Below the pieces are notes generated by a model that was given only the letters and a program-made list of their open reading frames with translations, searched no databases and was not told the DNA's origin. Below, one piece after another: positions 1 through 64,000 of a DNA stretch of 64,000 bases; the stretch's first letter is position 1, and each line of letters opens with the position of its first letter. The stretch covers positions 62,001 to 126,000 of the forward strand of contig JAJYIQ010000001.1 in the NCBI GenBank assembly GCA_021789995.1. Reading direction: 5' to 3'. The position numbers and the translations under genes are program-made. Source of the DNA: a bacterium (GTDB taxonomy: Bacteria > Patescibacteriota > Microgenomatia > UBA1406 > GWC2-37-13).

Positions 1-216
1 ATTATCGTCGGATTTTTAGCGGGAAAACTTATCGGCGTTGTGCTTTCCGCCTTTGCCGTTTTTAAAGGTGTCGGGTTTATTGACGTTTCAACCATTCCCT
101 TGCCGTTTGCCATTCTGGTCATGTTCCTCTCGCTTCTAGTCGGGGTGACCACCGGCATTTATCCGGCCAAACGGGCAACAAAAATTTCCGCACTTAATGC
201 CTTACGGTATGAATAA
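1..216 (+). CDS. ABC transporter permease, C-terminal end (MacB/FtsX type), partial
   Basis: This is the last 71 residues of a membrane protein whose start lies left of the window. It shows one clear hydrophobic segment (ILVMFLSLLVGVTTGIYPA) and ends in ...KRATKISALNALRYE. This tail is the usual C-terminus of MacB/FtsX-family permeases, where the last transmembrane helix is followed by a YPAxRAAxxxPxxALRYE motif. Such permeases pair with a cytoplasmic ATPase and drive export or lipoprotein release across the membrane. The substrate cannot be told from this fragment. The stop codon overlaps the start of the next gene. Confidence 0.8.
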   Translation: MIVGFLAGKLIGVVLSAFAVFKGVGFIDVSTIPLPFAILVMFLSLLVGVTTGIYPAKRATKISALNALRYE

Positions 217-472
217 CATCACAACCAAAATTCGTAACCTGTTTCGTAAAGAAAAATCGGTCAATGGAGCAAAAAATCCAAAACGTATGTACAGTATTGC
301 CGAGGCCTCGGAAATTACCGGAGTCGGAAAAAGTACCATATATGCGCTGGTCAAGTCGGGAACAATTCCATCGCTTCAACTGCAGGAGCACGGAAATTTC
401 CGCATCGCAGATACAGAGTTAGAGCATATTAAAGCGCTTACTGCATCATCGTCTTTGCCGGAAAAGCTGTAG
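209..472 (+). CDS. Small helix-turn-helix DNA-binding protein (excisionase/MerR-like)
   Basis: An 87-residue protein. I chose the ATG at 209, which overlaps the stop of the ABC permease (ATGAATAA), over an in-frame ATG 12 bases upstream. Residues about 27-75 carry a MerR/excisionase-type winged HTH: MYSIAEASEITGVGKSTIYALVK, then a segment with IPSLQLQEHGNFRI leading into a last helix. The family binds DNA at recombination sites or promoters. The translational overlap suggests co-expression with the permease and a role in its regulation. A phage excisionase role is possible but no integrase is visible. Confidence 0.65.
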   Translation: MNNITTKIRNLFRKEKSVNGAKNPKRMYSIAEASEITGVGKSTIYALVKSGTIPSLQLQEHGNFRIADTELEHIKALTASSSLPEKL

Positions 473-726
473 GGATAACTCCGGTGAATGATATAAATCC
501 TTTTATTTTAGAGAAAAAGTACCGCAATGATCCTTCGTATATTATTGTATAGCAACGTTTTTTTAATCTGCATAAAACCCACCTTTTGATAGATGTTTTG
601 AGAACCCGCGATATAATTAGAAGGCAGGACAGGACAAAGCAGATTAAGCGTGTAAAGCCATAATGAGTTCAAATTTAATATTATCTGTTGCTATTTACGC
701 TATAATGCTGTACTATTTACGCAACC
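473..726. other. Intergenic stretch upstream of lexA
   Basis: No credible gene of normal size. A GTG-initiated 22-codon frame (484-552, encoding NDINPFILEKKYRNDPSYIIV and then a stop) reads like the beginning of a lost gene, but this is weak. The right end holds the lexA promoter and a direct repeat, listed separately. The base composition turns AT-rich from here to about 4.0 kb. Confidence 0.4.
691..722 (+). promoter_or_regulatory. lexA promoter with direct-repeat operator candidate
   Basis: A perfect -10 box TATAAT lies at 701-706, 20 bases before the lexA ATG. It is bracketed by two exact copies of CTATTTACGC at 691-700 and 713-722, centres 22 bases (about two helical turns) apart. No good -35 is visible. 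The arrangement fits autorepression by LexA binding a direct repeat, as known for some non-Gram-positive LexA lineages. The binding itself is inference. Confidence 0.5.
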
Positions 727-1353
727 ATGAAAAAGACATTAACTGCCGCTCAAAAAAGGGTTATCGCTGTGATCCAAGATCTCTCTCGAAAGATGGGACA
801 TTCACCCACACTTGAGGAATTAAGAGTGGCACTTAAACTGGCTAGTACCAGTTCCGTTCAGCGTCATATTGAAGCCCTACGAAAGAAAGGGGTCATAACT
901 GGAGAGAAACATCAGGCCCGAAATATCGAACTTAATATCGAGTTAGAGCAAACGGTTAATATCCCTGTAGTTGGTAACGTTGCTTGTGGTGTTCCTATTT
1001 TGGCCGTCCAGAACATTGTAGCCTATATCCCCTATAAGAAATCACTACTGCATGGTAGAAGCGCCGATGACTATTTTTTTCTTAAAGCTGTTGGAGACAG
1101 TATGAATGCTTCCTCTCCAATAATTAATGATGGCGACTATGTCCTTGTAAAAAAGCAGAGTGTTGCCGTCCCAGGTCAAAGAGTTGTTGCGTTAATAGGA
1201 GACGAGGCCACTATTAAGAAGTTTAAAAAGGCTAATAATCACTATATTCTTGAGCCAGAGTCTACTAACTCTACCAATAAACCAATTTACGTATTTGCAG
1301 ATTTGTTTATTCAGGGAATTGTACAAGATGTAATCAAGAAAGGAGGGGAATAA
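727..1353 (+). CDS. lexA: LexA repressor, SOS regulator with S24 self-cleaving domain
   Basis: A 208-residue protein of the length and two-domain plan usual for LexA. Residues 1-70 form the winged HTH (LTAAQKRVIAVIQDLS ... SPTLEELRVALKLASTSSVQRHIEALRKKGVI). Residues 78-205 form the S24 peptidase domain. The self-cleavage bond would be Cys87-Gly88 (VACGVP) rather than the Ala-Gly of E. coli. The nucleophile is Ser125 in GDSM and the general base Lys164 in ATIKKF. LexA represses DNA-damage genes until RecA filaments trigger cleavage. It heads an AT-rich run of five small or defence-like genes with tight spacing, so it may control that island rather than a genome-wide SOS response. Confidence 0.9.
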   Translation: MKKTLTAAQKRVIAVIQDLSRKMGHSPTLEELRVALKLASTSSVQRHIEALRKKGVITGEKHQARNIELNIELEQTVNIPVVGNVACGVPILAVQNIVAYIPYKKSLLHGRSADDYFFLKAVGDSMNASSPIINDGDYVLVKKQSVAVPGQRVVALIGDEATIKKFKKANNHYILEPESTNSTNKPIYVFADLFIQGIVQDVIKKGGE

Positions 1354-1355
1354 AA

Positions 1356-1577
1356 ATGCCGTTAGGAAAACACAAAAAAACAAACGAAGGAACCATACGG
1401 AAAGAACGAGGCGATTCTTTAGTAAAAAACCTCAAACAAGATTATCCGGTCCTTGGAAAGTTTGACGGACGAACGAAACTAGAAACTTTACGAGATAGAT
1501 ATGGAGTAGATTCTCTTGATCAACTTTTGAAAAAGTTGAAAAAAAAATATGAGACTCAAAGACAACAAACTTTTTGA
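1356..1577 (+). CDS. Small basic hypothetical protein downstream of lexA
   Basis: 73 residues, starting two bases after the lexA stop behind a strong Shine-Dalgarno (AAGGAGGGG), so it is translated with lexA. The protein is very lysine-rich (MPLGKHKKTNEGTIRKERGD at the N-terminus) with a C-terminal helix ending LLKKLKKKYETQRQQTF. No family is recognised. The last codons contain a run of nine A (1539-1547) where the next frame begins. A short basic protein after a repressor could be a DNA-binding partner, but that is a guess. Confidence 0.6.
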   Translation: MPLGKHKKTNEGTIRKERGDSLVKNLKQDYPVLGKFDGRTKLETLRDRYGVDSLDQLLKKLKKKYETQRQQTF

Positions 1578-1812
1578 ACTGCCAGAGCTTATGGGTGGTT
1601 CTTTTAGTGGGATAGATAGATTAGAAATCCCATACAATATTCTCATACTAAGAAAGGTATTACAACGAGATGATAACGGAGATATTGAACTGGGTTGCAA
1701 AGCAAATGACGGCCCAGAGGAGAAAAGAGGCGGAGTACGTTTTACTATTGATGACCGAGCAAGAAAGATCAACTATTTCATTGGTTTCAACAACAAATTG
1801 GTAAAGATATAG
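1549..1812 (+). CDS. Small hypothetical protein overlapping the preceding frame
   Basis: 87 residues in the +1 frame relative to the preceding ORF, overlapping it by 29 bases. There is no Shine-Dalgarno before its ATG; instead the A9 run directly precedes it. Loss of one A, or +1 slippage on this run, would fuse the two frames into a single protein of about 150 residues. The sequence (LFELPELMGGSFSGIDRLEI, then a KRGGVRFTIDDRARKINYFI stretch) looks like a compact beta-rich domain. No family is recognised. It may be a real coupled gene or the second half of a frameshifted one. Confidence 0.45.
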   Translation: MRLKDNKLFELPELMGGSFSGIDRLEIPYNILILRKVLQRDDNGDIELGCKANDGPEEKRGGVRFTIDDRARKINYFIGFNNKLVKI

Positions 1813-1855
1813 AAACTATTTATGAATGTGACTTTAGTTTCGGAGGTGAGGTTAT

Positions 1856-2008
1856 ATGAAAAAATGCCCAAAGTGTAAATCTGAAATGTTTATAAGTATG
1901 GAACCCAAAGTGGCAAATCTTGCCAATAGCAACAGCAAGTTCCCATATCAATCTGAGTACTGGCGTTGCAGTAATAAGAAATGCAGTTATAAGGAAAAAT
2001 CAACTTAA
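1856..2008 (+). CDS. 50-residue zinc-ribbon protein
   Basis: A short gene with a good ribosome site (GGAGGTGAG) six bases before its ATG. The protein starts MKKCPKCKSEM and ends WRCSNKKCSYKEKST. The two CxxC-like knuckles (CPKC near residue 4 and CSNKKC near residue 39) are the pattern of a zinc ribbon. Such mini-ribbons often act as nucleic-acid-binding or partner subunits. It sits five bases before the Shedu-like gene and shares its strand and base composition, so it is probably part of the same transcription unit. Confidence 0.65.
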   Translation: MKKCPKCKSEMFISMEPKVANLANSNSKFPYQSEYWRCSNKKCSYKEKST

Positions 2009-2013
2009 ACATT

Positions 2014-3396
2014 ATGCCTGTAAAAACTTTAGCAAAATTCATTTACGATTCATTGATAGCTGCAAACTGGCCTGGGATTGAATTAGACGAAGAGAAACAA
2101 ACTGTTAAGATCCCCAATGGGGAGATTTTGACGTTAAATAAAAGCCAATATCAACTTAACTTTTACTGGTATTCATTTGACAACAGAACATATTCTCAGA
2201 GAGAAAGGTATGCCCAGATAATTTTTCCAAAAGATTTTGACATAAGAAATTTCATTTTTTTCAAAAGAAACGGCAGCTATAAATTATCCCATGAACAGCA
2301 ATTTAAAAATATTCTTAATCCTTTAGGTAGAGACATCAAAAAGGTAAAACTGAATCCTGAATACAAAGGGTTAAAATTCTATAAGAATCTTTTAATTCTT
2401 CCCACTACAATATTTCTTCAGGCAATGACCGATGCGGAATATGTTTATAAGAAAAGTGCTTCGTATCGGAGCTCTACTGAAAACTATTTGTCCAATCTAA
2501 AATCACATGATTACAGTAGAAACGTCAGAAATAGAACAACTTATTTAGAAAAGGGAGAATTTGATTTTTTAGTTGACCGTTTATACATTAAATCAAAGAA
2601 GAAAAAAAATGATTTTTTAAAATATCTAGATGGCAACGACCTTAAGGCTATCGAACTATTAATTACAAAATTGCTCCGACTAGATGTATTATCAGACGAT
2701 TTTTTAAGGAGATTAAATGATTATTTTATTAAAGAACGTTTGAGAGATATTATTCAAATTGGTAGAAGCATTTTATCTCTTAAAACCACAAATCTTCAAA
2801 CCACTGCTGCGAGGCAGGTTCTTGCAAATATGGGTATTACAGAAACTGGACAGCTTGAATCTGTCTGGCAAAGATACTTTGAAAAAAACCTACTCTACTT
2901 GATATTTACATATAAAAAAATCTTTTCAAAAATCCAACTTAAAGACGTAGAAGGTGATAAGAAATATCCTGACTTTATTGGAATAAATCATTACAATGGA
3001 TTAGATATCATTGAGATAAAAACTCATCTTAAAAACGCATTGATTTGGGATAATAGCCACAGGAATTTTTATTTTTCCCCAGAAATGAGTAAGGCCATCG
3101 TTCAAACGACTAATTATATCGACGCCATAGTTCAGTCCAGATTTCAGAACACTGATGATCAGATGAAAATAACTCAATTTACTGATGAGGAGAATTTATA
3201 TCATCCAAGAGGAATTATTGTAATTTCTTCACAAGCGAAATTGTCTACAAAGGTAGATGAAGGTGAAAAACTTAAGAGAGATTTTACAAAATTAAGAAAC
3301 AGCTTGCACAACATAGAGATCTTAACATTCGATGAAATAATAAATATTGCCGATGAATATATTAAAAATATTATACCGGAGGTGACTAATGGATAA
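2014..3396 (+). CDS. Shedu-like (SduA, DUF4263) anti-phage nuclease candidate
   Basis: 460 residues. The C-terminal part (about 280-450) carries a PD-(D/E)xK nuclease core of the Shedu/DUF4263 kind: an entry helix with ESVWQRYFEKNLLYLIF, then YPDFIGIN with Asp320, then GLDIIEIKTH with Glu334 and Lys336, then a helix with the conserved Gln (MSKAIVQTTNYIDAI, Gln364). The last segment (RGIIVISSQA ... NIEILTFDEII) matches the strand-helix end of that fold. The N-terminal 270 residues have no recognised domain; in Shedu proteins this part is variable and thought to sense the trigger. The family degrades nucleic acid during phage infection. The gene is AT-rich, lies after lexA and a zinc-ribbon peptide, and overlaps the next gene by eight bases. 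Confidence 0.75.
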   Translation: MPVKTLAKFIYDSLIAANWPGIELDEEKQTVKIPNGEILTLNKSQYQLNFYWYSFDNRTYSQRERYAQIIFPKDFDIRNFIFFKRNGSYKLSHEQQFKNILNPLGRDIKKVKLNPEYKGLKFYKNLLILPTTIFLQAMTDAEYVYKKSASYRSSTENYLSNLKSHDYSRNVRNRTTYLEKGEFDFLVDRLYIKSKKKKNDFLKYLDGNDLKAIELLITKLLRLDVLSDDFLRRLNDYFIKERLRDIIQIGRSILSLKTTNLQTTAARQVLANMGITETGQLESVWQRYFEKNLLYLIFTYKKIFSKIQLKDVEGDKKYPDFIGINHYNGLDIIEIKTHLKNALIWDNSHRNFYFSPEMSKAIVQTTNYIDAIVQSRFQNTDDQMKITQFTDEENLYHPRGIIVISSQAKLSTKVDEGEKLKRDFTKLRNSLHNIEILTFDEIINIADEYIKNIIPEVTNG

Positions 3397-3703
3397 CTTA
3401 ATTGACCAAAAAATGAAGAATGTTTTAAAGAATCTTAGAGAAGCTCATACTCACTCTGAAAAGTTCTGTGCCAAGCAGTTAAACCCGGGAGAACCAGTTA
3501 AACCAATGGATATTTATGATATGGCTTTAGCATTTGAAAGCGAACAAAGACTTTTAATTGACTTGGAGCTAGTGCGAAGTGAGAAATATCCAGATTGGTA
3601 TACGCCAGAAAAAGTAGAATCATTGAGAAAAGAACGGGATCGATTGACTCATAGAATTCGTGCTTGGCAAAATAGACAATTTCCAAGTCAATATAAAGAC
3701 TAG
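3389..3703 (+). CDS. Small helical protein coupled to the Shedu-like nuclease
   Basis: 104 residues, overlapping the nuclease gene by eight bases and preceded by GGAGGTG, so the two are translationally coupled. The sequence is hydrophilic and almost all alpha-helical. Its last third (EKVESLRKERDRLTHRIRAWQNRQF) looks like a coiled coil. No family is recognised. Shedu systems are normally single-gene, so a dedicated partner would be unusual. It could be a regulatory, inhibitory or immunity subunit; the sequence does not say which. Confidence 0.6.
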   Translation: MDNLIDQKMKNVLKNLREAHTHSEKFCAKQLNPGEPVKPMDIYDMALAFESEQRLLIDLELVRSEKYPDWYTPEKVESLRKERDRLTHRIRAWQNRQFPSQYKD

Positions 3704-3880
3704 CTAATCATTTCGATCTGAGTCATTTTATTTTTTTAAAACATAAACAATAGAGCTTAATTATATGATAGTATTAGGTAATTTTTTTATCAAAATTTTT
3801 TAAATCTATCATCAAAGCTTGTAGAAAAACTTCTTAAGTCTCCGCAATTTTAGTTTAGCTCGTCACAACGTTAGAAACTA

Positions 3881-3909
3881 TTGAATTTTGTAATAGTTAG
3901 GTGTAATAT
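3881..3909 (+). promoter_or_regulatory. Sigma-70-type promoter of the secretion cluster leader
   Basis: A -35 box TTGAAT at 3881-3886 and a -10 box TAATAT at 3904-3909 are separated by exactly 17 bases. Transcription would begin near 3916. The short transcript then meets a terminator-like hairpin before the pilin gene. Confidence 0.6.
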
Positions 3910-3937
3910 AGGAGACAATTATAAGTTACTTTTCGAC

Positions 3938-3960
3938 ACTGCCACGTGGCGGTATTTTTT
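3938..3960 (+). terminator. Terminator-like hairpin (possible attenuator) before the pilin gene
   Basis: ACTGCC (3938-3943), loop ACGT, GGCGGT (3948-3953), then an A and six T. This is the form of an intrinsic terminator. It lies about 25-45 bases after the predicted start of transcription and about 50 bases before the pilin start, so it would release a very short RNA unless it is read through. Confidence 0.6.
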
Positions 3961-4009
3961 GTACGAATTTTCAAAAAATAAGTTTTTAAAAGAGAGGGGG
4001 TGGAAAGTT

Positions 4010-4360
4010 ATGAAGAAAATCACTGCGCTTAACATACTTATCACACTTTCAATGCTTACCGTTGCCAGTCCCGTTTTTGCCGACACCGCCGGTGTTACCC
4101 AGATCCAAACCTTCATCCAAAGCGTCATCCAGGTCTTAGTCACGTTAGCAGGACTTGTGTCTGCCGCTTTTTTTGTGTGGGGAGGGTTCGGATATATCAC
4201 GAGTTCCGGCAATCCGGAAGCGCTTGATAAGTCCAAGAAAACCATTTTGTATTCAGCAATCGGATTGACAGTCGTTTTGGGGGCGTTTGTCCTCTCAAAC
4301 ATTGTCTCCCAGCTGGCCGGAACAGCGTTTGGTACCAGTACCACGGCTGTTACCCATTAA
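4010..4360 (+). CDS. VirB2/TrbC-like pilin
   Basis: 116 residues. I chose the ATG at 4010 because it follows GAGAGGGGGTGG and opens a proper signal peptide (residues 1-24, cut after ...ASPVFA). The mature protein has two transmembrane helices (about 37-60 and 80-103) joined by a polar loop with SSGNPEALDKSKKT. This is the plan of VirB2/TrbC pilins, which assemble into the conjugation or DNA-uptake pilus of type IV secretion systems. It is the first gene of a colinear cluster with PrgI and VirB4 homologues. CPR bacteria often carry such clusters, whose actual substrate is unknown. Confidence 0.8.
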   Translation: MKKITALNILITLSMLTVASPVFADTAGVTQIQTFIQSVIQVLVTLAGLVSAAFFVWGGFGYITSSGNPEALDKSKKTILYSAIGLTVVLGAFVLSNIVSQLAGTAFGTSTTAVTH

Positions 4361-4381
4361 ATTGTTCCCATTGGTCAATGT

Positions 4382-5680
4382 ATGATGAAACGAATAGCCT
4401 ATTATTCTGTTTGGATTTTTGCCATTCTTTTATTCCTGCCCCATCCTGTTTTGGCCGTAACGACCAGCTCGCAGATTACCCAGTACACCAGTGATACCTT
4501 AAACATCATCACCCTTATTGCTTCGGCTGCCGCGGTCTTTTTTCTGGTTAAAGGCGGCTACCAGTACATGACCTCAACAGGAAAACCCGAAGGAATAGAA
4601 AGTGCCAAGAAGACAATCAAGAATGCGCTTATCGGTTTGGTTATTGTGTTATCCGCCGCTTTTATCGTTTCCGTTTTTAACGGCGCTCTTTCCGGTCCGG
4701 CTACCGGATCTGGCGCGCCGAACGTCTCCTTAACCCCCATCCAGTCGGTCAAACCCAATGACGGCTTGACCCAGGTATTGATCGATGCGGTTTCTTCTTT
4801 TATCCAAAACATCGTTGAGTCAGCCACCAGCCCGATTGTCAACGGGATTATTGGTTACTTGACGACCACCCCGAGCGTTTTGCAAAACCAAACGATCGTC
4901 AATTTTTGGCTGGTCATCTTGGGGATTACCGATTCCCTGTTTGTTGTCATTGTCGCTCTTTTAGGACTTCATTTTATGAGCGCCACCAGTTTTGGGTATG
5001 ATGAAGTGGAATTATCCCAGCTTCTTCCGAAAATCGGCCTGGCATTTTTAGGCGCCAATGTTTCCTTATTCTTAGCCGATTACGTCATCCAAACCGCCAA
5101 CGCCATGGTAACCACCGTTTTAAACGCTACCGGCGGGTTAACCAGCGCCTGGGTCATAGACGCCATAAACCCGGCGACTTTCATTACCGGCACGACCCCC
5201 CTTATTACCCTGGTGTTTCTCATTCTTTTTCTCATTATCGCGATCGTCCTTCTTTTTATGTATATCGGCCGCCTCATCATGATTTCCTTAGGAGCAGTCT
5301 TGTCGCCTTTGGTATTTCTTCTTTCGATTGTCCCTAAGTTTTCCGATTTTGCCGAGATTGCGGTCAAAAGCTATTTTGTCACGGTCTTTGTCGTTTTTGT
5401 CCATGTGGTGGTTATCCAGCTCGCCTCCTCATTTCTTATCCTTCCCAGCCAGTCGGGCAATTCCCTGGTTTCCATTGCGGTTGCCATCGGGCTTTTCTTA
5501 ACCCTTCTGAAAGTACCGCAGCTTATGATGCAAATGGTCTTTTATACCTCAGCCAACCGGGTCCTGAGGAAGCTTGGTCACCAGGTCATGAATGTGATGA
5601 GTACGGACAATAGCTCCTCAGCCACTCGGGAAGCGACCCAAACGGCTGTCAAAACGCCAAGAAAGGTGGTGGCCGCATGA
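4382..5680 (+). CDS. Fused pilin-like plus VirB6/TrbL-like polytopic membrane protein
   Basis: 432 residues. The first 105 residues repeat the plan of the preceding pilin: a signal peptide (ends ...PHPVLA), a helix, a polar loop with STGKPEGIESAKKTIKNA, and a second helix. Residues 140-400 hold about six further membrane helices of VirB6/TrbL type, with the long polar loop TANAMVTTVLNATGGLTSAW between them. VirB6-class proteins form the inner-membrane channel of type IV secretion machines. The N-terminal pilin-like half suggests a gene fusion or duplication of the neighbour. The C-terminal tail is cytoplasmic and Ser/Thr-rich. It overlaps the PrgI gene by four bases (ATGA). Confidence 0.75.
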   Translation: MMKRIAYYSVWIFAILLFLPHPVLAVTTSSQITQYTSDTLNIITLIASAAAVFFLVKGGYQYMTSTGKPEGIESAKKTIKNALIGLVIVLSAAFIVSVFNGALSGPATGSGAPNVSLTPIQSVKPNDGLTQVLIDAVSSFIQNIVESATSPIVNGIIGYLTTTPSVLQNQTIVNFWLVILGITDSLFVVIVALLGLHFMSATSFGYDEVELSQLLPKIGLAFLGANVSLFLADYVIQTANAMVTTVLNATGGLTSAWVIDAINPATFITGTTPLITLVFLILFLIIAIVLLFMYIGRLIMISLGAVLSPLVFLLSIVPKFSDFAEIAVKSYFVTVFVVFVHVVVIQLASSFLILPSQSGNSLVSIAVAIGLFLTLLKVPQLMMQMVFYTSANRVLRKLGHQVMNVMSTDNSSSATREATQTAVKTPRKVVAA

Positions 5681-6192
5681 GAACGACCGTCATTCCGGCA
5701 CAGATTACGACGGTTGAGGATAAAATCGCCGGCAACCTGAACTTAACCCAGATTTTGATTCTCATGGTGCCAGTTTTCTGGACGACCATCGTCTACACCC
5801 TGTTTGCCCCTACCATGCACCTGGCCTGGTACAAAATTCCCTTGGTCCTGGTGGTTCTTTTCCTTTGCCTGATTCTGTCTCTACGGGTCAAGGGAAAAGT
5901 CCTGGTCGAATGGATTGCGGTGCTTTTGCACTACTTCCTGCGGCCCAAATACTACCTGTACAACAAAAATGACGTGTACCTGAGGGATCTTGACCTACCG
6001 CGCGTGGAAAAGAAACCGGTAAAACGCTTTGCCTTAAAACCAGCCAAAAAATCAGCTAATACGCTGCTTCCCGTCGTAAGCATTGCAGATGTCGTCAAGC
6101 TCGAGCGGCTTATTGCTTCGCCCAAATACACCTTAAGTTTTAAATCCGGCAAGAAAGGAGGAGTCAATGTGGCTTTTGAACAGATCAAGTAA
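5677..6192 (+). CDS. PrgI family protein (VirB3-like)
   Basis: 171 residues. The N-terminus RTTVIPAQITTVEDKIAGNL followed by two close membrane helices (about 26-45 and 50-68) is the PrgI/VirB3 signature. The remainder is cytoplasmic and basic (KKPVKRFALKPAKKSAN). PrgI proteins sit next to VirB4 in Gram-positive and CPR secretion clusters and anchor the ATPase at the membrane. The gene overlaps both neighbours, and its ribosome site AAGGTGG lies within the end of the preceding gene, so it is translationally coupled. Confidence 0.85.
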   Translation: MRTTVIPAQITTVEDKIAGNLNLTQILILMVPVFWTTIVYTLFAPTMHLAWYKIPLVLVVLFLCLILSLRVKGKVLVEWIAVLLHYFLRPKYYLYNKNDVYLRDLDLPRVEKKPVKRFALKPAKKSANTLLPVVSIADVVKLERLIASPKYTLSFKSGKKGGVNVAFEQIK

Positions 6193-6784
6193 GGCTAGTA
6201 GCAGGCGCCAGATCAAGATCAAGGAAGTCAAAGACTCCATTTTGTGTCTGCCTAATAACCAATATCGCGTCATTTTGGAAACCTCCTCGATTAACTTCGA
6301 GCTGAAAAGCGAAGCGGAACAGGATGTTCTTATTGACTCCTTCCAAAATTTCCTCAATTCCTTGCCCTGCGAGCTTCAGATTGCCGTCCGGGTCAGGGAG
6401 GTTGACATTGATCATTACCTGGAAACCATTTCCCAAACCAAGAACCAAGAAAAGGAAACAGTCTACCAAAACCAGATCGAAAACTACTGCCAGTTTATAC
6501 GAAACGTGGTATCGGGCAACAAGATCCTCTCCCGCCGCTTTTATGTGGTTATCCCGTACCACCACCTGGAGAGAAATACCGACTTCCGGCTGATTACCGA
6601 ACAGATTAATTTGAACCGTGATATCGTACAGCGGGGACTGGAAAAGTTAGGCATGAAAGCCCGGCAGCTCAATAGCCTGGAAATCCTTGACCTTTTCTAT
6701 AGCTTCTATAACCCCGGACAGGTCAAAACCATGGCTCTTAAAGGCGAAACCATTAACATGCTTTTTCAACACAACTATGTTTAA
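6167..6784 (+). CDS. TraC/VirB4 N-terminal-like cytoplasmic protein
   Basis: 205 residues, starting behind AAAGGAGG and overlapping the PrgI gene by 26 bases. No membrane helix. The sequence (IKEVKDSILCLPNNQYRVIL, then VLIDSFQNFLNSLPCELQI, RRFYVVIPYH) matches the N-terminal region of TraC/VirB4-family ATPases, without a nucleotide-binding site. In many CPR and Gram-positive systems this domain is encoded apart from the motor domain. It would form a complex with the ATPase encoded next, whose start codon overlaps the end of this gene. Confidence 0.7.
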   Translation: MWLLNRSSKASSRRQIKIKEVKDSILCLPNNQYRVILETSSINFELKSEAEQDVLIDSFQNFLNSLPCELQIAVRVREVDIDHYLETISQTKNQEKETVYQNQIENYCQFIRNVVSGNKILSRRFYVVIPYHHLERNTDFRLITEQINLNRDIVQRGLEKLGMKARQLNSLEILDLFYSFYNPGQVKTMALKGETINMLFQHNYV

Positions 6785-8594
6785 CCTTTTCAAACAAAAC
6801 GGCCATAAAAAACTAAAACGGAAGCCAAAAGAGACCGACGGCATCCGTAAATCCGTCCAGTTCCACTACGGCGGCCAGGATCAGGTGGACCTTATCTCCT
6901 ATGACGGCTTAGAAGAGCAAACCTCCTACCTACAAATAGGGGAGACGTTTGTCCGGACGCTTTTTATCTCCGGCTACCCGTATGTTGCCTCAACGGGCTG
7001 GCTTTCCATGCTCATTAACTTTAACCACAACGCCGACATTTCCTACCATATCGAACAGGTTGATCCCTTATTGGCTCTGCCGAAGTTAAACCGGAAAATC
7101 ACCGAGCTTGAATCAACTAAACGAACCATGCTTAAGGCCGGAAAAGTCATCGGGAGCGAAATTACCGATCCCTTGGAGTCGGCCATGGAGTTAAAAGATA
7201 AGATCCAGCGGGGCCAGGAAAAGCTGTTTCAGATCTCCATTTACATTACCCTAACCGCCGAGAGCCTTCCAGAACTTAATAAACTAACGACCCTTTTGGA
7301 AACGGTCATGTCCACGCGCCTTTTCTATATCAAAACCGCCGCCTTCCAACAGCTTGAAGGCTTGCAGTCAACGCTTCCCCGGGGAGAAAATCTTTTGGCC
7401 CAGAAACGCAATTTAGACAGTTCCTCAGCTGCCCTTACCTTCCCGTTTGTTTCCTCGGAACTCGTACAGGAATCCGGCATTTTATACGGCATCAACCGTT
7501 CGAATAATTCTTTGGTTATCGTGGACCGCTTTAGTTTAAATAACGCCAACTCGATTGTTTTTGCCCAGTCGGGATCGGGCAAAAGCTATACCGCCAAGGT
7601 GGAAATCCTCAGGCAGCTTATGCAAGGCACGAAAGTTATTGTCATTGACCCGGAGCGGGAGTACAAACAGCTATCCTCTTCGGTTAACGGCACGTATATC
7701 AAACTTTCGGCCAAGTCCAAGGAAAAGATTAACCCGTTTGACTTTGCCATCAGTAGCTATTCCGGGGAAAACGATCTGGCCGAGCATATCCAGGACTTAA
7801 CCGAGATTGTTGCTCTAATGGTTGGAGGGTTAAACGCCGAAGAAAAGGCGGTTGTTGACAAGGCGCTTCTTCAAACCTACAAAGACCACGGGTACGTAAT
7901 GTACTATACCTATACCCCTAAGAAAAACCGTGACCCGCGTGGACGAAAAGTCAAAAAACGAAGTTATCCTCTTCTTAAAGACTTTTACCAAACCTTGAAA
8001 ACCATGAAACAAAAAGACCTTTGTAACCGGCTGGAACGGTTTGTAAAAGGATCGCTTTCCTCGGTCTTTGATTCCCAGACCAATATAGAACTGAATAACC
8101 GGCTCGTCATTTTTGACATAAAAGATTTAAACGAATCCCTCCGGCCTATCATGATGCTAGTCTTGGCAAACTTCGTCCATGCCCAGGTCAAGTCCCATCC
8201 CCAAAAGCGGATACTTCTTATTGATGAAGGCTGGATACTGTTGCAGCAGGAGGAAAGCGCCCGGTTTATCTCCGGACTCGTCAGACGTGCCCGAAAATAC
8301 TATTTAGGGGTAACCATCATCTCCCAGCAGGCCAATGATTTCTTAAGCCAGGAGTACGGCCGAGCTATCGCTTCCCAGTCGTCCCTTCGGATCCTTATGA
8401 AACAGGATACAACTACCATTAAAAGGGTTTCCGAGGAGTTTAACTTGAGCGAGTACGAAGAGCATTTTCTTTTGACCTGCGACCGGGGAGAGGCACTTAT
8501 TATCGCCGACCAAAACCATGTGGCGTTAAAAGTTGTTGCCTCGGAAAAAGAACATCCGCTGATAACGACAGATCCGAAAGAAATTTACCTTTGA
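6777..8594 (+). CDS. virB4: VirB4/TraC-type conjugation ATPase
   Basis: 605 residues from the ATG at 6777, which overlaps the end of the preceding gene by eight bases; a longer frame from 6687 would extend deep into that gene. Residues 266-270 form the Walker A loop (AQSGSGKSYT). Residues 478-486 form Walker B (RILLIDEGW). The C-terminal part keeps the HerA/FtsK-type fold, with TIISQQANDFL as sensor region. VirB4 ATPases power pilus assembly and substrate transfer in type IV secretion. No VirD4 coupling protein or relaxase is seen here, so DNA uptake or protein transfer is as likely as conjugation. Confidence 0.92.
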   Translation: MFNLFKQNGHKKLKRKPKETDGIRKSVQFHYGGQDQVDLISYDGLEEQTSYLQIGETFVRTLFISGYPYVASTGWLSMLINFNHNADISYHIEQVDPLLALPKLNRKITELESTKRTMLKAGKVIGSEITDPLESAMELKDKIQRGQEKLFQISIYITLTAESLPELNKLTTLLETVMSTRLFYIKTAAFQQLEGLQSTLPRGENLLAQKRNLDSSSAALTFPFVSSELVQESGILYGINRSNNSLVIVDRFSLNNANSIVFAQSGSGKSYTAKVEILRQLMQGTKVIVIDPEREYKQLSSSVNGTYIKLSAKSKEKINPFDFAISSYSGENDLAEHIQDLTEIVALMVGGLNAEEKAVVDKALLQTYKDHGYVMYYTYTPKKNRDPRGRKVKKRSYPLLKDFYQTLKTMKQKDLCNRLERFVKGSLSSVFDSQTNIELNNRLVIFDIKDLNESLRPIMMLVLANFVHAQVKSHPQKRILLIDEGWILLQQEESARFISGLVRRARKYYLGVTIISQQANDFLSQEYGRAIASQSSLRILMKQDTTTIKRVSEEFNLSEYEEHFLLTCDRGEALIIADQNHVALKVVASEKEHPLITTDPKEIYL

Positions 8595-8601
8595 GAAATG
8601 A

Positions 8602-9222
8602 ATGAACGGCTTAAAAATCGGTCTAACCATATGGTCTTTTAGACGGGAACTCTCCTATGTTCTCCTTGCCTTCCTGATTATTCTCTCTCTTCCGGTTGTT
8701 GCCGTAATTATCCTCATGAATACCGGTTTTAACGTGGTATCGGACAAGCTGGCCAAGGTTGACACCCAGACACAACAAGTACAGCTTCTTGACCCCAAAG
8801 ATGGATCAGTCATCAAGGAAATTACTCCTACAGTTTCCTGGCCGGTAACCGGTGTCATCACTCTTGAGTTTGGGGAATCAGATTGGCCATTTCAACCGTT
8901 TCATACCGGAATTGATATTGCCAACCCATATGGACAAATCGGAGATCCCATTCATCCCTTTATGGATGGCACAGTCACTTATGCCGGTGAAATCTTCTGG
9001 GGGTTTGGTAAACATATCATTATTGATAACGGGAATAACATAACCTCCATTTATGGCCACTTAAGTAAGATTTATGTCTACCCAGGAGAGAAGGTAACCA
9101 TTAACGATGTCATCGGTCTTGAAGGAACAACAGGATGGTCAACGGGACCCCATCTTCATTTTCAAGTTGATGTTATGGGAATACCGGTGAACCCAAGGAC
9201 ATTTTTGGGAACTGAGCGTTAA
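8602..9222 (+). CDS. Membrane-anchored M23 (LytM) peptidoglycan peptidase
   Basis: 206 residues, seven bases after virB4. One membrane helix (about 19-40) anchors the protein, followed by a short linker and an M23 domain (about 80-200). The zinc ligands and catalytic residues are in place: His101 and Asp105 (HTGID), His153 (YGHLS) and His184/His186 (GPHLHFQV). M23 enzymes cut peptide cross-links of the cell wall. At the end of a secretion cluster it likely opens the wall for the pilus, the job done by the lytic transglycosylase VirB1 elsewhere. It ends four bases before the convergent effector gene. Confidence 0.9.
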   Translation: MNGLKIGLTIWSFRRELSYVLLAFLIILSLPVVAVIILMNTGFNVVSDKLAKVDTQTQQVQLLDPKDGSVIKEITPTVSWPVTGVITLEFGESDWPFQPFHTGIDIANPYGQIGDPIHPFMDGTVTYAGEIFWGFGKHIIIDNGNNITSIYGHLSKIYVYPGEKVTINDVIGLEGTTGWSTGPHLHFQVDVMGIPVNPRTFLGTER

Positions 9223-9226
9223 TAAA

Positions 9227-9826
9227 TTAAAACCTACCTAGTAGATCTTTTTGTTCAAATTCGTATTCCATTTCTCCGAAATTAGATAGGCTATTCCAGT
9301 AACAGCCACTAAGTTTATTTTCCTTAGGAAGCTTTTTTATTTTTGATGTACCTCGGTGTTTTGCCATTGTTCCAGTTTTTAACGAACTCGGATCATTGTC
9401 GTATGTATAAAATAAATATACCTCACCATTTAGATCCGAAAAGTCCGCAATGACGCTCTCAGAATTTGACCGACCATAATAGGCACTAATATTAATTTTA
9501 GAGAAGGTTTGCTTAATTTCTAGCCTCCCTTCTCCTGATACATTCTGGCCATTTTCTTGGTGTGATGAACGTTGTCTACCCTTCCATCTGCCATTTAAAT
9601 CTGGGTACCAGACAATTCCTAATTGTCTAAATATGTCGATTTTCCACAAGTAGCTATCAAATAGATAAAATATTATGCTGTAAATCAGTAAAGGGGACGG
9701 ACCCTCAAGCCAGTTTGGCCATTTAGTGAAAAAGTTAAAAAGCGCGCTTGATACAGACAGGCTTACTAAGGGTATTATGATACCGAATAAAAATAGATGG
9801 CTAGATTTAGAAAAATTAACTCCCAT
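9227..9826 (-). CDS. cap15: Cap15-like CBASS effector: two membrane helices plus beta-barrel
   Basis: 199 residues. Two membrane helices lie at about 10-33 and 45-62. They are followed by a soluble beta-rich domain that begins with the lipocalin-like signature PDLNGRWKG (75-83) and continues with alternating strands (GEGRLEIKQTFSKINISAYY, SVIADFSDLNGEVYLFYTY). This is the plan of Cap15, the S-2TM-beta effector of CBASS. There the barrel binds a cyclic nucleotide and the helices then disrupt the inner membrane. It lies one base downstream of a CD-NTase on the same strand, which is the classic synthase-effector order. Assignment rests on architecture and context; a profile search would settle it. 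Confidence 0.75.
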   Translation of the reverse strand: MGVNFSKSSHLFLFGIIIPLVSLSVSSALFNFFTKWPNWLEGPSPLLIYSIIFYLFDSYLWKIDIFRQLGIVWYPDLNGRWKGRQRSSHQENGQNVSGEGRLEIKQTFSKINISAYYGRSNSESVIADFSDLNGEVYLFYTYDNDPSSLKTGTMAKHRGTSKIKKLPKENKLSGCYWNSLSNFGEMEYEFEQKDLLGRF

Positions 9827-9827
9827 A

Positions 9828-10727
9828 TTAATTATTTAAATAATAGTTTTCTACGGCCGTAAAGAAATTTGATGCGTCAGCAGTATTCCATTGCCAAGAT
9901 TCCAAGCCAAATAATGAATGCTGATGGCTGACCGTTAATAGAATCGACGGATTGCACTGCCTTAAAAGATGATTTAATACATATCCTAGGGAATTTTGAT
10001 GATTTCCAGTAAAATGGCCATCAGGCACGTTATATACCGCACATTCGATGAAATAGGAGGGAGCTATTTTAGGATCCAAATTATTGTTTTCTACCAATCT
10101 TTTTTTAATATTTTTAACTATTCTGACAACATCTTTGTATCTTTCATTAGTACGATGCTGGGCATTTTTATCTTCGCCGTTTGACCTATGTGCTTTTGGG
10201 TAATTTATAATTTCCTTACTTTCGCGGATAGTCCAAAATTTTATACCTTCGATAAAGTCTTTCTTGTTAATTAAACTGAAGTTGTTGTAATTTCTAAATT
10301 GTAGGCAGGGTACTATATCTGCATTTAATAAGTTGCTGTCGCCTAGAAGCTTTATGCTTTTGTTCCCAGGCACAATTTTTTCTTGCCCGAAAAAGGTAAC
10401 TAAGGCGTTAATCACATCTTGCCTAAAATTAATCCAAGAGTAGGTTGAATTCGAATATGTAATATGAAACAGGCTTTTCTCGACTTCGTTTAACTTCGAA
10501 AGGTTGTATTGAAAAGCCGAGCTTAATTGAACCACAATATCAACATCACTATCAGCTTTTATATTAGTGCTATTTGCATAAGACCCTTGAAGATACACCT
10601 CAAAATTCTTGCCGCTCAGACCGATACCCTGCGCTAAGGCTTCTCTTATTTGTTGATGAGTGTATTGGGGTTTTGTACTTGCCGGAGAATTGGTCCAAGT
10701 TAAAAGTTGATCATTACTTATCGTCAT
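9828..10727 (-). CDS. CD-NTase (cGAS/DncV-like nucleotidyltransferase) of a CBASS operon
   Basis: 299 residues from the ATG at 10727; a TTG seven codons upstream is the alternative. The nucleotidyltransferase core shows GS at 48-49 (LQGSYAN), the metal-binding Asp61 and Asp63 (DSDVDIVV) and the third Asp137 (NADIVPC). The rest is helical, with KNAQHRTNERYKDVVRIVKN and PSYFIECAVYNVPDGHF typical of the C-terminal domain of SMODS enzymes. Such enzymes make a cyclic di- or trinucleotide when phage infects, and the signal activates the effector encoded directly downstream. The clade and product cannot be told by eye. No Cap2/Cap3 ubiquitin-like or HORMA/TRIP genes are present, so this would be a minimal two-gene type I system. 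Confidence 0.85.
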   Translation of the reverse strand: MTISNDQLLTWTNSPASTKPQYTHQQIREALAQGIGLSGKNFEVYLQGSYANSTNIKADSDVDIVVQLSSAFQYNLSKLNEVEKSLFHITYSNSTYSWINFRQDVINALVTFFGQEKIVPGNKSIKLLGDSNLLNADIVPCLQFRNYNNFSLINKKDFIEGIKFWTIRESKEIINYPKAHRSNGEDKNAQHRTNERYKDVVRIVKNIKKRLVENNNLDPKIAPSYFIECAVYNVPDGHFTGNHQNSLGYVLNHLLRQCNPSILLTVSHQHSLFGLESWQWNTADASNFFTAVENYYLNN

Positions 10728-10821
10728 ATTTAAGATGAATTTTATCAAAAAACCAGGCTAAATCATAGAAGAAAACTATCTCTATTTGTTATATAATCAA
10801 TTTAGCATTCTTAAGTTTTTT

Positions 10822-11709
10822 ATGATTAATACTTATCTACAATTTAGTGCTTATACAGATCCAGGTCTATACAAAGATTATTTAATAAAAGGTCTACCCA
10901 ACAACGTAAAAGATATTGGTCTTCTTGTACGAAAACAGCTTCTTCATCGGATGATCTTAAAAAATGGAAACTCCGGATCTAATTCTGACTTGAGATATGG
11001 AGATACGACTAAAGTACCATGGTTTCGTCAACCCGAAGATGATGTGCTTGTCACTGCGGCAGCCATGCTTGCCGAACTTATCAGAAAAGATCCTCGCGGG
11101 TTTGTTTCGGACAGAGCAATGGAAAACAAACCAATCTTAACTTGTAGAGCCACGGCCGTACTAATGGCTTCAATTTTAAAAACTAAAGGTATTCCGACCA
11201 GAGTACGTTCAGGCTTTGCTCCTTATTTCGTTGTTGCCGGCTTACCACAGGGAAAAAGTGATGATCACTGGATTAACCAATATTGGAATGATAAAGAAAG
11301 ACGATGGACCACTATTGACGTTGACGGATGCCTTGAAGACTATACAGGATTGAATTATTTTGATCTCCCTGACGGCACTTTTGATTTTTCGGCCGATGCA
11401 TGGTTAGCAGTAAGAAGTGGAAAGATTGAACCTCAGCATTTTTGGAACGCCGGAGGCACAGGCGGTTTAATTGCCATTTCCTGGGAATTATTTTATGATT
11501 TTCATTGTTTGATGAACGATGAAGTTATCTATGTACACACTCCCGAAATAACCCATTTTGCAAATTTTGACAAGTTATCTGAAAAACAACTAGAAGAAAT
11601 TGATAATTTAGCAAGATTAATGCAGCAACCAGATAAAAATTTTGATCAGTTAAGAAATATTTGGGATAATAAAAGGGAATATCGACTAGTAAAGGGGGGA
11701 GTAATTTAA
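10822..11709 (+). CDS. Transglutaminase-like cysteine protein
   Basis: 295 residues from the ATG at 10822; a TTG 36 bases upstream would overlap the promoter. The transglutaminase/protease fold shows Cys108 (LTCRATA), His149 (DDHWINQYW) and Asp166/168 (TTIDVDG). No signal peptide or membrane helix is visible, so it is cytoplasmic. Family members act as proteases, amidases or transferases. The flanking sequence contains a TATAAT at 10792-10797. The gene diverges from the CBASS pair and lies nine bases before an XRE regulator. A link to defence is possible from position alone, but the substrate is unknown. Confidence 0.7.
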   Translation: MINTYLQFSAYTDPGLYKDYLIKGLPNNVKDIGLLVRKQLLHRMILKNGNSGSNSDLRYGDTTKVPWFRQPEDDVLVTAAAMLAELIRKDPRGFVSDRAMENKPILTCRATAVLMASILKTKGIPTRVRSGFAPYFVVAGLPQGKSDDHWINQYWNDKERRWTTIDVDGCLEDYTGLNYFDLPDGTFDFSADAWLAVRSGKIEPQHFWNAGGTGGLIAISWELFYDFHCLMNDEVIYVHTPEITHFANFDKLSEKQLEEIDNLARLMQQPDKNFDQLRNIWDNKREYRLVKGGVI

Positions 11710-11717
11710 TTAATAGT

Positions 11718-11924
11718 ATGGGATCAAAAGAAGAAATTTCAAAAAAACTAAAACAAGGCAGGGAACAGATGGGTTTAACCCAGATGGAAGTTGCCGAAAA
11801 AGCGAATATTAGCGTAAATTATTATGCTCGCATTGAGCGTGGAGAAGTCAGTCCGTCTTTAGAAACCTTAAAGGATTTAATGCGGATTCTAAAAATTAAA
11901 AGTTTGAAGATTTCAAATCGTTAG
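11718..11924 (+). CDS. XRE-family transcriptional regulator, single HTH domain
   Basis: 68 residues, nine bases after the transglutaminase-like gene. The whole protein is one Cro/C1-type HTH: ISKKLKQGREQMGLTQMEVA, EKANISVNYYARIERGEVSP, SLETLKDLMRILKI. Such minimal repressors usually control their own operon. The gene ends inside the end of the convergent small gene on the other strand (four-base overlap). Confidence 0.85.
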   Translation: MGSKEEISKKLKQGREQMGLTQMEVAEKANISVNYYARIERGEVSPSLETLKDLMRILKIKSLKISNR

Positions 11925-12127
11925 TTCAGTTTGTTATTTTCTTCCTTGTTTTTGAGTTGGCCGCTTTTCTTATCCTTTGCTACTTTTCCAATAACCATAT
12001 TCTCAAAATCTTTAAACGTATCCAGCAACTTAATAGCGCGTTCCCGGGTCAGCTCCTTTACGCCTTTTTTACGAAGTTCTTCAAGCGCCCAGTTTATTTG
12101 TTCCTCGGAATAGTTTGTTTTACTCAT
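11921..12127 (-). CDS. Small hydrophilic hypothetical protein
   Basis: 68 residues from the ATG at 12127; an upstream ATG at 12136 would add MDK. The N-terminal half (YSEEQINWALEELRKKGVKE, then LTRERAIKLLDTFKDFENMV) forms two helices, and the C-terminal tail is lysine-rich and probably disordered. No family is recognised. It is the last gene of a minus-strand run that includes the PLD-family protein. Confidence 0.5.
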   Translation of the reverse strand: MSKTNYSEEQINWALEELRKKGVKELTRERAIKLLDTFKDFENMVIGKVAKDKKSGQLKNKEENNKLN

Positions 12128-12142
12128 CTTGTCCATTATACA

Positions 12143-12583
12143 TCAAAGGAATTTATAAAGTTTTAAGAACCGAAACATCTCTGTCGCTGTTTCACCATCG
12201 TCAATCCGTCTCATAATTTCCCGGCTGCGCGTTTGCGACAATATATTCAGGCTACCTTCCCAGAGAACGCTTCTATCCAAAATAGCCAGTTTCCGATGAT
12301 GATTACCGGTGCATAGTAAAACCTGTATCCCGACACTTTCACACCATCTTATGGCGTCTTCCGATTGCGGCTCCATGAATTCATCGTGTTCTTGAGGATC
12401 ACGGGTAAAGATGTAGATTTTTACGTCTCTTTTTAGTAATTTTTGAAAAATGCGATCAAACGTTCCCATCCGTTCACGGGTAATAAACGGGGATTCAATG
12501 ATGACTTCACTGTTGCAACGCTCTAAGTCACGGAGGAACGTTTGATAAAAGGTTTTTTCGTCAAAAAGGGAGGATTTATTCAT
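12143..12583 (-). CDS. Phospholipase D-like protein with one HKD motif
   Basis: 146 residues behind a strong ribosome site (AAGGAGGAG). The protein has the PLD fold: an N-terminal strand-helix unit (EVIIESPFIT) and the catalytic HKD motif at His96-x-Lys98-x4-Asp103, followed by EGSLNIL. A single HKD means it must act as a dimer. The PLD superfamily includes lipases and nucleases such as Nuc and the BfiI restriction enzyme. The small size and lack of a signal peptide favour a cytoplasmic nuclease, which fits an accessory region, but substrate is not proven. Confidence 0.75.
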   Translation of the reverse strand: MNKSSLFDEKTFYQTFLRDLERCNSEVIIESPFITRERMGTFDRIFQKLLKRDVKIYIFTRDPQEHDEFMEPQSEDAIRWCESVGIQVLLCTGNHHRKLAILDRSVLWEGSLNILSQTRSREIMRRIDDGETATEMFRFLKLYKFL

Positions 12584-12771
12584 TTTGGCTCCTCCTTTCC
12601 TGGTTCAATTATGGATACGTTTCCGTTATAATAAGTAAAGCCCAGCACTCGAAGTTTGTTGTAAACCCGGATCAAACTCTCAAATAAGGGGTTCCAAACG
12701 TGGGACAGCTGGCTCACCGACTTTACTTCGATAATGAATATTCTCCTCTGACTGCGCCGCCGGCAAACCAA
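12580..12771 (-). CDS. Small hypothetical protein coupled to the PLD gene
   Basis: Up to 63 residues, ending four bases inside the start of the PLD gene (ATGA overlap). The only start is a TTG at 12771, which lies within the upstream gene, so the true start is uncertain. The fragment IFIIEVKSVSQLSHVW resembles the EVK core of a restriction-nuclease-type fold and could be the tail of a degraded domain. No family is assigned. Confidence 0.35.
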   Translation of the reverse strand: MVCRRRSQRRIFIIEVKSVSQLSHVWNPLFESLIRVYNKLRVLGFTYYNGNVSIIEPGKEEPK

Positions 12772-13136
12772 CCTCCGTGATCGCGCTCATTTAAAATGGT
12801 TGTTTTGCCTCCTTCGATGACGGTGGCGCTTCTGGTTATGGGATTATCCTTGACTTTGAGGGAACCGGCTTTTTTATCGGCACTGGTTTGTCTGTAGTCA
12901 TATACGGGAATATCGGCCTCTGCTCCATCAGGAATAATAATGACTCCCTTTTTGGTTTTGTTAGTCCTTCCTTTCGGTCCTTCTTTTTTCAGGTTTACCG
13001 ACAATTCAATACCCTTTAAGGATGGGGTAAAAGTCAGGGTAGTTATTGCCAATCCGGCCAGTCCCATCAGCCCTAAAGTGGAAAGCGCCGTTTCCATTAA
13101 TGGTCTGAATATATTATTATCCGGAGTTTTCGACAT
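12723..13136 (-). CDS. Membrane-anchored hypothetical protein
   Basis: 137 residues. A hydrophobic helix at about 12-34 (LMETALSTLGLMGLAGLAITTL) is followed by a lysine-rich polar part and a beta-rich end. No known domain. It starts a minus-strand run of four small genes (this one, the TTG-started ORF, the PLD protein and the small helical protein) and diverges from the histidine kinase. Confidence 0.55.
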   Translation of the reverse strand: MSKTPDNNIFRPLMETALSTLGLMGLAGLAITTLTFTPSLKGIELSVNLKKEGPKGRTNKTKKGVIIIPDGAEADIPVYDYRQTSADKKAGSLKVKDNPITRSATVIEGGKTTILNERDHGGWFAGGAVRGEYSLSK

Positions 13137-13193
13137 GCCGAATTAAATAAAAACAAGATAACAAATATATTAAAATCAGGCAAGAAATTGGTA

Positions 13194-13199
13194 TATAAT
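13194..13199 (+). promoter_or_regulatory. -10 box of the histidine kinase gene, leaderless type
   Basis: A perfect TATAAT ends seven bases before the ATG at 13207, with no ribosome-binding site between. Transcription would start at or within a base or two of the ATG. Confidence 0.55.
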
Positions 13200-13206
13200 A
13201 CCGCAT

Positions 13207-14223
13207 ATGCAAAGATCGGATTTGGATTACCTGTTCTTCTTTCTCGCCTCCCTTTCGCTTTTGGGAGCATGGATTATTGATGTCATTTTACCCGAAAAAA
13301 TAATTGTCGCTTCGCTCTATGTCGTCCCGATTTTGATTGCTTCGTACCGCTTTAAGGAAAAAACAATTGTTTTTTTTACGGTTTTATCGGCGATGGTTTT
13401 TGCTTTTCAGGCAAATGCGGAGGCGCATCATATCATTACTATAATTCTTCATGTGATGGCAATGTCGGTCGTGGCTGCTCTGGCGATAAAACTTAATCAA
13501 CAAACTGTCAAATCGCAGCGGCTTAAAAAAAACGTAGAGGCGGTCAATCATCAACTCGAAGTTTTCATAAATATGGTGGCTCATGATCTTGCACAGCCCG
13601 TAACGGCCGCCAAACTTTATGGAGAAATGCTTGTCAAAGCCACGAAAGGAAAGGAAAATAATTTGTCAAAAAAACTGGTCAATTCTATCAGGGCGTCAGA
13701 ATATTTTATCGCCGATTTGCGTGAAGCCGGACGGATTGGCCGGGGCCAGTTTGTCCTCGATCCGGAAAAAACCAATTTATGTGACTTAATCAAAGAGGTG
13801 ATCGCAGAAGAGCAAATGACAACCTCCAAACACAGAATCGTTTATTCATCGCCAAAAAATTTAACCGGTAATTGGGATAAGAAAAGATTGAAACAGGTTT
13901 TCGCCAATCTTTTGTCCAATGCCATTAAGTACTCGCCCGAAGGAGGAACGGTAAAGGTAATTTTGCAGAAAGCGGAAAATTCTGTCCTTGTCTCAGTTAG
14001 CGATATCGGCCTGGGAATGTCGAACCAGGAACAGCGTTTACTGTTTCGACCATTCATAAGACAATATAAAGGTAAGATAAAAATTAACGGCATCGGACTG
14101 GGTTTATATATCAGTAAAACGATTGTCGAAGCTCATCGGGGAAAAATCTGGGTTAAAAGTCAAAAAGGAAAAGGTACCACTTTTTATGTTGATTTACCCT
14201 ATAATCGGTCTGGCTCCGATTGA
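13207..14223 (+). CDS. Membrane sensor histidine kinase (orphan)
   Basis: 338 residues. The first 100 hold three or four membrane helices with almost no extracellular loop, so the sensor is the membrane itself or a partner. A short coiled coil leads to the phospho-acceptor His126 in the H-box (MVAHDLAQP). The ATPase domain has the N box (QVFANLLSNAIKYSPEGG), the G1 box (DIGLGM) and the G2 box (GIGLGLY). The enzyme autophosphorylates and passes the phosphate to a response regulator. None is encoded nearby. Its end overlaps the start of the dihydrouridine synthase gene by 38 bases. Confidence 0.88.
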   Translation: MQRSDLDYLFFFLASLSLLGAWIIDVILPEKIIVASLYVVPILIASYRFKEKTIVFFTVLSAMVFAFQANAEAHHIITIILHVMAMSVVAALAIKLNQQTVKSQRLKKNVEAVNHQLEVFINMVAHDLAQPVTAAKLYGEMLVKATKGKENNLSKKLVNSIRASEYFIADLREAGRIGRGQFVLDPEKTNLCDLIKEVIAEEQMTTSKHRIVYSSPKNLTGNWDKKRLKQVFANLLSNAIKYSPEGGTVKVILQKAENSVLVSVSDIGLGMSNQEQRLLFRPFIRQYKGKIKINGIGLGLYISKTIVEAHRGKIWVKSQKGKGTTFYVDLPYNRSGSD

Positions 14224-15106
14224 TGGCGTGACGGATGCTGTATTCCGGCAGATTGTTGATGAATGCAGCCATCCCGGCGTTCTTTACACCGAATTTATTC
14301 CGGTCAACGGGTTGGTTCTCGGAAAACCGGCGATTACAAAAATGCTTCTTCGGCACCAGACAAAAACACCTATTTTTGCCCAATTACTGGGTAATGAAAC
14401 GGATAATTTTTATAATGCGGCGATGATTGTTTTAAACGCCGGTTTCGACGGAATCGACATTAATATGGGATGTCTGGACAACAATATCGTTAAAAGAGGT
14501 ATGGGCGCCGCATTGATATTGCAGCCGAAATTAGCGCAAGCAATTATAAAAACCGTTAAAAAAGCCGTTTCCGATTGGGGCAAACGATCGGTCCCTGTCT
14601 CCGTAAAAACAAGAACCGGATATGACAAACCAATTACTACCGAATGGATCAGGCGATTATTGGCCGCCGGGCCGGATATTATTACTCTCCACGGCCGGAC
14701 ATATGTCCAGAAATACGCGGGCAAAGCCGACTGGGAAGAAATCGCCAAAGCGGCCGCCATCGTCAGGCGAACAAAAACGAAATTTTTCGGCAACGGTGAT
14801 ATCAAAAGTATGGAAGAAGCGAAAAAGAAAATTACCGATTATCAAATCGACGGAGTGTTAATCGGCCGGTCGGTTTTCGGTAATCCATGGTTTTTCAGCG
14901 GTCACTCCCCGACCCCCAAGGAAAAAATAAAGATTCTTTACCGTCATTGCCAATTATTTAACCATTATTTTCCCGCCGGCGATTTCCGCTCATTGAGAAA
15001 GCACTTTGTCTGGTATGTCAAGTCGTTGTCGCATGCCGCCGATTTAAAAAACCGGTTAATGAAAACGGAGAATCTTGAAGATGTAAGAAAAATTCTGAAA
15101 AATTAA
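14186..15106 (+). CDS. dus: tRNA-dihydrouridine synthase
   Basis: 306 residues from the ATG at 14186, where the family's conserved start (IIGLAPIDGVTDAVFR) begins; a longer frame from 14123 adds residues unlike the family. The FMN-binding TIM barrel shows the catalytic Cys96 in DINMGCLDNN (usually NMGCP), the VKTRTGY and ITLHGRT segments, and the C-terminal phosphate-binding end GNGDIKS ... DGVLIGRSVFGNPWFF. The enzyme reduces uridines in the tRNA D-loop. The replacement of the usual Pro after the Cys is mild. A terminator overlaps its stop. Confidence 0.88.
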   Translation: MLIYPIIGLAPIDGVTDAVFRQIVDECSHPGVLYTEFIPVNGLVLGKPAITKMLLRHQTKTPIFAQLLGNETDNFYNAAMIVLNAGFDGIDINMGCLDNNIVKRGMGAALILQPKLAQAIIKTVKKAVSDWGKRSVPVSVKTRTGYDKPITTEWIRRLLAAGPDIITLHGRTYVQKYAGKADWEEIAKAAAIVRRTKTKFFGNGDIKSMEEAKKKITDYQIDGVLIGRSVFGNPWFFSGHSPTPKEKIKILYRHCQLFNHYFPAGDFRSLRKHFVWYVKSLSHAADLKNRLMKTENLEDVRKILKN

Positions 15107-15120
15107 TTTTCAGGTTTTTT
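15095..15120 (+). terminator. Intrinsic terminator after dus
   Basis: CTGAAAA (15095-15101) and TTTTCAG (15107-15113) form a seven-pair stem with an ATTAA loop, followed by G and six T. It overlaps the dus stop codon. It closes the histidine kinase-dus unit, just before the convergent gene at 15124. Confidence 0.65.
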
Positions 15121-15123
15121 GAA

Positions 15124-15846
15124 TCATTTATTTTCGTGATCATTTCCACCATTTTCTTCACGGTTATCCTTGTGGTGTTCATCAATGACAATATTTAGCT
15201 TATTGACGGTGTTTTTGATTTTTTGTCGGGTCTGGTCGATTTGCGCGACAACAGGCGGTTGAGCGACAGCAGGGAGAACGGGAGTGCTAACGGACGTGGG
15301 TGCTAAAGTGGGAGAAGAGTCGCGTCTGACCGCTTCCGGCGGCGCTGCTAACGTTATTTCCGTAACTGGAGTGCTTTCGGGAAGACTGGCCGTCAGCTTG
15401 GGTTCGGCCGCGACAACGGGACTAACCGCGTTGGCAACCAGCTGTTGTTTTGTTTTTTCCAGTTCCCGCGATGCCGTCATTAGCGTATTAATATATGTGC
15501 TCGCGAGCTGTTGCTGTTTTTGCGGGTCGGATGTTTGCAGAATCGTATTTGCCGTCGTGGTGATCTGATTGTCGAGATTATTCAGGCTTTGGTGGCTATG
15601 ATCGGTATTGATGACATTTTCCGTTTCATCAAGCCTTTTCACCGTCAATTGTATTTGATAAGCTCCCTCGTTTCCGGTTGCCTGATAAGCCATGACCATC
15701 ACCTGCTCAAATCCGAGTTTTACCGAATATGTCGTATCACCGGGGTTGCTGTTTTGGGCGATGATAACGATGATAGTTATCAATACGAAGAAAAAGAAAA
15801 TAAGCCACGTGGCGTAGTTGATTATTTTACCAAAAAAAGAATGCAT
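15124..15846 (-). CDS. Single-pass membrane protein with Pro/Ala/Thr-rich outer region
   Basis: 240 residues. One membrane helix (about 10-30) is followed by a helical segment with the phrase GDTTYSVKLGFEQVMVMAYQ. That resembles the start of DUF5667-type exported proteins, in which a PDSxLYxVKR-like motif precedes a helical bundle. Residues 135-205 are a low-complexity stretch rich in Pro, Ala, Thr and Ser, and the C-terminus is charged (ENGGNDHENK). It is likely an envelope protein with its bulk outside. Function unknown. Its mRNA looks leaderless (TATATT six bases before the ATG). Confidence 0.55.
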   Translation of the reverse strand: MHSFFGKIINYATWLIFFFFVLITIIVIIAQNSNPGDTTYSVKLGFEQVMVMAYQATGNEGAYQIQLTVKRLDETENVINTDHSHQSLNNLDNQITTTANTILQTSDPQKQQQLASTYINTLMTASRELEKTKQQLVANAVSPVVAAEPKLTASLPESTPVTEITLAAPPEAVRRDSSPTLAPTSVSTPVLPAVAQPPVVAQIDQTRQKIKNTVNKLNIVIDEHHKDNREENGGNDHENK

Positions 15847-15859
15847 ATAATTAATATAC

Positions 15860-16951
15860 CTAAAAAAACGCCAAACGGGTTATTATATATCCCAGCCCAT
15901 AGCCGATGGCTGCCACTCCGAGCCCGATGATAAACATATCAAGACCTGACCGGATTATCCCGCGGCCGGTAAAAATACTGCGTAAGGCGCCGACAGCAAA
16001 GTGTGTGAGCATACTGATGAAAAAAGCCAGGACAATGTGAAATCGGGAAGCGCCAAAGAACAGGGGTAATAACGGTATTAGCGCCCCGAACATAGTCGAT
16101 AACCCGGTAACGATACCTTCTTGTAAAGGCGGAATATTTTCAGCCGAAATGCCCAATTCCTGAGTCGTCATTTCCGAAAGAGCCAGTTTTTTTCCTCCGG
16201 CCATAATATCAGCGGCGATTTTGTTGGCCAGTTTGGGAGAATAGCCCTTTGATTGATAGATTAAAGACAGTTCTTTTTGCTCGGCTTCAGGCATTAATGT
16301 CATTTCCTCTTTTTCAAGGGCGATTTCATGGAGCTGGACTTCCTTTTCCGACGTCGCTGCCAAAAAAGATGACGAACCCATCGATAAGGTATCGGCGATC
16401 AGGCCGGCCAGACCGGAAATAAGAATAGCCTGGTGGTTGGCGGCCGAACCGATGACACCCATGATCAGGCCGAAATTGGCGGTCAGCCCGTCATTAAATC
16501 CATATATAATGTTGCGCAGCATGCCGCCGGTTTCGTGATGGTGCCATGTTTCGCCGGTTCTTCCTGTCGTCATTTTCTGTAAAATCTGTGAGTGCGATGC
16601 TTCGTCGAGGGCCACTGTCCCCGGCAGGTTTTTTTGATTAGCCTCAACCAGATAGGTTCCGACTTCGCGGCTTTCATCAAAAATACGGATTTTTAAAATC
16701 GAAGCTGCAAATCCGGATTTCGCCAACCAGGCCATTAACTTTATTTTTAATGACGGCCGGTATGGCTCAGATTTAATTTTATTTTTGTATAATAACCGGG
16801 CAAAAATTTGCTGGTGTTCCAGTTCCTTTTCCTTCAGCTCATGAAAGATTTGTTTTTGCTTACGGGAACGGCTTAATTTTTCCAGCACGGAATATATATA
16901 GGCCGAATCGCCTTCGTCATAATAGTGCGACAGGAGAGTTTTGCTATTCAT
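15860..16951 (-). CDS. VIT1/CCC1-family metal transporter with N-terminal ferritin-like domain
   Basis: 363 residues. Residues 1-135 are helical and acidic (LLSHYYDEGDSAYIYSVLEK, KELEHQQIFARLL, DEASHSQIL), consistent with a ferritin-like iron-binding bundle. Residues 140-363 form the VIT1 transporter: GMLRNIIYGFNDGLTANFGL, the Met/Glu-rich cytoplasmic segment (TSEKEVQLHEIALEKEEMTL) and five helices in all. VIT-family proteins move Fe2+ or Mn2+ across the membrane. The joined ferritin-like domain would hand iron to the channel. Members with this architecture are known in bacteria and archaea. Confidence 0.85.
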   Translation of the reverse strand: MNSKTLLSHYYDEGDSAYIYSVLEKLSRSRKQKQIFHELKEKELEHQQIFARLLYKNKIKSEPYRPSLKIKLMAWLAKSGFAASILKIRIFDESREVGTYLVEANQKNLPGTVALDEASHSQILQKMTTGRTGETWHHHETGGMLRNIIYGFNDGLTANFGLIMGVIGSAANHQAILISGLAGLIADTLSMGSSSFLAATSEKEVQLHEIALEKEEMTLMPEAEQKELSLIYQSKGYSPKLANKIAADIMAGGKKLALSEMTTQELGISAENIPPLQEGIVTGLSTMFGALIPLLPLFFGASRFHIVLAFFISMLTHFAVGALRSIFTGRGIIRSGLDMFIIGLGVAAIGYGLGYIITRLAFF

Positions 16952-17070
16952 ATGCGATATTATACCGAATAAAACACGATGCTTGAAGCTGGAAACCGGA
17001 AGATGAAATTTGAATTGCCAGTTTAATTTTATCTATTTTCAAGATTTCCGCTTTCAAAATTTTGTTTTAG

Positions 17071-17076
17071 TATAAT
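17071..17076 (+). promoter_or_regulatory. -10 box of the HAD phosphatase gene, leaderless type
   Basis: TATAAT ends six bases before the ATG at 17083, with no ribosome-binding site in between. Confidence 0.5.
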
Positions 17077-17082
17077 TTCCTT

Positions 17083-17652
17083 ATGCATATCGGCGTTGAT
17101 CTGGATTCGGTGCTGGCGGAAATAATACCGGCAATGGACCGTTTCCATAATGAGACCTATCACACAAAAATAAAATTAGCGGATCACAAATCCTTTAATT
17201 TATCCGAAGTCTGGGGTGGAACATCTGACGATGCTTATAACAAATTATTGCGGTTTCAGCAATCTGCCTATTTTGACATTATTAAACCGGTTAAAGGCGC
17301 CAGGCGCGGAATTGCGGGTTTAAACAAAAAACATACATTATCCGTGATTACTGCTCGACCTTATCTGTTGGAAAAAAAAACTATTGCTTGGTTGGACAAA
17401 TACTTTCCAAAAAAGTTCAAACACATTTATCATACAAATCAGGCAGCCAGAAGCAACGAGCCTTTCGTAAAGAAATCGGAAATCGGCAAGAAACTGGGGA
17501 TCGAAATGATGATCGAAGACAACCTGGATTTTGCCATCGATATAGTTTCCATCGGCGTGCCCGTTTTTCTTTTTGACCAGCCGTGGAACCGGGTGAAAAA
17601 GCTTCCAAAAGGTATTACCCGCGTTTATTCGTGGAGGGAAATCCGTTTGTAG
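17083..17652 (+). CDS. HAD-superfamily phosphatase, 5'(3')-deoxyribonucleotidase-like
   Basis: 189 residues. The HAD motifs are present: DLDSVLAE with the nucleophile Asp6 and Asp8, the SVITARPY segment (motif II), a lysine region (KKSEIGKKLG) and MIEDNLDFAIDI (motif IV acidic pair). The family (NT5C-like) removes phosphate from nucleotides. The small cap between motifs I and II fits. The gene stands alone and its 3' end overlaps the convergent glycosyltransferase gene by 28 bases. Confidence 0.75.
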   Translation: MHIGVDLDSVLAEIIPAMDRFHNETYHTKIKLADHKSFNLSEVWGGTSDDAYNKLLRFQQSAYFDIIKPVKGARRGIAGLNKKHTLSVITARPYLLEKKTIAWLDKYFPKKFKHIYHTNQAARSNEPFVKKSEIGKKLGIEMMIEDNLDFAIDIVSIGVPVFLFDQPWNRVKKLPKGITRVYSWREIRL

Positions 17653-18857
17653 ACGGCGATCGTTTTCCGAGCCGTTTCCTCCCAGGTGAAGTGGCGTATA
17701 AGTTTCCGGACTTTATGGCGGTATTCCTGCCGGAATCGCTGATTATTGATGACATTTTCAATCTGCGTGGCTAATTCCAATGGGTTATTGGCGGAAACGA
17801 TCAATTGGCTAAGTTCATGGCCAAACAGGCTGGATACGCCGGTGGTATTGGTGATAATGACCGGTACTTCGCAGGCCATAGCTTCGAGAGCGGTCATGCC
17901 AAAAGATTCGTAATATGACGGCAAAACCACGACGTCGGCCGAATTGTAATAATAGGGCAATTCATGCTGATGGCGCTGGGTGACGTAACCGACGATCGGG
18001 GAAATTCCCAATGTTTTCTCCAGATTTTTTAATCGTTGGAGTTCTTCCGGTTTGTCTTTTGCCGGCCGGCCGCCAACGATCAGGAGACAGACATCAAGCG
18101 CCGGTTTTTTGGTCTGGAGAATTTTTAGCGAATGCATCAAGACATCGATTCCTTTGAGCGGTTCGATCCGGCCGACAAACAGGATGGTTTTCTCCCGTGT
18201 CACCGAAGCGATATAATCGAGAGCTTCCTCTTTTGGGATCGGTTTAAAGATGGTGGTATCAACGCCGGGATTGACGACGTTGATTTTTTCCGGAGGACAA
18301 TTATATAGATGGAAAAGATATTCCCGATCAAGTTCGCTGGCAGCAACGATCGCCGTAGATTTTTTAACCAAATCAAATTCAATCGTTACCCGTTCGGGGG
18401 CAGCTGTTTCCGCCGGGGTTCGGGCAACCATATTTTTTATGAGGCCCAGCGTATGGAAACTGGTGACAAGCGGCGCCCGGTTACCATATTTACTTCTAAT
18501 CTGCATTGCGATCAATCCCGACTGGTAATAATGGGCATGGATCAGATCGTATGCAAGCTTATTATTGCGGATATAATGCTGAAGATTCCTGGTAAAAACC
18601 GGTATATGCTTGATAAGCAATGTCTTATCCAGGCTATGCCGCGGTCCCGCCGGCAGATGAATAACGCGCATGCCCGGCAGAAAATCGACGATCTCCGGGC
18701 TGATAGTATCCTGTATGCGGGTATAAATATCGACTTGGTTACCCATTTTGACGAGGGCTTTAGCCAGTTCCAGGACATAGACCTGCATGCCCCCGGTTTC
18801 TTTACCTTCCTGGTAAGCGAGAGGACAGGCATGATAACTGATCATGGCGATGTTCAT
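17625..18857 (-). CDS. Glycosyltransferase family 4 (MshA/sucrose-phosphate synthase-like)
   Basis: 410 residues with a GT-B fold. The N-terminal domain carries the GGMQVYVLELAKAL loop that binds the acceptor side. The C-terminal domain has the donor-binding FVGRIEPLKGIDVLM, the VVLPSYYESFGMTALEAMAC motif with the conserved Glu pair of retaining GT4 enzymes, and the G-rich end. It transfers a sugar from a nucleotide sugar to a lipid, glycan or small molecule. The closest overall impression is MshA or SPS-like enzymes, but the substrate is not resolvable by eye. Confidence 0.85.
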   Translation of the reverse strand: MNIAMISYHACPLAYQEGKETGGMQVYVLELAKALVKMGNQVDIYTRIQDTISPEIVDFLPGMRVIHLPAGPRHSLDKTLLIKHIPVFTRNLQHYIRNNKLAYDLIHAHYYQSGLIAMQIRSKYGNRAPLVTSFHTLGLIKNMVARTPAETAAPERVTIEFDLVKKSTAIVAASELDREYLFHLYNCPPEKINVVNPGVDTTIFKPIPKEEALDYIASVTREKTILFVGRIEPLKGIDVLMHSLKILQTKKPALDVCLLIVGGRPAKDKPEELQRLKNLEKTLGISPIVGYVTQRHQHELPYYYNSADVVVLPSYYESFGMTALEAMACEVPVIITNTTGVSSLFGHELSQLIVSANNPLELATQIENVINNQRFRQEYRHKVRKLIRHFTWEETARKTIAVYKRISLHE

Positions 18858-18882
18858 AATATTTGAAAGTAGTTAATAGCAA

Positions 18883-20490
18883 TTAAATAATTTCTTCCTT
18901 TCTTTTTCGGACAAACGATATCCATTCTTCGACAATTTCGAAAATCAGTTTAAAGGGCGCTTCGATAAGGAAATCGAAAATGAATACGAAAAAGCTCAAG
19001 CGGGCGACTTCTTCGCTAAAAAACTTGCCAAGGGACAATATCGGCATAAAGAAAAAGTCGATAAGCGGGGTAAGGATTCCTTCCTTTTCCTTGAGCTGGA
19101 GTTCCTTGACGATCTGGCGAATGCGGTAGGAAAAAAAGGTGACGACGCTGACGAAAAATACAAAAATGAGCATACTGATTAGGTTGAATTGTAAAAATGA
19201 CAAAACTTCATAAATCAGGGAAAGAGTAATGATGAAAGTCAGGGAATAAAAAATAGTGAAACCGAAAACAAGAGTCGGGCGCCTGACCTGGGCTTTTTTG
19301 GGCATGAAAGCAACCTGTGTTTCAAAGCTGCGATTGGCATCGATTATTTCGACAATCCGTTGGTAAATTTTGCGGGTATTGTCCTCACCGGGAACGCGGA
19401 AGAAAGCTAAAATGATAAGCATGAGAACCGGCGGAAAAAAGCTGTTGATGGCGATCGAGACCATATTGACTTCACCGTACACATATAGAGAAAGCGGATA
19501 TTCTAAAATCAAGGCGAAAATCATTTTTGTCGCCAGAATATAGACGAAACTTTTGATTGCCAGGTTGCGAATACGGCCGCCAAGCGCTTGGTATTTTTCC
19601 CGGCAGGTCAGGTCGACTTCATTCCATAACTTTTGTTTGTCTGACAAGATATTTTCGATATCGTTTAACTTCCGGTCGAAGATATCGAAAAGAACAAGAA
19701 ACGGTGGTAACTGTTTGCGGGTAAATTTGGCCAGATTGTCGACATATAAGCTGGCGATCATTTCGTCCACCTTGGAAAAAATGGCCGGTAGCCTGGCGCC
19801 TAATTCGGCAACCTCTACTTCCGTATAATGGCTTAACGGTTTATAAAGAGTGGTAAACAAATGGTAACGCTGGTAGGGTTTGTCGCTTTTGCCGTAAGCG
19901 CGCTCAATCGCCACCAGAAAAAAAGCGTCTTTTTGTTCCTCGGTTAACCCTTCAATTTTGATTTTGCGGCGAAGGACCTGATAAATAAAAAAAGTGTAGC
20001 TCGCGTGTTTGGCGGCCGATGCCGGTTTCAGCGTTTCCTCAATCTCACATGTTGCGATGTCAAGCAAAAACTGATTGAGATATTGCTGTATGTCGGAATT
20101 ACGGCCAACGACGATCTGTTTCCGCAGGAGTAGGTAACGGTTGACAATCGACTGGATTTTCATGATATCCTCACCGCCAAGGCTGCCATTATCGAAATAG
20201 CGGGCCCACAATAGTTCGCGCAAAAGATTTTCCGCCTCTCCCCGACCGGCCGGGTTAAGCGACAGCCGCCGTTTGAGTATCCGTTCAATCGCCGCCCGAA
20301 GAATCAGATGGTCTTCCCGGAACTCGACGGCGTTGCGGATGCGCTCATAAACTAACGCAAAAAATGAGACTGTCTGTGACACCATGAGCTGGGAGAAATC
20401 GTCCGGACGGGGGCGGTTCTTGATCGAGCGGAGGGCTTTAATTAGCGCGTCGGTATACTGCGATAGCTTGATCGGTTGGTTATCGGGCAT
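18883..20490 (-). CDS. Large membrane protein of unknown function
   Basis: 535 residues. The N-terminal 290 are helical and soluble (SQYTDALIKALRSIKNRPRP onward), with charged repeats. The C-terminal 220 contain four membrane helices grouped in two pairs (about 310-355 and 410-460) plus a last hydrophobic stretch near 500-525. No recognised domain. The amphipathic end (FDFLIEAPFKLIFEIVEEWI) could lie on the membrane. A TATAAT nine bases before the ATG implies a near-leaderless message. Confidence 0.6.
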   Translation of the reverse strand: MPDNQPIKLSQYTDALIKALRSIKNRPRPDDFSQLMVSQTVSFFALVYERIRNAVEFREDHLILRAAIERILKRRLSLNPAGRGEAENLLRELLWARYFDNGSLGGEDIMKIQSIVNRYLLLRKQIVVGRNSDIQQYLNQFLLDIATCEIEETLKPASAAKHASYTFFIYQVLRRKIKIEGLTEEQKDAFFLVAIERAYGKSDKPYQRYHLFTTLYKPLSHYTEVEVAELGARLPAIFSKVDEMIASLYVDNLAKFTRKQLPPFLVLFDIFDRKLNDIENILSDKQKLWNEVDLTCREKYQALGGRIRNLAIKSFVYILATKMIFALILEYPLSLYVYGEVNMVSIAINSFFPPVLMLIILAFFRVPGEDNTRKIYQRIVEIIDANRSFETQVAFMPKKAQVRRPTLVFGFTIFYSLTFIITLSLIYEVLSFLQFNLISMLIFVFFVSVVTFFSYRIRQIVKELQLKEKEGILTPLIDFFFMPILSLGKFFSEEVARLSFFVFIFDFLIEAPFKLIFEIVEEWISFVRKRKEEII

Positions 20491-20514
20491 ATAGGGCTAA
20501 TTATACCTTAATTT

Positions 20515-21159
20515 TTATTTCTTTTGGGCAATAAGGATTCGTGATCCTATGAAGCCGGTATAATCATCACTGAACAGATCACCGTGCTCCGTTATGAAAT
20601 TAAATCGGTATAAATCAGGTAAAGTATCCATAATATCATAGAATTCGTCAAGGTATTCTTCATAAGTACTGAGGATGGCTAAACCATCAGTTACAAGTAA
20701 GCCGTGAATTAGACGAAGGAGATGGATGGCATATTTACTATTAAATTTGGATGGATGGATGTGTAGCCAAGTTAAAAAAGCGAGTTGATTTGTTGGATTC
20801 TCATTTTGAAAAGAACTTACAGCCTCATCGGGCCATTCACGTAATATTCGAACATTTTACCCCTCGCTAAATTTTTCAATATACCATTGTTTATGCTCGT
20901 CCTTATGATCGCCTAATCTTACTATATTATGCTTAGGGTCGGAAACAACAATTATTTTCGGGTTTAATGGCTTTAATGCAACTATCTCCGGACCATATTC
21001 GAAATCCAAGCACATAGCGCCATAAGTAGATATCAGTTGCGGGTTAAACCCAATTTGTTTAAAGAGTGCTTGAAGAGATAAATTGACCGCCATGCCGCTT
21101 TGATATTCCTCATTATAGAGTTTTTTATTGTAAAATGAAGGAATATCCGGATGTGACAT
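20515..21159 (-). pseudogene. Gene interrupted by an in-frame TAA (possible methyltransferase-like)
   Basis: Reading the minus strand from the ATG at 21159, one frame stays open for 215 codons except for a single TAA at 20859-20857 (codon 101). Before it lie 100 residues (MSHPDIPSFYNKKLYNEEYQ ... KQWYIEKFSEG). After it lie 113 more without a plausible start codon (NVRILREWPDEAVSSFQN ... GFIGSRILIAQKK). The back half has a class I methyltransferase-like rhythm (LLRLIHGLLVTDGLAILSTY, then the closing ILIAQKK strand). The simplest reading is a recent nonsense mutation or a sequencing error in one gene. The intact promoter (TATAAT five bases before the ATG) argues for recency. Confidence 0.6.
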
Positions 21160-21217
21160 GTTGAATTATACTATTCCAGCGTAACAATACGCTGATTTTA
21201 CTATAGGTAAGCTTTTT

Positions 21218-22609
21218 TTACTCCTTTAATTTTGCTCCTGAAGCCAGGATTTTGGATTTTAACTCCTGGACGCGTTTGGCAATATCGCTTTGGGAATAAG
21301 CTTCGATATTAAGCCGAAGCAGAGGCTCGGTGTTGGATGTCCGGACATTGAAACGCCAGTCGGGATAAGTAAACGAGACGCCATCGAGAGTTGATAACTC
21401 ACCGTCTTTATAATCTTTTTTCAGCATTTCCAAAATTTGCGCGGTATTTTCGGTTTCAAAATTAATTTCGCCCGATTCGAAGCTACGGCGGAATTCTTCG
21501 GCGACAACAGAAAGTGATTTCCCCTTTTCAGATAGCATTTTTAACAATCCGATAATTGTGATCACCTGCGATTCGGCATTACCGGTAAAGCGATAATAAT
21601 AATGAGCCGATGCTTCGCCGCCAAAGACCGCGCCGGTTTTAGTCAAAGCTTCGGTAATGTAAGCATGACCGGTTTTAGATATGATCAATTCTCCTCCGTT
21701 TTCTTCGACGATTTTCTTAGGGGTAAAAGTATATTTCAAATCAACGACCACTTTTGATTTTGGAAACTGGGTCAACAACTCTTTAGCCAATATGCCGATG
21801 ATCAATGACGGCGATACCACCTCGCCTTTTTCATTGATGATAAATAAACGGTCGCCATCACCATCGGGCGCCAATCCCAGGTCGGCTTTTTCCGCTACAA
21901 CTTTTTTCTGCAAATCAACAAGATTTTTGGGTTGCATCGGGTCCGGTTGGTGGACCGGAAAAGAGCCATCGAGATCAAAGTTCATCTTAACCAATTTAAT
22001 CGGTAATTTAGCCACCAGTGCACTAATATATTCGCCCCCCATGCCGTTAGCCGGATCGGCGACGACTGTCAACGGCTTAATCTGGAGATTTTTAAACAGT
22101 TTCAATGCATTTTCCACTTCGTCGGAAAGCGCCTGGTGATTTTCGGTTAATTGGCCGGGTTTGGAAGTATCAATCGTTACCCCTTTAGTCGCCAAGTCCT
22201 TTACCTGATCCATGCCGGTCGGTTTACCGATTTTTAGCAATCCGTTCGGTGTATTTAAAACAAATTTTAAGCCGCCATATTCCTTGGGATTGTGGGAGGC
22301 GGTAATTTGGATGCCGGTATCATAACCGTAATGGGAAACGGCAAAATAAAAAGTTGGGGTGGATACCAGACCCAAATCAACGACATTGGCGCCGGCAGCA
22401 AGCAGTGTTTTTTTGGTGACTTTATGAAGAGACGGAGAAGACAATCTCATATCCCGGCCTAAAGCAACGATAAAATTATTTTTATTCAGCTTGCTTTGAA
22501 AAAAAGTATAAATGGCTTTGGCGATCTCCGCCATGACCGATTCGTTTATATTCGTCGGATAAATTCCGCGAATGTCATAGGCTTTAAATATTTTCGGGTT
22601 AATATCCAT
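21218..22609 (-). CDS. Phosphomannomutase/phosphoglucomutase
   Basis: 463 residues, usual length for the alpha-D-phosphohexomutase family. The active-site serine is in GIQITASHNPKEYGG, the metal-binding loop is DGDGDRLF, the sugar-binding loop is GGEASAHYYYR, and the phosphate-binding loop is RTSNTEPLLRL. The enzyme interconverts mannose or glucose 6- and 1-phosphates for glycan precursors. GEASAH/Y loops are usually linked to dual mannose/glucose use. It lies nine bases downstream of the HolA gene on the same strand. Confidence 0.92.
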   Translation of the reverse strand: MDINPKIFKAYDIRGIYPTNINESVMAEIAKAIYTFFQSKLNKNNFIVALGRDMRLSSPSLHKVTKKTLLAAGANVVDLGLVSTPTFYFAVSHYGYDTGIQITASHNPKEYGGLKFVLNTPNGLLKIGKPTGMDQVKDLATKGVTIDTSKPGQLTENHQALSDEVENALKLFKNLQIKPLTVVADPANGMGGEYISALVAKLPIKLVKMNFDLDGSFPVHQPDPMQPKNLVDLQKKVVAEKADLGLAPDGDGDRLFIINEKGEVVSPSLIIGILAKELLTQFPKSKVVVDLKYTFTPKKIVEENGGELIISKTGHAYITEALTKTGAVFGGEASAHYYYRFTGNAESQVITIIGLLKMLSEKGKSLSVVAEEFRRSFESGEINFETENTAQILEMLKKDYKDGELSTLDGVSFTYPDWRFNVRTSNTEPLLRLNIEAYSQSDIAKRVQELKSKILASGAKLKE

Positions 22610-22618
22610 ATGATACTA

Positions 22619-23281
22619 TCATAAAAAATATTGGGTTAAGATGTCAAGCGATTTCGTGTAAGAAAACGGATTGTTGCCCGTTTTTGACGAAACGTCTATC
22701 CGGAAAAGTCCGTCATAAAAAGCGATTAATTGTTCCGTCGTCCAGAATCTGGCTTGGTTGCGTAGTTTGGCTTCTTGCCAGGGGCTAAGTTTGGCGTTAC
22801 CCGTTCCGGATTTGACCAATAAAAGATTTCTGATATGTCGGGTGAGCATAATATAAATAAACCCTTCCTCGATTTTCGGCGGCATTTCGTGGAGGATTTT
22901 CAGGAAATTGGTCATATTACCGGGATAGCAGGTGTCAATCAATTTGAAAATATTTTGCGCCGGTTTGAACTCCTTGACGGCGGCGCCGGTGATTTTCAGT
23001 TCCCGGGCGCTAATTTGGTCTTCCCAATCGACGATTTCGATTTCCTTGTTTTCAATTATATTTTTTATATTCCGCGTTATTTTCAGGTTTTTTTTATTGA
23101 TTTTTTTATTTAAATTTTCGATAAAGTAAATCCGCTTTTGGGCGAATAAGGACGGGACATCGTCGATCTCCAGTGAATTGACGTTCTGAATTTCATAACC
23201 TTTTTTCCGGAAATTTTCTTTCAAAGTTAAAAAATAGTTTCGCGATTCGACATTATCCTCACCGCAGATGATGGTCAACAT
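22619..23281 (-). CDS. holA: DNA polymerase III delta subunit-like protein
   Basis: 220 residues, shorter than the usual 330. It opens with the AAA+ N-terminal region of HolA (LTIICGEDNVESRNYFLTLK), which lacks a working P-loop as in delta. The C-terminal collar helices are recognisable (FIYIMLTRHIRNLLLVKSG, LSPWQEAKLRNQARFWTTEQ, then the YDGLFRIDVSSKTG segment). Delta opens the sliding clamp within the clamp loader. The shortening falls mostly in the middle and is common in reduced genomes. TATAAT lies six bases before its ATG. Confidence 0.75.
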   Translation of the reverse strand: MLTIICGEDNVESRNYFLTLKENFRKKGYEIQNVNSLEIDDVPSLFAQKRIYFIENLNKKINKKNLKITRNIKNIIENKEIEIVDWEDQISARELKITGAAVKEFKPAQNIFKLIDTCYPGNMTNFLKILHEMPPKIEEGFIYIMLTRHIRNLLLVKSGTGNAKLSPWQEAKLRNQARFWTTEQLIAFYDGLFRIDVSSKTGNNPFSYTKSLDILTQYFL

Positions 23282-23305
23282 AAAAAAATTATAACATGGA
23301 AATTA

Positions 23306-23351
23306 TGTCATTGCGAGGACCTTGAGCTTGCCGAGGGGGACGAAGCAATCT
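23306..23351 (+). repeat. Left copy of an inverted repeat (TGTCATTGCGAGG ... GAAGCAATCT)
   Basis: TGTCATTGCGAGG at 23306-23318 and CGAAGCAATCT at 23341-23351 bound a 46-base element. The same ends appear in reverse orientation at 24621-24671, on the other side of the ATPase gene. Elements with these ends are dispersed intergenic repeats in many bacterial genomes. Confidence 0.7.
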
Positions 23352-23391
23352 TGATTGATATTACTTAGGGATATTATATAATTTCATGATT

Positions 23392-24549
23392 ATGCCGCCA
23401 GAAGTAGTAAATCCAGAACAATACAAGCAGACATTAATAATCGACCACAACCGGATTCGTGAGTATACTTTGGTGGGGTTACCAATATATTTAAAAGCTA
23501 AACCCGTCGTTAAAGCTGAGGAAAAAACTGCTGTTTTGGATCAGGTCTTGGATAAAAAATTAGTTGTACTTTCCGGTCCTTCCCGAATCGGAAAAACTTC
23601 ATTGGCTATACAGGTTCAAAGAGAGTATGAAGCAAAAGGAGGCCGATCTTATTTATATAGTCTCCAGGATATATTTGATGACTTTTCTGCAGAACCACAA
23701 ATACTTGAAAATTTTGAGGCTAAAACAAAAACAAAAGCGCTAGATCTGGGTGATTTAGCAAATAAGTTAAAAGCTGGTGGCTATCTGGTCGTCATTGACG
23801 AACTATCCAGAGTAATTGATACCCGTGAATCTCTCCACCGGCAGGCTGGAGTTATCCAAGAATTTATCGAGCAAATGTCTGAAAAACAGGTACCATTACT
23901 GATTATTACTCATGAATACCAGCATCTATTGGATGAAATAAATAAATCCTGGCCTCTTCTCGCAAAAGCGCCAAAATTAATACCCAGGGGATTATTGCCC
24001 CGGGAAGTGGTAGATATTTCCCTATACGGGAATTTTGTCCAGATAGAAAAACAGCCCCAAAGGCCGGAAATTTACCAAGGAATGGATGAAAAAACAGGAG
24101 CTGAAGCAATTAGATTATTAGGCAATTGGCCTGTTGCAATAAGTTCGTTGGTGTATGAGTTCAGTAGAAGAAATGTTGAAGAAGAAAGAAAAACTATTGA
24201 ATATAAAATGGATAACGCGTCATTATATAAAGAACTTAACAAGGGTCTATGGTATAAGCTGGAAACATCGAGTCAATTCAGTACTTTTACAGATTTATTA
24301 AAAAAAGATCTAAAAACAGCAGGAGTATTTGATAATTTTGTAGAAGCGCTTCAGATAAGAAAAGATTTTCCATATAAACCTTACCGGGAAAATGTTCAGC
24401 CTTATTCTGCTCGATTAGATGCTATTTCACCTCAAACATTGCGGCATTTATTAAACTTAGGAGTGGTTGTAATACAAGGAAATTCAATTCATATTAATGG
24501 TTTGCTATTTTCCAGATTAATTAGTCAACCAGAATTTTTAGAAGATTAA
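23392..24549 (+). CDS. P-loop ATPase of the archaeal ATPase/STAND type
   Basis: 385 residues from the ATG at 23392; an ATG two codons earlier (23386) is equally possible. Walker A is GPSRIGKTSL (about residues 62-71), Walker B is YLVVIDELSR (about 131-140), and a sensor-like segment LLIITHEYQH follows. The C-terminal 100 residues look like a winged helix ending LVVIQGNSIHINGLLFSRL. The family (PF01637-like) is common in archaea and CPR, and functions are mostly unknown; some relatives are defence or signalling switches. The gene is bounded on both sides by copies of one repeat in inverted orientation. TATAAT lies at 23377-23382. Confidence 0.75.
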   Translation: MPPEVVNPEQYKQTLIIDHNRIREYTLVGLPIYLKAKPVVKAEEKTAVLDQVLDKKLVVLSGPSRIGKTSLAIQVQREYEAKGGRSYLYSLQDIFDDFSAEPQILENFEAKTKTKALDLGDLANKLKAGGYLVVIDELSRVIDTRESLHRQAGVIQEFIEQMSEKQVPLLIITHEYQHLLDEINKSWPLLAKAPKLIPRGLLPREVVDISLYGNFVQIEKQPQRPEIYQGMDEKTGAEAIRLLGNWPVAISSLVYEFSRRNVEEERKTIEYKMDNASLYKELNKGLWYKLETSSQFSTFTDLLKKDLKTAGVFDNFVEALQIRKDFPYKPYRENVQPYSARLDAISPQTLRHLLNLGVVVIQGNSIHINGLLFSRLISQPEFLED

Positions 24550-24620
24550 TAAAGGAAACGCTCTAATTAAAAATCCTACTTTGAAGTATTAATATAAAGA
24601 ATTACTGTATTGATGGAGAT

Positions 24621-24671
24621 AGATTGCTTCGTCAGTCTCCGCCAGCTGGCGGATCCTTCCTCGCAATGACA
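24621..24671 (-). repeat. Right copy of the inverted repeat, with an internal GC palindrome
   Basis: AGATTGCTTCGTC at 24621-24633 and CCTCGCAATGACA at 24659-24671 mirror the ends of the left copy. Inside lies the perfect 16-base palindrome TCCGCCAGCTGGCGGA (24638-24653), of the same kind as the GC palindromes seen in the 23S rRNA gene. Confidence 0.7.
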
Positions 24672-24704
24672 TTACAGCTTATAAATATTTGATATTATTA
24701 TACT

Positions 24705-25616
24705 ATGTACGATCTGATCTCGATTGGCGGCATAAGCGTCGACCTTTTTTTTAAAGGTGAATCGCTTACCTTTCGTGACGGCCGTTTCCAATTGGCAATC
24801 GGCGGCAAATATGTCCCCGACTATTTCCATTCCAGCATCGGCGGCGGCGGAGCTAATGTCGCCATCGGCGGCAGTCATCTCGGCTTAAAAACAGCAGTGA
24901 TGGGTAAAATCGGTAATAACCAATTTAAAAAAATTATTCTTGACCAGTTGGACAGCCACGATGTCTCCCATCGGTTGTGTGACATTGAGGAGGATTACTG
25001 GAATATTTCGACGATTCTTCTTGCCGACAGCGGCGAGCGTTCGATCATTAATTACAATACTCCGCATCAGCATCTGGTTAACGAAAAAAATGAGCTAACC
25101 GACATTTTCAAAACCAAAATGGCATATTTGGGCAATCTAGCCGATGTATCGCTGCATGAACGGATAGAGCTGTTACGATTTTTAAAACACCGGAAAGTGA
25201 TGACGGTCCTCAATATCGGTATCAAAGACTGCCGGCGGCCGAAGGAACAACTTTTCCCCCTGCTTAATGCGGCGGATATTATTATCATCAACGGGCATGA
25301 ATTTGCCGAGATCGTCAAAGCCCCATATAAAGATATTCATTTTCGGGAAAATGTTATTCAATGGTATATTCCATATTTAAATGACCAGATTATTGTCGTT
25401 ACCGAAGGAGCGAAGGGTAGTTATACCTATTACGACGGAAAAATCATTCATCAGATCGCCATTAAACCGGATAAAATAATCGACACGACCGGTACCGGCG
25501 ACGGTTACTGTGCCGGCTTCATTGCCGGTTATCTTCAATCGGGCGATATTGCCGCGGCGATGGAAAAAGGGGCCAAATACGCGGCAAAAATATTAGCAAA
25601 AATCGGAGCTAATTGA
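24705..25616 (+). CDS. PfkB-family carbohydrate/nucleoside kinase
   Basis: 303 residues. The PfkB signature pair is present: the N-terminal GGGGANVAIGGSHLGLKTAV and the C-terminal DTTGTGDGYCAGFIAGYL, in which the second Asp is the catalytic base. The family phosphorylates sugars such as fructose, ribose or tagatose 6-phosphate, or nucleosides. Substrate cannot be assigned by eye. It is placed back to back with gpmI (one base between stops), so it may feed the lower glycolytic genes nearby. Confidence 0.88.
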   Translation: MYDLISIGGISVDLFFKGESLTFRDGRFQLAIGGKYVPDYFHSSIGGGGANVAIGGSHLGLKTAVMGKIGNNQFKKIILDQLDSHDVSHRLCDIEEDYWNISTILLADSGERSIINYNTPHQHLVNEKNELTDIFKTKMAYLGNLADVSLHERIELLRFLKHRKVMTVLNIGIKDCRRPKEQLFPLLNAADIIIINGHEFAEIVKAPYKDIHFRENVIQWYIPYLNDQIIVVTEGAKGSYTYYDGKIIHQIAIKPDKIIDTTGTGDGYCAGFIAGYLQSGDIAAAMEKGAKYAAKILAKIGAN

Positions 25617-27257
25617 TTACTTTAATTCTTCCAGTAAATCTCTACCCGTCATCGTATCTGGTCTTTGCAGCCCCATGACCGACAGGATTGTCGGAGCGAC
25701 ATCACCCAGAATACCGGTCTGCAGTTTGGTGAACCGGCCCTGATAGGCTTCATCGATAAAAATGAACGGAACCGGATTGGTGGTGTGTTCGGTCGATATC
25801 TCACCGGTTTTTAAATCGATTTTTTCCTCGGCATTGCCGTGATCGGCAGTGATAATGACCGAATACTCGAGGGTCATTGCCTCTTGGACAATCTTACCGA
25901 CACAATTATCAACCGTTTTGATGGCAATAATGGTTGCCTGGATATTGCCGGTGTGACCGACCATATCGGCATTGGGAAAATTAATGACGATCAGTTTATA
26001 TTTATTTTCCCGCATTTTGGCCAGGATTGTATTGGTGAGTTCATAAGCGGACATTTCCGGTTTTAAATCGTAGGTCGGGACTTTTGGTGAAGGGATAATT
26101 AACCGATCCTCTAATGGGAATGCCGTTTCCCGTTGGCCGTTGAAATAAAAAGTGACAAACCGCTCCTTTTCCGACTCGGTTATCCGCAATTGAGGTAAAC
26201 CGGCTTCAGATATGACTCGACCAAGCGGTAGTGGGACGACAACCGGTGGAAATGCGACAGTCGCCGGCAGGTTATTTTCGTATTCCGTCATCGTGACAAA
26301 AAAAAGGTTCTTAATTTTTTCACCTCGTTTAAAAGGCGGAGTAAGATTTTCCTGTTCGGGAAAATGGGTTTTGTGGTATTTGACGGCATAGGGATCAAAA
26401 GAGGCCGGGATGTTGGCCTTATTTTCAAAATCGTCAAGGACGAAGGCTTTTGTCAATTGTCTTGGGCGGTCGATACGGAAATTAAAAAAAATAACGGCAT
26501 CGCCTTCCTTAACCATTGCTACCGGCTTATCGGCCTGCATAATATTAGTCGGCGGGATAAATTCGTCTGTGACGTCTTTATTGTATGAAGCACGAATTGC
26601 TTCCTTGGCAGATGCGGACTGATTACCCTGGCCCTGGGTCAAACAAAAATATGCTTTGGCTGTCCGTTCCCAGCGATGATCACGATCCATGGCAAAATAG
26701 CGGCCCATGACGGTGGCGATCCGGCCAATGTTCATTTCCTTGATTTTTTCCTCAAACTGACCGATAATAGTCTCGGCGGATTTCGGCGGGGAGTCGCGGC
26801 CGTCGGTTATGGCATGTATGAAAACGTTTTTCAATTTGTTTTCCTTGGCAAAATAAAGAAGGGCATATAGATGTTCAATGTCGGCGTGGACATGGACGCT
26901 GTTTTCACCGCCTATTAATCCCAGAAGATGAAAGTTTCCGCCGGTCCTACGCACATGGCCAATCGCTTTTAAAAATGCCTCATTTTTATAAAAACTGCCG
27001 TCAGCAATCGACATATTAATTCGCGGAAGATCCTGATATACCACTCGACCGGCACCAAGATTAAGATGTCCGACTTCGGTATTGCCTGCTTCTTCCGGCG
27101 GCAAGCCGACCGCCTGACCGGAAGCGCGTAATGTGGTATTGGGATAAGAGTACAGATAAGAATTGATATTGATGGGATTGGCCAAACGGATGGCGTTTCC
27201 CGGACCGGGCGGCGCCAGCCCAAAGCCATCAAGGATTATTAAGATAACAGGTTTCAT
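25617..27257 (-). CDS. gpmI: 2,3-bisphosphoglycerate-independent phosphoglycerate mutase
   Basis: 546 residues with the alkaline-phosphatase-type fold: metal-binding LIILDGFGLAPPGPGNAI at the start, ITDGRDSPP, RYFAMDRDHRWER, and the C-terminal NFPNADMVGHTGN and ITADHGNAEE with metal ligands. The position of the phosphorylated Ser62 of the Bacillus enzyme is Thr60 here (AGNTEVGHLN). The enzyme interconverts 3- and 2-phosphoglycerate. With enolase and PEP synthase in the same window it completes lower glycolysis. Thr can serve as nucleophile in this superfamily, so activity is probable. Confidence 0.93.
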   Translation of the reverse strand: MKPVILIILDGFGLAPPGPGNAIRLANPININSYLYSYPNTTLRASGQAVGLPPEEAGNTEVGHLNLGAGRVVYQDLPRINMSIADGSFYKNEAFLKAIGHVRRTGGNFHLLGLIGGENSVHVHADIEHLYALLYFAKENKLKNVFIHAITDGRDSPPKSAETIIGQFEEKIKEMNIGRIATVMGRYFAMDRDHRWERTAKAYFCLTQGQGNQSASAKEAIRASYNKDVTDEFIPPTNIMQADKPVAMVKEGDAVIFFNFRIDRPRQLTKAFVLDDFENKANIPASFDPYAVKYHKTHFPEQENLTPPFKRGEKIKNLFFVTMTEYENNLPATVAFPPVVVPLPLGRVISEAGLPQLRITESEKERFVTFYFNGQRETAFPLEDRLIIPSPKVPTYDLKPEMSAYELTNTILAKMRENKYKLIVINFPNADMVGHTGNIQATIIAIKTVDNCVGKIVQEAMTLEYSVIITADHGNAEEKIDLKTGEISTEHTTNPVPFIFIDEAYQGRFTKLQTGILGDVAPTILSVMGLQRPDTMTGRDLLEELK

Positions 27258-27267
27258 TATTTATTAT

Positions 27268-27322
27268 CCGATTACGAATTGCGGATTACGGATTAAAATT
27301 CGTAATGCGTAATCCGTAATTA
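27268..27322. repeat. Large imperfect palindrome built on ATTACG units
   Basis: Two arms between gpmI and ruvC, made of repeated ATTACGnATT units, pair almost fully. A related palindrome lies at 51104-51157. Confidence 0.6.
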
Positions 27323-27335
27323 AATAATAGATAAT

Positions 27336-27803
27336 TTATTTTATAAGATTTTTATTCAGGTAGCAATAGGCTAATCCGCAGGCAACTGCGTCCGATTCGT
27401 CATCCTGAGTAATATCCGGAATCTTTAATGTTAAGGAGATCATTTTTTGGACGGCTTTTTTATCCGCTTTTCCGTAGCCGGTAATAATCGATTTTATTTG
27501 CAGCGGGGTGAGAAATTCTACCGGAATGTTATTTTGGGCGGCCAGCAATAATATTACACCCTGAGCTTGGCTGATGGTGATAACCGTTTTTTGGTTACGA
27601 AAGAAGAACAATCGTTCAAGGACGATCATGTCCGGCCTTTGCTTTTTTACCAAATCATTGACGGAATCGTAGATTTCTTTCAAGCGCTTTTCCTTGATTT
27701 GTGTTTTAGACGTTTTGATCAGGCCGGAGCATATATAAACTGAGTTTCTGAAAATGGCATAACCGGTACGTTCCAGACCGGAATCTATTGATAGTATTGT
27801 CAC
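27336..27803 (-). CDS. ruvC: Holliday-junction resolvase RuvC
   Basis: 155 residues, the normal RuvC length. Catalytic acids are visible: Asp7 (ILSIDSGLERTGYA), the Glu in IVLERLFFF, and the Asp pair in TQDDESDAVACGLAYC. RuvC cuts Holliday junctions as a dimer guided by RuvAB. Its start lies only about 20 bases after the 3' end of the 23S rRNA on the same strand, where a 5S gene would be expected. ruvA and ruvB are 8-10 kb away. It may be read from the rRNA promoter, since no separate promoter is obvious. Confidence 0.93.
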   Translation of the reverse strand: MTILSIDSGLERTGYAIFRNSVYICSGLIKTSKTQIKEKRLKEIYDSVNDLVKKQRPDMIVLERLFFFRNQKTVITISQAQGVILLLAAQNNIPVEFLTPLQIKSIITGYGKADKKAVQKMISLTLKIPDITQDDESDAVACGLAYCYLNKNLIK

Positions 27804-27823
27804 TTTTTATTCAACTAGCAAAA

Positions 27824-30713
<2,890 letters not shown>

Positions 30714-30731
30714 TCTGCTAATTAATTTTGT

Positions 30732-30757
30732 ACGGACAGCATAGTATGCTGTCCTTA
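30732..30757. other. Hairpin in the tRNA-Ala-23S spacer
   Basis: GGACAGCATA and TGCTGTCC around GTA form a stable stem in the spacer just upstream of the 23S 5' end. It is probably an RNA-processing signal, such as an RNase III stem. Confidence 0.45.
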
Positions 30758-30804
30758 CCTATTCTTATTTGCCTACTATCAATCCGCGAATTGTCAAAGT
30801 GCAG

Positions 30805-30878
30805 TGGACCCGACCGGGCTTGAACCGGTGACCTCCTCATTGCAAATGAGGTGTTCTATCCAGCTGAACTACAGGCCC
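30805..30878 (-). tRNA. tRNA-Ala (anticodon UGC)
   Basis: 74 bases. Acceptor GGGCCTG pairs with CGGGTCC, followed by the discriminator A. The anticodon stem CCTCA/TGAGG encloses TTTGCAA, giving UGC. The T-arm is standard. CCA is not encoded. It lies about 90 bases before the 23S gene, in the position normal for a 16S-23S spacer tRNA, although 16S is missing. Confidence 0.95.
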
Positions 30879-30949
30879 TGGAGCACAATACGTCACTCTA
30901 ACGTTCAAATAAAATTTTGCCTCAGGATTTGTAGTTTTTTCCTCGAGGC

Positions 30950-30962
30950 TGTTAGGAGAGCA
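30950..30962 (-). promoter_or_regulatory. boxA-like antitermination signal
   Basis: On the minus strand the leader reads TGCTCTCCTAACA, close to the rRNA boxA element TGCTCTTTAACA. It lies between the promoter and tRNA-Ala, where antitermination signals occur in rRNA operons. Confidence 0.45.
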
Positions 30963-31016
30963 GGATTTGTCTCCAATGATGCCCTTAGGAAAGTTTAATT
31001 ATCATTAGTAAAGGAA

Positions 31017-31045
31017 ATATTAGCAAATATTTTCAATATTGTCAA
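31017..31045 (-). promoter_or_regulatory. Consensus promoter of the tRNA-Ala-23S unit
   Basis: On the minus strand a perfect -35 box TTGACA (31045-31040) is followed after exactly 17 bases by the -10 box TAATAT (31022-31017). Transcription would start near 31009, about 130 bases before tRNA-Ala. Its presence shows the 23S unit is transcribed on its own. Confidence 0.75.
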
Positions 31046-31053
31046 TTGTTAAT

Positions 31054-31590
31054 TTATCTTCTTACCATTGGAACTATACTGTAGCGCGTACTTCTTCCAT
31101 CCATTTTTAGCATACCGGGTTGGAATCTCAACGGATTAACCAAATTGGTAGTCAGGTGAGTTCCGGGTATACGATTGACCGTTAAAAAGGGGCTTCTGAT
31201 ATAGGTAATTCCGTCGCTGTTATTAAAAAAACCGGCATACCTTTGTTGCAATACCGCCATATCAATGCACAGCGGCTCGTTTTTGCGGGGTTGGGCAATA
31301 AATAAAACCGGTGTACCATCGGAAAATTTAAGGTTGTTGCCATTACTGTTGGCGAATGAAATTCCTAAATCATTGAAGCCGAGGGATATTTCGGTATCAA
31401 AATGATCATCGGTGCCATCAATCGTTCGCTGCCCGACATCGCCATACATCACGGCGACTTTTTCTACCATTTCATTCAATCCGACCTGGTTGATTCTATT
31501 ATATGGGAGCGATCTTTCAAATCGGCCAATATAGTCTGCAAAAGCGGTCTCGTATTCTTTTAAAATTCCAGGATTGAATTTTTCAACCAT
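31054..31590 (-). CDS. Hypothetical protein
   Basis: 178 residues, soluble, no signal peptide and no recognised domain. It starts with a helical stretch (MVEKFNPGILKEYETAFADY) and continues with beta-rich sequence (DTEISLGFNDLGISFANSNG, TPVLFIAQPR). The promoter of the 23S unit lies just after its stop. A TATAAT six bases before its ATG supports it as a real gene. Confidence 0.55.
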   Translation of the reverse strand: MVEKFNPGILKEYETAFADYIGRFERSLPYNRINQVGLNEMVEKVAVMYGDVGQRTIDGTDDHFDTEISLGFNDLGISFANSNGNNLKFSDGTPVLFIAQPRKNEPLCIDMAVLQQRYAGFFNNSDGITYIRSPFLTVNRIPGTHLTTNLVNPLRFQPGMLKMDGRSTRYSIVPMVRR

Positions 31591-31631
31591 TTCGTTATTA
31601 TAATTATTTTTTTTAATAATGCAAGACCGAC

Positions 31632-31661
31632 TTGCAGACCGGGTAAAAAAATGATTATATT
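31632..31661 (+). promoter_or_regulatory. Promoter of ppsA, leaderless type
   Basis: A -35-like TTGCAG (31632-31637), an 18-base spacer, and the -10 box TATATT (31656-31661). The ATG at 31668 follows six bases later without a ribosome-binding site. Confidence 0.5.
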
Positions 31662-31667
31662 ATTATT

Positions 31668-34016
31668 ATGTCACTGAAAAAAAATATTGTCTGGTTTGAG
31701 GAAGTGGAAAAGGAAGATGTCGGTCTGGTCGGCGGCAAGGGCGCCAATTTAGGGGAAATGACCAATGCCCGCATACCCGTCCCCTACGGATTTATCATTA
31801 CCGCCGGTGCCTATTTTTATTTTCTCAAAACTGCCCGGCTGGAAAACAAGATTAAGGATCTGTTATTAATGGTCAATTATGACAATCCCAACGAGTTGAA
31901 ACAACTATCCGAACATCTTCAGTCGCTCATCAAGCAGGTGGAAATACCGGACGATTTGGCTAAAAATATCACCGAGCATTATGAAAATCTTAATAGTAAG
32001 GAAGAACACTACCGCAAAAACCGGCTGTCAAGTTTTAAACTGGGGCTAAATAAAGTCAGGCACTTATATAATAATCCATTAGTAGCTGTCCGTTCATCCG
32101 CCACGGCTGAGGATCTGCCCAATGCTTCTTTTGCCGGTCAGCAGGAGACATATCTAAATGTACGCGGTGATAGCCATTTACTCGTAAAAATAAAAGAATG
32201 CTGGGCATCGCTATTTACCGAACGGGCTATTTATTACCGCCATAAAATGGGTTTTGATCACGTCAAAGTCGGGCTGGCAGCTGTCGTCCAGCGGATGGTC
32301 CAATCTACCCGTTCCGGAATCGCCTTTAGTATTGATCCGGTGACCAATGACAAAAACAAAATTGTCATCGAGGCCATCTTTGGTTTAGGGGAATATATTG
32401 TGCAGGGTAAAGTAACGCCCGATCATTATGAAGTCAACAAGCAGTCGCTCCTGATTTTAAGCTCAGAAGTTAAATATCAGAACAGCAAATATATTAAGGA
32501 CAATATCCATAATAAGGAAGTTAAATTGGGAAAAACCGCCGGCAGTCAAAAAAAACTGACCGATGAAGAGATTATCAAAGTCGCTCTCCAGGTCAAGGAA
32601 ATCGAAAATCACTATTATTTTCCCCAGGATATCGAATGGGCAATTGAAGGGGACAATTTATTTATAGTTCAGTCAAGGCCAATTACTACAGTTAAAAATA
32701 GTCAAAGTTCGTTAAAACTAGTTGAAACTAGTTCAACCAATTTTAACCAATTGCATCCAATTTTAACTGGCTCTCCTGCCTCACCGGGCATCGGCGTCGG
32801 TCCTGTAACGATTATCCATTCCCCCAATGAAATCGATAAAATCCATCACGGCGAAGTTATGGTGGCGCCACAGACTAATCCCGATTATGTCCCGGCAATG
32901 AAAAAAGCCGTTGCTATTGTCACCGAAAAAGGTGGCCGGACGTCACATGCGGCGATCGTTTCCCGCGAGCTCGGTATTCCGGCGGTGGTCGGTGCGGAAG
33001 ACGCAACCAGGAAATTGAAAAACGAAATGGTGGTGACCGTAAACGGCGAAACGGGAGAAATATTCAAAGGAAAAATTATTTCAAAACGTGTCGGCTCGCC
33101 TAAGGCGGCGCCCGCACATCATAAACATATAAATACAATTACCAAGGTTTATGTCAATTTGGCCGAGACGGAAGAAGCAGAAAAAGTGGCCAGCCTGGAT
33201 GTTGATGGTGTTGGTCTTCTTCGGGCGGAATTCATGATTGCCGGAATCGGTGTACATCCCAAGGAATTTATCCGTCAAAAAAAACAATCCGTTTTCATCA
33301 ACCGCCTATCGCATGACCTCCTGAAATTCGTCAAACCGTTCACTCCCCGACCGATTATCTATCGTGCCACCGACTTTAAAACGAATGAATACCGTCACCT
33401 GACCGGTGGTGAAAAGTACGAACCGAAAGAAGAAAACCCGATGCTTGGTTTTCGCGGCGCTTCCCGTTATATTGCTGATCCGGAGGTGTTTGCGATGGAG
33501 TTGTCGGCGATCAAAAAAATTTGGGACAGCGGCTACCGCAACCTCCATCTAATGATTCCCTTTGTCCGGATGCCCTGGGAACTTATTAAAATAAAGGAAA
33601 TCGTCAAAACGTCCGGTCTCCTTGATTATCACGATTTCAAATTGCTGATCATGGTGGAAGTGCCGTCGTGTGCCTTAAATATTGAGGAATTCCTGAAAAT
33701 CGGTATTGATGGCGTTTCCATCGGCACGAATGATCTGACAATGATGCTTCTCGGCGTAGACCGTGATAGCCATGAAGTATCGGCAATTTACGATGAACGG
33801 ACACCAATCGTCGTTTCCACTCTGGAATACGTCGTTTCCACTTGCGAAAAATATAAGGTTACTTCCTCCATATGCGGACAGGCGGCTTCCGACTATCCGG
33901 AAATAGTGGAAAAATTGGTCAAGGCCGGTATTACCAGCGTTTCCGTCAATCCGGACGCTATTACCCGGACAAGAGAATTGGTGCATGAGATTGAAAAGAA
34001 GCATTATAAACTTTAA
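31668..34016 (+). CDS. ppsA: Phosphoenolpyruvate synthase
   Basis: 782 residues. The ATP-grasp domain covers about 1-350 (GGKGANLGEMTN, then VRSSATAEDLPNASFAGQQE, DIEWAIEGDNLFIVQSRPIT). The phospho-carrier domain has His427 in GGRTSHAAIVSRELGIPAVVG. The PEP/pyruvate-binding TIM barrel holds DGVGLLRAEFMIAGIG, GFRGASRYI and the catalytic Cys in SSICGQAASDYPE. The enzyme forms PEP from pyruvate, ATP and water. In reduced fermenters it may also run toward pyruvate and ATP, in place of pyruvate kinase. It is followed after five bases by enolase, so the two are likely co-transcribed. Confidence 0.93.
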   Translation: MSLKKNIVWFEEVEKEDVGLVGGKGANLGEMTNARIPVPYGFIITAGAYFYFLKTARLENKIKDLLLMVNYDNPNELKQLSEHLQSLIKQVEIPDDLAKNITEHYENLNSKEEHYRKNRLSSFKLGLNKVRHLYNNPLVAVRSSATAEDLPNASFAGQQETYLNVRGDSHLLVKIKECWASLFTERAIYYRHKMGFDHVKVGLAAVVQRMVQSTRSGIAFSIDPVTNDKNKIVIEAIFGLGEYIVQGKVTPDHYEVNKQSLLILSSEVKYQNSKYIKDNIHNKEVKLGKTAGSQKKLTDEEIIKVALQVKEIENHYYFPQDIEWAIEGDNLFIVQSRPITTVKNSQSSLKLVETSSTNFNQLHPILTGSPASPGIGVGPVTIIHSPNEIDKIHHGEVMVAPQTNPDYVPAMKKAVAIVTEKGGRTSHAAIVSRELGIPAVVGAEDATRKLKNEMVVTVNGETGEIFKGKIISKRVGSPKAAPAHHKHINTITKVYVNLAETEEAEKVASLDVDGVGLLRAEFMIAGIGVHPKEFIRQKKQSVFINRLSHDLLKFVKPFTPRPIIYRATDFKTNEYRHLTGGEKYEPKEENPMLGFRGASRYIADPEVFAMELSAIKKIWDSGYRNLHLMIPFVRMPWELIKIKEIVKTSGLLDYHDFKLLIMVEVPSCALNIEEFLKIGIDGVSIGTNDLTMMLLGVDRDSHEVSAIYDERTPIVVSTLEYVVSTCEKYKVTSSICGQAASDYPEIVEKLVKAGITSVSVNPDAITRTRELVHEIEKKHYKL

Positions 34017-34021
34017 AAGCT

Positions 34022-35290
34022 ATGGCCAAAATAAAAAATATCTACGCTTACGAAATTATCGACTCGCGCAGTTTTCCGACGATCGAAGGGCGGTTGGTGC
34101 TTGACGACGGCCGGTCTGTCGTCAGCTCAATTCCCTCCGGCACGTCGATCGGTAAATACGAAGCACTGGAGCTTCGTGATAACGATAAATCCCGGTGGGA
34201 TGGAATGGGAGTATCGCAGGCAATTTCCTATATTAATAATTTAATTGCCCCGAAATTGGTAAACGCCTCTCCCCTGAAGCAACAGGAAGTGGACAGTTGG
34301 CTTATCAAAGCTGACGGTACAAAAAACAAAAGTAATTTGGGAGCGAATGTGACACTGGTTATTTCGGAACTCATGGTTAAAGCCGGCGCTTTGGAGTCAG
34401 GATTACCCATATTCAGATACATTAACCGACTGTATGAACAAATATTTAAGACGAAAATACCGCTGGAAAAAATTCCGGCACCGATATTCAATATTATAAA
34501 CGGCGGCAAGCACGCCAATAATAATTTGGACTTTCAGGAATTCCAAATAATTCCTTCCTCTTCTTATTCTTTTTCAAAGGCCTACGAAATGGGTGTGGAA
34601 ATATTCCATGAACTGAAACGGATGCTTGAGTATCGCAATGCCAATGTATCGGTCGGCGAAGAAGGCGGTTTCACTCCAAATCTGGTTACCAACCTTGATG
34701 CTATCGAGATAATCATCGAAACGTTGAACCAAAAAAAATTACAGCTTGGAGTAGATATTTTTACCGGTTTGGACATTGCCGCTTCACATTTTTACCGTGA
34801 TAACCGTTATTATGTTAAAGATAAATCCCATCCTATGAAAGTCGATGAATATATGGATTTCGTCAAAGACCTGGTCAAAAAATATTCAATCCTGCTTTTG
34901 GAGGATCCACTTAATCAGGACGACTGGGAAAATTGGCATAAATTAAACGAATCGCTATCGCAGGAAATATATCTTATCGGCGACGATCTGCTGGTTACTA
35001 ATAAAGAACGGTTGGAAAGGGCAATCAGGGAAAAATCGTGCGGTACGATTCTGGTCAAACCAAATCAGATCGGAACGATATTGGAAACATTGTCGGTAAT
35101 CGATACGGCCCGAAAAAATAATTTCAACTATGTCGTCTCCCACCGTTCCGGTGAAACCAACGACAGTTTTATTGCCGATTTTGCCGTCGGTGTGCAATCG
35201 GATTTCGTCAAATTCGGCGCACCTTCACGGGGAGAACGTGTCGCTAAATATAACCGTTTGTGGCAGATCGAGAGGGAAGAGTTAAAATAG
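34022..35290 (+). CDS. eno: Enolase
   Basis: 422 residues, slightly shorter than the usual 430. The conserved N-terminal SIPSGTSIGKYEALELRD, the metal-binding acids (GLDIAASHFY, LLEDPLNQDDWENW, IGDDLLVT) and the catalytic lysine in GTILVKPNQIGT are present, followed by SHRSGETNDSFIADFAVG. The enzyme converts 2-phosphoglycerate to PEP. Its product is the substrate or product of the PEP synthase encoded just upstream. The usual SVPSGAS start of the loop is SIPSGTS, a mild change. Confidence 0.93.
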   Translation: MAKIKNIYAYEIIDSRSFPTIEGRLVLDDGRSVVSSIPSGTSIGKYEALELRDNDKSRWDGMGVSQAISYINNLIAPKLVNASPLKQQEVDSWLIKADGTKNKSNLGANVTLVISELMVKAGALESGLPIFRYINRLYEQIFKTKIPLEKIPAPIFNIINGGKHANNNLDFQEFQIIPSSSYSFSKAYEMGVEIFHELKRMLEYRNANVSVGEEGGFTPNLVTNLDAIEIIIETLNQKKLQLGVDIFTGLDIAASHFYRDNRYYVKDKSHPMKVDEYMDFVKDLVKKYSILLLEDPLNQDDWENWHKLNESLSQEIYLIGDDLLVTNKERLERAIREKSCGTILVKPNQIGTILETLSVIDTARKNNFNYVVSHRSGETNDSFIADFAVGVQSDFVKFGAPSRGERVAKYNRLWQIEREELK

Positions 35291-35381
35291 TATAAAGTAT
35301 AATGTATGAAGTATAAAGTATGAAGTATGAAGCAAAAAACGTTTGCTACCTCATATACCATACTTTATACTTCATACTAAC
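35288..35381. repeat. Intergenic hairpin of repeated AAGTAT units between eno and ruvA
   Basis: The left arm is built of GTATAAAGTATGAAGTATGAAG-type units and the right arm of their complement (CATACTTTATACTTCATAC), around a short centre near 35335. It probably folds as a long stem and may also end the enolase transcript. Confidence 0.55.
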
Positions 35382-35383
35382 TT

Positions 35384-35953
35384 ATGATCGGTAAACTTAA
35401 GGGAATTCTTTCGGAAGTTGATGGCAATATCGGGTTGATCGAAACAAGCGGTGGTGTTTTCTACCGCGTCTTTCTCTTCCCAGCCCTTATTTCCCAGCAC
35501 TCCCTCACCTCTCCAATTGAAATTTATACCTATCTCCAAGTCAAGGAGGACGATTTGGTATTGTTTGGTTTCCGAACAAAGGAAGAATACTCTTTTTTCA
35601 CTTTGCTTCTGACTGTTTCCGGCGTTGGTCCGAAAACCGCCTATACCGTCATCTCATTTAGCAAAGTTGATGAAGTGATTGCCGCCATAAAATCAAACGA
35701 TATTGATTATTTTTCCCGGATCAAAGGGTTGGGAAAAAAGACGGCGATGAAAATTATCCTGGAATTATCGCAAAAACTGAAGCAGGAATTTTCCCTCGAG
35801 AAAATGTATTTATCGGATGAGGATAAAACGGTTGTTGATGCCCTGGTTTCTTTGGGTTTTAAACCGCAGGAAGCAAGAAATGCTCTTCGCCGTTTACCGA
35901 AGAATTTAAGTATGGAGGATAAAATAAAAGAATCGCTTAAAAGAATCAAATGA
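35384..35953 (+). CDS. ruvA: Holliday-junction branch migration protein RuvA
   Basis: 189 residues. The N-terminal OB fold (MIGKLKGILSEVDGNIGLIE), the tandem helix-hairpin-helix (LTVSGVGPKTAYTVIS and RIKGLGKKTAMKIILELSQK), and the C-terminal RuvB-binding domain (VVDALVSLGFKPQEARNAL) are all present. RuvA tetramers hold the junction open for the RuvB motor. It overlaps the next gene by four bases; ruvB follows after that gene. Confidence 0.93.
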   Translation: MIGKLKGILSEVDGNIGLIETSGGVFYRVFLFPALISQHSLTSPIEIYTYLQVKEDDLVLFGFRTKEEYSFFTLLLTVSGVGPKTAYTVISFSKVDEVIAAIKSNDIDYFSRIKGLGKKTAMKIILELSQKLKQEFSLEKMYLSDEDKTVVDALVSLGFKPQEARNALRRLPKNLSMEDKIKESLKRIK

Positions 35954-37479
35954 TGAAATTCGTCTATTTGTTTATATGTATATTGATTGGAGTCAATTTG
36001 ATTTTGTCCTCCTGGAGTGTACTACACCACGATATTTATTTTGACACCGATGTCGCTAAGGATTTCTTGATAATGGATGAAATCACCCATAAAAAAATTG
36101 TTCTTATCGGCCCACGCGCCGATTTTCAGGGACTCTTCCACGGCACATTCTGGCACTATTTTAATTTACCGGCGTATTTGCTCGGTCACGGTAACCCGGT
36201 AATTCAGGGTTGGTTTTGGATATTTTTAGTGCTATTATTTATTGCCGGCAATTATTATTTCATTCGCAAGATTTTTGATAAAAAGTCGGCGCTGATTGCA
36301 ACGGTATTTCTTTCTTTTTATCTTGTACCTTATACCCAGAGTTTTTCCAACGGGCCGGCATCGATTCTCGTCATGCCGTTTTGCCTGTATTTCTTCATAT
36401 TGTATATTATGTCCGGTGACTGGCGTTATCTGTCCCTGCATATTATTTCTATCGGTATCCTTATCCATCTGCTACTGGCCGTTGGTATCCCATTCTTATT
36501 ATTATCGCTCTTATCCGTCAATTATTGGATTATCCGGAAAAAGAAATACCGACATTTATTTTTTTGGTTGATCATTATCTTTTTTTTCCTCCCGTTTTTG
36601 CTCTTCGATCTGCGCCATAATTTTATTCAACTTCGTTCGGCCGGGGAATATTTGCGCGGTGCCCGTAATGAAAGCTCGCCCCCGTTGATTGTGTCTATCA
36701 GCGACCGGTTGACGACATTGATGTCAAGTGGTATCAATTTCTTTAAATTCGGGATGACCCGGTGGAATTATATGGTATTTCTTTTTTTTATTTACGCCTA
36801 CTGGCGGATTTTACCGAGGAAAAATAAAAAAATAAAAATCTATTCGATATTTTTATTTTTTTATTCCGGTTACTACCTGCTGTCCCTGTTTCACGGAGGA
36901 TTGATGTTGCCAACATGGTGGTTATCCGTCAGCCTGTTAGCCGTAATCGTTTTTTCGACACTGCATCTTTATACCCCGAAAAAATTATTTTATTCCTTAT
37001 TGATTGTTATACTCGCCGTATCTTTTTACCAGAATATCGTGTTTGTCAGAGAAAGATCGGCCGCTTTCGGCAAAGCAATGAATTCATGGCGATTTCGTTT
37101 AACGGTAGCAAAAACGGTTTATGCCGATGCTCCCGGTGAATTTGGCTATTTCATTTATTCTCCCGATTTCTTCGGCTATCAGGACAAATATGCTCTGTTA
37201 TATGCCGGAAAACTATTTTCTAAGAAAGCGGACCGATTCGAAAAGAAACCAATATCATATGTTGTTGTCGAACCGGTTCCCGGTAATCGCCAGCAGTTTC
37301 ATAATACTCCGGCATTAAACCCTGACTGGTGGATCTACAACCAGTTCCAAATAAGAGTCAAACCGGTAAAAACGATATTTTTGGGCCAGGGTTACCGGAT
37401 AAATAAATATGAATTATCTCCGAAAGAATTAATACCGCCATCCCAAATTACGACCGATCAATGGTTCTATTTCCGATAA
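35950..37479 (+). CDS. Polytopic GT-C-type membrane glycosyltransferase (putative)
   Basis: 509 residues with about ten membrane helices in the first 400 and a soluble C-terminal domain. An acidic pair after the first helix (HHDIYFDTDVAKDFLIMDEI) sits where GT-C enzymes carry the catalytic Asp. The family includes Pmt- and ArnT-like enzymes that move sugars from lipid carriers to proteins or lipids outside the membrane. It lies between ruvA (overlap of four bases) and ruvB (17 bases before its start), an unusual place for such a gene, so it shares their transcript. Confidence 0.7.
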   Translation: MMKFVYLFICILIGVNLILSSWSVLHHDIYFDTDVAKDFLIMDEITHKKIVLIGPRADFQGLFHGTFWHYFNLPAYLLGHGNPVIQGWFWIFLVLLFIAGNYYFIRKIFDKKSALIATVFLSFYLVPYTQSFSNGPASILVMPFCLYFFILYIMSGDWRYLSLHIISIGILIHLLLAVGIPFLLLSLLSVNYWIIRKKKYRHLFFWLIIIFFFLPFLLFDLRHNFIQLRSAGEYLRGARNESSPPLIVSISDRLTTLMSSGINFFKFGMTRWNYMVFLFFIYAYWRILPRKNKKIKIYSIFLFFYSGYYLLSLFHGGLMLPTWWLSVSLLAVIVFSTLHLYTPKKLFYSLLIVILAVSFYQNIVFVRERSAAFGKAMNSWRFRLTVAKTVYADAPGEFGYFIYSPDFFGYQDKYALLYAGKLFSKKADRFEKKPISYVVVEPVPGNRQQFHNTPALNPDWWIYNQFQIRVKPVKTIFLGQGYRINKYELSPKELIPPSQITTDQWFYFR

Positions 37480-37484
37480 TAAGC

Positions 37485-37490
37485 TATAAT
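37485..37490 (+). promoter_or_regulatory. -10 box of ruvB, leaderless type
   Basis: TATAAT ends six bases before the ruvB ATG at 37497, with no ribosome-binding site between. It suggests a second, ruvB-specific promoter. Confidence 0.5.
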
Positions 37491-37496
37491 ATAATT

Positions 37497-38468
37497 ATGG
37501 TGAACATTCGTCCCCAGCATTTCTCCGAATACATCGGTCAACAAAAAATAATCAGGACGCTTAAGGTATTTACCGATGCCGTCAAAAAAAGAGGTGTATC
37601 CTCGGAACATATTTTATTATATGGACCGCCGGGAATCGGTAAGACGACGCTCGCCCATGTGATCGCCAACGAATTAAAAAGCGAGATAAAAATAACTTCC
37701 GGTGCTGTCATCCAGAAATCCGGCGATTTGGCAGCTGTCCTGACTAACCTGAAAAATAGTAACGTCCTTTTTATCGACGAAATTCACCGACTGCCCAAAC
37801 CGGTCGAGGAAATCCTTTATCCGGTAATGGAAGATTATTTTCTGGATATCGTCATCGGTAAAGGACCGTCGGCGCGGACAGTCCGCCTGCCGGTCCCGAA
37901 AATAACTATTATTGGCGCTACCACCAAACTGGCACTTTTGTCCGCTCCTCTTCGGGATCGTTTTGGACTGACGTTGAGGCTCGATTTTTATAATGATGAA
38001 GATATGGCAAATATCATCAAAAGGACAAGCGAGCTATTTGCCCTGCCGATTACAACCGATGCAGTAACGGAAATTGCCAAACGCTCGCGTAAAACTCCGC
38101 GGATCGCCAACCGGATCCTTAAACGTGCCCGTGATGTTTTTGAAGTCGATAAACATAAAACTATTGATAATGCGCTCCTAACAAAATTATTTAACATGCT
38201 GGAAATTGACGAACTGGGACTGGGACCACTCGATATTAAGTATTTGCGATTGCTTGGCGAAAAATATAAAAATTCGCCGATCGGCATCGAAACAATTGCT
38301 CTTTCTTTATCGGAAGACCAGCAGACGGTCGAAGAATTTATCGAACCCTATTTACTCCAGCTTGGACTGATTAAAAAGACCAGTCGCGGACGGGTATTGA
38401 CTTCGAAAGCTTTAGATCACCTAAAACTGAAAAACAGCCCTGCTATCAGGCAGGAAAAGTTGGTATAA
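37497..38468 (+). CDS. ruvB: Holliday-junction helicase motor RuvB
   Basis: 323 residues from the ATG at 37497, which opens the conserved IRPQHFSEYIGQQKII; a longer frame from 37461 includes the promoter. Walker A is GPPGIGKTTLAH, Walker B is VLFIDEIHRL, sensor 1 is IIGATTKLALL, and the arginine finger lies in PLRDRFGL. The C-terminal winged helix ends IKKTSRGRVLT. RuvB drives branch migration on RuvA-bound junctions. Confidence 0.95.
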   Translation: MVNIRPQHFSEYIGQQKIIRTLKVFTDAVKKRGVSSEHILLYGPPGIGKTTLAHVIANELKSEIKITSGAVIQKSGDLAAVLTNLKNSNVLFIDEIHRLPKPVEEILYPVMEDYFLDIVIGKGPSARTVRLPVPKITIIGATTKLALLSAPLRDRFGLTLRLDFYNDEDMANIIKRTSELFALPITTDAVTEIAKRSRKTPRIANRILKRARDVFEVDKHKTIDNALLTKLFNMLEIDELGLGPLDIKYLRLLGEKYKNSPIGIETIALSLSEDQQTVEEFIEPYLLQLGLIKKTSRGRVLTSKALDHLKLKNSPAIRQEKLV

Positions 38469-38482
38469 TAACTCATAAGTCT

Positions 38483-38564
38483 GGGCCGGTGGCGGAATTG
38501 GCATACGCGCAGCCTTGAGGAGGCTGTGCCGCAAGGCGTGGAGGTTCAAGTCCTCTCCGGCCCA
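38483..38564 (+). tRNA. tRNA-Leu (anticodon GAG)
   Basis: 82 bases, class II with a variable arm. The acceptor GGGCCGG pairs with CCGGCCC before the discriminator A. The anticodon stem CAGCC/GGCTG encloses TTGAGGA, giving GAG. It lies 14 bases after ruvB. Confidence 0.93.
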
Positions 38565-38640
38565 CAGAAATAGTTACAGGTTCAAGCCTGCCCTGAAGCG
38601 CACTTGTTCTGCTTCACGGTCCTATCCCCGACACATTTAT

Positions 38641-39066
38641 ATGGCAAATCTGGATTTTCTTATTACCGTTGGCCGGCCGGATTTCAAAGATTATAAAGTC
38701 CTGACCGATGGGCTGTTGAAATACCATGCCCAAAAAGGTCATCCCCGCCGGGCGGAAGAAATAAATATCTTTATTAAAGATAAGTATAAAAAAGTGGTTG
38801 GCGGGATTATCATTACGATTTTATGGAACGGCATGGAAATCAATTCCCTCTGGGTTGAGGAAAAACTGCGCGGTCAAAGCTTTGGCCGGAAACTGGTCGA
38901 AACGGCGGAAAAGGAAGCAAAAATTAGAGGATGTACGATTGCCTATACCAATACCTTTACCTGGCAGGCGCCGGGATTTTATGAAAAAATGGGATATAAA
39001 CAGTTTGGAAAACTGGAAAACTTCCCGCCAGGAAATAAACTAACTTACTTTTACAAGAAACTATGA
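38641..39066 (+). CDS. GNAT-family N-acetyltransferase
   Basis: 141 residues from the ATG at 38641; the longer frame runs through the tRNA gene. The GNAT fold shows the central strand EINSLWVEEKLRGQSFGRKL, with the Q/RxxGxG/A-type pyrophosphate loop as RGQSFGRKL, then the FTWQAPGFYEKMGYKQFG end that is typical of small single-domain acetyltransferases. Substrate unknown. Confidence 0.8.
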   Translation: MANLDFLITVGRPDFKDYKVLTDGLLKYHAQKGHPRRAEEINIFIKDKYKKVVGGIIITILWNGMEINSLWVEEKLRGQSFGRKLVETAEKEAKIRGCTIAYTNTFTWQAPGFYEKMGYKQFGKLENFPPGNKLTYFYKKL

Positions 39067-39089
39067 ATAACATGCAATCTTATTACAGT

Positions 39090-39100
39090 GTAACATTACA
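39090..39100 (-). promoter_or_regulatory. Candidate operator, downstream copy (TGTAATGTTAC)
   Basis: One of three copies of TGTAATGTTA within 600 bases of the TrpR-like gene, this one near its 3' end. Confidence 0.35.
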
Positions 39101-39112
39101 AGATAGCAAGTA

Positions 39113-39565
39113 TCATAATCCATCCGACCTTTTGCGGTCGAGATTTATTTTCCTATGCCAGGCAGATTTCCAGCTTATTCCAGGAAGTCCGGGTCGATAA
39201 AGTTCGTCAAATACTTCCTCGAAAAACAGTGATATTTTGTCGACTGTCAAAATTGTTTTAAGCGACGGGACAATTCCTTCACTTTTTTCGATTATCAGGC
39301 GGAATTTACTGACAGTTGTATTTGAAACCTTTAAGGACTGACAAATAATACGATAATCGATATTTTTCAGCAACAGATAAATTACAGCGATCCGCTTGAC
39401 AAGCATTATCCTTTCCGCCGGTGTCAAAAGATCGAGCATTATTTGATTAAACTCGCCCCGACTACCGCTTTTACCGACAATTTCATAAAATACGCGAAAA
39501 ATTTTATCGAATTTATCGGGTTTTAAAAAATATGGCGAATTCCTGACCATATTATTATTTAACAT
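39113..39565 (-). CDS. TrpR/YerC-like transcriptional regulator
   Basis: 150 residues; the start may also be the second ATG at 39550. The core is the TrpR/YerC fold: FNQIMLDLLTPAERIMLVKR, IAVIYLLLKNIDYRIICQSL, then the reading helix KVSNTTVSKFRLIIEK. The C-terminal 60 residues are extra to the family. No tryptophan genes are near. A 10-base motif (TGTAATGTTA) occurs over the start codon, 100 bases upstream and just past the 3' end, which would suit autoregulation. Confidence 0.75.
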   Translation of the reverse strand: MLNNNMVRNSPYFLKPDKFDKIFRVFYEIVGKSGSRGEFNQIMLDLLTPAERIMLVKRIAVIYLLLKNIDYRIICQSLKVSNTTVSKFRLIIEKSEGIVPSLKTILTVDKISLFFEEVFDELYRPGLPGISWKSAWHRKINLDRKRSDGL

Positions 39566-39682
39566 TACAATGTTGCAGTTGTCGATGGATTATAAGCGAC
39601 AAAAAAGTATATTCGGAATATTAGAGAAACATAAATTCACTCATATATAATATTTGTTACTATGTAATGTTACGTTGTAACA
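39560..39682. promoter_or_regulatory. Candidate operators of the TrpR-like regulator
   Basis: TGTAATGTTA occurs on the minus strand at 39569-39560, covering the start codon, and on the plus strand at 39663-39672, extended by TACGTTGTAACA to a near-palindrome. With the copy at 39090-39100 this makes three sites around one regulator. Confidence 0.4.
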
Positions 39683-40129
39683 ATTTGTTTCTCTAATCAT
39701 AAATTGCTGACATATCATCGACGTAGCAAGTCAATCTGATACCATCAGAAAATCGTGTCCAAGTTTGAGCAGTGTTAATTTTTCGATCCTTATACTTAAG
39801 TTCAACGGTCAATATCATAAACTAATCTGGCGAATTGGTCTCTTCCTTCGACTCTTGCTTTTGCCAAACCCAGATCGTGTAACCTTTGGTCATAGGTTAC
39901 AATCCAAATATTTATTTCATTTTCACGTTGAAGTTGATGTGGCTTATAAATTTCCGATTGTAATGGTATAAAATCCTTGTATCTCGGAATTAATAGATCA
40001 AATCTTTGTCTAATAACGTTCATCGGATTAACGGCATCCCGATGAACTCTTGTGGTAGCCAATAAGGAAAAAGGGTGTCCGATTTTATGGAAATTAAGTG
40101 TCTGTAGAGTATAATGACGCTTTAATATG
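39566..40129. other. Gene-poor stretch with a possible gene remnant
   Basis: The left part holds the operator-like repeats. The right part, on the minus strand at about 40160-39802, is a frame of about 119 codons open from within the 3' half of the tRNA-Arg gene to a stop at 39802. It encodes DSVWGHILKRHYTLQTLNFH, then KIGHPFSLLATTRVHRDAVN and a hydrophilic rest. There is no convincing ATG at its start (TTG at 40062 is the first usable), so it is more likely the 3' fragment of a gene cut by the tRNA than an intact gene. Confidence 0.35.
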
Positions 40130-40201
40130 TGACCCCAGACAGAATCGAACTGTCATCTAATCCTTAGAAGGGATTCGTTCTATCCGTTGAACTATGGGAT
40201 C
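40130..40201 (-). tRNA. tRNA-Arg (anticodon UCU)
   Basis: 72 bases. Acceptor GATCCCA pairs with TGGGGTC (one G-U pair), discriminator A. Anticodon stem AATCC/GGATT encloses CTTCTAA, giving UCU. CCA is not encoded. Confidence 0.93.
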
Positions 40202-40301
40202 TTCTTATATTATACATTAGATCAAGCTGGCGGGAGTGGCAAGCCGGGCATATAAATAACTCGTCCCACAAGAGAAAAAATGACAGAATTTTTCGGTTCG
40301 C

Positions 40302-40709
40302 CTATCGTTGCCGGAGAGGATACCTGCGGGTTGGTAGAGCAACGATTTCATCAGGTTTATTCACTGTGGTAATTATATCTACCCGGCTATGTTTTTTATT
40401 GATAGGAATAATATGAAATTTATCATTGTAAATAATATGTATGGTACCGCTGTAATCTCCTTGAGACAATTTCGTCGTCTTTATATAGGTTGTAGAAACA
40501 TTAGGGATATCAACTTTTGAATCAGGCGGAACACACTCAGTCGGTTCACAATTCAGGCTTGAAGAGGCTTCCATACCGCCTTCTACCGTTGTGAACCAAC
40601 GGGATTTTCTTGATTTAAAAAGTTGAAGATAAATTGCACCAAATAATACCGGTGATAAGATATGCAAAGCCGATAATCCCTGTTCAATTATAAATAATTC
40701 ACTGGCCAT
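40302..40709 (-). CDS. Small membrane-anchored hypothetical protein
   Basis: 135 residues. An N-terminal hydrophobic helix (about 9-29) leads to a polar, beta-rich part with CEPTECVPPDSKVDIPNVST. Two cysteines there could form a disulphide, so the bulk may lie outside the cell. No family recognised. Confidence 0.45.
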   Translation of the reverse strand: MASELFIIEQGLSALHILSPVLFGAIYLQLFKSRKSRWFTTVEGGMEASSSLNCEPTECVPPDSKVDIPNVSTTYIKTTKLSQGDYSGTIHIIYNDKFHIIPINKKHSRVDIITTVNKPDEIVALPTRRYPLRQR

Positions 40710-40768
40710 AATAAATTTTAGCAGTGATAAGACAAAATGAGGACTTTTCCTAAGGCTGCTTTATTAGG

Positions 40769-40840
40769 AGCCGAAGGCGAGATTCGAACTCGCGACTTGC
40801 TGTTTACAAAACAGCTACTCTACCGCTGAGTTACTTCGGC
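40769..40840 (-). tRNA. tRNA-Thr (anticodon UGU)
   Basis: 72 bases. Acceptor GCCGAAG/CTTCGGC with discriminator T. Anticodon stem GCTGT/ACAGC encloses TTTGTAA, giving UGU. Confidence 0.93.
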
Positions 40841-40849
40841 GAAAATCGG

Positions 40850-40933
40850 TGCCGGGAGAGGGAGTCGAACCCTCATAATCTATTCGATTACAGGATTTTA
40901 AGTCCTGCGTGTCTGCCATTCCACCATCCCGGC
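40850..40933 (-). tRNA. tRNA-Leu (anticodon UAA)
   Basis: 84 bases, class II. Acceptor GCCGGGA/TCCCGGC, discriminator A. Anticodon stem CAGGA/TCCTG encloses CTTAAAA, giving UAA. It lies nine bases from tRNA-Thr. Confidence 0.93.
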
Positions 40934-40954
40934 GTTCATATGCAGTTTATTATA

Positions 40955-42319
40955 CTATTTCCTTTCTATCGTGTAAATTGAGGGGTAATAAAGAAAAACG
41001 GCGGGGGAATCATCCTGAATTACTTTCTGGAATTCGAAATAAATGTTTTTCCGGTCATTAAGTATAATCGTACTGCGGCCATCTTCAAGCAGCTTGTCGA
41101 TTTTTACATTTTTATAATTAGAAATATTACCTTGCTGTTGGGTAGAGTGCCAGAAATAATATTGGTCCGGGTCAAGTGGGACTTTCCAGAATGATAATAA
41201 CATATCGAAATTATTCGGTTTGTCGTAATTGACGATATTAAGGCTAACCTTTAATCCGGCGGCACTCAAATCATGGACTAATTGGTCGGCAATATCATAA
41301 TAATCGTAATAGGTAATCAGATTCAACTGGGCTGACTTACTGGCCGATCCAGCTTTTCGCAGGATTTTTGACGCATTATCCCGGTCGTATACCGGTGCCT
41401 GCAGGTTCGGGTTATAAGCCCATGAAGTTGGCGGAATCGGTCCTTTGGCAATTTCACCGTCACCCGTGAATTTCGATAAATCGATCGCTGATATAATCGC
41501 ATTACGGACATCCTTATCTTTTAGGAAATTATTATCCAAATTAAAAAATAAAGTCATCAACCGTGTATAATCAATCGATTTGATGACTTTTGTATTTTTC
41601 CAACCGGTAAATGTATCGGCAATCGATTTTTTGGTCGTCGATATCTGTGTTACTTCTCCCTTTTTATATGCCGTGACCAAGTCGCTTTCATTGGTGTAAA
41701 ATTTATAAGTAATCGCCGGAATGTCTTTTTTATTTGGCTCAAGCGATATGGTAGTGATATTTCCATATTGGGTTTTGACATCATTTACCCGGTAAAGTCC
41801 GGCTACACCGATTAACGGATAGCGGATAATTACTTTACTTAAATATGTCGGAAATATACCAAGCGGTTTTTTCAGTATGAAATCGATGGTTTTGGCATCA
41901 ATCGCTTTGGCCTCAACGTCTTTAAACTGGTAGTCGATTTGGTTGGCAGAAAAAGGTTTGCCATTATTCCACAATAAACCGTCGCGCAGATGAAAACGGT
42001 ACACTTTACCGCCGTCTTTTACCTCCCAACTGGTGGAGAGTACCGGGATGATTTCTCCTTTTTCATCGACGTAAACCAGTCCATTGCTGATTTTATTGAG
42101 AACTTCATCCGGTAGATTATTAAAATCATATTGTCCTGCTAAACCGATTATTTCCTGTCGTGAGGCGAAAAGGTTTTCGAAATACGGTGACAGTGAGATT
42201 ATGCCAATGACGAAAATGAAACTGAGAAGAAAACTTAACAGGATTAACCGCAGATGTTTTTTTGTGAATTCCACAACGACCCAGTAATAATAACGGATTG
42301 TTTTTTTCGGACTAAGCAT
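40955..42319 (-). CDS. Extracellular solute-binding protein, family 5 (peptide type)
   Basis: 454 residues. An N-terminal membrane helix (about 22-44) anchors it, with no lipobox. The SBP_bac_5 domain follows: ISNGLVYVDEKGEIIPVLST, SWEVKDGGKVYRFHLRDGLL, WNNGKPFSANQIDYQFKDV, then the middle segment VRNAIISAIDLSKF. The family captures peptides, nickel or sugars for ABC importers. No permease or ATPase is adjacent. The protein is shorter than usual (about 500-550), with a reduced end. Confidence 0.85.
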   Translation of the reverse strand: MLSPKKTIRYYYWVVVEFTKKHLRLILLSFLLSFIFVIGIISLSPYFENLFASRQEIIGLAGQYDFNNLPDEVLNKISNGLVYVDEKGEIIPVLSTSWEVKDGGKVYRFHLRDGLLWNNGKPFSANQIDYQFKDVEAKAIDAKTIDFILKKPLGIFPTYLSKVIIRYPLIGVAGLYRVNDVKTQYGNITTISLEPNKKDIPAITYKFYTNESDLVTAYKKGEVTQISTTKKSIADTFTGWKNTKVIKSIDYTRLMTLFFNLDNNFLKDKDVRNAIISAIDLSKFTGDGEIAKGPIPPTSWAYNPNLQAPVYDRDNASKILRKAGSASKSAQLNLITYYDYYDIADQLVHDLSAAGLKVSLNIVNYDKPNNFDMLLSFWKVPLDPDQYYFWHSTQQQGNISNYKNVKIDKLLEDGRSTIILNDRKNIYFEFQKVIQDDSPAVFLYYPSIYTIERK

Positions 42320-42323
42320 GCTG

Positions 42324-42545
42324 TTATTTCACCAAAAACAGATTAACCAGGGAAATAATGAAGAATAATACGATGAAAATTACGGTTAATTGCAAAGTAA
42401 TTTTTTCGATTCCCCGTCTTGTCTGAAAAAATTCTCCGCCGCCTCCCCAGGCGCTGCCCAAACCTGCACCCCGGCCTTGGACAAGAATAAGAACAACAAT
42501 AATTACCGATAAAACAATATTAGCCAGTAATAAAATATTTTTCAT
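42324..42545 (-). CDS. secG: Preprotein translocase subunit SecG
   Basis: 73 residues with two membrane helices and the SecG signature between them: VLILVQGRGAGLGSAWGGGG, then EFFQTRRGIEKI. SecG supports SecYEG-mediated export. It lies between a membrane protein (four-base overlap) and the solute-binding protein (four bases after). Confidence 0.92.
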   Translation of the reverse strand: MKNILLLANIVLSVIIVVLILVQGRGAGLGSAWGGGGEFFQTRRGIEKITLQLTVIFIVLFFIISLVNLFLVK

Positions 42546-42940
42546 ATAAGAGCTTCAAGAAAATTGATAATGATACTAATCGATAATGCTGATAGTATAA
42601 CATTAAAAAAATAACTGATGGTTGTTTTGTGAACAGTTAAACCGGCAGCAGTCAGACCGGGAAAAACCCAGTTTTTTATCGTGACAAGCGGCCAGCGGGA
42701 AACGATAAAATAGAATAAGAAGAAATAGACAATGACACCGATCAGTCCCATCGTCAGGATGTTAAGGGGTAAAAGCACCAGTTTGGTGATAGGGACAATC
42801 AGATAAAAAAGAATGGCAATTACAATAACCGATTTAACAATGGTTGCCGGTTCGCTACCGATTTGAAATCCCTTATCCCAAAGGCTGGTCAAATACAAAG
42901 CCAGAGCGGAAAAAATCGCCATCCGTGTTAACTTTTTCAT
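42542..42940 (-). CDS. Four-helix membrane protein, phage-holin-family-like
   Basis: 132 residues with four predicted membrane helices. The layout and the central SRWPLVTIKNWVFPGL segment resemble the PF04020-type 'phage holin family' small membrane proteins found in many bacterial chromosomes, whose role is unknown. It overlaps secG by four bases and so is co-translated with it. TATAAT lies seven bases before its ATG. Confidence 0.55.
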   Translation of the reverse strand: MKKLTRMAIFSALALYLTSLWDKGFQIGSEPATIVKSVIVIAILFYLIVPITKLVLLPLNILTMGLIGVIVYFFLFYFIVSRWPLVTIKNWVFPGLTAAGLTVHKTTISYFFNVILSALSISIIINFLEALI

Positions 42941-42948
42941 TAATTCGA

Positions 42949-44226
42949 TTATATCAAAAAATCCCTATCTCTTAGCAATAAATGGTATTTTCGTGCAAAA
43001 CGGTGTGATTCATCACGGATAAGTCTGATCAAATTAAACCCCAGATTGCGGTAATCCGGTTTAACAGTTACCAGTGACGTATTACCGATAACGATTCTGT
43101 CAGGCCGTTTGGCAATACCGATGACCGGAATACTGATTTTCAGCTCGTTCAATACGTTTAAAGAGGTTCTCACCTGCGGCTTACCGCCGTCAACCACAAT
43201 CAAATTCGGCATCGGCCATTTTAGATGGAAACGACGGGTCAAAACATCATTAAGCATGTCGAAATCTGAATGCAGTTTCGGGTTTTTGATTTTAAACCGC
43301 CGGTAATCACTACGGCTTATCAAACCATCATTCAAAACAACCATTGATGCCGTCGCCAGCCTCTGCATCAGATTGCTGATGTCGTAACATTCTATTCGAG
43401 TTAAACTGTTTATGCCGGGAAAATAGGGTTGCAATATCCGCCTCAATTCATGTAACGACTGTTCCGACTGATTATATTGCAGCGATTCATAATCAAAGGA
43501 ATGACGATAAACCAGCTGTTCCAGCCGGAGTATTTTATTGCGCCACAGTATCGCCTCTTCATAATTCTTATCGCGAATACATTTTTTAATTTCGCTGGTT
43601 AGAACGGTGATTACCCGGTCGGTATCGCCGTTTAATAATTTGATAAGGCGGCGGATATTGTTACGATAAATTCTTGTTTGTAGCGTTTTAAGACGGCCCT
43701 CCGAAATCGAGACAATTATATTTGGACAAGGATTGCATAAACCGATTTTCGAATAAAAACATGGCGGTCCTTTCAACCCCTTTTGTGTACAAAACGGAAC
43801 GATTTTCCGGATTTCATGGAGAAGCCGTGTTGTAGCTCTTACCGATGAAAACGGTCCGAAATATAGCGAACGGCCATCGGTTTCCCGTCGGGAGAGGTAA
43901 ACTTTAGGATACGCGTCACTGACCGTAATTTTAATATAGAGATAACTTTTATCATCGCGCCAAACGACGTTGTAAGGTGGATGATATTTTTGGATCAGTT
44001 TTGATTCTAGTATTAGCGCTTTAAATTCCGAATCGGTCACAATTGTTTCCACATGATCAGAACCATTGACAATAAGCCCTTCCTTCTGGTCCAGTTTGGC
44101 ATTTTCGATATGTGTTTTTACCCTTGCCCTGATATTGACCGATTTACCGATATAGAGTACCGCCCGTGCTTTTTTAAATAGGTAAACACCGGTCGTATTA
44201 GGCAAATTTTTTACGTTTAAGGACAT
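42949..44226 (-). CDS. uvrC: Excinuclease ABC subunit C, short form
   Basis: 425 residues against the usual 600. Present in order are the GIY-YIG nuclease (GVYLFKKARAVLYIGKSVNI), a cysteine segment (GPPCFYSKIGLCNPC), the UVR helix pair (EIKKCIRDKNYEEAILWRNK), and the RNase H-like nuclease with its acids and His (CYDISNLMQ, LIVVDGGKPQ, IRDESHRFAR). The tandem helix-hairpin-helix domain at the C-terminus is absent. UvrC makes both cuts around a lesion. The short form probably still makes both cuts, but may bind DNA more weakly. Confidence 0.92.
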   Translation of the reverse strand: MSLNVKNLPNTTGVYLFKKARAVLYIGKSVNIRARVKTHIENAKLDQKEGLIVNGSDHVETIVTDSEFKALILESKLIQKYHPPYNVVWRDDKSYLYIKITVSDAYPKVYLSRRETDGRSLYFGPFSSVRATTRLLHEIRKIVPFCTQKGLKGPPCFYSKIGLCNPCPNIIVSISEGRLKTLQTRIYRNNIRRLIKLLNGDTDRVITVLTSEIKKCIRDKNYEEAILWRNKILRLEQLVYRHSFDYESLQYNQSEQSLHELRRILQPYFPGINSLTRIECYDISNLMQRLATASMVVLNDGLISRSDYRRFKIKNPKLHSDFDMLNDVLTRRFHLKWPMPNLIVVDGGKPQVRTSLNVLNELKISIPVIGIAKRPDRIVIGNTSLVTVKPDYRNLGFNLIRLIRDESHRFARKYHLLLRDRDFLI

Positions 44227-44236
44227 AACGGCTAAA

Positions 44237-46087
44237 TTATACCACCTTACGCCGGTTTCTGAAGATGCGGAAAGCGATGATTAGGATAGCTAAAACCAAT
44301 ATCATGGAAGCAATTTTTAGCGATAAATCATAATAATACGGAATAATTGTGATGGAAGTATTTAATAGGCTATTGCCGTTCACGGTGATCATAATTTGAC
44401 CATTTTGTTGTTTGTTTTTGACAGCGGCCGAATATTCAAGCGGAATTTCCTTTTGCTCATATGGCGCAAGGATGGGTATTGTTATTCTACTTTTATTTAA
44501 TTTTACGTTAGCGGAGTCTATCTCAACGGGAATATTCCAGGCATACATATTGCCGTCATTTTTGATGACTAATTTCGTCTGATAGCTTTGATTGTCGGCA
44601 ATAGTTTGGGGAAATTGCGGGTCGGATAGTGATAATTTCTGTTTTTCCGGCGGCATGATCGTGGTCGGTTTGACCAGAACATCATGCGATTTTTCGAATT
44701 TATACATCCCGGCGGGTAAGGGATAATCCGAGTGCTTGCCGTGGATGGCAAAAACAATATGGTTTAGATCAAAGGAGGAAAAATAATCGATGCCGGAGGT
44801 ATTTTGCCAGGTGGGGTCGACCGACACCCAGAGTTTTGTCTTTGGATTGTAATATTCCGGCCAGGAGTGAAGGATATCTGACGATAATGATAGTGGACGA
44901 AGCTGCGGATCCTGGGTGTATCCATAGCCTTCAATTTCCCGCGCCATAATTCCTTTTTCCCGGGCGGCGGCGACAAACAGATCGGTAAATTCGACGCAGA
45001 CAGCCTGATCGGGATGATTTAAAGCTCCATCTGCTCCTAACCGGATGTTATCGTTCTGATTTAGACGGCTGTAGTTGTATTTCAGATCGCCGATAACGAA
45101 ATTATAAATATCTTCGACAGTTTTAAATCCGCTGATCCGGCTAAGATTGGTGTCTGAAATTTGCCAATATTTTTGTGCCGACAGTAAATATTTTTGTTCA
45201 TTGGCTATCTCACTGCTGGTATAAGCCACCACTTCCGGACGCGGCTTGGAAAACGTTTTAATAAAAAGCTGCAAATCAATGATCTTGCTTTCCCGCGGAT
45301 TTAGATAATAACGTGCCATAAAATTGCCATCTTCATCACGGTAGACACTATCGGGTATTTCGCTTAAAGACTTCAGATATATTTTTTGGTAAAGCGTATC
45401 CGGAGGTATGGCAATTTCTGTTAATACCGGTATTAATTTAGGATTACTGATATGATAGGTCAGTTCGGTCTGGTAGATCTGGTTATCGCCAAAGACGGCA
45501 TAGATGGTTTTTGTCGGCGGATTGTTCCAGATGATTTGGCGTCCGGATGGAAGATTGGTGACCGAATCCGGTACAGGTTTGGCAATCGATATTTCCCGAT
45601 CGCTACCGGGCGGTAAATTAACAATAATTCTATAATTACTGTCGCCTTTATTCTCGATCGTCGGTAAAATCACTTCCCAGATACTGCCGTTTATTTGAAA
45701 AAGATTATCCTGATCAAAATTCAGATTAAAGTTATTGACAGAATTACGGCCGGTATTCGGTTTACTGAATTCCATATTAATATTGGTGCTGGAATCCTCG
45801 AAAGTGATTGTCGGAGTAATTGGTCCGTTGTCATCAGTCGCCGATAAATTATGGATCAGGAAATTTTTGGGAAAACTGATGGAAAATTTATTGACGTAAA
45901 TATCGGAACGGAGGTTAGTGATTTTTATCTGAAAATTGACGTGGGTATTTAAGCCGTTTTGCGACGGGGACAGGTTATAAGTAACCTGATAGTCGCTGCG
46001 GAAATCGGCGGCATGGACGATGAAGAGAGCAGGAAATATAGAGAAAAGAGCAAAGGAAAAAATTAATATAAAAAATCTTTTTAACAT
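44237..46087 (-). CDS. Secreted transglutaminase-like protein with C-terminal membrane helix
   Basis: 616 residues. A signal peptide (residues 1-26) is followed by a beta-rich N-terminal part (about 30-300). The transglutaminase core lies at about 320-430, with the triad Cys in QAVCVEFTDLF, His in LHSWPEYYN and Asp in VSVDPTWQN. A beta domain follows, then a membrane helix near the end (IASMILVLAILIIAFRIF). It would face outward, anchored at the C-terminus. Substrates could be cell-wall peptides or other surface proteins. It has TATAAT seven bases before the ATG. Confidence 0.8.
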   Translation of the reverse strand: MLKRFFILIFSFALFSIFPALFIVHAADFRSDYQVTYNLSPSQNGLNTHVNFQIKITNLRSDIYVNKFSISFPKNFLIHNLSATDDNGPITPTITFEDSSTNINMEFSKPNTGRNSVNNFNLNFDQDNLFQINGSIWEVILPTIENKGDSNYRIIVNLPPGSDREISIAKPVPDSVTNLPSGRQIIWNNPPTKTIYAVFGDNQIYQTELTYHISNPKLIPVLTEIAIPPDTLYQKIYLKSLSEIPDSVYRDEDGNFMARYYLNPRESKIIDLQLFIKTFSKPRPEVVAYTSSEIANEQKYLLSAQKYWQISDTNLSRISGFKTVEDIYNFVIGDLKYNYSRLNQNDNIRLGADGALNHPDQAVCVEFTDLFVAAAREKGIMAREIEGYGYTQDPQLRPLSLSSDILHSWPEYYNPKTKLWVSVDPTWQNTSGIDYFSSFDLNHIVFAIHGKHSDYPLPAGMYKFEKSHDVLVKPTTIMPPEKQKLSLSDPQFPQTIADNQSYQTKLVIKNDGNMYAWNIPVEIDSANVKLNKSRITIPILAPYEQKEIPLEYSAAVKNKQQNGQIMITVNGNSLLNTSITIIPYYYDLSLKIASMILVLAILIIAFRIFRNRRKVV

Positions 46088-46132
46088 AACATTGATTATA
46101 GAAGATTCACTCCATTCTCTCTACTCTATTCT

Positions 46133-49003
46133 TTATTCAATATTCCGAAGGTAGTCGGCAGTATACGAATTTTTCTGTTTTAGAATTCCTTTAAGCTCTC
46201 CCTGGTACACTACTTTTCCACCCTTGTCCCCACCGTCGGGACCCAGATCGATTATATACTGGCTATTTTTGATGATATCCAGATTATGTTCGATGACGAC
46301 GACCGTATTTCCGCGATTGACCAACTCATGCAACGTTGACAGCAGTTTTTCGATATCGTAGAAATGCAAACCGGTCGTCGGCTCGTCGAGAATATACAAT
46401 GTCCGGCCGGAATCCTTTCGTGACAACTCATTGGCCAGCTTGATTCGTTGTGCTTCACCCCCGGAAAATGTTGGCGCCGGCTGGCCCAGTTCGATATATC
46501 CTAAGCCGGTTTGTTTCAAAAAATGAAGTTTGGTGAAGATCCGCGGATGGTTTTGGAAAAAATCGCCCGCTTCCTCGACTGTCATTTTCAGGATTTCATA
46601 TATATTTTTGCCTTTATGTTTGACTTCCAATGTTTCCTGGTTATACCGCCTGCCTCCGCAGACGTCACATTTGATATAGACATCGGACATAAACTGCATT
46701 TCGATTTTAATTACACCGGCACCCTGGCATTTTTCGCACCGTCCGCCTTTGACATTGAAAGAAAAACGGGTCTTGGTAAAACCGCGGGCTTTTGCATCTA
46801 GGCTGTTGGCAAAGATATCACGGATTTCGTCAAAAAAACCCACATATGTAGCCGGGTTTGAACGAGGAGTCCGGCCTATTGGCGACTGGTCGACCAGGTA
46901 AACTTTGTCCAAATATTGGAAGCCTTCCAGCCGGGAAAATTCGCCCATCCGATCATGGAAATAACCGTCCAAATAATATTTTAAGGCCGGATAGAGTGTT
47001 TCCACAATCAGCGAAGATTTTCCCGAACCGGAAACACCGGTAACCGAAATAAGATTTCCGAGTGGCAAACGAATATCAATATCTTTGAGATTATATTGTT
47101 TGGCTCCTTTTAAAATGATTTCGCCGGAATTATGGTTGAAATGACGCTGATAAGCGGGTATTTTTCTTTTACCCGAAAGAAATTGTCCGGTCAGTGATTT
47201 TTTATCTTTTCTGATATCTTCAATTGATCCCGAGAATATTAACTTGCCGCCATTTTTTCCGGCATATGGGCCGAGTTCGACGATATGATCGGCCGATTCG
47301 ATCGTTTCCCGGTCGTGCTCCACGACGACGAGCGTATTGCCAAAAGCTTTTAAGTTATGAAGCGTACCTATCAAAGCGGAAACGTCTTTCGGGTGAAGTC
47401 CTATTGACGGTTCGTCAAGCACGTACAGTACGCCACTCAAACCCGTTCCGATCTGCGACGCTAATCTGATCCGTTGCAATTCCCCACCTGACAATGTTTT
47501 GGCCGTCCGGGAAATCGTCAGATAAGACAAGCCGACGTTTTGAAGAAAAATCAACCGGGTAACGATTTCTTTCAGGATCGGTTTGGCGATCTGAATTTCA
47601 TAGACGGATAATTTTAGCGGTAAATTGTTTTGCAGATAATTAATGCTGTTATTAACCGACTGATGGGAAAACTGGGCAATATTTTGTTTTTTAATCGTAA
47701 TCGCCAGTACTTCCTTTTTCAGCTTGTCGCCATGGCAACGATCGCAGACTTCTTCGCGCATGTATTTCTGGAATTCAAATCCGGCGTAGCCACCTTGATT
47801 GTCAAAATACCGGCGCTCCAGTTCGGTCGCGACACCATCAAATTTTTCATATATTGCCGTCATCTGTCCCTGGCGGTTAGGACCGGTGACCCGGTAAACC
47901 TTATCTGTGCCGTGAAGTATTATCTCAATCTCCTCCGGTGTTAGTTGGCCGACCGGCTTATTTAAGTCAATTCCTTCATCCTTTAGAGCAGTTTTCAATA
48001 GCCGTATATACCAGGTTTCGTGAAAAAAGAATTTATTGAAAGGCAGGATGGCTCCTTCCTCGATGCTTAGATTTTTATTAAGCAATAAATCCGGGTCGAT
48101 AGTGAAAATAGTACCGATACCTTTGCATTTTTCGCAGGCGCCAAGCGGCGAATTGAAAGAGAACATCCGCGGTTCGATTTCCGGTAAAGATATATTGCAA
48201 ATAGGACAGGAAAATTTTTCAGAATATAAATGGTCATTAAAAATGACCAGTCCATCGGATAAATTAAGGGCCTGTTCGACGGAATTGGCTAACCGTGACC
48301 GGAGATTGGCGACAAATATTTCGTCTTTTACCTGTTTATGGGTCACCGTTAAGTGGTCGATTTGGACATCAATTGTATGTTTATTTGTCTTGATAAGGTC
48401 GATATCGTCCTGCCGTAAGTCTTTTTCCTTGCCATCGATATTAACCCGGGAAAAACCTTTGTTCAATAGATTTTCAAACAAATCCTTGAATACGCCTTTT
48501 TTTTCACGGATGACAGGAGAATAAATAGTTAACGATACCGGTTTAATCTTGTTACCCTGAACCTGCCGAATAATCTCATCGATCATTTTTTTGACGATTT
48601 CATCAACACTCATTTTGGCTATTTCCGTCCCGCAGTTCGGACAATGAGGATGACCAATCCGGGCAAAAAGCAATCGTAGATAATCGTATATTTCTGTGAT
48701 TGTACCGACCGTCGATCGGGGATTATGGGTCGCGGTTTTCTGATCAATGGAAATAGAAGGCGACAGTCCGTCGATCGAATCAACATCGGGCTTATCCATG
48801 ATACCTAAAAATTGCCGGGCATAAGCGGAGAGAGATTCGACATAACGCCGTTGACCTTCGGCATAAAGAGTATCAAAAGCCAAAGATGATTTTCCCGAAC
48901 CCGATATGCCGGTGACCACAATAAATTTATTTTTCGGGATATCGACATTTATGTTTTGCAAATTATGTTGGCGGGCTCCTCGAATTTTTATCAAATCATT
49001 CAT
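46133..49003 (-). CDS. uvrA: Excinuclease ABC subunit A
   Basis: 956 residues from the ATG at 49003 ([20 protein letters not shown]); a TTG at 49045 would overlap the uvrB stop. Both ABC modules are complete: Walker [18 protein letters not shown] and [17 protein letters not shown], signature [12 protein letters not shown] and [12 protein letters not shown], Walker [11 protein letters not shown] and [10 protein letters not shown]. The zinc knuckles CPNC/CPIC and CEKCQGAGV ... CDVCGGRRY are present. UvrA finds lesions and loads UvrB. It follows uvrB in an operon. Confidence 0.96.
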
Positions 49004-49041
49004 ATTAACAAAAATGTAACGGTTAACAATCGTTCTTAATT

Positions 49042-51039
49042 TCAACTTTTTAATTCGTTGACTTTATCTCTAATTTTTATTGCCAATTCGAAATTCATAT
49101 CATCGGCCTGTTTTTTCATTTCTCTTTCCAGTTTTTTAATGAACTTTTTTTTGTCGTAAGGAGTCAGCGATTCATTATTGATATTCTCAAGATAGTCGTT
49201 GATACCAATATGCAGCCGGTCATAGTCAAAATACGGTGTTTCTTCTTCGATAATCTTTTCCCTTATCGGTTTAGCGACATTTTTGGGTGTAATAAAATTT
49301 TCCCGGTTGTATTTCTCCTGATATTCACGGCGGCGATTAATTTCATCTATCGCCGACTTCATCGAACGGGTAATAGTATCGGCGTACATGATTATTTCTC
49401 CCGAGACATTGCGCGCTGCACGGCCCATTGTTTGCACCAGTGACGTCCGCGAGCGTAAAAAACCTTCCCGGTCGGCATCAAGGATGGCAACGAGCGTCAC
49501 TTCCGGAAGATCCAACCCTTCCCGCAATAAGTTGACGCCTATCAGGACGTCAAATTCATTTTTCCGCAGATTATCAAGGATATCAGATCGTTCAAGTGTC
49601 TGGATATCCGAATGTAGATAAGAAGTACGAATATTTTTTTCTTTCAGATATTCCGTTAAATCTTCAGCCGTTTTTTTTGTTAAAGTCGTTACCAGTATCT
49701 TCTGACTTTTTTCTACACGTTTCGCAATCTCACCCACCAAATCCAATACTTCTTGTTTTGCCGGTTTGACTGTGACCTTTGGGTCGACAATACCGGTTGG
49801 ACGGATAAGCTGTTCGACGACTTGTTTTGATATTTTTATCTCCCATTCATCCGGGGTGGCCGAGAAATAAATAATATGTTTCGGAACGGGATAAAATTCG
49901 TCAAACTTTAATGGCCGGTTATCATAAGCGGCTTTCAGCCGGAAACCAAAGTCGATCAGTGTTTTCTTCCGGGAAAAATCGCCATTATACATCCCCCGCA
50001 ACTGCGGCACCGTCATATGGGATTCGTCGATAAAAAGAAGCCAGCGGTCATCATAGGCTTGCTGAAAATAGTTGAGCAGGCTGTAGGGAGGATCGCCGGG
50101 GTGGCGGCCGTCAAAATATCGCGAATAGTTTTCGATACCGTTGACATAGCCCACCTCCTTAATCATTTCCAAATCATAATTTACCCGTCGTATCAACCGT
50201 TCCGCTTCCGTAAACTTCTTCATGCTCTTTAATTCATCCGACTCTTTTTTTAAATCGTTTCTTATCTGTTGCTCAGCCGACCGGAAAGCATTGGGATCCG
50301 TCATGAAGTGTTTGGCAGGATAGATAACTATATTTGATAATGTTCTTATTTCTTTACCGGTAAGAGTTTCAAATTTTGTAATCTGGCCAATTTTGTTACC
50401 GTCTATCAATATACTGAAACCGATATCCTCATATGCGGGGTAAATGTCTATATTGCCGCCGCGGATACGGAATGTACCCCTCTTAAATTCAAATTCCGAG
50501 CGTTCATACTGCAATTCTGCCAGTCTTTTACTTATATCCTTTATATTTCCGATATTCCCGACTTCCAGATTTAAAATGGACCGGCCGTATTCCGTTGGTG
50601 ACCCAATATTATATATGCAGGAAACGGATGCGACTACTATAACATCTTTTCTTGTCAAAATATTGGTTGTTGACTGTAATCGAAGTTTATCGATAAGTTC
50701 GTTGATTTCAGCCTCTTTTTCGATGTAAGTGTCGGTCGTCGGTATATACGCTTCCGGCTGATAAAAATCGTAATAGGAAACAAAATACGAAATGGCGTTT
50801 TCCGGGAAAAAATCGCGCATTTCCTGGTAAAGCTGGCCGGCCAAAGTTTTGTTATGGGAAATGATCAGGGTGGGCATATCAAGATTATTTATAACATTGG
50901 CCATCGTAAAAGTTTTGCCCGATCCGGTCACCCCCAAAAGTACCTGGTTTTTGTGACCTTCCCGAACACCATCTTCCAATTTCCGGATTGCCTGCGGCTG
51001 GTCGCCGGTCGGCTGAAATGTTGATTTAAGAGTGAACAT
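49042..51039 (-). CDS. uvrB: Excinuclease ABC subunit B
   Basis: 665 residues from the ATG at 51039 (MFTLKSTFQPTGDQPQAIRK). Helicase motifs: LLGVTGSGKTFTMANVI, SYYDFYQPEAYIP in the beta-hairpin, LFIDESHMTVPQL, and the later GVNLLREGLDLPEVTL and QTMGRAARNV. The C-terminal UVR domain ends FELAIKIRDKVNELK. UvrB opens the DNA at the lesion and recruits UvrC. A TATAAT lies 20 bases before the ATG, with an imperfect dyad (GTTACCAGTAAAC) between them that could be an operator. Confidence 0.96.
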   Translation of the reverse strand: MFTLKSTFQPTGDQPQAIRKLEDGVREGHKNQVLLGVTGSGKTFTMANVINNLDMPTLIISHNKTLAGQLYQEMRDFFPENAISYFVSYYDFYQPEAYIPTTDTYIEKEAEINELIDKLRLQSTTNILTRKDVIVVASVSCIYNIGSPTEYGRSILNLEVGNIGNIKDISKRLAELQYERSEFEFKRGTFRIRGGNIDIYPAYEDIGFSILIDGNKIGQITKFETLTGKEIRTLSNIVIYPAKHFMTDPNAFRSAEQQIRNDLKKESDELKSMKKFTEAERLIRRVNYDLEMIKEVGYVNGIENYSRYFDGRHPGDPPYSLLNYFQQAYDDRWLLFIDESHMTVPQLRGMYNGDFSRKKTLIDFGFRLKAAYDNRPLKFDEFYPVPKHIIYFSATPDEWEIKISKQVVEQLIRPTGIVDPKVTVKPAKQEVLDLVGEIAKRVEKSQKILVTTLTKKTAEDLTEYLKEKNIRTSYLHSDIQTLERSDILDNLRKNEFDVLIGVNLLREGLDLPEVTLVAILDADREGFLRSRTSLVQTMGRAARNVSGEIIMYADTITRSMKSAIDEINRRREYQEKYNRENFITPKNVAKPIREKIIEEETPYFDYDRLHIGINDYLENINNESLTPYDKKKFIKKLEREMKKQADDMNFELAIKIRDKVNELKS

Positions 51040-51103
51040 ATGTTTACTGGTAACCAATCATTATATCACTTTTTAGGGTAGAAATCTTGATTATCTATTG
51101 CAT

Positions 51104-51157
51104 AATTACGGATTACGAATAGCGAATTAGAAATATCCGTAATACGTAATTCGTAAT
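51104..51157. repeat. Second ATTACG-unit palindrome
   Basis: ATTACGGATTACGAATAGCG and its near-complement (ATCCGTAATACGTAATTCGT) form two arms around AGAAAT. It belongs to the same repeat family as 27268-27322. Confidence 0.6.
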
Positions 51158-51170
51158 GAACAATGAAGAA

Positions 51171-51803
51171 TTATTTTCGCTTGAGTTTGGAAACTTTGTG
51201 ACACACGTAATATGCGAGTAAAACGACCAATCCACCGATAATCACATATTCAAATTTCTGGTAGTACGGATGAAGAGAATCCCAGTTTTTGCCCAGAATA
51301 TAACCGATATAAGCCAGTATTCCCGACCAAATTAACGATCCGAGAAAAGTTAAAATACTAAAGCGCCAAAAACTCATGGCGGCCACTCCGGCCGGCAGGG
51401 ATATAAATGTCCGGATTATCGGTAAAACGCGCGAAAAAAAAGTAATTCCGCCGCCGTAATGACGAAACCACTTTTCCGAACGGTTATATTCGTTTTCGGT
51501 AATTAATAAATATTTACCGTATTTTCTGATTAGTTTGCGAACGACCGCTTCCTGACCCCAGAGGCCAAGCCAGTAGGCCAGGATCGAACCGAATAAATTG
51601 GCGAATGCACCGATAATGATGACGGTAATCAAGTTGAACTTATTTATCGACGCCAGATAGCCGGCAAAAGTCATCGTAATTTCCGACGGGATGGGAATGA
51701 GAGCCGACTCGGCCGACATCAATCCAAAGATACCTAAATATCCTGTTGCAGATATTATTGATATAATTATTGCAGTAACATTAGCGATTATACTTTGGAT
51801 CAT
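51171..51803 (-). CDS. DedA-family membrane protein
   Basis: 210 residues with about five membrane helices. The family motifs are visible: ESALIPIPSEITMTFAGYLA, the GAFANLFGSILAYWLGLWGQ segment, FFSRVLPIIRTFISLPAGVA and GSLIWSGILAYIGYILGKNW. DedA proteins are proposed lipid scramblases or transporters of undecaprenyl phosphate and help keep the proton gradient. Confidence 0.9.
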   Translation of the reverse strand: MIQSIIANVTAIIISIISATGYLGIFGLMSAESALIPIPSEITMTFAGYLASINKFNLITVIIIGAFANLFGSILAYWLGLWGQEAVVRKLIRKYGKYLLITENEYNRSEKWFRHYGGGITFFSRVLPIIRTFISLPAGVAAMSFWRFSILTFLGSLIWSGILAYIGYILGKNWDSLHPYYQKFEYVIIGGLVVLLAYYVCHKVSKLKRK

Positions 51804-51831
51804 TATAAATTAAAATTTTCAACTTAAAAAT

Positions 51832-52518
51832 ATGCTTTATGTTGTTGGAACTCCAATTGGTAATCTTGATGATCTTTCACTGCGTCAGGCAAAAACCATT
51901 TTATCTTCGGACATCATCCTGGCCGAAGATACCCGTTCTGCTCAAACATTAATTAATTATATAAAGAATGCCTATAAGCTACCAACTGCTTCCTACAAGC
52001 TAATTTCCTATTATAGGGATAATGAATTCGAAAAGCTACCACAAGTGCTGCAGTGGCTCACTGATGGAAAAAAGGTCTCCCTCATTTCCGAATCCGGCAT
52101 GCCGCTTATTTCCGATCCCGGTTTACTCCTGATTAAATCGGTGATTAAAAAAAATGTCCCTTTTATTGTCGTTCCGGGACCGACGGCGGTGACAACAGCC
52201 TTAATATATTCCGGTTTTAATCCCAAACATTTTCTGTTTCTCGGTTTCTTTCCCAAAAAATCATCAGAGATAAATTCTTTAATTAAGCAGTTAATTGAAA
52301 TAAATAAGATCATTCCGAAGACGGTTTTTGTTTTCTACGAATCGCCGAAAAGAATAAACAACGCATTACAGATTATCGGTAGTTCGCTGCCTGATGCCGA
52401 TCTTGCCGTTTGCCGGGAGCTAACCAAAAAGTTCGAGCAAGTGGTTCACGGAAAAGCAAAAGACATAGAGAAGCAGAATTACCGCGGGGAACTAGTAGTC
52501 GTTATGAAACTTCAGTAA
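51832..52518 (+). CDS. rsmI: 16S rRNA (cytidine-1402-2'-O)-methyltransferase
   Basis: 228 residues. The tetrapyrrole-methylase fold shows LYVVGTPIGNLDDLSLRQAK, ILAEDTRSAQTL, VSLISESGMPLISDPG, FIVVPGPTAVTTALIYSG and FFPKKSSE. The usual 'GTPxISDPG' appears as GMPLISDPG. RsmI methylates the 2'-hydroxyl of C1402 in the decoding centre. The C-terminal domain of about 50 residues is missing, as in many small-genome versions. Confidence 0.92.
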   Translation: MLYVVGTPIGNLDDLSLRQAKTILSSDIILAEDTRSAQTLINYIKNAYKLPTASYKLISYYRDNEFEKLPQVLQWLTDGKKVSLISESGMPLISDPGLLLIKSVIKKNVPFIVVPGPTAVTTALIYSGFNPKHFLFLGFFPKKSSEINSLIKQLIEINKIIPKTVFVFYESPKRINNALQIIGSSLPDADLAVCRELTKKFEQVVHGKAKDIEKQNYRGELVVVMKLQ

Positions 52519-52535
52519 ATACGTTCCATTTCCTC

Positions 52536-52565
52536 TTGCATAGACATATATCTATATTTTATAAT
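52536..52565 (+). promoter_or_regulatory. Promoter of the HNH gene, leaderless type
   Basis: A -35-like TTGCAT (52536-52541), an 18-base spacer and the -10 box TATAAT (52560-52565). The ATG at 52572 follows six bases later. Confidence 0.5.
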
Positions 52566-52571
52566 GGCGCA

Positions 52572-53033
52572 ATGTTCACTCCTGAATTTATTACTCCGGA
52601 ACTAATCCAAACAGGAACCGCTTCTTTATCCTTAGCTTTAGTTGCTGTAGGCGTTTTGTGCGCCCAGCAAAAAGAAGCGATTAAAAAAAGGGACGGCGAA
52701 AAATGCCAAGCTCCCTGGTCTCATACCTGTCAGGGTATGCTTACGATTCACCATATTGATCCTGTCAACGGCAAAAAATACGGTAACGGCAACGGTCACG
52801 GTAAACCGTCAAATCCCGACGACCCACAGAATTTAATTACGATGTGCGAATCCTCGCATTGTGAAATGAACATAGGGGGATTAGAAGGCATATACTCAGC
52901 AGAATTTAAAAGAAAAGCAAAAATGAATACGGAAACAGCGATGACTGAAGGCTGGAAGTTTCCCAATAACCCCTATGAAGTGGTAAATAACGATCAGTTG
53001 CTACAGGTTACTTCTGAGTCTGTTCGGCCTTAA
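52572..53033 (+). CDS. HNH-endonuclease-like protein with N-terminal hydrophobic helix
   Basis: 153 residues from the ATG at 52572. A hydrophobic stretch (about 17-31) precedes an HNH-like domain: AIKKRDGEKCQ, THTCQGMLTIHHIDPVNG with the paired His, and NPDDPQNLITMCESSHCEMN with Asn, Cys and the last His. The Cys pairs (C45/C53 and C101/C105 region) could hold zinc. HNH proteins cut DNA in restriction, homing or phage systems. A membrane anchor on an HNH nuclease is unusual; the stretch may instead be a buried helix. Confidence 0.65.
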   Translation: MFTPEFITPELIQTGTASLSLALVAVGVLCAQQKEAIKKRDGEKCQAPWSHTCQGMLTIHHIDPVNGKKYGNGNGHGKPSNPDDPQNLITMCESSHCEMNIGGLEGIYSAEFKRKAKMNTETAMTEGWKFPNNPYEVVNNDQLLQVTSESVRP

Positions 53034-53352
53034 CCATTTCTTCAGCCGAAGCGATGCCTTCGACGCTGCCGAAGCCGGCAAAACCGAGGGCACGGCCGAC
53101 AGCCGACGTTTCCGCCACTTCATACGGTGATTGCCGTTCAATTAATTTTGACGGATTAGCGGCGGAAATACCAGTATACGCTCCCTTGTCGGTGACGATG
53201 ACGGCTTTGACGACTACCTGATCGGGTACTGGAATAACCTCCGTCGAAATCGATTTGATATGGCCGCGCGCCAGTTCCAACCGACCGGCGACCGTCATAT
53301 AATCCCGCCCGTGGATACGGACAACATTAATATTGCTAGATGAATCTACCAT
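53008..53352 (-). CDS. Small single-strand-annealing/Rad52-like phage-type protein (tentative)
   Basis: 114 residues. The middle and end (VVVKAVIVTDKGAYTGISAA, then YEVAETSAVGRALGFAGFGS) match the ETxAxGRALxxAGxG signature seen in phage recombination mediators of the Rad52/ERF/Sak type and related ssDNA-binding proteins. The protein is about half the usual length, so it may be a mini-version or a fragment. The 3' end overlaps the convergent HNH gene by 26 bases. Confidence 0.5.
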   Translation of the reverse strand: MVDSSSNINVVRIHGRDYMTVAGRLELARGHIKSISTEVIPVPDQVVVKAVIVTDKGAYTGISAANPSKLIERQSPYEVAETSAVGRALGFAGFGSVEGIASAEEMVKAEQTQK

Positions 53353-53494
53353 GATTGTATTTTAAGGTGAGGGAGTAAAAACTTTGTAATAGGATTTTTA
53401 GGATGCTGTAAGTAAGGCATCTTCCATTACTGCGTTGTACACGGAAGATTTTTCAGTTTTCTTACTTCATCGGGATATTATATAATACTTTATC

Positions 53495-53568
53495 GGTCCC
53501 GTCGTCTAGCGGCCTAGGACAACTGGTTTTCAGCCAGTGAATCTGGGGTTCGAATCCCCACGGGATCA
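53495..53568 (+). tRNA. tRNA-Glu (anticodon UUC)
   Basis: 74 bases. Acceptor GGTCCCG pairs with CGGGATC (one G-U), discriminator A. Anticodon stem ACTGG/CCAGT encloses TTTTCAG, giving UUC. Confidence 0.93.
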
Positions 53569-53689
53569 CAGAAATATATTCTCCCGCTTGATAACCGCAG
53601 CGAGCAATTATCCAATAAAGTAATAACTCACTCCACCTAACTAAATTCTCCATGTAAAAAAAATGTTCATGATTTCATAATACTTTACT

Positions 53690-54235
53690 TGAAACCTCGG
53701 GCGTCAGCCCGAAGGAGGCAAGTTTCTTCCAGAATCTTCTCGGTTGAGAGTATACTGGAGAAATGAAATTTGTAAAATTGCCTCATTGTGTTTACTATTG
53801 CGATTACCATATAGCGATTACAACCAAATACCGACATCAATGGTTGAATGAGGGAATTTTTGCGTATCTTAAGATCAAACTGATCGAAATACGGAAACAT
53901 TATCCCCAGATTGACTTCAAAGAAGTCAATTTCGACAAAGATCAGTCAGACCATATCCACCTTTTAATATCCATCCCACCAACTGTTTCTGTTGGTTCAA
54001 TCGTTCGGATAATCAAGAGCAATACCTCCCGAGAATTAAAGCAAAAATTCCCATTCTTCAAAACTTTGTACTTTGGAACAGATGGTATCTGGTCTGATGG
54101 GTACTTTGTTTCAACCGTTGGTGTCAATGAGCAAACAATCAGAAACTACATTATTCTTCAAGGTCAAGAAGATTCTGGACAAGCTCTGCTTGACCTCTCC
54201 GAAAAACCCCGAGCGTAAGCTCGTGGGTTATTTAT
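53690..54235 (+). mobile_element. IS200/IS605-family insertion sequence
   Basis: One transposase gene bounded by two imperfect hairpins that mark single-strand ends. The left hairpin is CCTCGGGC-GTCA-GCCCGAAGG (53695-53715). The right one is AACCCCGAGC-GTAA-GCTCGTGGGTT (54205-54229). No TnpB follows, so it is of the IS200 type. Exact cleavage sites are not fixed here. The element lies downstream of tRNA-Glu. Confidence 0.8.
53763..54218 (+). CDS. tnpA: IS200-type Y1 transposase TnpA
   Basis: 151 residues, normal length for IS200 TnpA. The HUH motif is HIHLL (about residue 60) and the catalytic Tyr lies in NEQTIRNYIILQGQ. The N-terminus (VYYCDYHIAITTKYRHQWLN) is the usual family start. It cuts and joins single-stranded DNA at the hairpin ends. 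The frame is intact and the stop lies inside the right hairpin, so the element may still be active. Confidence 0.92.
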   Translation: MKFVKLPHCVYYCDYHIAITTKYRHQWLNEGIFAYLKIKLIEIRKHYPQIDFKEVNFDKDQSDHIHLLISIPPTVSVGSIVRIIKSNTSRELKQKFPFFKTLYFGTDGIWSDGYFVSTVGVNEQTIRNYIILQGQEDSGQALLDLSEKPRA

Positions 54236-54260
54236 ATATATATGATATAATAACGTCCTT

Positions 54261-54635
54261 ATGATAGAAAATACGGTTAATAGAACACTGGAACAATCTA
54301 TTCAATATGTCACGACTCCTGATGTGGCAAAGAGATATGAACCATTGAGGGAAAAATTACGGCCCTTATATCAGCTGCCCGACAGTGAACAATTGGCGAG
54401 GGTAATTGATCCGCTGGTGCCGTTGTATTTCCGTCGGATTCGACCAGACCGGAGCTACGATTTGCAGGAATCGGAAGTGGTAGATACGATTATCCGTACG
54501 CAAGTAATGCTGGATTCGCTTTCAGAAACGCCAGTTTCGCCCTATGAAAAAAACAGAAAGTTACGCATACGCCGTCTTGAGATAATTAACCAACTCTATA
54601 TTAAACGTGCTAAATCAATGGGGATTGTGCTCTAA
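54261..54635 (+). CDS. Small helical hypothetical protein
   Basis: 124 residues, hydrophilic and helical (YEPLREKLRPLYQLPDSEQL, then RKLRIRRLEIINQLYIKRAK). No family recognised. TATAAT lies nine bases before the ATG (54246-54251), just beyond the IS right end, so the promoter may have been reshaped by the insertion. Confidence 0.5.
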   Translation: MIENTVNRTLEQSIQYVTTPDVAKRYEPLREKLRPLYQLPDSEQLARVIDPLVPLYFRRIRPDRSYDLQESEVVDTIIRTQVMLDSLSETPVSPYEKNRKLRIRRLEIINQLYIKRAKSMGIVL

Positions 54636-54701
54636 TTGACGATCCGCAAGTTACCGGTAGCGGAAAATTGCAGGTAAACGGCTACTCCAGCAAAAGAGTA
54701 A

Positions 54702-55250
54702 TTATTGTTTCAGCCTTTTTGTCCAATCAACTAATGCTTCCAACAAATCGCTGACTTTTTTTTTAGTATATTCATCGGTCAGATTGCACTGATCGTCGAA
54801 TTTTTTATTCGCTTCCGGGACCATCACTTCCGGCCGGCTAAGAGGAAACATATTTAGAAAGACAAATGACTGCCGCAAATGGTACTGAGCACGAGCGGCA
54901 CCAAAAATACCGGTCGAAGCAGACATAATAGCGACCGGTTTGCCTTCCCAGGCATTATCGCCATAAGGCCGGGATGCCCAGTCAATCGCGTTTTTCAAAA
55001 CGCCGGGAACGGAATAATTATACTCCGGAGTAGCAAGTAAAACCGCGTCGGCCCCGCGGATCATTTCTTTCAGCTTGGTGACGGCCGGAGGTGGATTTTT
55101 TTCATTATCCTGGTCAAAGGAAGTAATATCCCCTAATTTATCAAAAATTTTGATCTCGATTCCTTTTGGGGCCAATTTTTTTGCCGCCTTTAAAAGAGAT
55201 ATATTATACGAGCCTTTTCTCAGACTACCAGCTATTCCCAGAATTATCAC
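54702..55250 (-). CDS. NAD(P)H-dependent FMN reductase
   Basis: 182 residues beginning with GTG at 55250. The flavodoxin-like fold has the FMN phosphate loop GIAGSLRKGSYNISLLKAAK and the signature LLATPEYNYSVPGVLKNAID. The family (SsuE/ChrR/AzoR-like) reduces flavins, quinones, chromate or azo compounds with NAD(P)H. Natural substrate unknown. Confidence 0.88.
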   Translation of the reverse strand: MIILGIAGSLRKGSYNISLLKAAKKLAPKGIEIKIFDKLGDITSFDQDNEKNPPPAVTKLKEMIRGADAVLLATPEYNYSVPGVLKNAIDWASRPYGDNAWEGKPVAIMSASTGIFGAARAQYHLRQSFVFLNMFPLSRPEVMVPEANKKFDDQCNLTDEYTKKKVSDLLEALVDWTKRLKQ

Positions 55251-55370
55251 TTTATTTTGAATAAATTTTAATTTCTTTTAGCAATGTTAACCCGGTTTTC
55301 ATATTATAATAATATAACCATCCGATAATATTTCTATTAACGGATTACTATAATTCCGTATGAAAATCGG

Positions 55371-56021
55371 TTACCTGAATTTATTGCGTAACTCTTTCAG
55401 TATGTCCGCTGCCATATCGCGGCCGCCCAAACCAAAAGCCAGTCCTCCGGCCAGTGCCAGCATGGCAACAATTCCGGTAAACAGGATCCGGATGAGATCC
55501 TGGGCGACTCCCAGCTGGTTTAGAACAACCAGGGCGGTAAAGAAAATCACCAACCATTTGGTAAATACCGCTAGAGTGGTTGACGATGTTGCTCCGATAG
55601 CCTGTACACTATGCCGCACCAAGTCTGATCCGAGATTGGCGGCAATCAGACCGACAAAAGCAATGACGACAGCAATAATGACATTCGGTAAATATAACAG
55701 AAACTGATTGATGACAGAACTGGCTCTTGATAATCCCCAAACCTCTAAAGTCGGAATCAGGAAAAGGATGACAATCGTCCACTTCAGGATTTCCGTCAAT
55801 ACTTCTTCCCATACTCGGACGTCTTTTCTTTCGATCAGTCTGGTCTTTTGGAAAAGGCTTTCAATGCGCAAAAAAGCCAGTAGGGAAAGTAATACTTGCT
55901 TGATAATGCTGCCGAGAAGAAGGCCAATAATCAGGATTATCAATCCGCCTAAAAAATTAGGAAGGAAATTGGCAAACCGCTGCAGAAAATCGATAACTAT
56001 GGTGTTAATCAATAAAAGCAT
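55371..56021 (-). CDS. TM-helix channel-like protein (MscS-related)
   Basis: 216 residues from the ATG at 56021, with AGAAAGAGG eight to nine bases upstream; a GTG at 56030 is the alternative. About five membrane helices, with paired segments (LPNFLGGLIILIIGLLLGSI and LPNVIIAVVIAFVGLIAANL) that belong to the repeated TM-helix domain of CmpX/MscS-like proteins. The end (GGLAFGLGGRDMAADILKEL) equals the pore helix plus the start of the MscS beta domain, but the beta domain is missing. It probably forms a small channel. Confidence 0.75.
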   Translation of the reverse strand: MLLLINTIVIDFLQRFANFLPNFLGGLIILIIGLLLGSIIKQVLLSLLAFLRIESLFQKTRLIERKDVRVWEEVLTEILKWTIVILFLIPTLEVWGLSRASSVINQFLLYLPNVIIAVVIAFVGLIAANLGSDLVRHSVQAIGATSSTTLAVFTKWLVIFFTALVVLNQLGVAQDLIRILFTGIVAMLALAGGLAFGLGGRDMAADILKELRNKFR

Positions 56022-56059
56022 TAATTTCACCTCTCTTTCTATCTAATAAGTGTAGTGGG

Positions 56060-56410
56060 TTATTTCTTTTTTTGCAAGGTTTTTGTGGCGTAAAGTTTAT
56101 TGCGGAGCTCCTGTTCGGATAAATCACGGATAAAATAAATTTTTGATTTCCGTGAATTGGATTTTTTATTGAGAACGACCGAAATGATATTGGCGGAATT
56201 AAGAGGAATAATCCGTTCTACCCCAATTCCCATATGCGCATTCTTTCTGATTGTCACCATCCGATTAGCCTCACTATCACCTTTAACTTTAATGACAATT
56301 CCTTTAAAAAGCTGTGATCTTTCCTTATTGCCTTCGGTTATCTTGTAGTTAAGGGTAATCGTATCACCAACCGTAAACAATTTTTCTTTATATTTAAATG
56401 AGTTTGCCAT
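56060..56410 (-). CDS. rplS: 50S ribosomal protein L19
   Basis: 116 residues, standard length. The L19 core is plain: FTVGDTITLNYKITEGNKER, QLFKGIVIKVKG, TIRKNAHMGIGVERIIPLNS, KIYFIRDLSEQELRNKL. L19 sits at the 30S-50S interface. TAAAAT lies six bases before the ATG. Confidence 0.95.
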   Translation of the reverse strand: MANSFKYKEKLFTVGDTITLNYKITEGNKERSQLFKGIVIKVKGDSEANRMVTIRKNAHMGIGVERIIPLNSANIISVVLNKKSNSRKSKIYFIRDLSEQELRNKLYATKTLQKKK

Positions 56411-56414
56411 TTGC

Positions 56415-58055
56415 TTATTTTATCATTTCCGCCTGATTTTTACAACTTTCGATGAATGCCAGGAAAACCGGATGCGGTTTGAGCGGACGGCTTTTGTATT
56501 CCGGATGGCCCTGGGTGCCAAAGTAAAACGGATGGACAGAGGAAGGTAATTCCACTATTTCTGCCAGGTTTTCGACCAGTGAACGGGCGGAAATGATCAA
56601 GCCGTGTTTTTCAAAGTCAGTGGCGAATTCGTTATTGAATTCATAACGGTGACGGTGCCGTTCGCTGATCCGCTCCTTATTATAAATTTCCGTTGCCCTT
56701 GTCCCGCGTTTAACGCGGGCTTCCCAGGCACCAAGACGCATTGTGCCGCCATAGGCGCGGCGTTTCATATATTTTTGCTGGGCGGGCATGAGGTGGATCA
56801 CCGGATGGGCGGTTTTCGGTTTGTTCTCAGTCGTATTGGCGTCTTTCCAACCGATGACATCCCGGGCAAAAGCGATGACTGCCAGTTGCATACCATAGCA
56901 TAGGCCAAGATAAGGAATTTTATTTTCCCGAGCGTAACTCGCCGCATTGATCATTCCTTCTGCTCCCCGTTCACCCCAGCCGATCGGCACAATTATTCCG
57001 TCCGGTTTGCCAATAATACCGGCACCTTCTTTTTCCACTTTTTCCGCGCTGACCCAGTAAGTTTTGACGTCCGCCTTTTTTTCCCAGGCGGCATGATCGA
57101 TTGCATCAAACAAAGCCGCATAAGAATCGCGCAATTGGTATTCACCGGTGCCGAAATATTTACCGATAATGGCAATGGTGATCGGTCGTTTATCTTTAAC
57201 AATGATTTTATCAATCAATATTTTCCATGCAGCCAGGTCCGGCTTTTTGATTTTAAGACTCAATTTTTTAAGGATTTTTTCTCCCAGTTGCTGATCGTTT
57301 AGCACCAAAGGCACTTCGTATGGACAGGCCATATCCGGATTACAGATAATGTCTTCCGGCTGCATGTTGCAGAAAAGGGCAAAACGATCACGTCGTCTTT
57401 TATCAATCATTTTTTCCGACCGGGCAATGATAAAATCCGGCTGAATCCCCATCGAATTAAGCGTCCGTACCGATAGTTGCGTCGGTTTGGTTTTTGGTTC
57501 ACCCAAATGCATTGGTGTCGGCACATAACTGACGTGGACATGGATGACATCACCGGGATTTTTCAGCGCCAAGATTCGCGACGCTTCATAATAGAAAACG
57601 TTTTGGTACTCGCCGGCCGTTCCACCCAATTCGATGGTAACGATATCGGCCTTTTTATTCTTCGCCAATGCCTGTATTCGGCGGGTGATTTCATTGGTAA
57701 TGTGGGGAATAGCTTCGACATCTTCACCATCATATTCGAACCGTCTTTCCCGCTCGATAACCGTACCATAAATCTGTCCCATGGTGACGAAATTTTCCCG
57801 GCCCATGTCTTCATCAAGAAATTTTTCATACGTGCCGATATCCATATCGGTTTCGGCGCCGTCATTACAGAGAAAAGGGTCGCCGTGTTCAACCGGATTG
57901 ATGGTCCCGGCATCGATATTGAGATAATTTTCAAATTTGATTGGAACAACTTTGTAGCCGGCGGATTTGAGAAGAAGAGAGATTGATGCAGCGGTTATTC
58001 CCTTGCCAATTCCCGATATTACCCCACCGGAAATAAAGATATATTTGAGCGGCAT
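56415..58055 (-). CDS. pyrG: CTP synthase
   Basis: 546 residues from the ATG at 58055 (MPLKYIFISGGVISGIGKGI). The synthase domain has the P-loop SGGVISGIGKGITAAS and the DPFLCNDGAETDMDIG region. The glutaminase domain has the nucleophile Cys in YLGLCYGMQLAV and the His/Glu pair in QGHPEYKSRP. It makes CTP from UTP with glutamine. The gene ends five bases before rplS starts. Confidence 0.95.
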   Translation of the reverse strand: MPLKYIFISGGVISGIGKGITAASISLLLKSAGYKVVPIKFENYLNIDAGTINPVEHGDPFLCNDGAETDMDIGTYEKFLDEDMGRENFVTMGQIYGTVIERERRFEYDGEDVEAIPHITNEITRRIQALAKNKKADIVTIELGGTAGEYQNVFYYEASRILALKNPGDVIHVHVSYVPTPMHLGEPKTKPTQLSVRTLNSMGIQPDFIIARSEKMIDKRRRDRFALFCNMQPEDIICNPDMACPYEVPLVLNDQQLGEKILKKLSLKIKKPDLAAWKILIDKIIVKDKRPITIAIIGKYFGTGEYQLRDSYAALFDAIDHAAWEKKADVKTYWVSAEKVEKEGAGIIGKPDGIIVPIGWGERGAEGMINAASYARENKIPYLGLCYGMQLAVIAFARDVIGWKDANTTENKPKTAHPVIHLMPAQQKYMKRRAYGGTMRLGAWEARVKRGTRATEIYNKERISERHRHRYEFNNEFATDFEKHGLIISARSLVENLAEIVELPSSVHPFYFGTQGHPEYKSRPLKPHPVFLAFIESCKNQAEMIK

Positions 58056-58091
58056 ATTAAATAATACAACACCTGTTTGGAATTTCAAGTA

Positions 58092-60113
58092 CTAATTTCC
58101 CAGTTGGTTTAGCCGCCAGACGGAAAATTTACAGTTCGGATAATTGCTGCAACCATAGAAACGCTTGCGCGACTTGCTGAAACGGACGACAATATCGCCG
58201 CCGCACTGCGGGCATTTCTTGCCCGATACCACTTTCAGAAACGGCTTGGTGAATTTGCACTTTGGAAATGCGCTGCAGGCAAGAAATTTTCCGAATTTCG
58301 AATAACGGACAACTAATTTTGAACCACACTGTGGACATTTTTCGTCAATGTCGTCTTCGATATTGATTACCGTCTGGTCGTTTTTTTTCGTTTCCAGTTC
58401 TTTATTAAACGGATCATTGAACTTTTTCAGCAGGTCAATAAAATCGGTTTCGCCGGCGGCGACTTTATCGAGATTCTCTTCCATCGAGGCGGTGAAATTC
58501 AGATCGAAAATATCGGGAAAAGATGACGATAAATAGTCGGAAATAGCTGATCCCAATTTGGTTGGAATAAAATATCGCATTTCTTTTTCAATATAATATT
58601 TATCTTGGATAAGGGAAATAATCGGCGCATAGGTCGACGGCCGGCCGATACCTTTCTCTTCAAGAATTTTTATCAGGCTGGCTTCATTATAGCGCGGTGG
58701 CGGATTGGTCATTTGCGGCTGTGCCTCGATTGCGTTCAGGATAATATCGATTCCTTCCTTAACCGACATACCGCTGTTTTTACTGACGGCAAATTGCGGG
58801 TTAAGAACTTTGAAAAAGCCGTCGAAAATGACCTGTTCGGTTTTGGTTTCGAATAAATAACCTTTTTGACCCTTTATGTCGACCGTAATCGTTTTTACCG
58901 ATGCTTCCTTCATTTGCGTCGCCACCGCGCGTCGGAAAATTAAATCATATAAACGGGCATGATATGATGTTAATTTCCCGCTGGTTTTAAGCGTATTTTC
59001 CAGTTTGGTAGGCCGGATAGCCTCATGCGCCTCCTGAGCCATTTTTGATTTATTGTGATAACCGCGCGGTTTGGCCAGAGCGTAATTATCACCGTAATTT
59101 TTTCTGATGTAGTCGGCGGCGGCAAATACAAATTGCGTTGATAAATTAAAGGAGTCGGTTCGATGGTAGGTGATCAAACCATGTTCGTATAGGTCCTGGG
59201 CCAGGCGCATTGTTTGCTTGGAAGAAAAACCCATTTTATGGAACGCATCCTGCTGCAGAAGAGAGGTCGTAAAGGGCGGTGGCGGGTAGCGGCTGCTTGT
59301 TGTCTCGTCAACGTGACTAATTTTATACTTATCGTCCATCAAATCGATTTTCAGCGTTTCTACCTTGTCCTTATTAATTGTCGTTTTTGTATACTGATAG
59401 TCAGCGGCAAATAAATTGAGAGTAAATTTTTGCTCATAAGGAATATCATCTTTACTGATTAATTTTGCCTTCAGTAACTGTCCGTCTTCGAATTGACCAA
59501 ATACCTGATAATATTCTTCCTGGTGGAAATTGATAATTTCTTTTTCCCGTTCGACTATCAACCTTAAGGCTACCGTCTGCACCCGGCCGGCCGATAGCCA
59601 GTTTTTACCCATTTTTTTCCAAAGAAGCGGTGACAGATCATAACCGACGATTCTGTCGAGTATCCGGCGTGCCTGCTGGGCTTTTACCAAATCAAGGCGT
59701 AACGTTTCCGGTTTGGCCAATGCCGCCTTCAAAGCGGCGGCAGTGATTTCATGAAAGACGATCCGCTTGGGCTCCTTTCCCTTTTTAAATTCGATCTTCG
59801 GCCATTTTTCGTTAATCAGACCTAAAAGATAAGCCACATGGTAAGATATTGATTCCCCTTCACGGTCGGGATCGGTTGCCAGGATCACTTCACCGTTTTC
59901 CTTAGCAAGTTTTTTCAATTGACTAACCGTCTTTGTTTTATTTTTGATGATTATATAATCCGGTTTGAAATCGTGATCGAAATCGATTGCCATTTTATTG
60001 CCGGGGAGATCGCGGATATGACCCATAGTTGCAAAAACGTAGTAATCCTTACCGCCTAAAATACGGTTAAAAGTGCGGGCCTTGGTAGGTGACTCTACAA
60101 TTATTAAACTCAT
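58092..60113 (-). CDS. topA: DNA topoisomerase I
   Basis: 673 residues. The Toprim domain (LIIVESPTKARTFNRILGG, ILATDPDREGESISYHVAYL) precedes the domain with the active-site Tyr in HGLITYHRTDSFNLS; the residue after Tyr is His where most have Met. Two C-terminal zinc ribbons follow (CPQCGSKLVVRYSKFGKFLA and CPQCGGDIVVRFSKSRKRFY). The enzyme relaxes negative supercoils. The number of zinc ribbons is at the low end, as in small genomes. Confidence 0.95.
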   Translation of the reverse strand: MSLIIVESPTKARTFNRILGGKDYYVFATMGHIRDLPGNKMAIDFDHDFKPDYIIIKNKTKTVSQLKKLAKENGEVILATDPDREGESISYHVAYLLGLINEKWPKIEFKKGKEPKRIVFHEITAAALKAALAKPETLRLDLVKAQQARRILDRIVGYDLSPLLWKKMGKNWLSAGRVQTVALRLIVEREKEIINFHQEEYYQVFGQFEDGQLLKAKLISKDDIPYEQKFTLNLFAADYQYTKTTINKDKVETLKIDLMDDKYKISHVDETTSSRYPPPPFTTSLLQQDAFHKMGFSSKQTMRLAQDLYEHGLITYHRTDSFNLSTQFVFAAADYIRKNYGDNYALAKPRGYHNKSKMAQEAHEAIRPTKLENTLKTSGKLTSYHARLYDLIFRRAVATQMKEASVKTITVDIKGQKGYLFETKTEQVIFDGFFKVLNPQFAVSKNSGMSVKEGIDIILNAIEAQPQMTNPPPRYNEASLIKILEEKGIGRPSTYAPIISLIQDKYYIEKEMRYFIPTKLGSAISDYLSSSFPDIFDLNFTASMEENLDKVAAGETDFIDLLKKFNDPFNKELETKKNDQTVINIEDDIDEKCPQCGSKLVVRYSKFGKFLACSAFPKCKFTKPFLKVVSGKKCPQCGGDIVVRFSKSRKRFYGCSNYPNCKFSVWRLNQLGN

Positions 60114-60199
60114 AATGCCATTTTAACGGATAAATAAATAAATAATCAAATATATCAATCAATTGTATATTTACCGGATTAGATTATTCTGATATTATA

Positions 60200-60622
60200 T
60201 TAACTTACAGACCGGGGAGCTTTCCTTTTCTTGATTAATTTCATATCAATAAGCGACCGGCGAAGCATGGCTGTCGCCTGGATTCTTTCATTCCTGTCCT
60301 TGGACTGGCTAAGAATTTTCTTGGCGCTTTCTATACTTTTCTGGATCAACTCCTGATCAATTTCGCTCTGACCGTAGGCGCGGCTGACCAGAACATGCAG
60401 TTCCCGGCCATCCGTTTCCATGTAGCCGCCGCCGATTGCCAAATAATCTTCTACTGCTTCCTTTCTAATCTTAATTACACCTTCGACCAGTAAGGCAAAT
60501 AGGTGTGTATGATGAGGCAGAACTGTAATTTCCCCGCGGAAAGTGGGGATGGAAACGGTTTTTACTTCCTCGTCCAAAACGACTTTTTTTGGCGTGATAA
60601 TTTTGAGATGTATCGTGTCCAT
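60200..60622 (-). CDS. atpC: F1 ATP synthase epsilon subunit
   Basis: 140 residues. The N-terminal beta sandwich (IHLKIITPKKVVLDEEVKTV, TFRGEITVLPHHTHLFALLV, AIGGGYMETDGRELHVLVSR) and the C-terminal helical hairpin are both present. Epsilon couples and inhibits F1. It is the last gene of the atp operon, following atpD by six bases. Confidence 0.93.
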   Translation of the reverse strand: MDTIHLKIITPKKVVLDEEVKTVSIPTFRGEITVLPHHTHLFALLVEGVIKIRKEAVEDYLAIGGGYMETDGRELHVLVSRAYGQSEIDQELIQKSIESAKKILSQSKDRNERIQATAMLRRSLIDMKLIKKRKAPRSVS

Positions 60623-60628
60623 AAATTA

Positions 60629-62011
<1,383 letters not shown>

Positions 62012-62041
62012 TTAAATTTTTAATTTTAAAATATTTAAAAA

Positions 62042-62899
62042 TTACGTTTCCACTGACTCTTTCGCCGTAATCATATCCAATAATTCGTACGTAATCTTTT
62101 CCTGCCGGATTTTATTTCTTAAAAGTGTCAAATTATAAATAACATCGCCGGCATTGTCGGTGGCATTTTTCATCGCAATCATCCGTGCCGAGTGCTCGGC
62201 TGCTTCGCTGTCGATAACGGCACCACGGATTTTTTCTTCTATCAGGCTACGCAAAAGTGAATCGATAATTGTTTCCGGCGCCGGTTCAATTATGTATTCG
62301 CTGTTTATCTCTTTTTCCTTCTTATCTTCTTCCGTCGGCTGCAGTTTGACCGGCAGCAAAACTGTTTCTGTCGGTTCATGCCTTAAGGTATTGATAAACC
62401 GGTTATAAACCAATTTCACCTGCTGGTATTTACCGTCAAGAAATGCCATCAGGGCTGTCTGGAAAATGGCGGAAACGCTGTCGACGGAATTGCCCGTGGA
62501 AAAATCGGCGATAATCTGGCTACCCATTTTGCCGACAAGTGACGCCCCTTTTTTTCCAACAGTGACGAAATCCGTTTTTCCGAATTCGACGTTTTTAACA
62601 ACATATCGGAATAGGTTAAAATTGAACGATCCGCACAGACCTTTGTTGGATGAAACAAAAATAATCAGGTCGCGACCTTTTGCCGCCGGATTCCGGCTCA
62701 AAAGCGGCGAGAACGCCGGATCCAGGTTGGCCACCACTCGCGTGATAATCCTTTCCAAATCATTGCGGTAGGGCTGGCCCTCAATCGCCAATTGCTGAGC
62801 TTTTTTCATCTTGATTGCCGATACCATCTGCATTGCTTTCGTAATTTTGCGTACATTGGACACCGACCGGATTTTATTGCGTACTTGCCGAATATTCAT
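62042..62899 (-). CDS. atpG: F1 ATP synthase gamma subunit
   Basis: 285 residues. The N-terminal helix (MNIRQVRNKIRSVSNVRKIT, KAMQMVSAIKMKKAQQLA) and the C-terminal helix (MIAMKNATDNAGDVIYNLTL) that make the rotor shaft are conserved, with SSNKGLCGSFNFN in between. Gamma turns inside the alpha3beta3 ring. It follows atpA by two bases. Confidence 0.95.
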   Translation of the reverse strand: MNIRQVRNKIRSVSNVRKITKAMQMVSAIKMKKAQQLAIEGQPYRNDLERIITRVVANLDPAFSPLLSRNPAAKGRDLIIFVSSNKGLCGSFNFNLFRYVVKNVEFGKTDFVTVGKKGASLVGKMGSQIIADFSTGNSVDSVSAIFQTALMAFLDGKYQQVKLVYNRFINTLRHEPTETVLLPVKLQPTEEDKKEKEINSEYIIEPAPETIIDSLLRSLIEEKIRGAVIDSEAAEHSARMIAMKNATDNAGDVIYNLTLLRNKIRQEKITYELLDMITAKESVET

Positions 62900-62901
62900 G
62901 T

Positions 62902-64000
62902 TTAAGTCAACAATTCAACATTTTCCTTGATTATTTTATCAAGCGCTTTTTCGTCTTCTTCAGTCAATGTTTTATTTTTATTGATGTTTTTCACCCAATT
63001 TTTTCCTTTGTTTTCCAGGTAAGCCACGAGGCGGTTATCAAATTCGGGAATACTGGTAACCGGAATATTATCCAAATACCCTTTGGTAGCAGCATATAGT
63101 GCCGCTACTTCATAGGCTAAGGAATACGGATGATTCTTTTTTTGGATAAGAACTTGGGTAAGCCGTGCGCCACGGTTAAGAAATTTACGCGTCTCCTCGT
63201 CCAGCTCCGATTCGAATTGGGAAAATGCCGCCATCTCCCGGTATTGAGCCAGATCAAGCTTCAATTTTCCGGCCACTTTTTTCATTGCTTTCGTTTGAGC
63301 GTCGCTACCGACACGCGACACCGATAAGCCGACATTGATGGCCGGGCGAACGCCGGCATTGAACAAATCGGTTTCCAAAAATATTTGACCATCGGTAATG
63401 GAAATAACGTTGGTCGGAATATACGAAGAAAGATCACCTTCCAAAGTTTCGATTACCGGCAGGGCAGTCATCGAACCGCCGCCATATTTTTCCGCCAGGC
63501 GGCATGATCTTTCCAGTAAACGGGAGTGAAGATAAAAAATGTCGCCCGGGTATGCTTCCCGGCCAGCCGGGCGGCGCAAAATCAACGAAATTTGACGGTA
63601 AGCCCAGGCATGTTTGGTTAAATCATCATAAACAATCAAGACATCCTTTCCTTTATCCATAAAATATTCGCCGATAGCTGTCGCTGCATAAGGCGCCAAA
63701 TATTGTAAAGACGCCGGCTCCGAAGCTGAAGCATTGACGACTATAGTGTAATCAAGCGTTTTTTGTTTGCGGAATAATTCGATTAGCGCTGCCATTTTCG
63801 AGTTTTTTTGGCCAATTCCGCAATAAATACAAATCATGTTTTCCTGCGCTTGGTTAAGTATCGTATCGACAGCAATTGTTGTCTTGCCGGTACCACGATC
63901 GCCGATAATCAGCTCCCGCTGTCCGCGTCCAATAGGAATCAGGGCATCAATCGCCTTAATCCCGGTCTGGACCGGTGTATTTACCTTTCGACGGAAAACG
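62902..64000 (-). CDS. atpA: F1 ATP synthase alpha subunit, 5' end beyond the window
   Basis: The frame is open through the right edge, so about 366 C-terminal residues are present. Walker A ([17 protein letters not shown]) lies near 63900. Then come [34 protein letters not shown], the [20 protein letters not shown] segment and [20 protein letters not shown]. Alpha binds non-catalytic nucleotide. The operon surely continues to the right (delta, b, c, a subunits). Confidence 0.96.

What the first reader, a model, noticed from the sequence alone, without database searches (positions are those of the whole stretch)
727..3703. AT-rich island with a Shedu-like nuclease under a LexA-type repressor
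Five tightly spaced genes (lexA, two small ORFs, a 50-residue zinc ribbon, a 460-residue Shedu-like nuclease, and a coupled 104-residue protein) share strand and base composition and contrast with the flanking genes. Shedu is known as a single-gene system. Here it would be combined with an SOS-type regulator, a zinc-ribbon peptide and a coiled-coil partner. That suggests a DNA-damage-triggered defence module, which I have not seen described in this combination.
Basis: partly seen in the sequence, partly recalled or inferred. Interest (0 to 1): 0.8.

Follow-up and report, generated by a model that had tools for sequence, protein, structure and literature searches.

The report
LexA-switched Shedu nuclease defence operon
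A tiny uncultured bacterium carries an anti-virus DNA-cutting gene behind its own dedicated copy of LexA, the classic DNA-damage switch, and close relatives of that same LexA sit in front of several other kinds of anti-virus system, so LexA appears to have been reused as a mobile on-switch for bacterial immunity.

Summary
Window 727-3703 encodes LexA, a 73-aa and an 87-aa ORF, a 50-aa zinc ribbon, a 460-aa protein with a Shedu core (PF14082, E=3.7e-21) and an 8-bp-overlapping 104-aa gene, on one strand, GC 0.31-0.40 against about 0.48 downstream. The exact combination was found nowhere else, and the only full-length Shedu homologue has no lexA. The LexA itself gives the pattern. It is not the host's LexA (a second, distant one lies elsewhere), and its clade (99/96 support; four relatives 55-59% identical to it) heads five different defence operons: Shedu, CBASS-NucC, CBASS-2TM, AGS-type CBASS and TIR/SLATT. 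More distant LexAs head Pycsar, multiubiquitin and restriction-modification operons. Fifteen are fused to DNA methyltransferases, about half with a direct-repeat operator in their own promoter. Cleavage site and Ser/Lys dyad are intact; the 10-bp repeat at 691-722 occurs as a pair once in the genome; the host has RecA. Most likely this is a DNA-damage-derepressed Shedu cassette, one of a family of LexA-switched defence cassettes in Patescibacteria, working like CapW/BrxR, CapH-CapP and CapK-CapS but with a different protein. Regulation and defence are inferred; nothing was tested experimentally.

The parts
691..722 (+). candidate LexA operator: perfect direct repeat CTATTTACGC (691-700 and 713-722), the second copy ending 4 bp before the lexA ATG
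   Evidence: paired pattern found once in the genome; the four aligned clade promoters share TTGCATAATTACGCTAT-like sequence at this position.
727..1353 (+). LexA-type repressor, 208 aa: winged HTH plus S24 autoprotease; cleavage site C87-G88, Ser125, Lys164
1356..1577 (+). 73-aa basic ORF directly after lexA; no family match
   Evidence: a 69-79 aa gene (various DUFs) follows LexA in several relatives.
1549..1812 (+). 87-aa accessory protein; family otherwise found beside R-M genes
   Evidence: L055 in a LexA-headed R-M operon; L185 after a type ISP R-M gene; L184 in an MTase-like island.
1856..2008 (+). 50-aa CxxC...CxxxxC zinc ribbon
   Evidence: weak matches to zinc-ribbon families only, E>=0.004.
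2014..3396 (+). SduA-like nuclease, 460 aa; variable N-terminal region plus DUF4263 PD-(D/E)xK core (D320, E334-x-K336, Q364)
3389..3703 (+). 104-aa protein, start overlaps the sduA stop; homologue coupled to a type IIG R-M gene in L182
197..472 (+). flank: 91-aa HTH_17 protein, overlaps the end of the FtsX-type permease; island begins after it
1..216 (+). flank: C-terminus of FtsX-type ABC permease; left border of the insertion site
   Evidence: G089 (L116) has the permease directly next to VirB2, i.e. an unoccupied site.
4010..4360 (+). flank: VirB2/TrbC-like first gene of the type IV secretion locus; right border
   Evidence: named from sequence and position, not HMM-tested.

Best explanation
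The island is a horizontally acquired, single-promoter defence operon. In the resting cell its own LexA binds the repeated operator over its promoter and holds the whole operon (LexA, accessory proteins, Shedu nuclease) down. Phage attack or DNA damage makes single-stranded DNA, host RecA forms filaments on it, the cassette LexA cuts itself at C87-G88, the operon is derepressed, and SduA with its accessory proteins attacks foreign or broken DNA. Shown here: the genes, the intact LexA cleavage machinery, the repeat, RecA in the genome, the SduA catalytic core, and the repeated association of this LexA clade with other defence operons. Inferred: binding, cleavage, induction, and anti-phage action.
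For: Operon layout and confirmed domains. The LexA clade (99/96, five members from three bacterial families plus one viral contig) heads five different defence operons: window Shedu; L112 two ThsB_TIR + SLATT; L113 CD-NTase (2e-75) + NucC (2e-88); L114 CD-NTase (3e-100) + 2TM effector (7e-38); L152 SMODS/AGS_C cyclase (1.7e-180) + 1TM effector + DUF2130. The next tier heads Pycsar (L169: PycC 1e-65, PycTM 1e-25) and multiubiquitin/ThiF/DUF6527 (L160, L161) operons. Canonical LexAs (uvr group, recA group) and the host's own LexA form separate starred clades. Cleavage dipeptide and Ser/Lys dyad conserved. RecA present, E=1.8e-129. Shared promoter core in the clade; paired operator unique in the genome. 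SduA catalytic residues conserved. 87- and 104-aa families occur beside R-M genes elsewhere.
Against: No LexA-binding, expression or phage data. The perfect 22-bp-spaced repeat is clear only in the window; clade mates keep the -35/spacer core but not the second copy. LexA plus Shedu in this exact form is seen once. The SduA homologue L034 works, if it works, without a LexA. A cryptic internal promoter for sduA is not excluded (one search finds promoter-like hits at the shuffled rate).
Confidence: 0.7

Rival explanations
1. LexA is only an autoregulatory controller that keeps basal expression low (like R-M C proteins) and lets the operon burst on entry into a new host; DNA damage is not the physiological signal.
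For: LexA sits first in the operon with repeats over its own promoter. Related LexAs are used as first genes of, or fusions in, R-M systems, where delayed expression matters.
Against: All defence-linked LexAs inspected keep the cleavage dipeptide and the catalytic Ser/Lys, which a pure autorepressor would not need.
Confidence: 0.15
2. LexA is the SOS-responsive maintenance repressor of a mobile element (CI-like), and the defence genes are passengers co-transcribed with it, as rexAB is with lambda cI.
For: In L113, L114 and L169 the LexA lies back to back with ParB-TerS-TerL-like genes; a serine-recombinase-like gene lies near in L113.
Against: No divergent element genes in the window, L112 or L152; in these the only genes LexA can obviously control are its own operon.
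Confidence: 0.1
3. Chance neighbours: a mobile LexA and a mobile SduA inserted at the same hotspot without functional link.
For: The site between the FtsX permease and VirB2 is a cargo site, and SduA occurs without LexA.
Against: Tight, partly overlapping co-directional genes and a 5 of 5 clade association with defence operons selected by LexA similarity only.
Confidence: 0.05

Closest known systems
Shedu (SduA, DUF4263/PF14082), type I with variable N-terminal sensor domains
   Same: C-terminal nuclease core with D-ExK-Q residues; a conserved core with a divergent N-terminus fits the published picture of one core with diverse sensor domains (Gu et al. 2025, cited in PMC12137116).
   Different: Shedu is described as a one-gene system; here it is gene 5 of a six-gene operon with its own LexA. 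No N-terminal family match.
DNA-damage controllers of immune operons: CapW/BrxR (WYL), CapH+CapP, CapK+CapS
   Same: A small regulator at the promoter side of many unrelated immune operons (CBASS, Pycsar, Thoeris-like, ubiquitin-like, R-M), with a proposed DNA-damage trigger (PMC13373217, PMC9122588, PMC9122601).
   Different: The protein is a bona fide LexA (wHTH plus self-cleaving S24 domain), not a WYL protein, a HTH+metalloprotease pair or a kinase pair. PMC13373217 does not contain the word LexA.
Canonical LexA/SOS response
   Same: Domain content, cleavage site and catalytic dyad.
   Different: Second LexA in the genome; outside the uvr-, recA- and host-chromosomal clades; operator pair not found elsewhere in the genome.
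Type II R-M controller (C) proteins and HTH-fused methyltransferases
   Same: Local repressor encoded with, or fused to, R-M enzymes.
   Different: LexA with a self-cleaving domain, fused N-terminally to C5, N4/N6, Eco57I-type and D12 methyltransferases in relatives.

Membership tests
Shedu/SduA | DUF4263 (SduA_C) nuclease domain | tested here: met
   PF14082 E=3.7e-21 over residues 282-442; PADLOC SduA 1e-16.
Shedu/SduA | PD-(D/E)xK catalytic residues | tested here: met
   D320, E334, K336 and Q364 conserved in six homologues from different loci.
Shedu/SduA | protection against phage | not testable with these tools
   No experiment available.
Shedu/SduA | fold of the whole protein like solved Shedu structures | tested here: inconclusive
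   No PDB sequence hit; AlphaFold model unusable, mean pLDDT 39.
LexA | LexA winged-HTH plus S24 peptidase domains above curated cut-offs | tested here: met
   TIGR00498 150 bits against cut-off 111; PF01726 and PF00717.
LexA | self-cleavage site and Ser/Lys dyad | tested here: met
   C87-G88 (Ala-Gly in E. coli LexA), S125, K164 aligned with solved LexA.
LexA | represses a genome-wide SOS regulon | tested here: inconclusive
   The operator pair occurs once in the genome; the host has a separate chromosomal LexA. Single half-sites were not scanned genome-wide.
CapW/BrxR | WYL domain | tested here: not met
   No WYL hit in any island protein.
CapH+CapP | HTH repressor plus ssDNA-activated metalloprotease gene | tested here: not met
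   No metalloprotease family hit in the island.
CapK+CapS | HTH-STAS-GHKL kinase plus STAS-wHTH repressor | tested here: not met
   No kinase or STAS hit in the island.
immune-operon controller (functional kind) | same regulator family in front of several unrelated defence systems | tested here: met
immune-operon controller (functional kind) | DNA damage derepresses the operon | not testable with these tools
   Inferred from intact LexA chemistry and the presence of RecA.

The most novel reading that the evidence does not exclude
Patescibacteria use LexA itself as a modular, horizontally moving immune switch: one LexA clade is shuffled in front of CBASS, TIR/SLATT and Shedu operons, related LexAs in front of Pycsar and multiubiquitin operons, and another branch is fused to DNA methyltransferases, so that DNA damage would cut the methyltransferase off its own repressor. 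[quoted passage not shown]
Probability: 0.55. Interest if true: 0.85.

Novelty: new variant of a known kind. Interest (0 to 1): 0.72.

Why it matters
How tiny, genome-reduced Patescibacteria defend themselves, and how costly defence systems are kept silent until needed, are open questions. If LexA is a dedicated switch for many defence types, immunity is wired directly to the SOS signal with no extra sensor protein. A searchable LexA family then becomes a marker for finding new defence operons, and the LexA-methyltransferase fusions suggest a concrete, testable route from DNA damage to control of restriction-modification.

Tried and rejected
Direct SduA search of viral contigs and plasmids: no relatives. 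87- and 104-aa proteins in viral contigs: none. AlphaFold of SduA with a two-row alignment: mean pLDDT 39, not used. SduA against PDB sequences: no hit. A conserved 22-bp spaced repeat in the clade was tested and rejected: perfect only in the window; what is shared is the -35/spacer core. Sigma-70 scan of the island: hits at the shuffled rate, not used. LexA, CBASS, Thoeris, Shedu and methyltransferase literature searches gave no description of a LexA-headed CBASS/Shedu operon or a LexA-methyltransferase fusion; only open-licence papers are held, so this is not proof of absence.

Full report
What is there. The first is a true LexA (TIGR00498, 150 bits against a cut-off of 111). The fifth carries the Shedu nuclease core (PF14082 E=3.7e-21; PADLOC SduA 1e-16), with the PD-(D/E)xK residues D320, E334, K336 and Q364 conserved among six homologues. 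The island is AT-rich (sduA GC 0.31, lexA 0.40) beside T4SS genes of 0.47-0.48.

Where it sits. The left flank is the end of an FtsX-type ABC permease followed by a small HTH_17 gene; the right flank is the first gene (VirB2/TrbC-like) of a type IV secretion locus. In G089 the permease and VirB2 are separated by only 133 bp (L116), so that genome shows the unoccupied arrangement. In G086 the same interval holds another LexA-linked cassette, a LexA-methyltransferase fusion with neighbours (L039). The interval therefore looks like a cargo site.

The LexA is not the host's LexA. The genome has a second, 192-aa-frame LexA near a DinB-like gene, which falls in a separate clade with those of its family (100/100). 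The window LexA belongs to a five-member clade (99/96) drawn from three bacterial families and one IMG/VR contig, the four relatives being 55-59% identical to it. These were chosen by LexA similarity alone, and in the class search they are separated from the next hits by a wide gap (E 1e-64 against 2e-32).

What the clade heads. The window: Shedu. L112: DUF2188 gene, two ThsB_TIR proteins and a SLATT protein, behind type III R-M genes. L113: a CD-NTase (2e-75) and NucC (2e-88), i.e. CBASS. L114: a CD-NTase (3e-100) and a 2TM effector (7e-38). L152: a SMODS/AGS_C cyclase (1.7e-180), a 1TM effector (1.7e-55) and DUF2130. Five members, five different defence operons. In a related branch LexA heads a Pycsar operon (L169: PycC 1e-65, PycTM 1e-25) and multiubiquitin-ThiF-DUF6527 operons (L160, L161). 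The LexAs in the uvr and recA groups of the tree have housekeeping neighbours (read from sequence).

A second branch, fused to methyltransferases. Among more distant LexAs of the class, 15 of 15 proteins labelled as methyltransferase fusions carry LexA_DNA_bind + Peptidase_S24 + a DNA methylase domain: C5 in two, N4/N6 in ten, N6/Eco57I in two, D12 in one. Three lie next to a MvaI/BcnI-family endonuclease gene. Others head R-M operons without fusion: Vsr + C5 methylase, Eco57I-type + C5, N6 methylase + HsdS, N4/N6 methylase. A sixteenth fusion (L128) has an unidentified C-terminus. Eight of the 16 fusion promoters have TTCG-N7-TTC or its complement within 100 bp of the start, against a mean of 0.14 in shuffles, so these genes probably regulate themselves. 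L118 also has an SduA gene close to its LexA-C5 methylase fusion.

Switch chemistry. Window LexA aligns along its length with solved LexA proteins. It keeps the cleavage dipeptide (C87-G88, as in L112 and L114; Ala-Gly in L113), Ser125 and Lys164. The host encodes RecA (E=1.8e-129). The candidate operator, a perfect 10-bp direct repeat at 691-722, is rare among shuffles (7 of 2000) and the pair is unique in the genome with up to 3 mismatches. The four aligned clade promoters share TTGCATAATTACGCTAT-like sequence across the -35 and spacer. The exact second copy is seen only in the window, so the true binding site is not defined.

Accessory genes. The 87-aa protein has relatives next to a type ISP R-M gene (L185), in a methyltransferase-like island (L184) and in the LexA-headed R-M operon L055. 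The 104-aa protein has a relative immediately downstream of a type IIG-like R-M gene (L182) and one without obvious defence neighbours (L183). The zinc ribbon and the 73-aa ORF gave no clear family.

What is not conserved. The exact set LexA-ZnR-Shedu-p104 was found only here. The best SduA homologue (L034, 47% identity, nuclease core far better conserved than the N-terminus) lies near a serine-recombinase-like gene and Mod/Res-like genes, without lexA. Only 3 of 144 relatives, the window's own genome included, have an SduA hit.

Reading. I commit to a LexA-repressed, DNA-damage-derepressed Shedu operon (0.7). It works like the immune-operon controllers CapW/BrxR, CapH+CapP and CapK+CapS (PMC13373217; PMC9122588; PMC9122601) but is a member of none of them: no WYL, metalloprotease or kinase hit was found. 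It is a LexA by family and an immune-operon controller by inferred role. I found no paper describing LexA in this role, within an open-licence library. Repression, cleavage and defence are inferred.

Noticed in passing
window 9227-10748 (-): A short CBASS pair follows the T4SS locus: 2TM effector (PDLC00703, 6e-53) and CD-NTase (PDLC00788, 5e-100), also AT-rich (GC 0.35-0.36); the T4SS is thus flanked by defence genes on both sides.
   Followed up: partly
L037-L039, L041, L118-L124, L127, L129-L131: Triple-domain LexA-S24-DNA methyltransferase fusions with four kinds of methyltransferase; half of the fusion promoters have a TTCG-N7-TTC direct repeat.
   Followed up: partly
L113 10240-13461, L114 9748-13019, L125 2169-5422, L169 3406-6647: ParB-like, small and large terminase-like genes near LexA-headed cargo; possibly a phage-like element specialised in carrying defence genes (read from sequence, not HMM-tested).
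   Followed up: no
L112 8995-9231, L113 8611-8832, L168 8628-8834, L169 7705-7923: A 69-79 aa gene of differing small families (DUF2188, YjzC-like, DUF1508, DUF3892) directly follows LexA; the CapK/CapS paper also notes yegP next to those regulators.
   Followed up: partly
window 1-216 / 4010-4360; L116, L039: The interval between FtsX-type permease and VirB2 is empty in G089 but holds the Shedu operon here and a LexA-methyltransferase cassette in G086: a cargo hotspot.
   Followed up: partly
window 11718-12771: HTH, small ORFs and a phospholipase-D-like protein resemble a block in L113 (15835-16885) that lies near LexA-CBASS; a possible shared mobile module.
   Followed up: no
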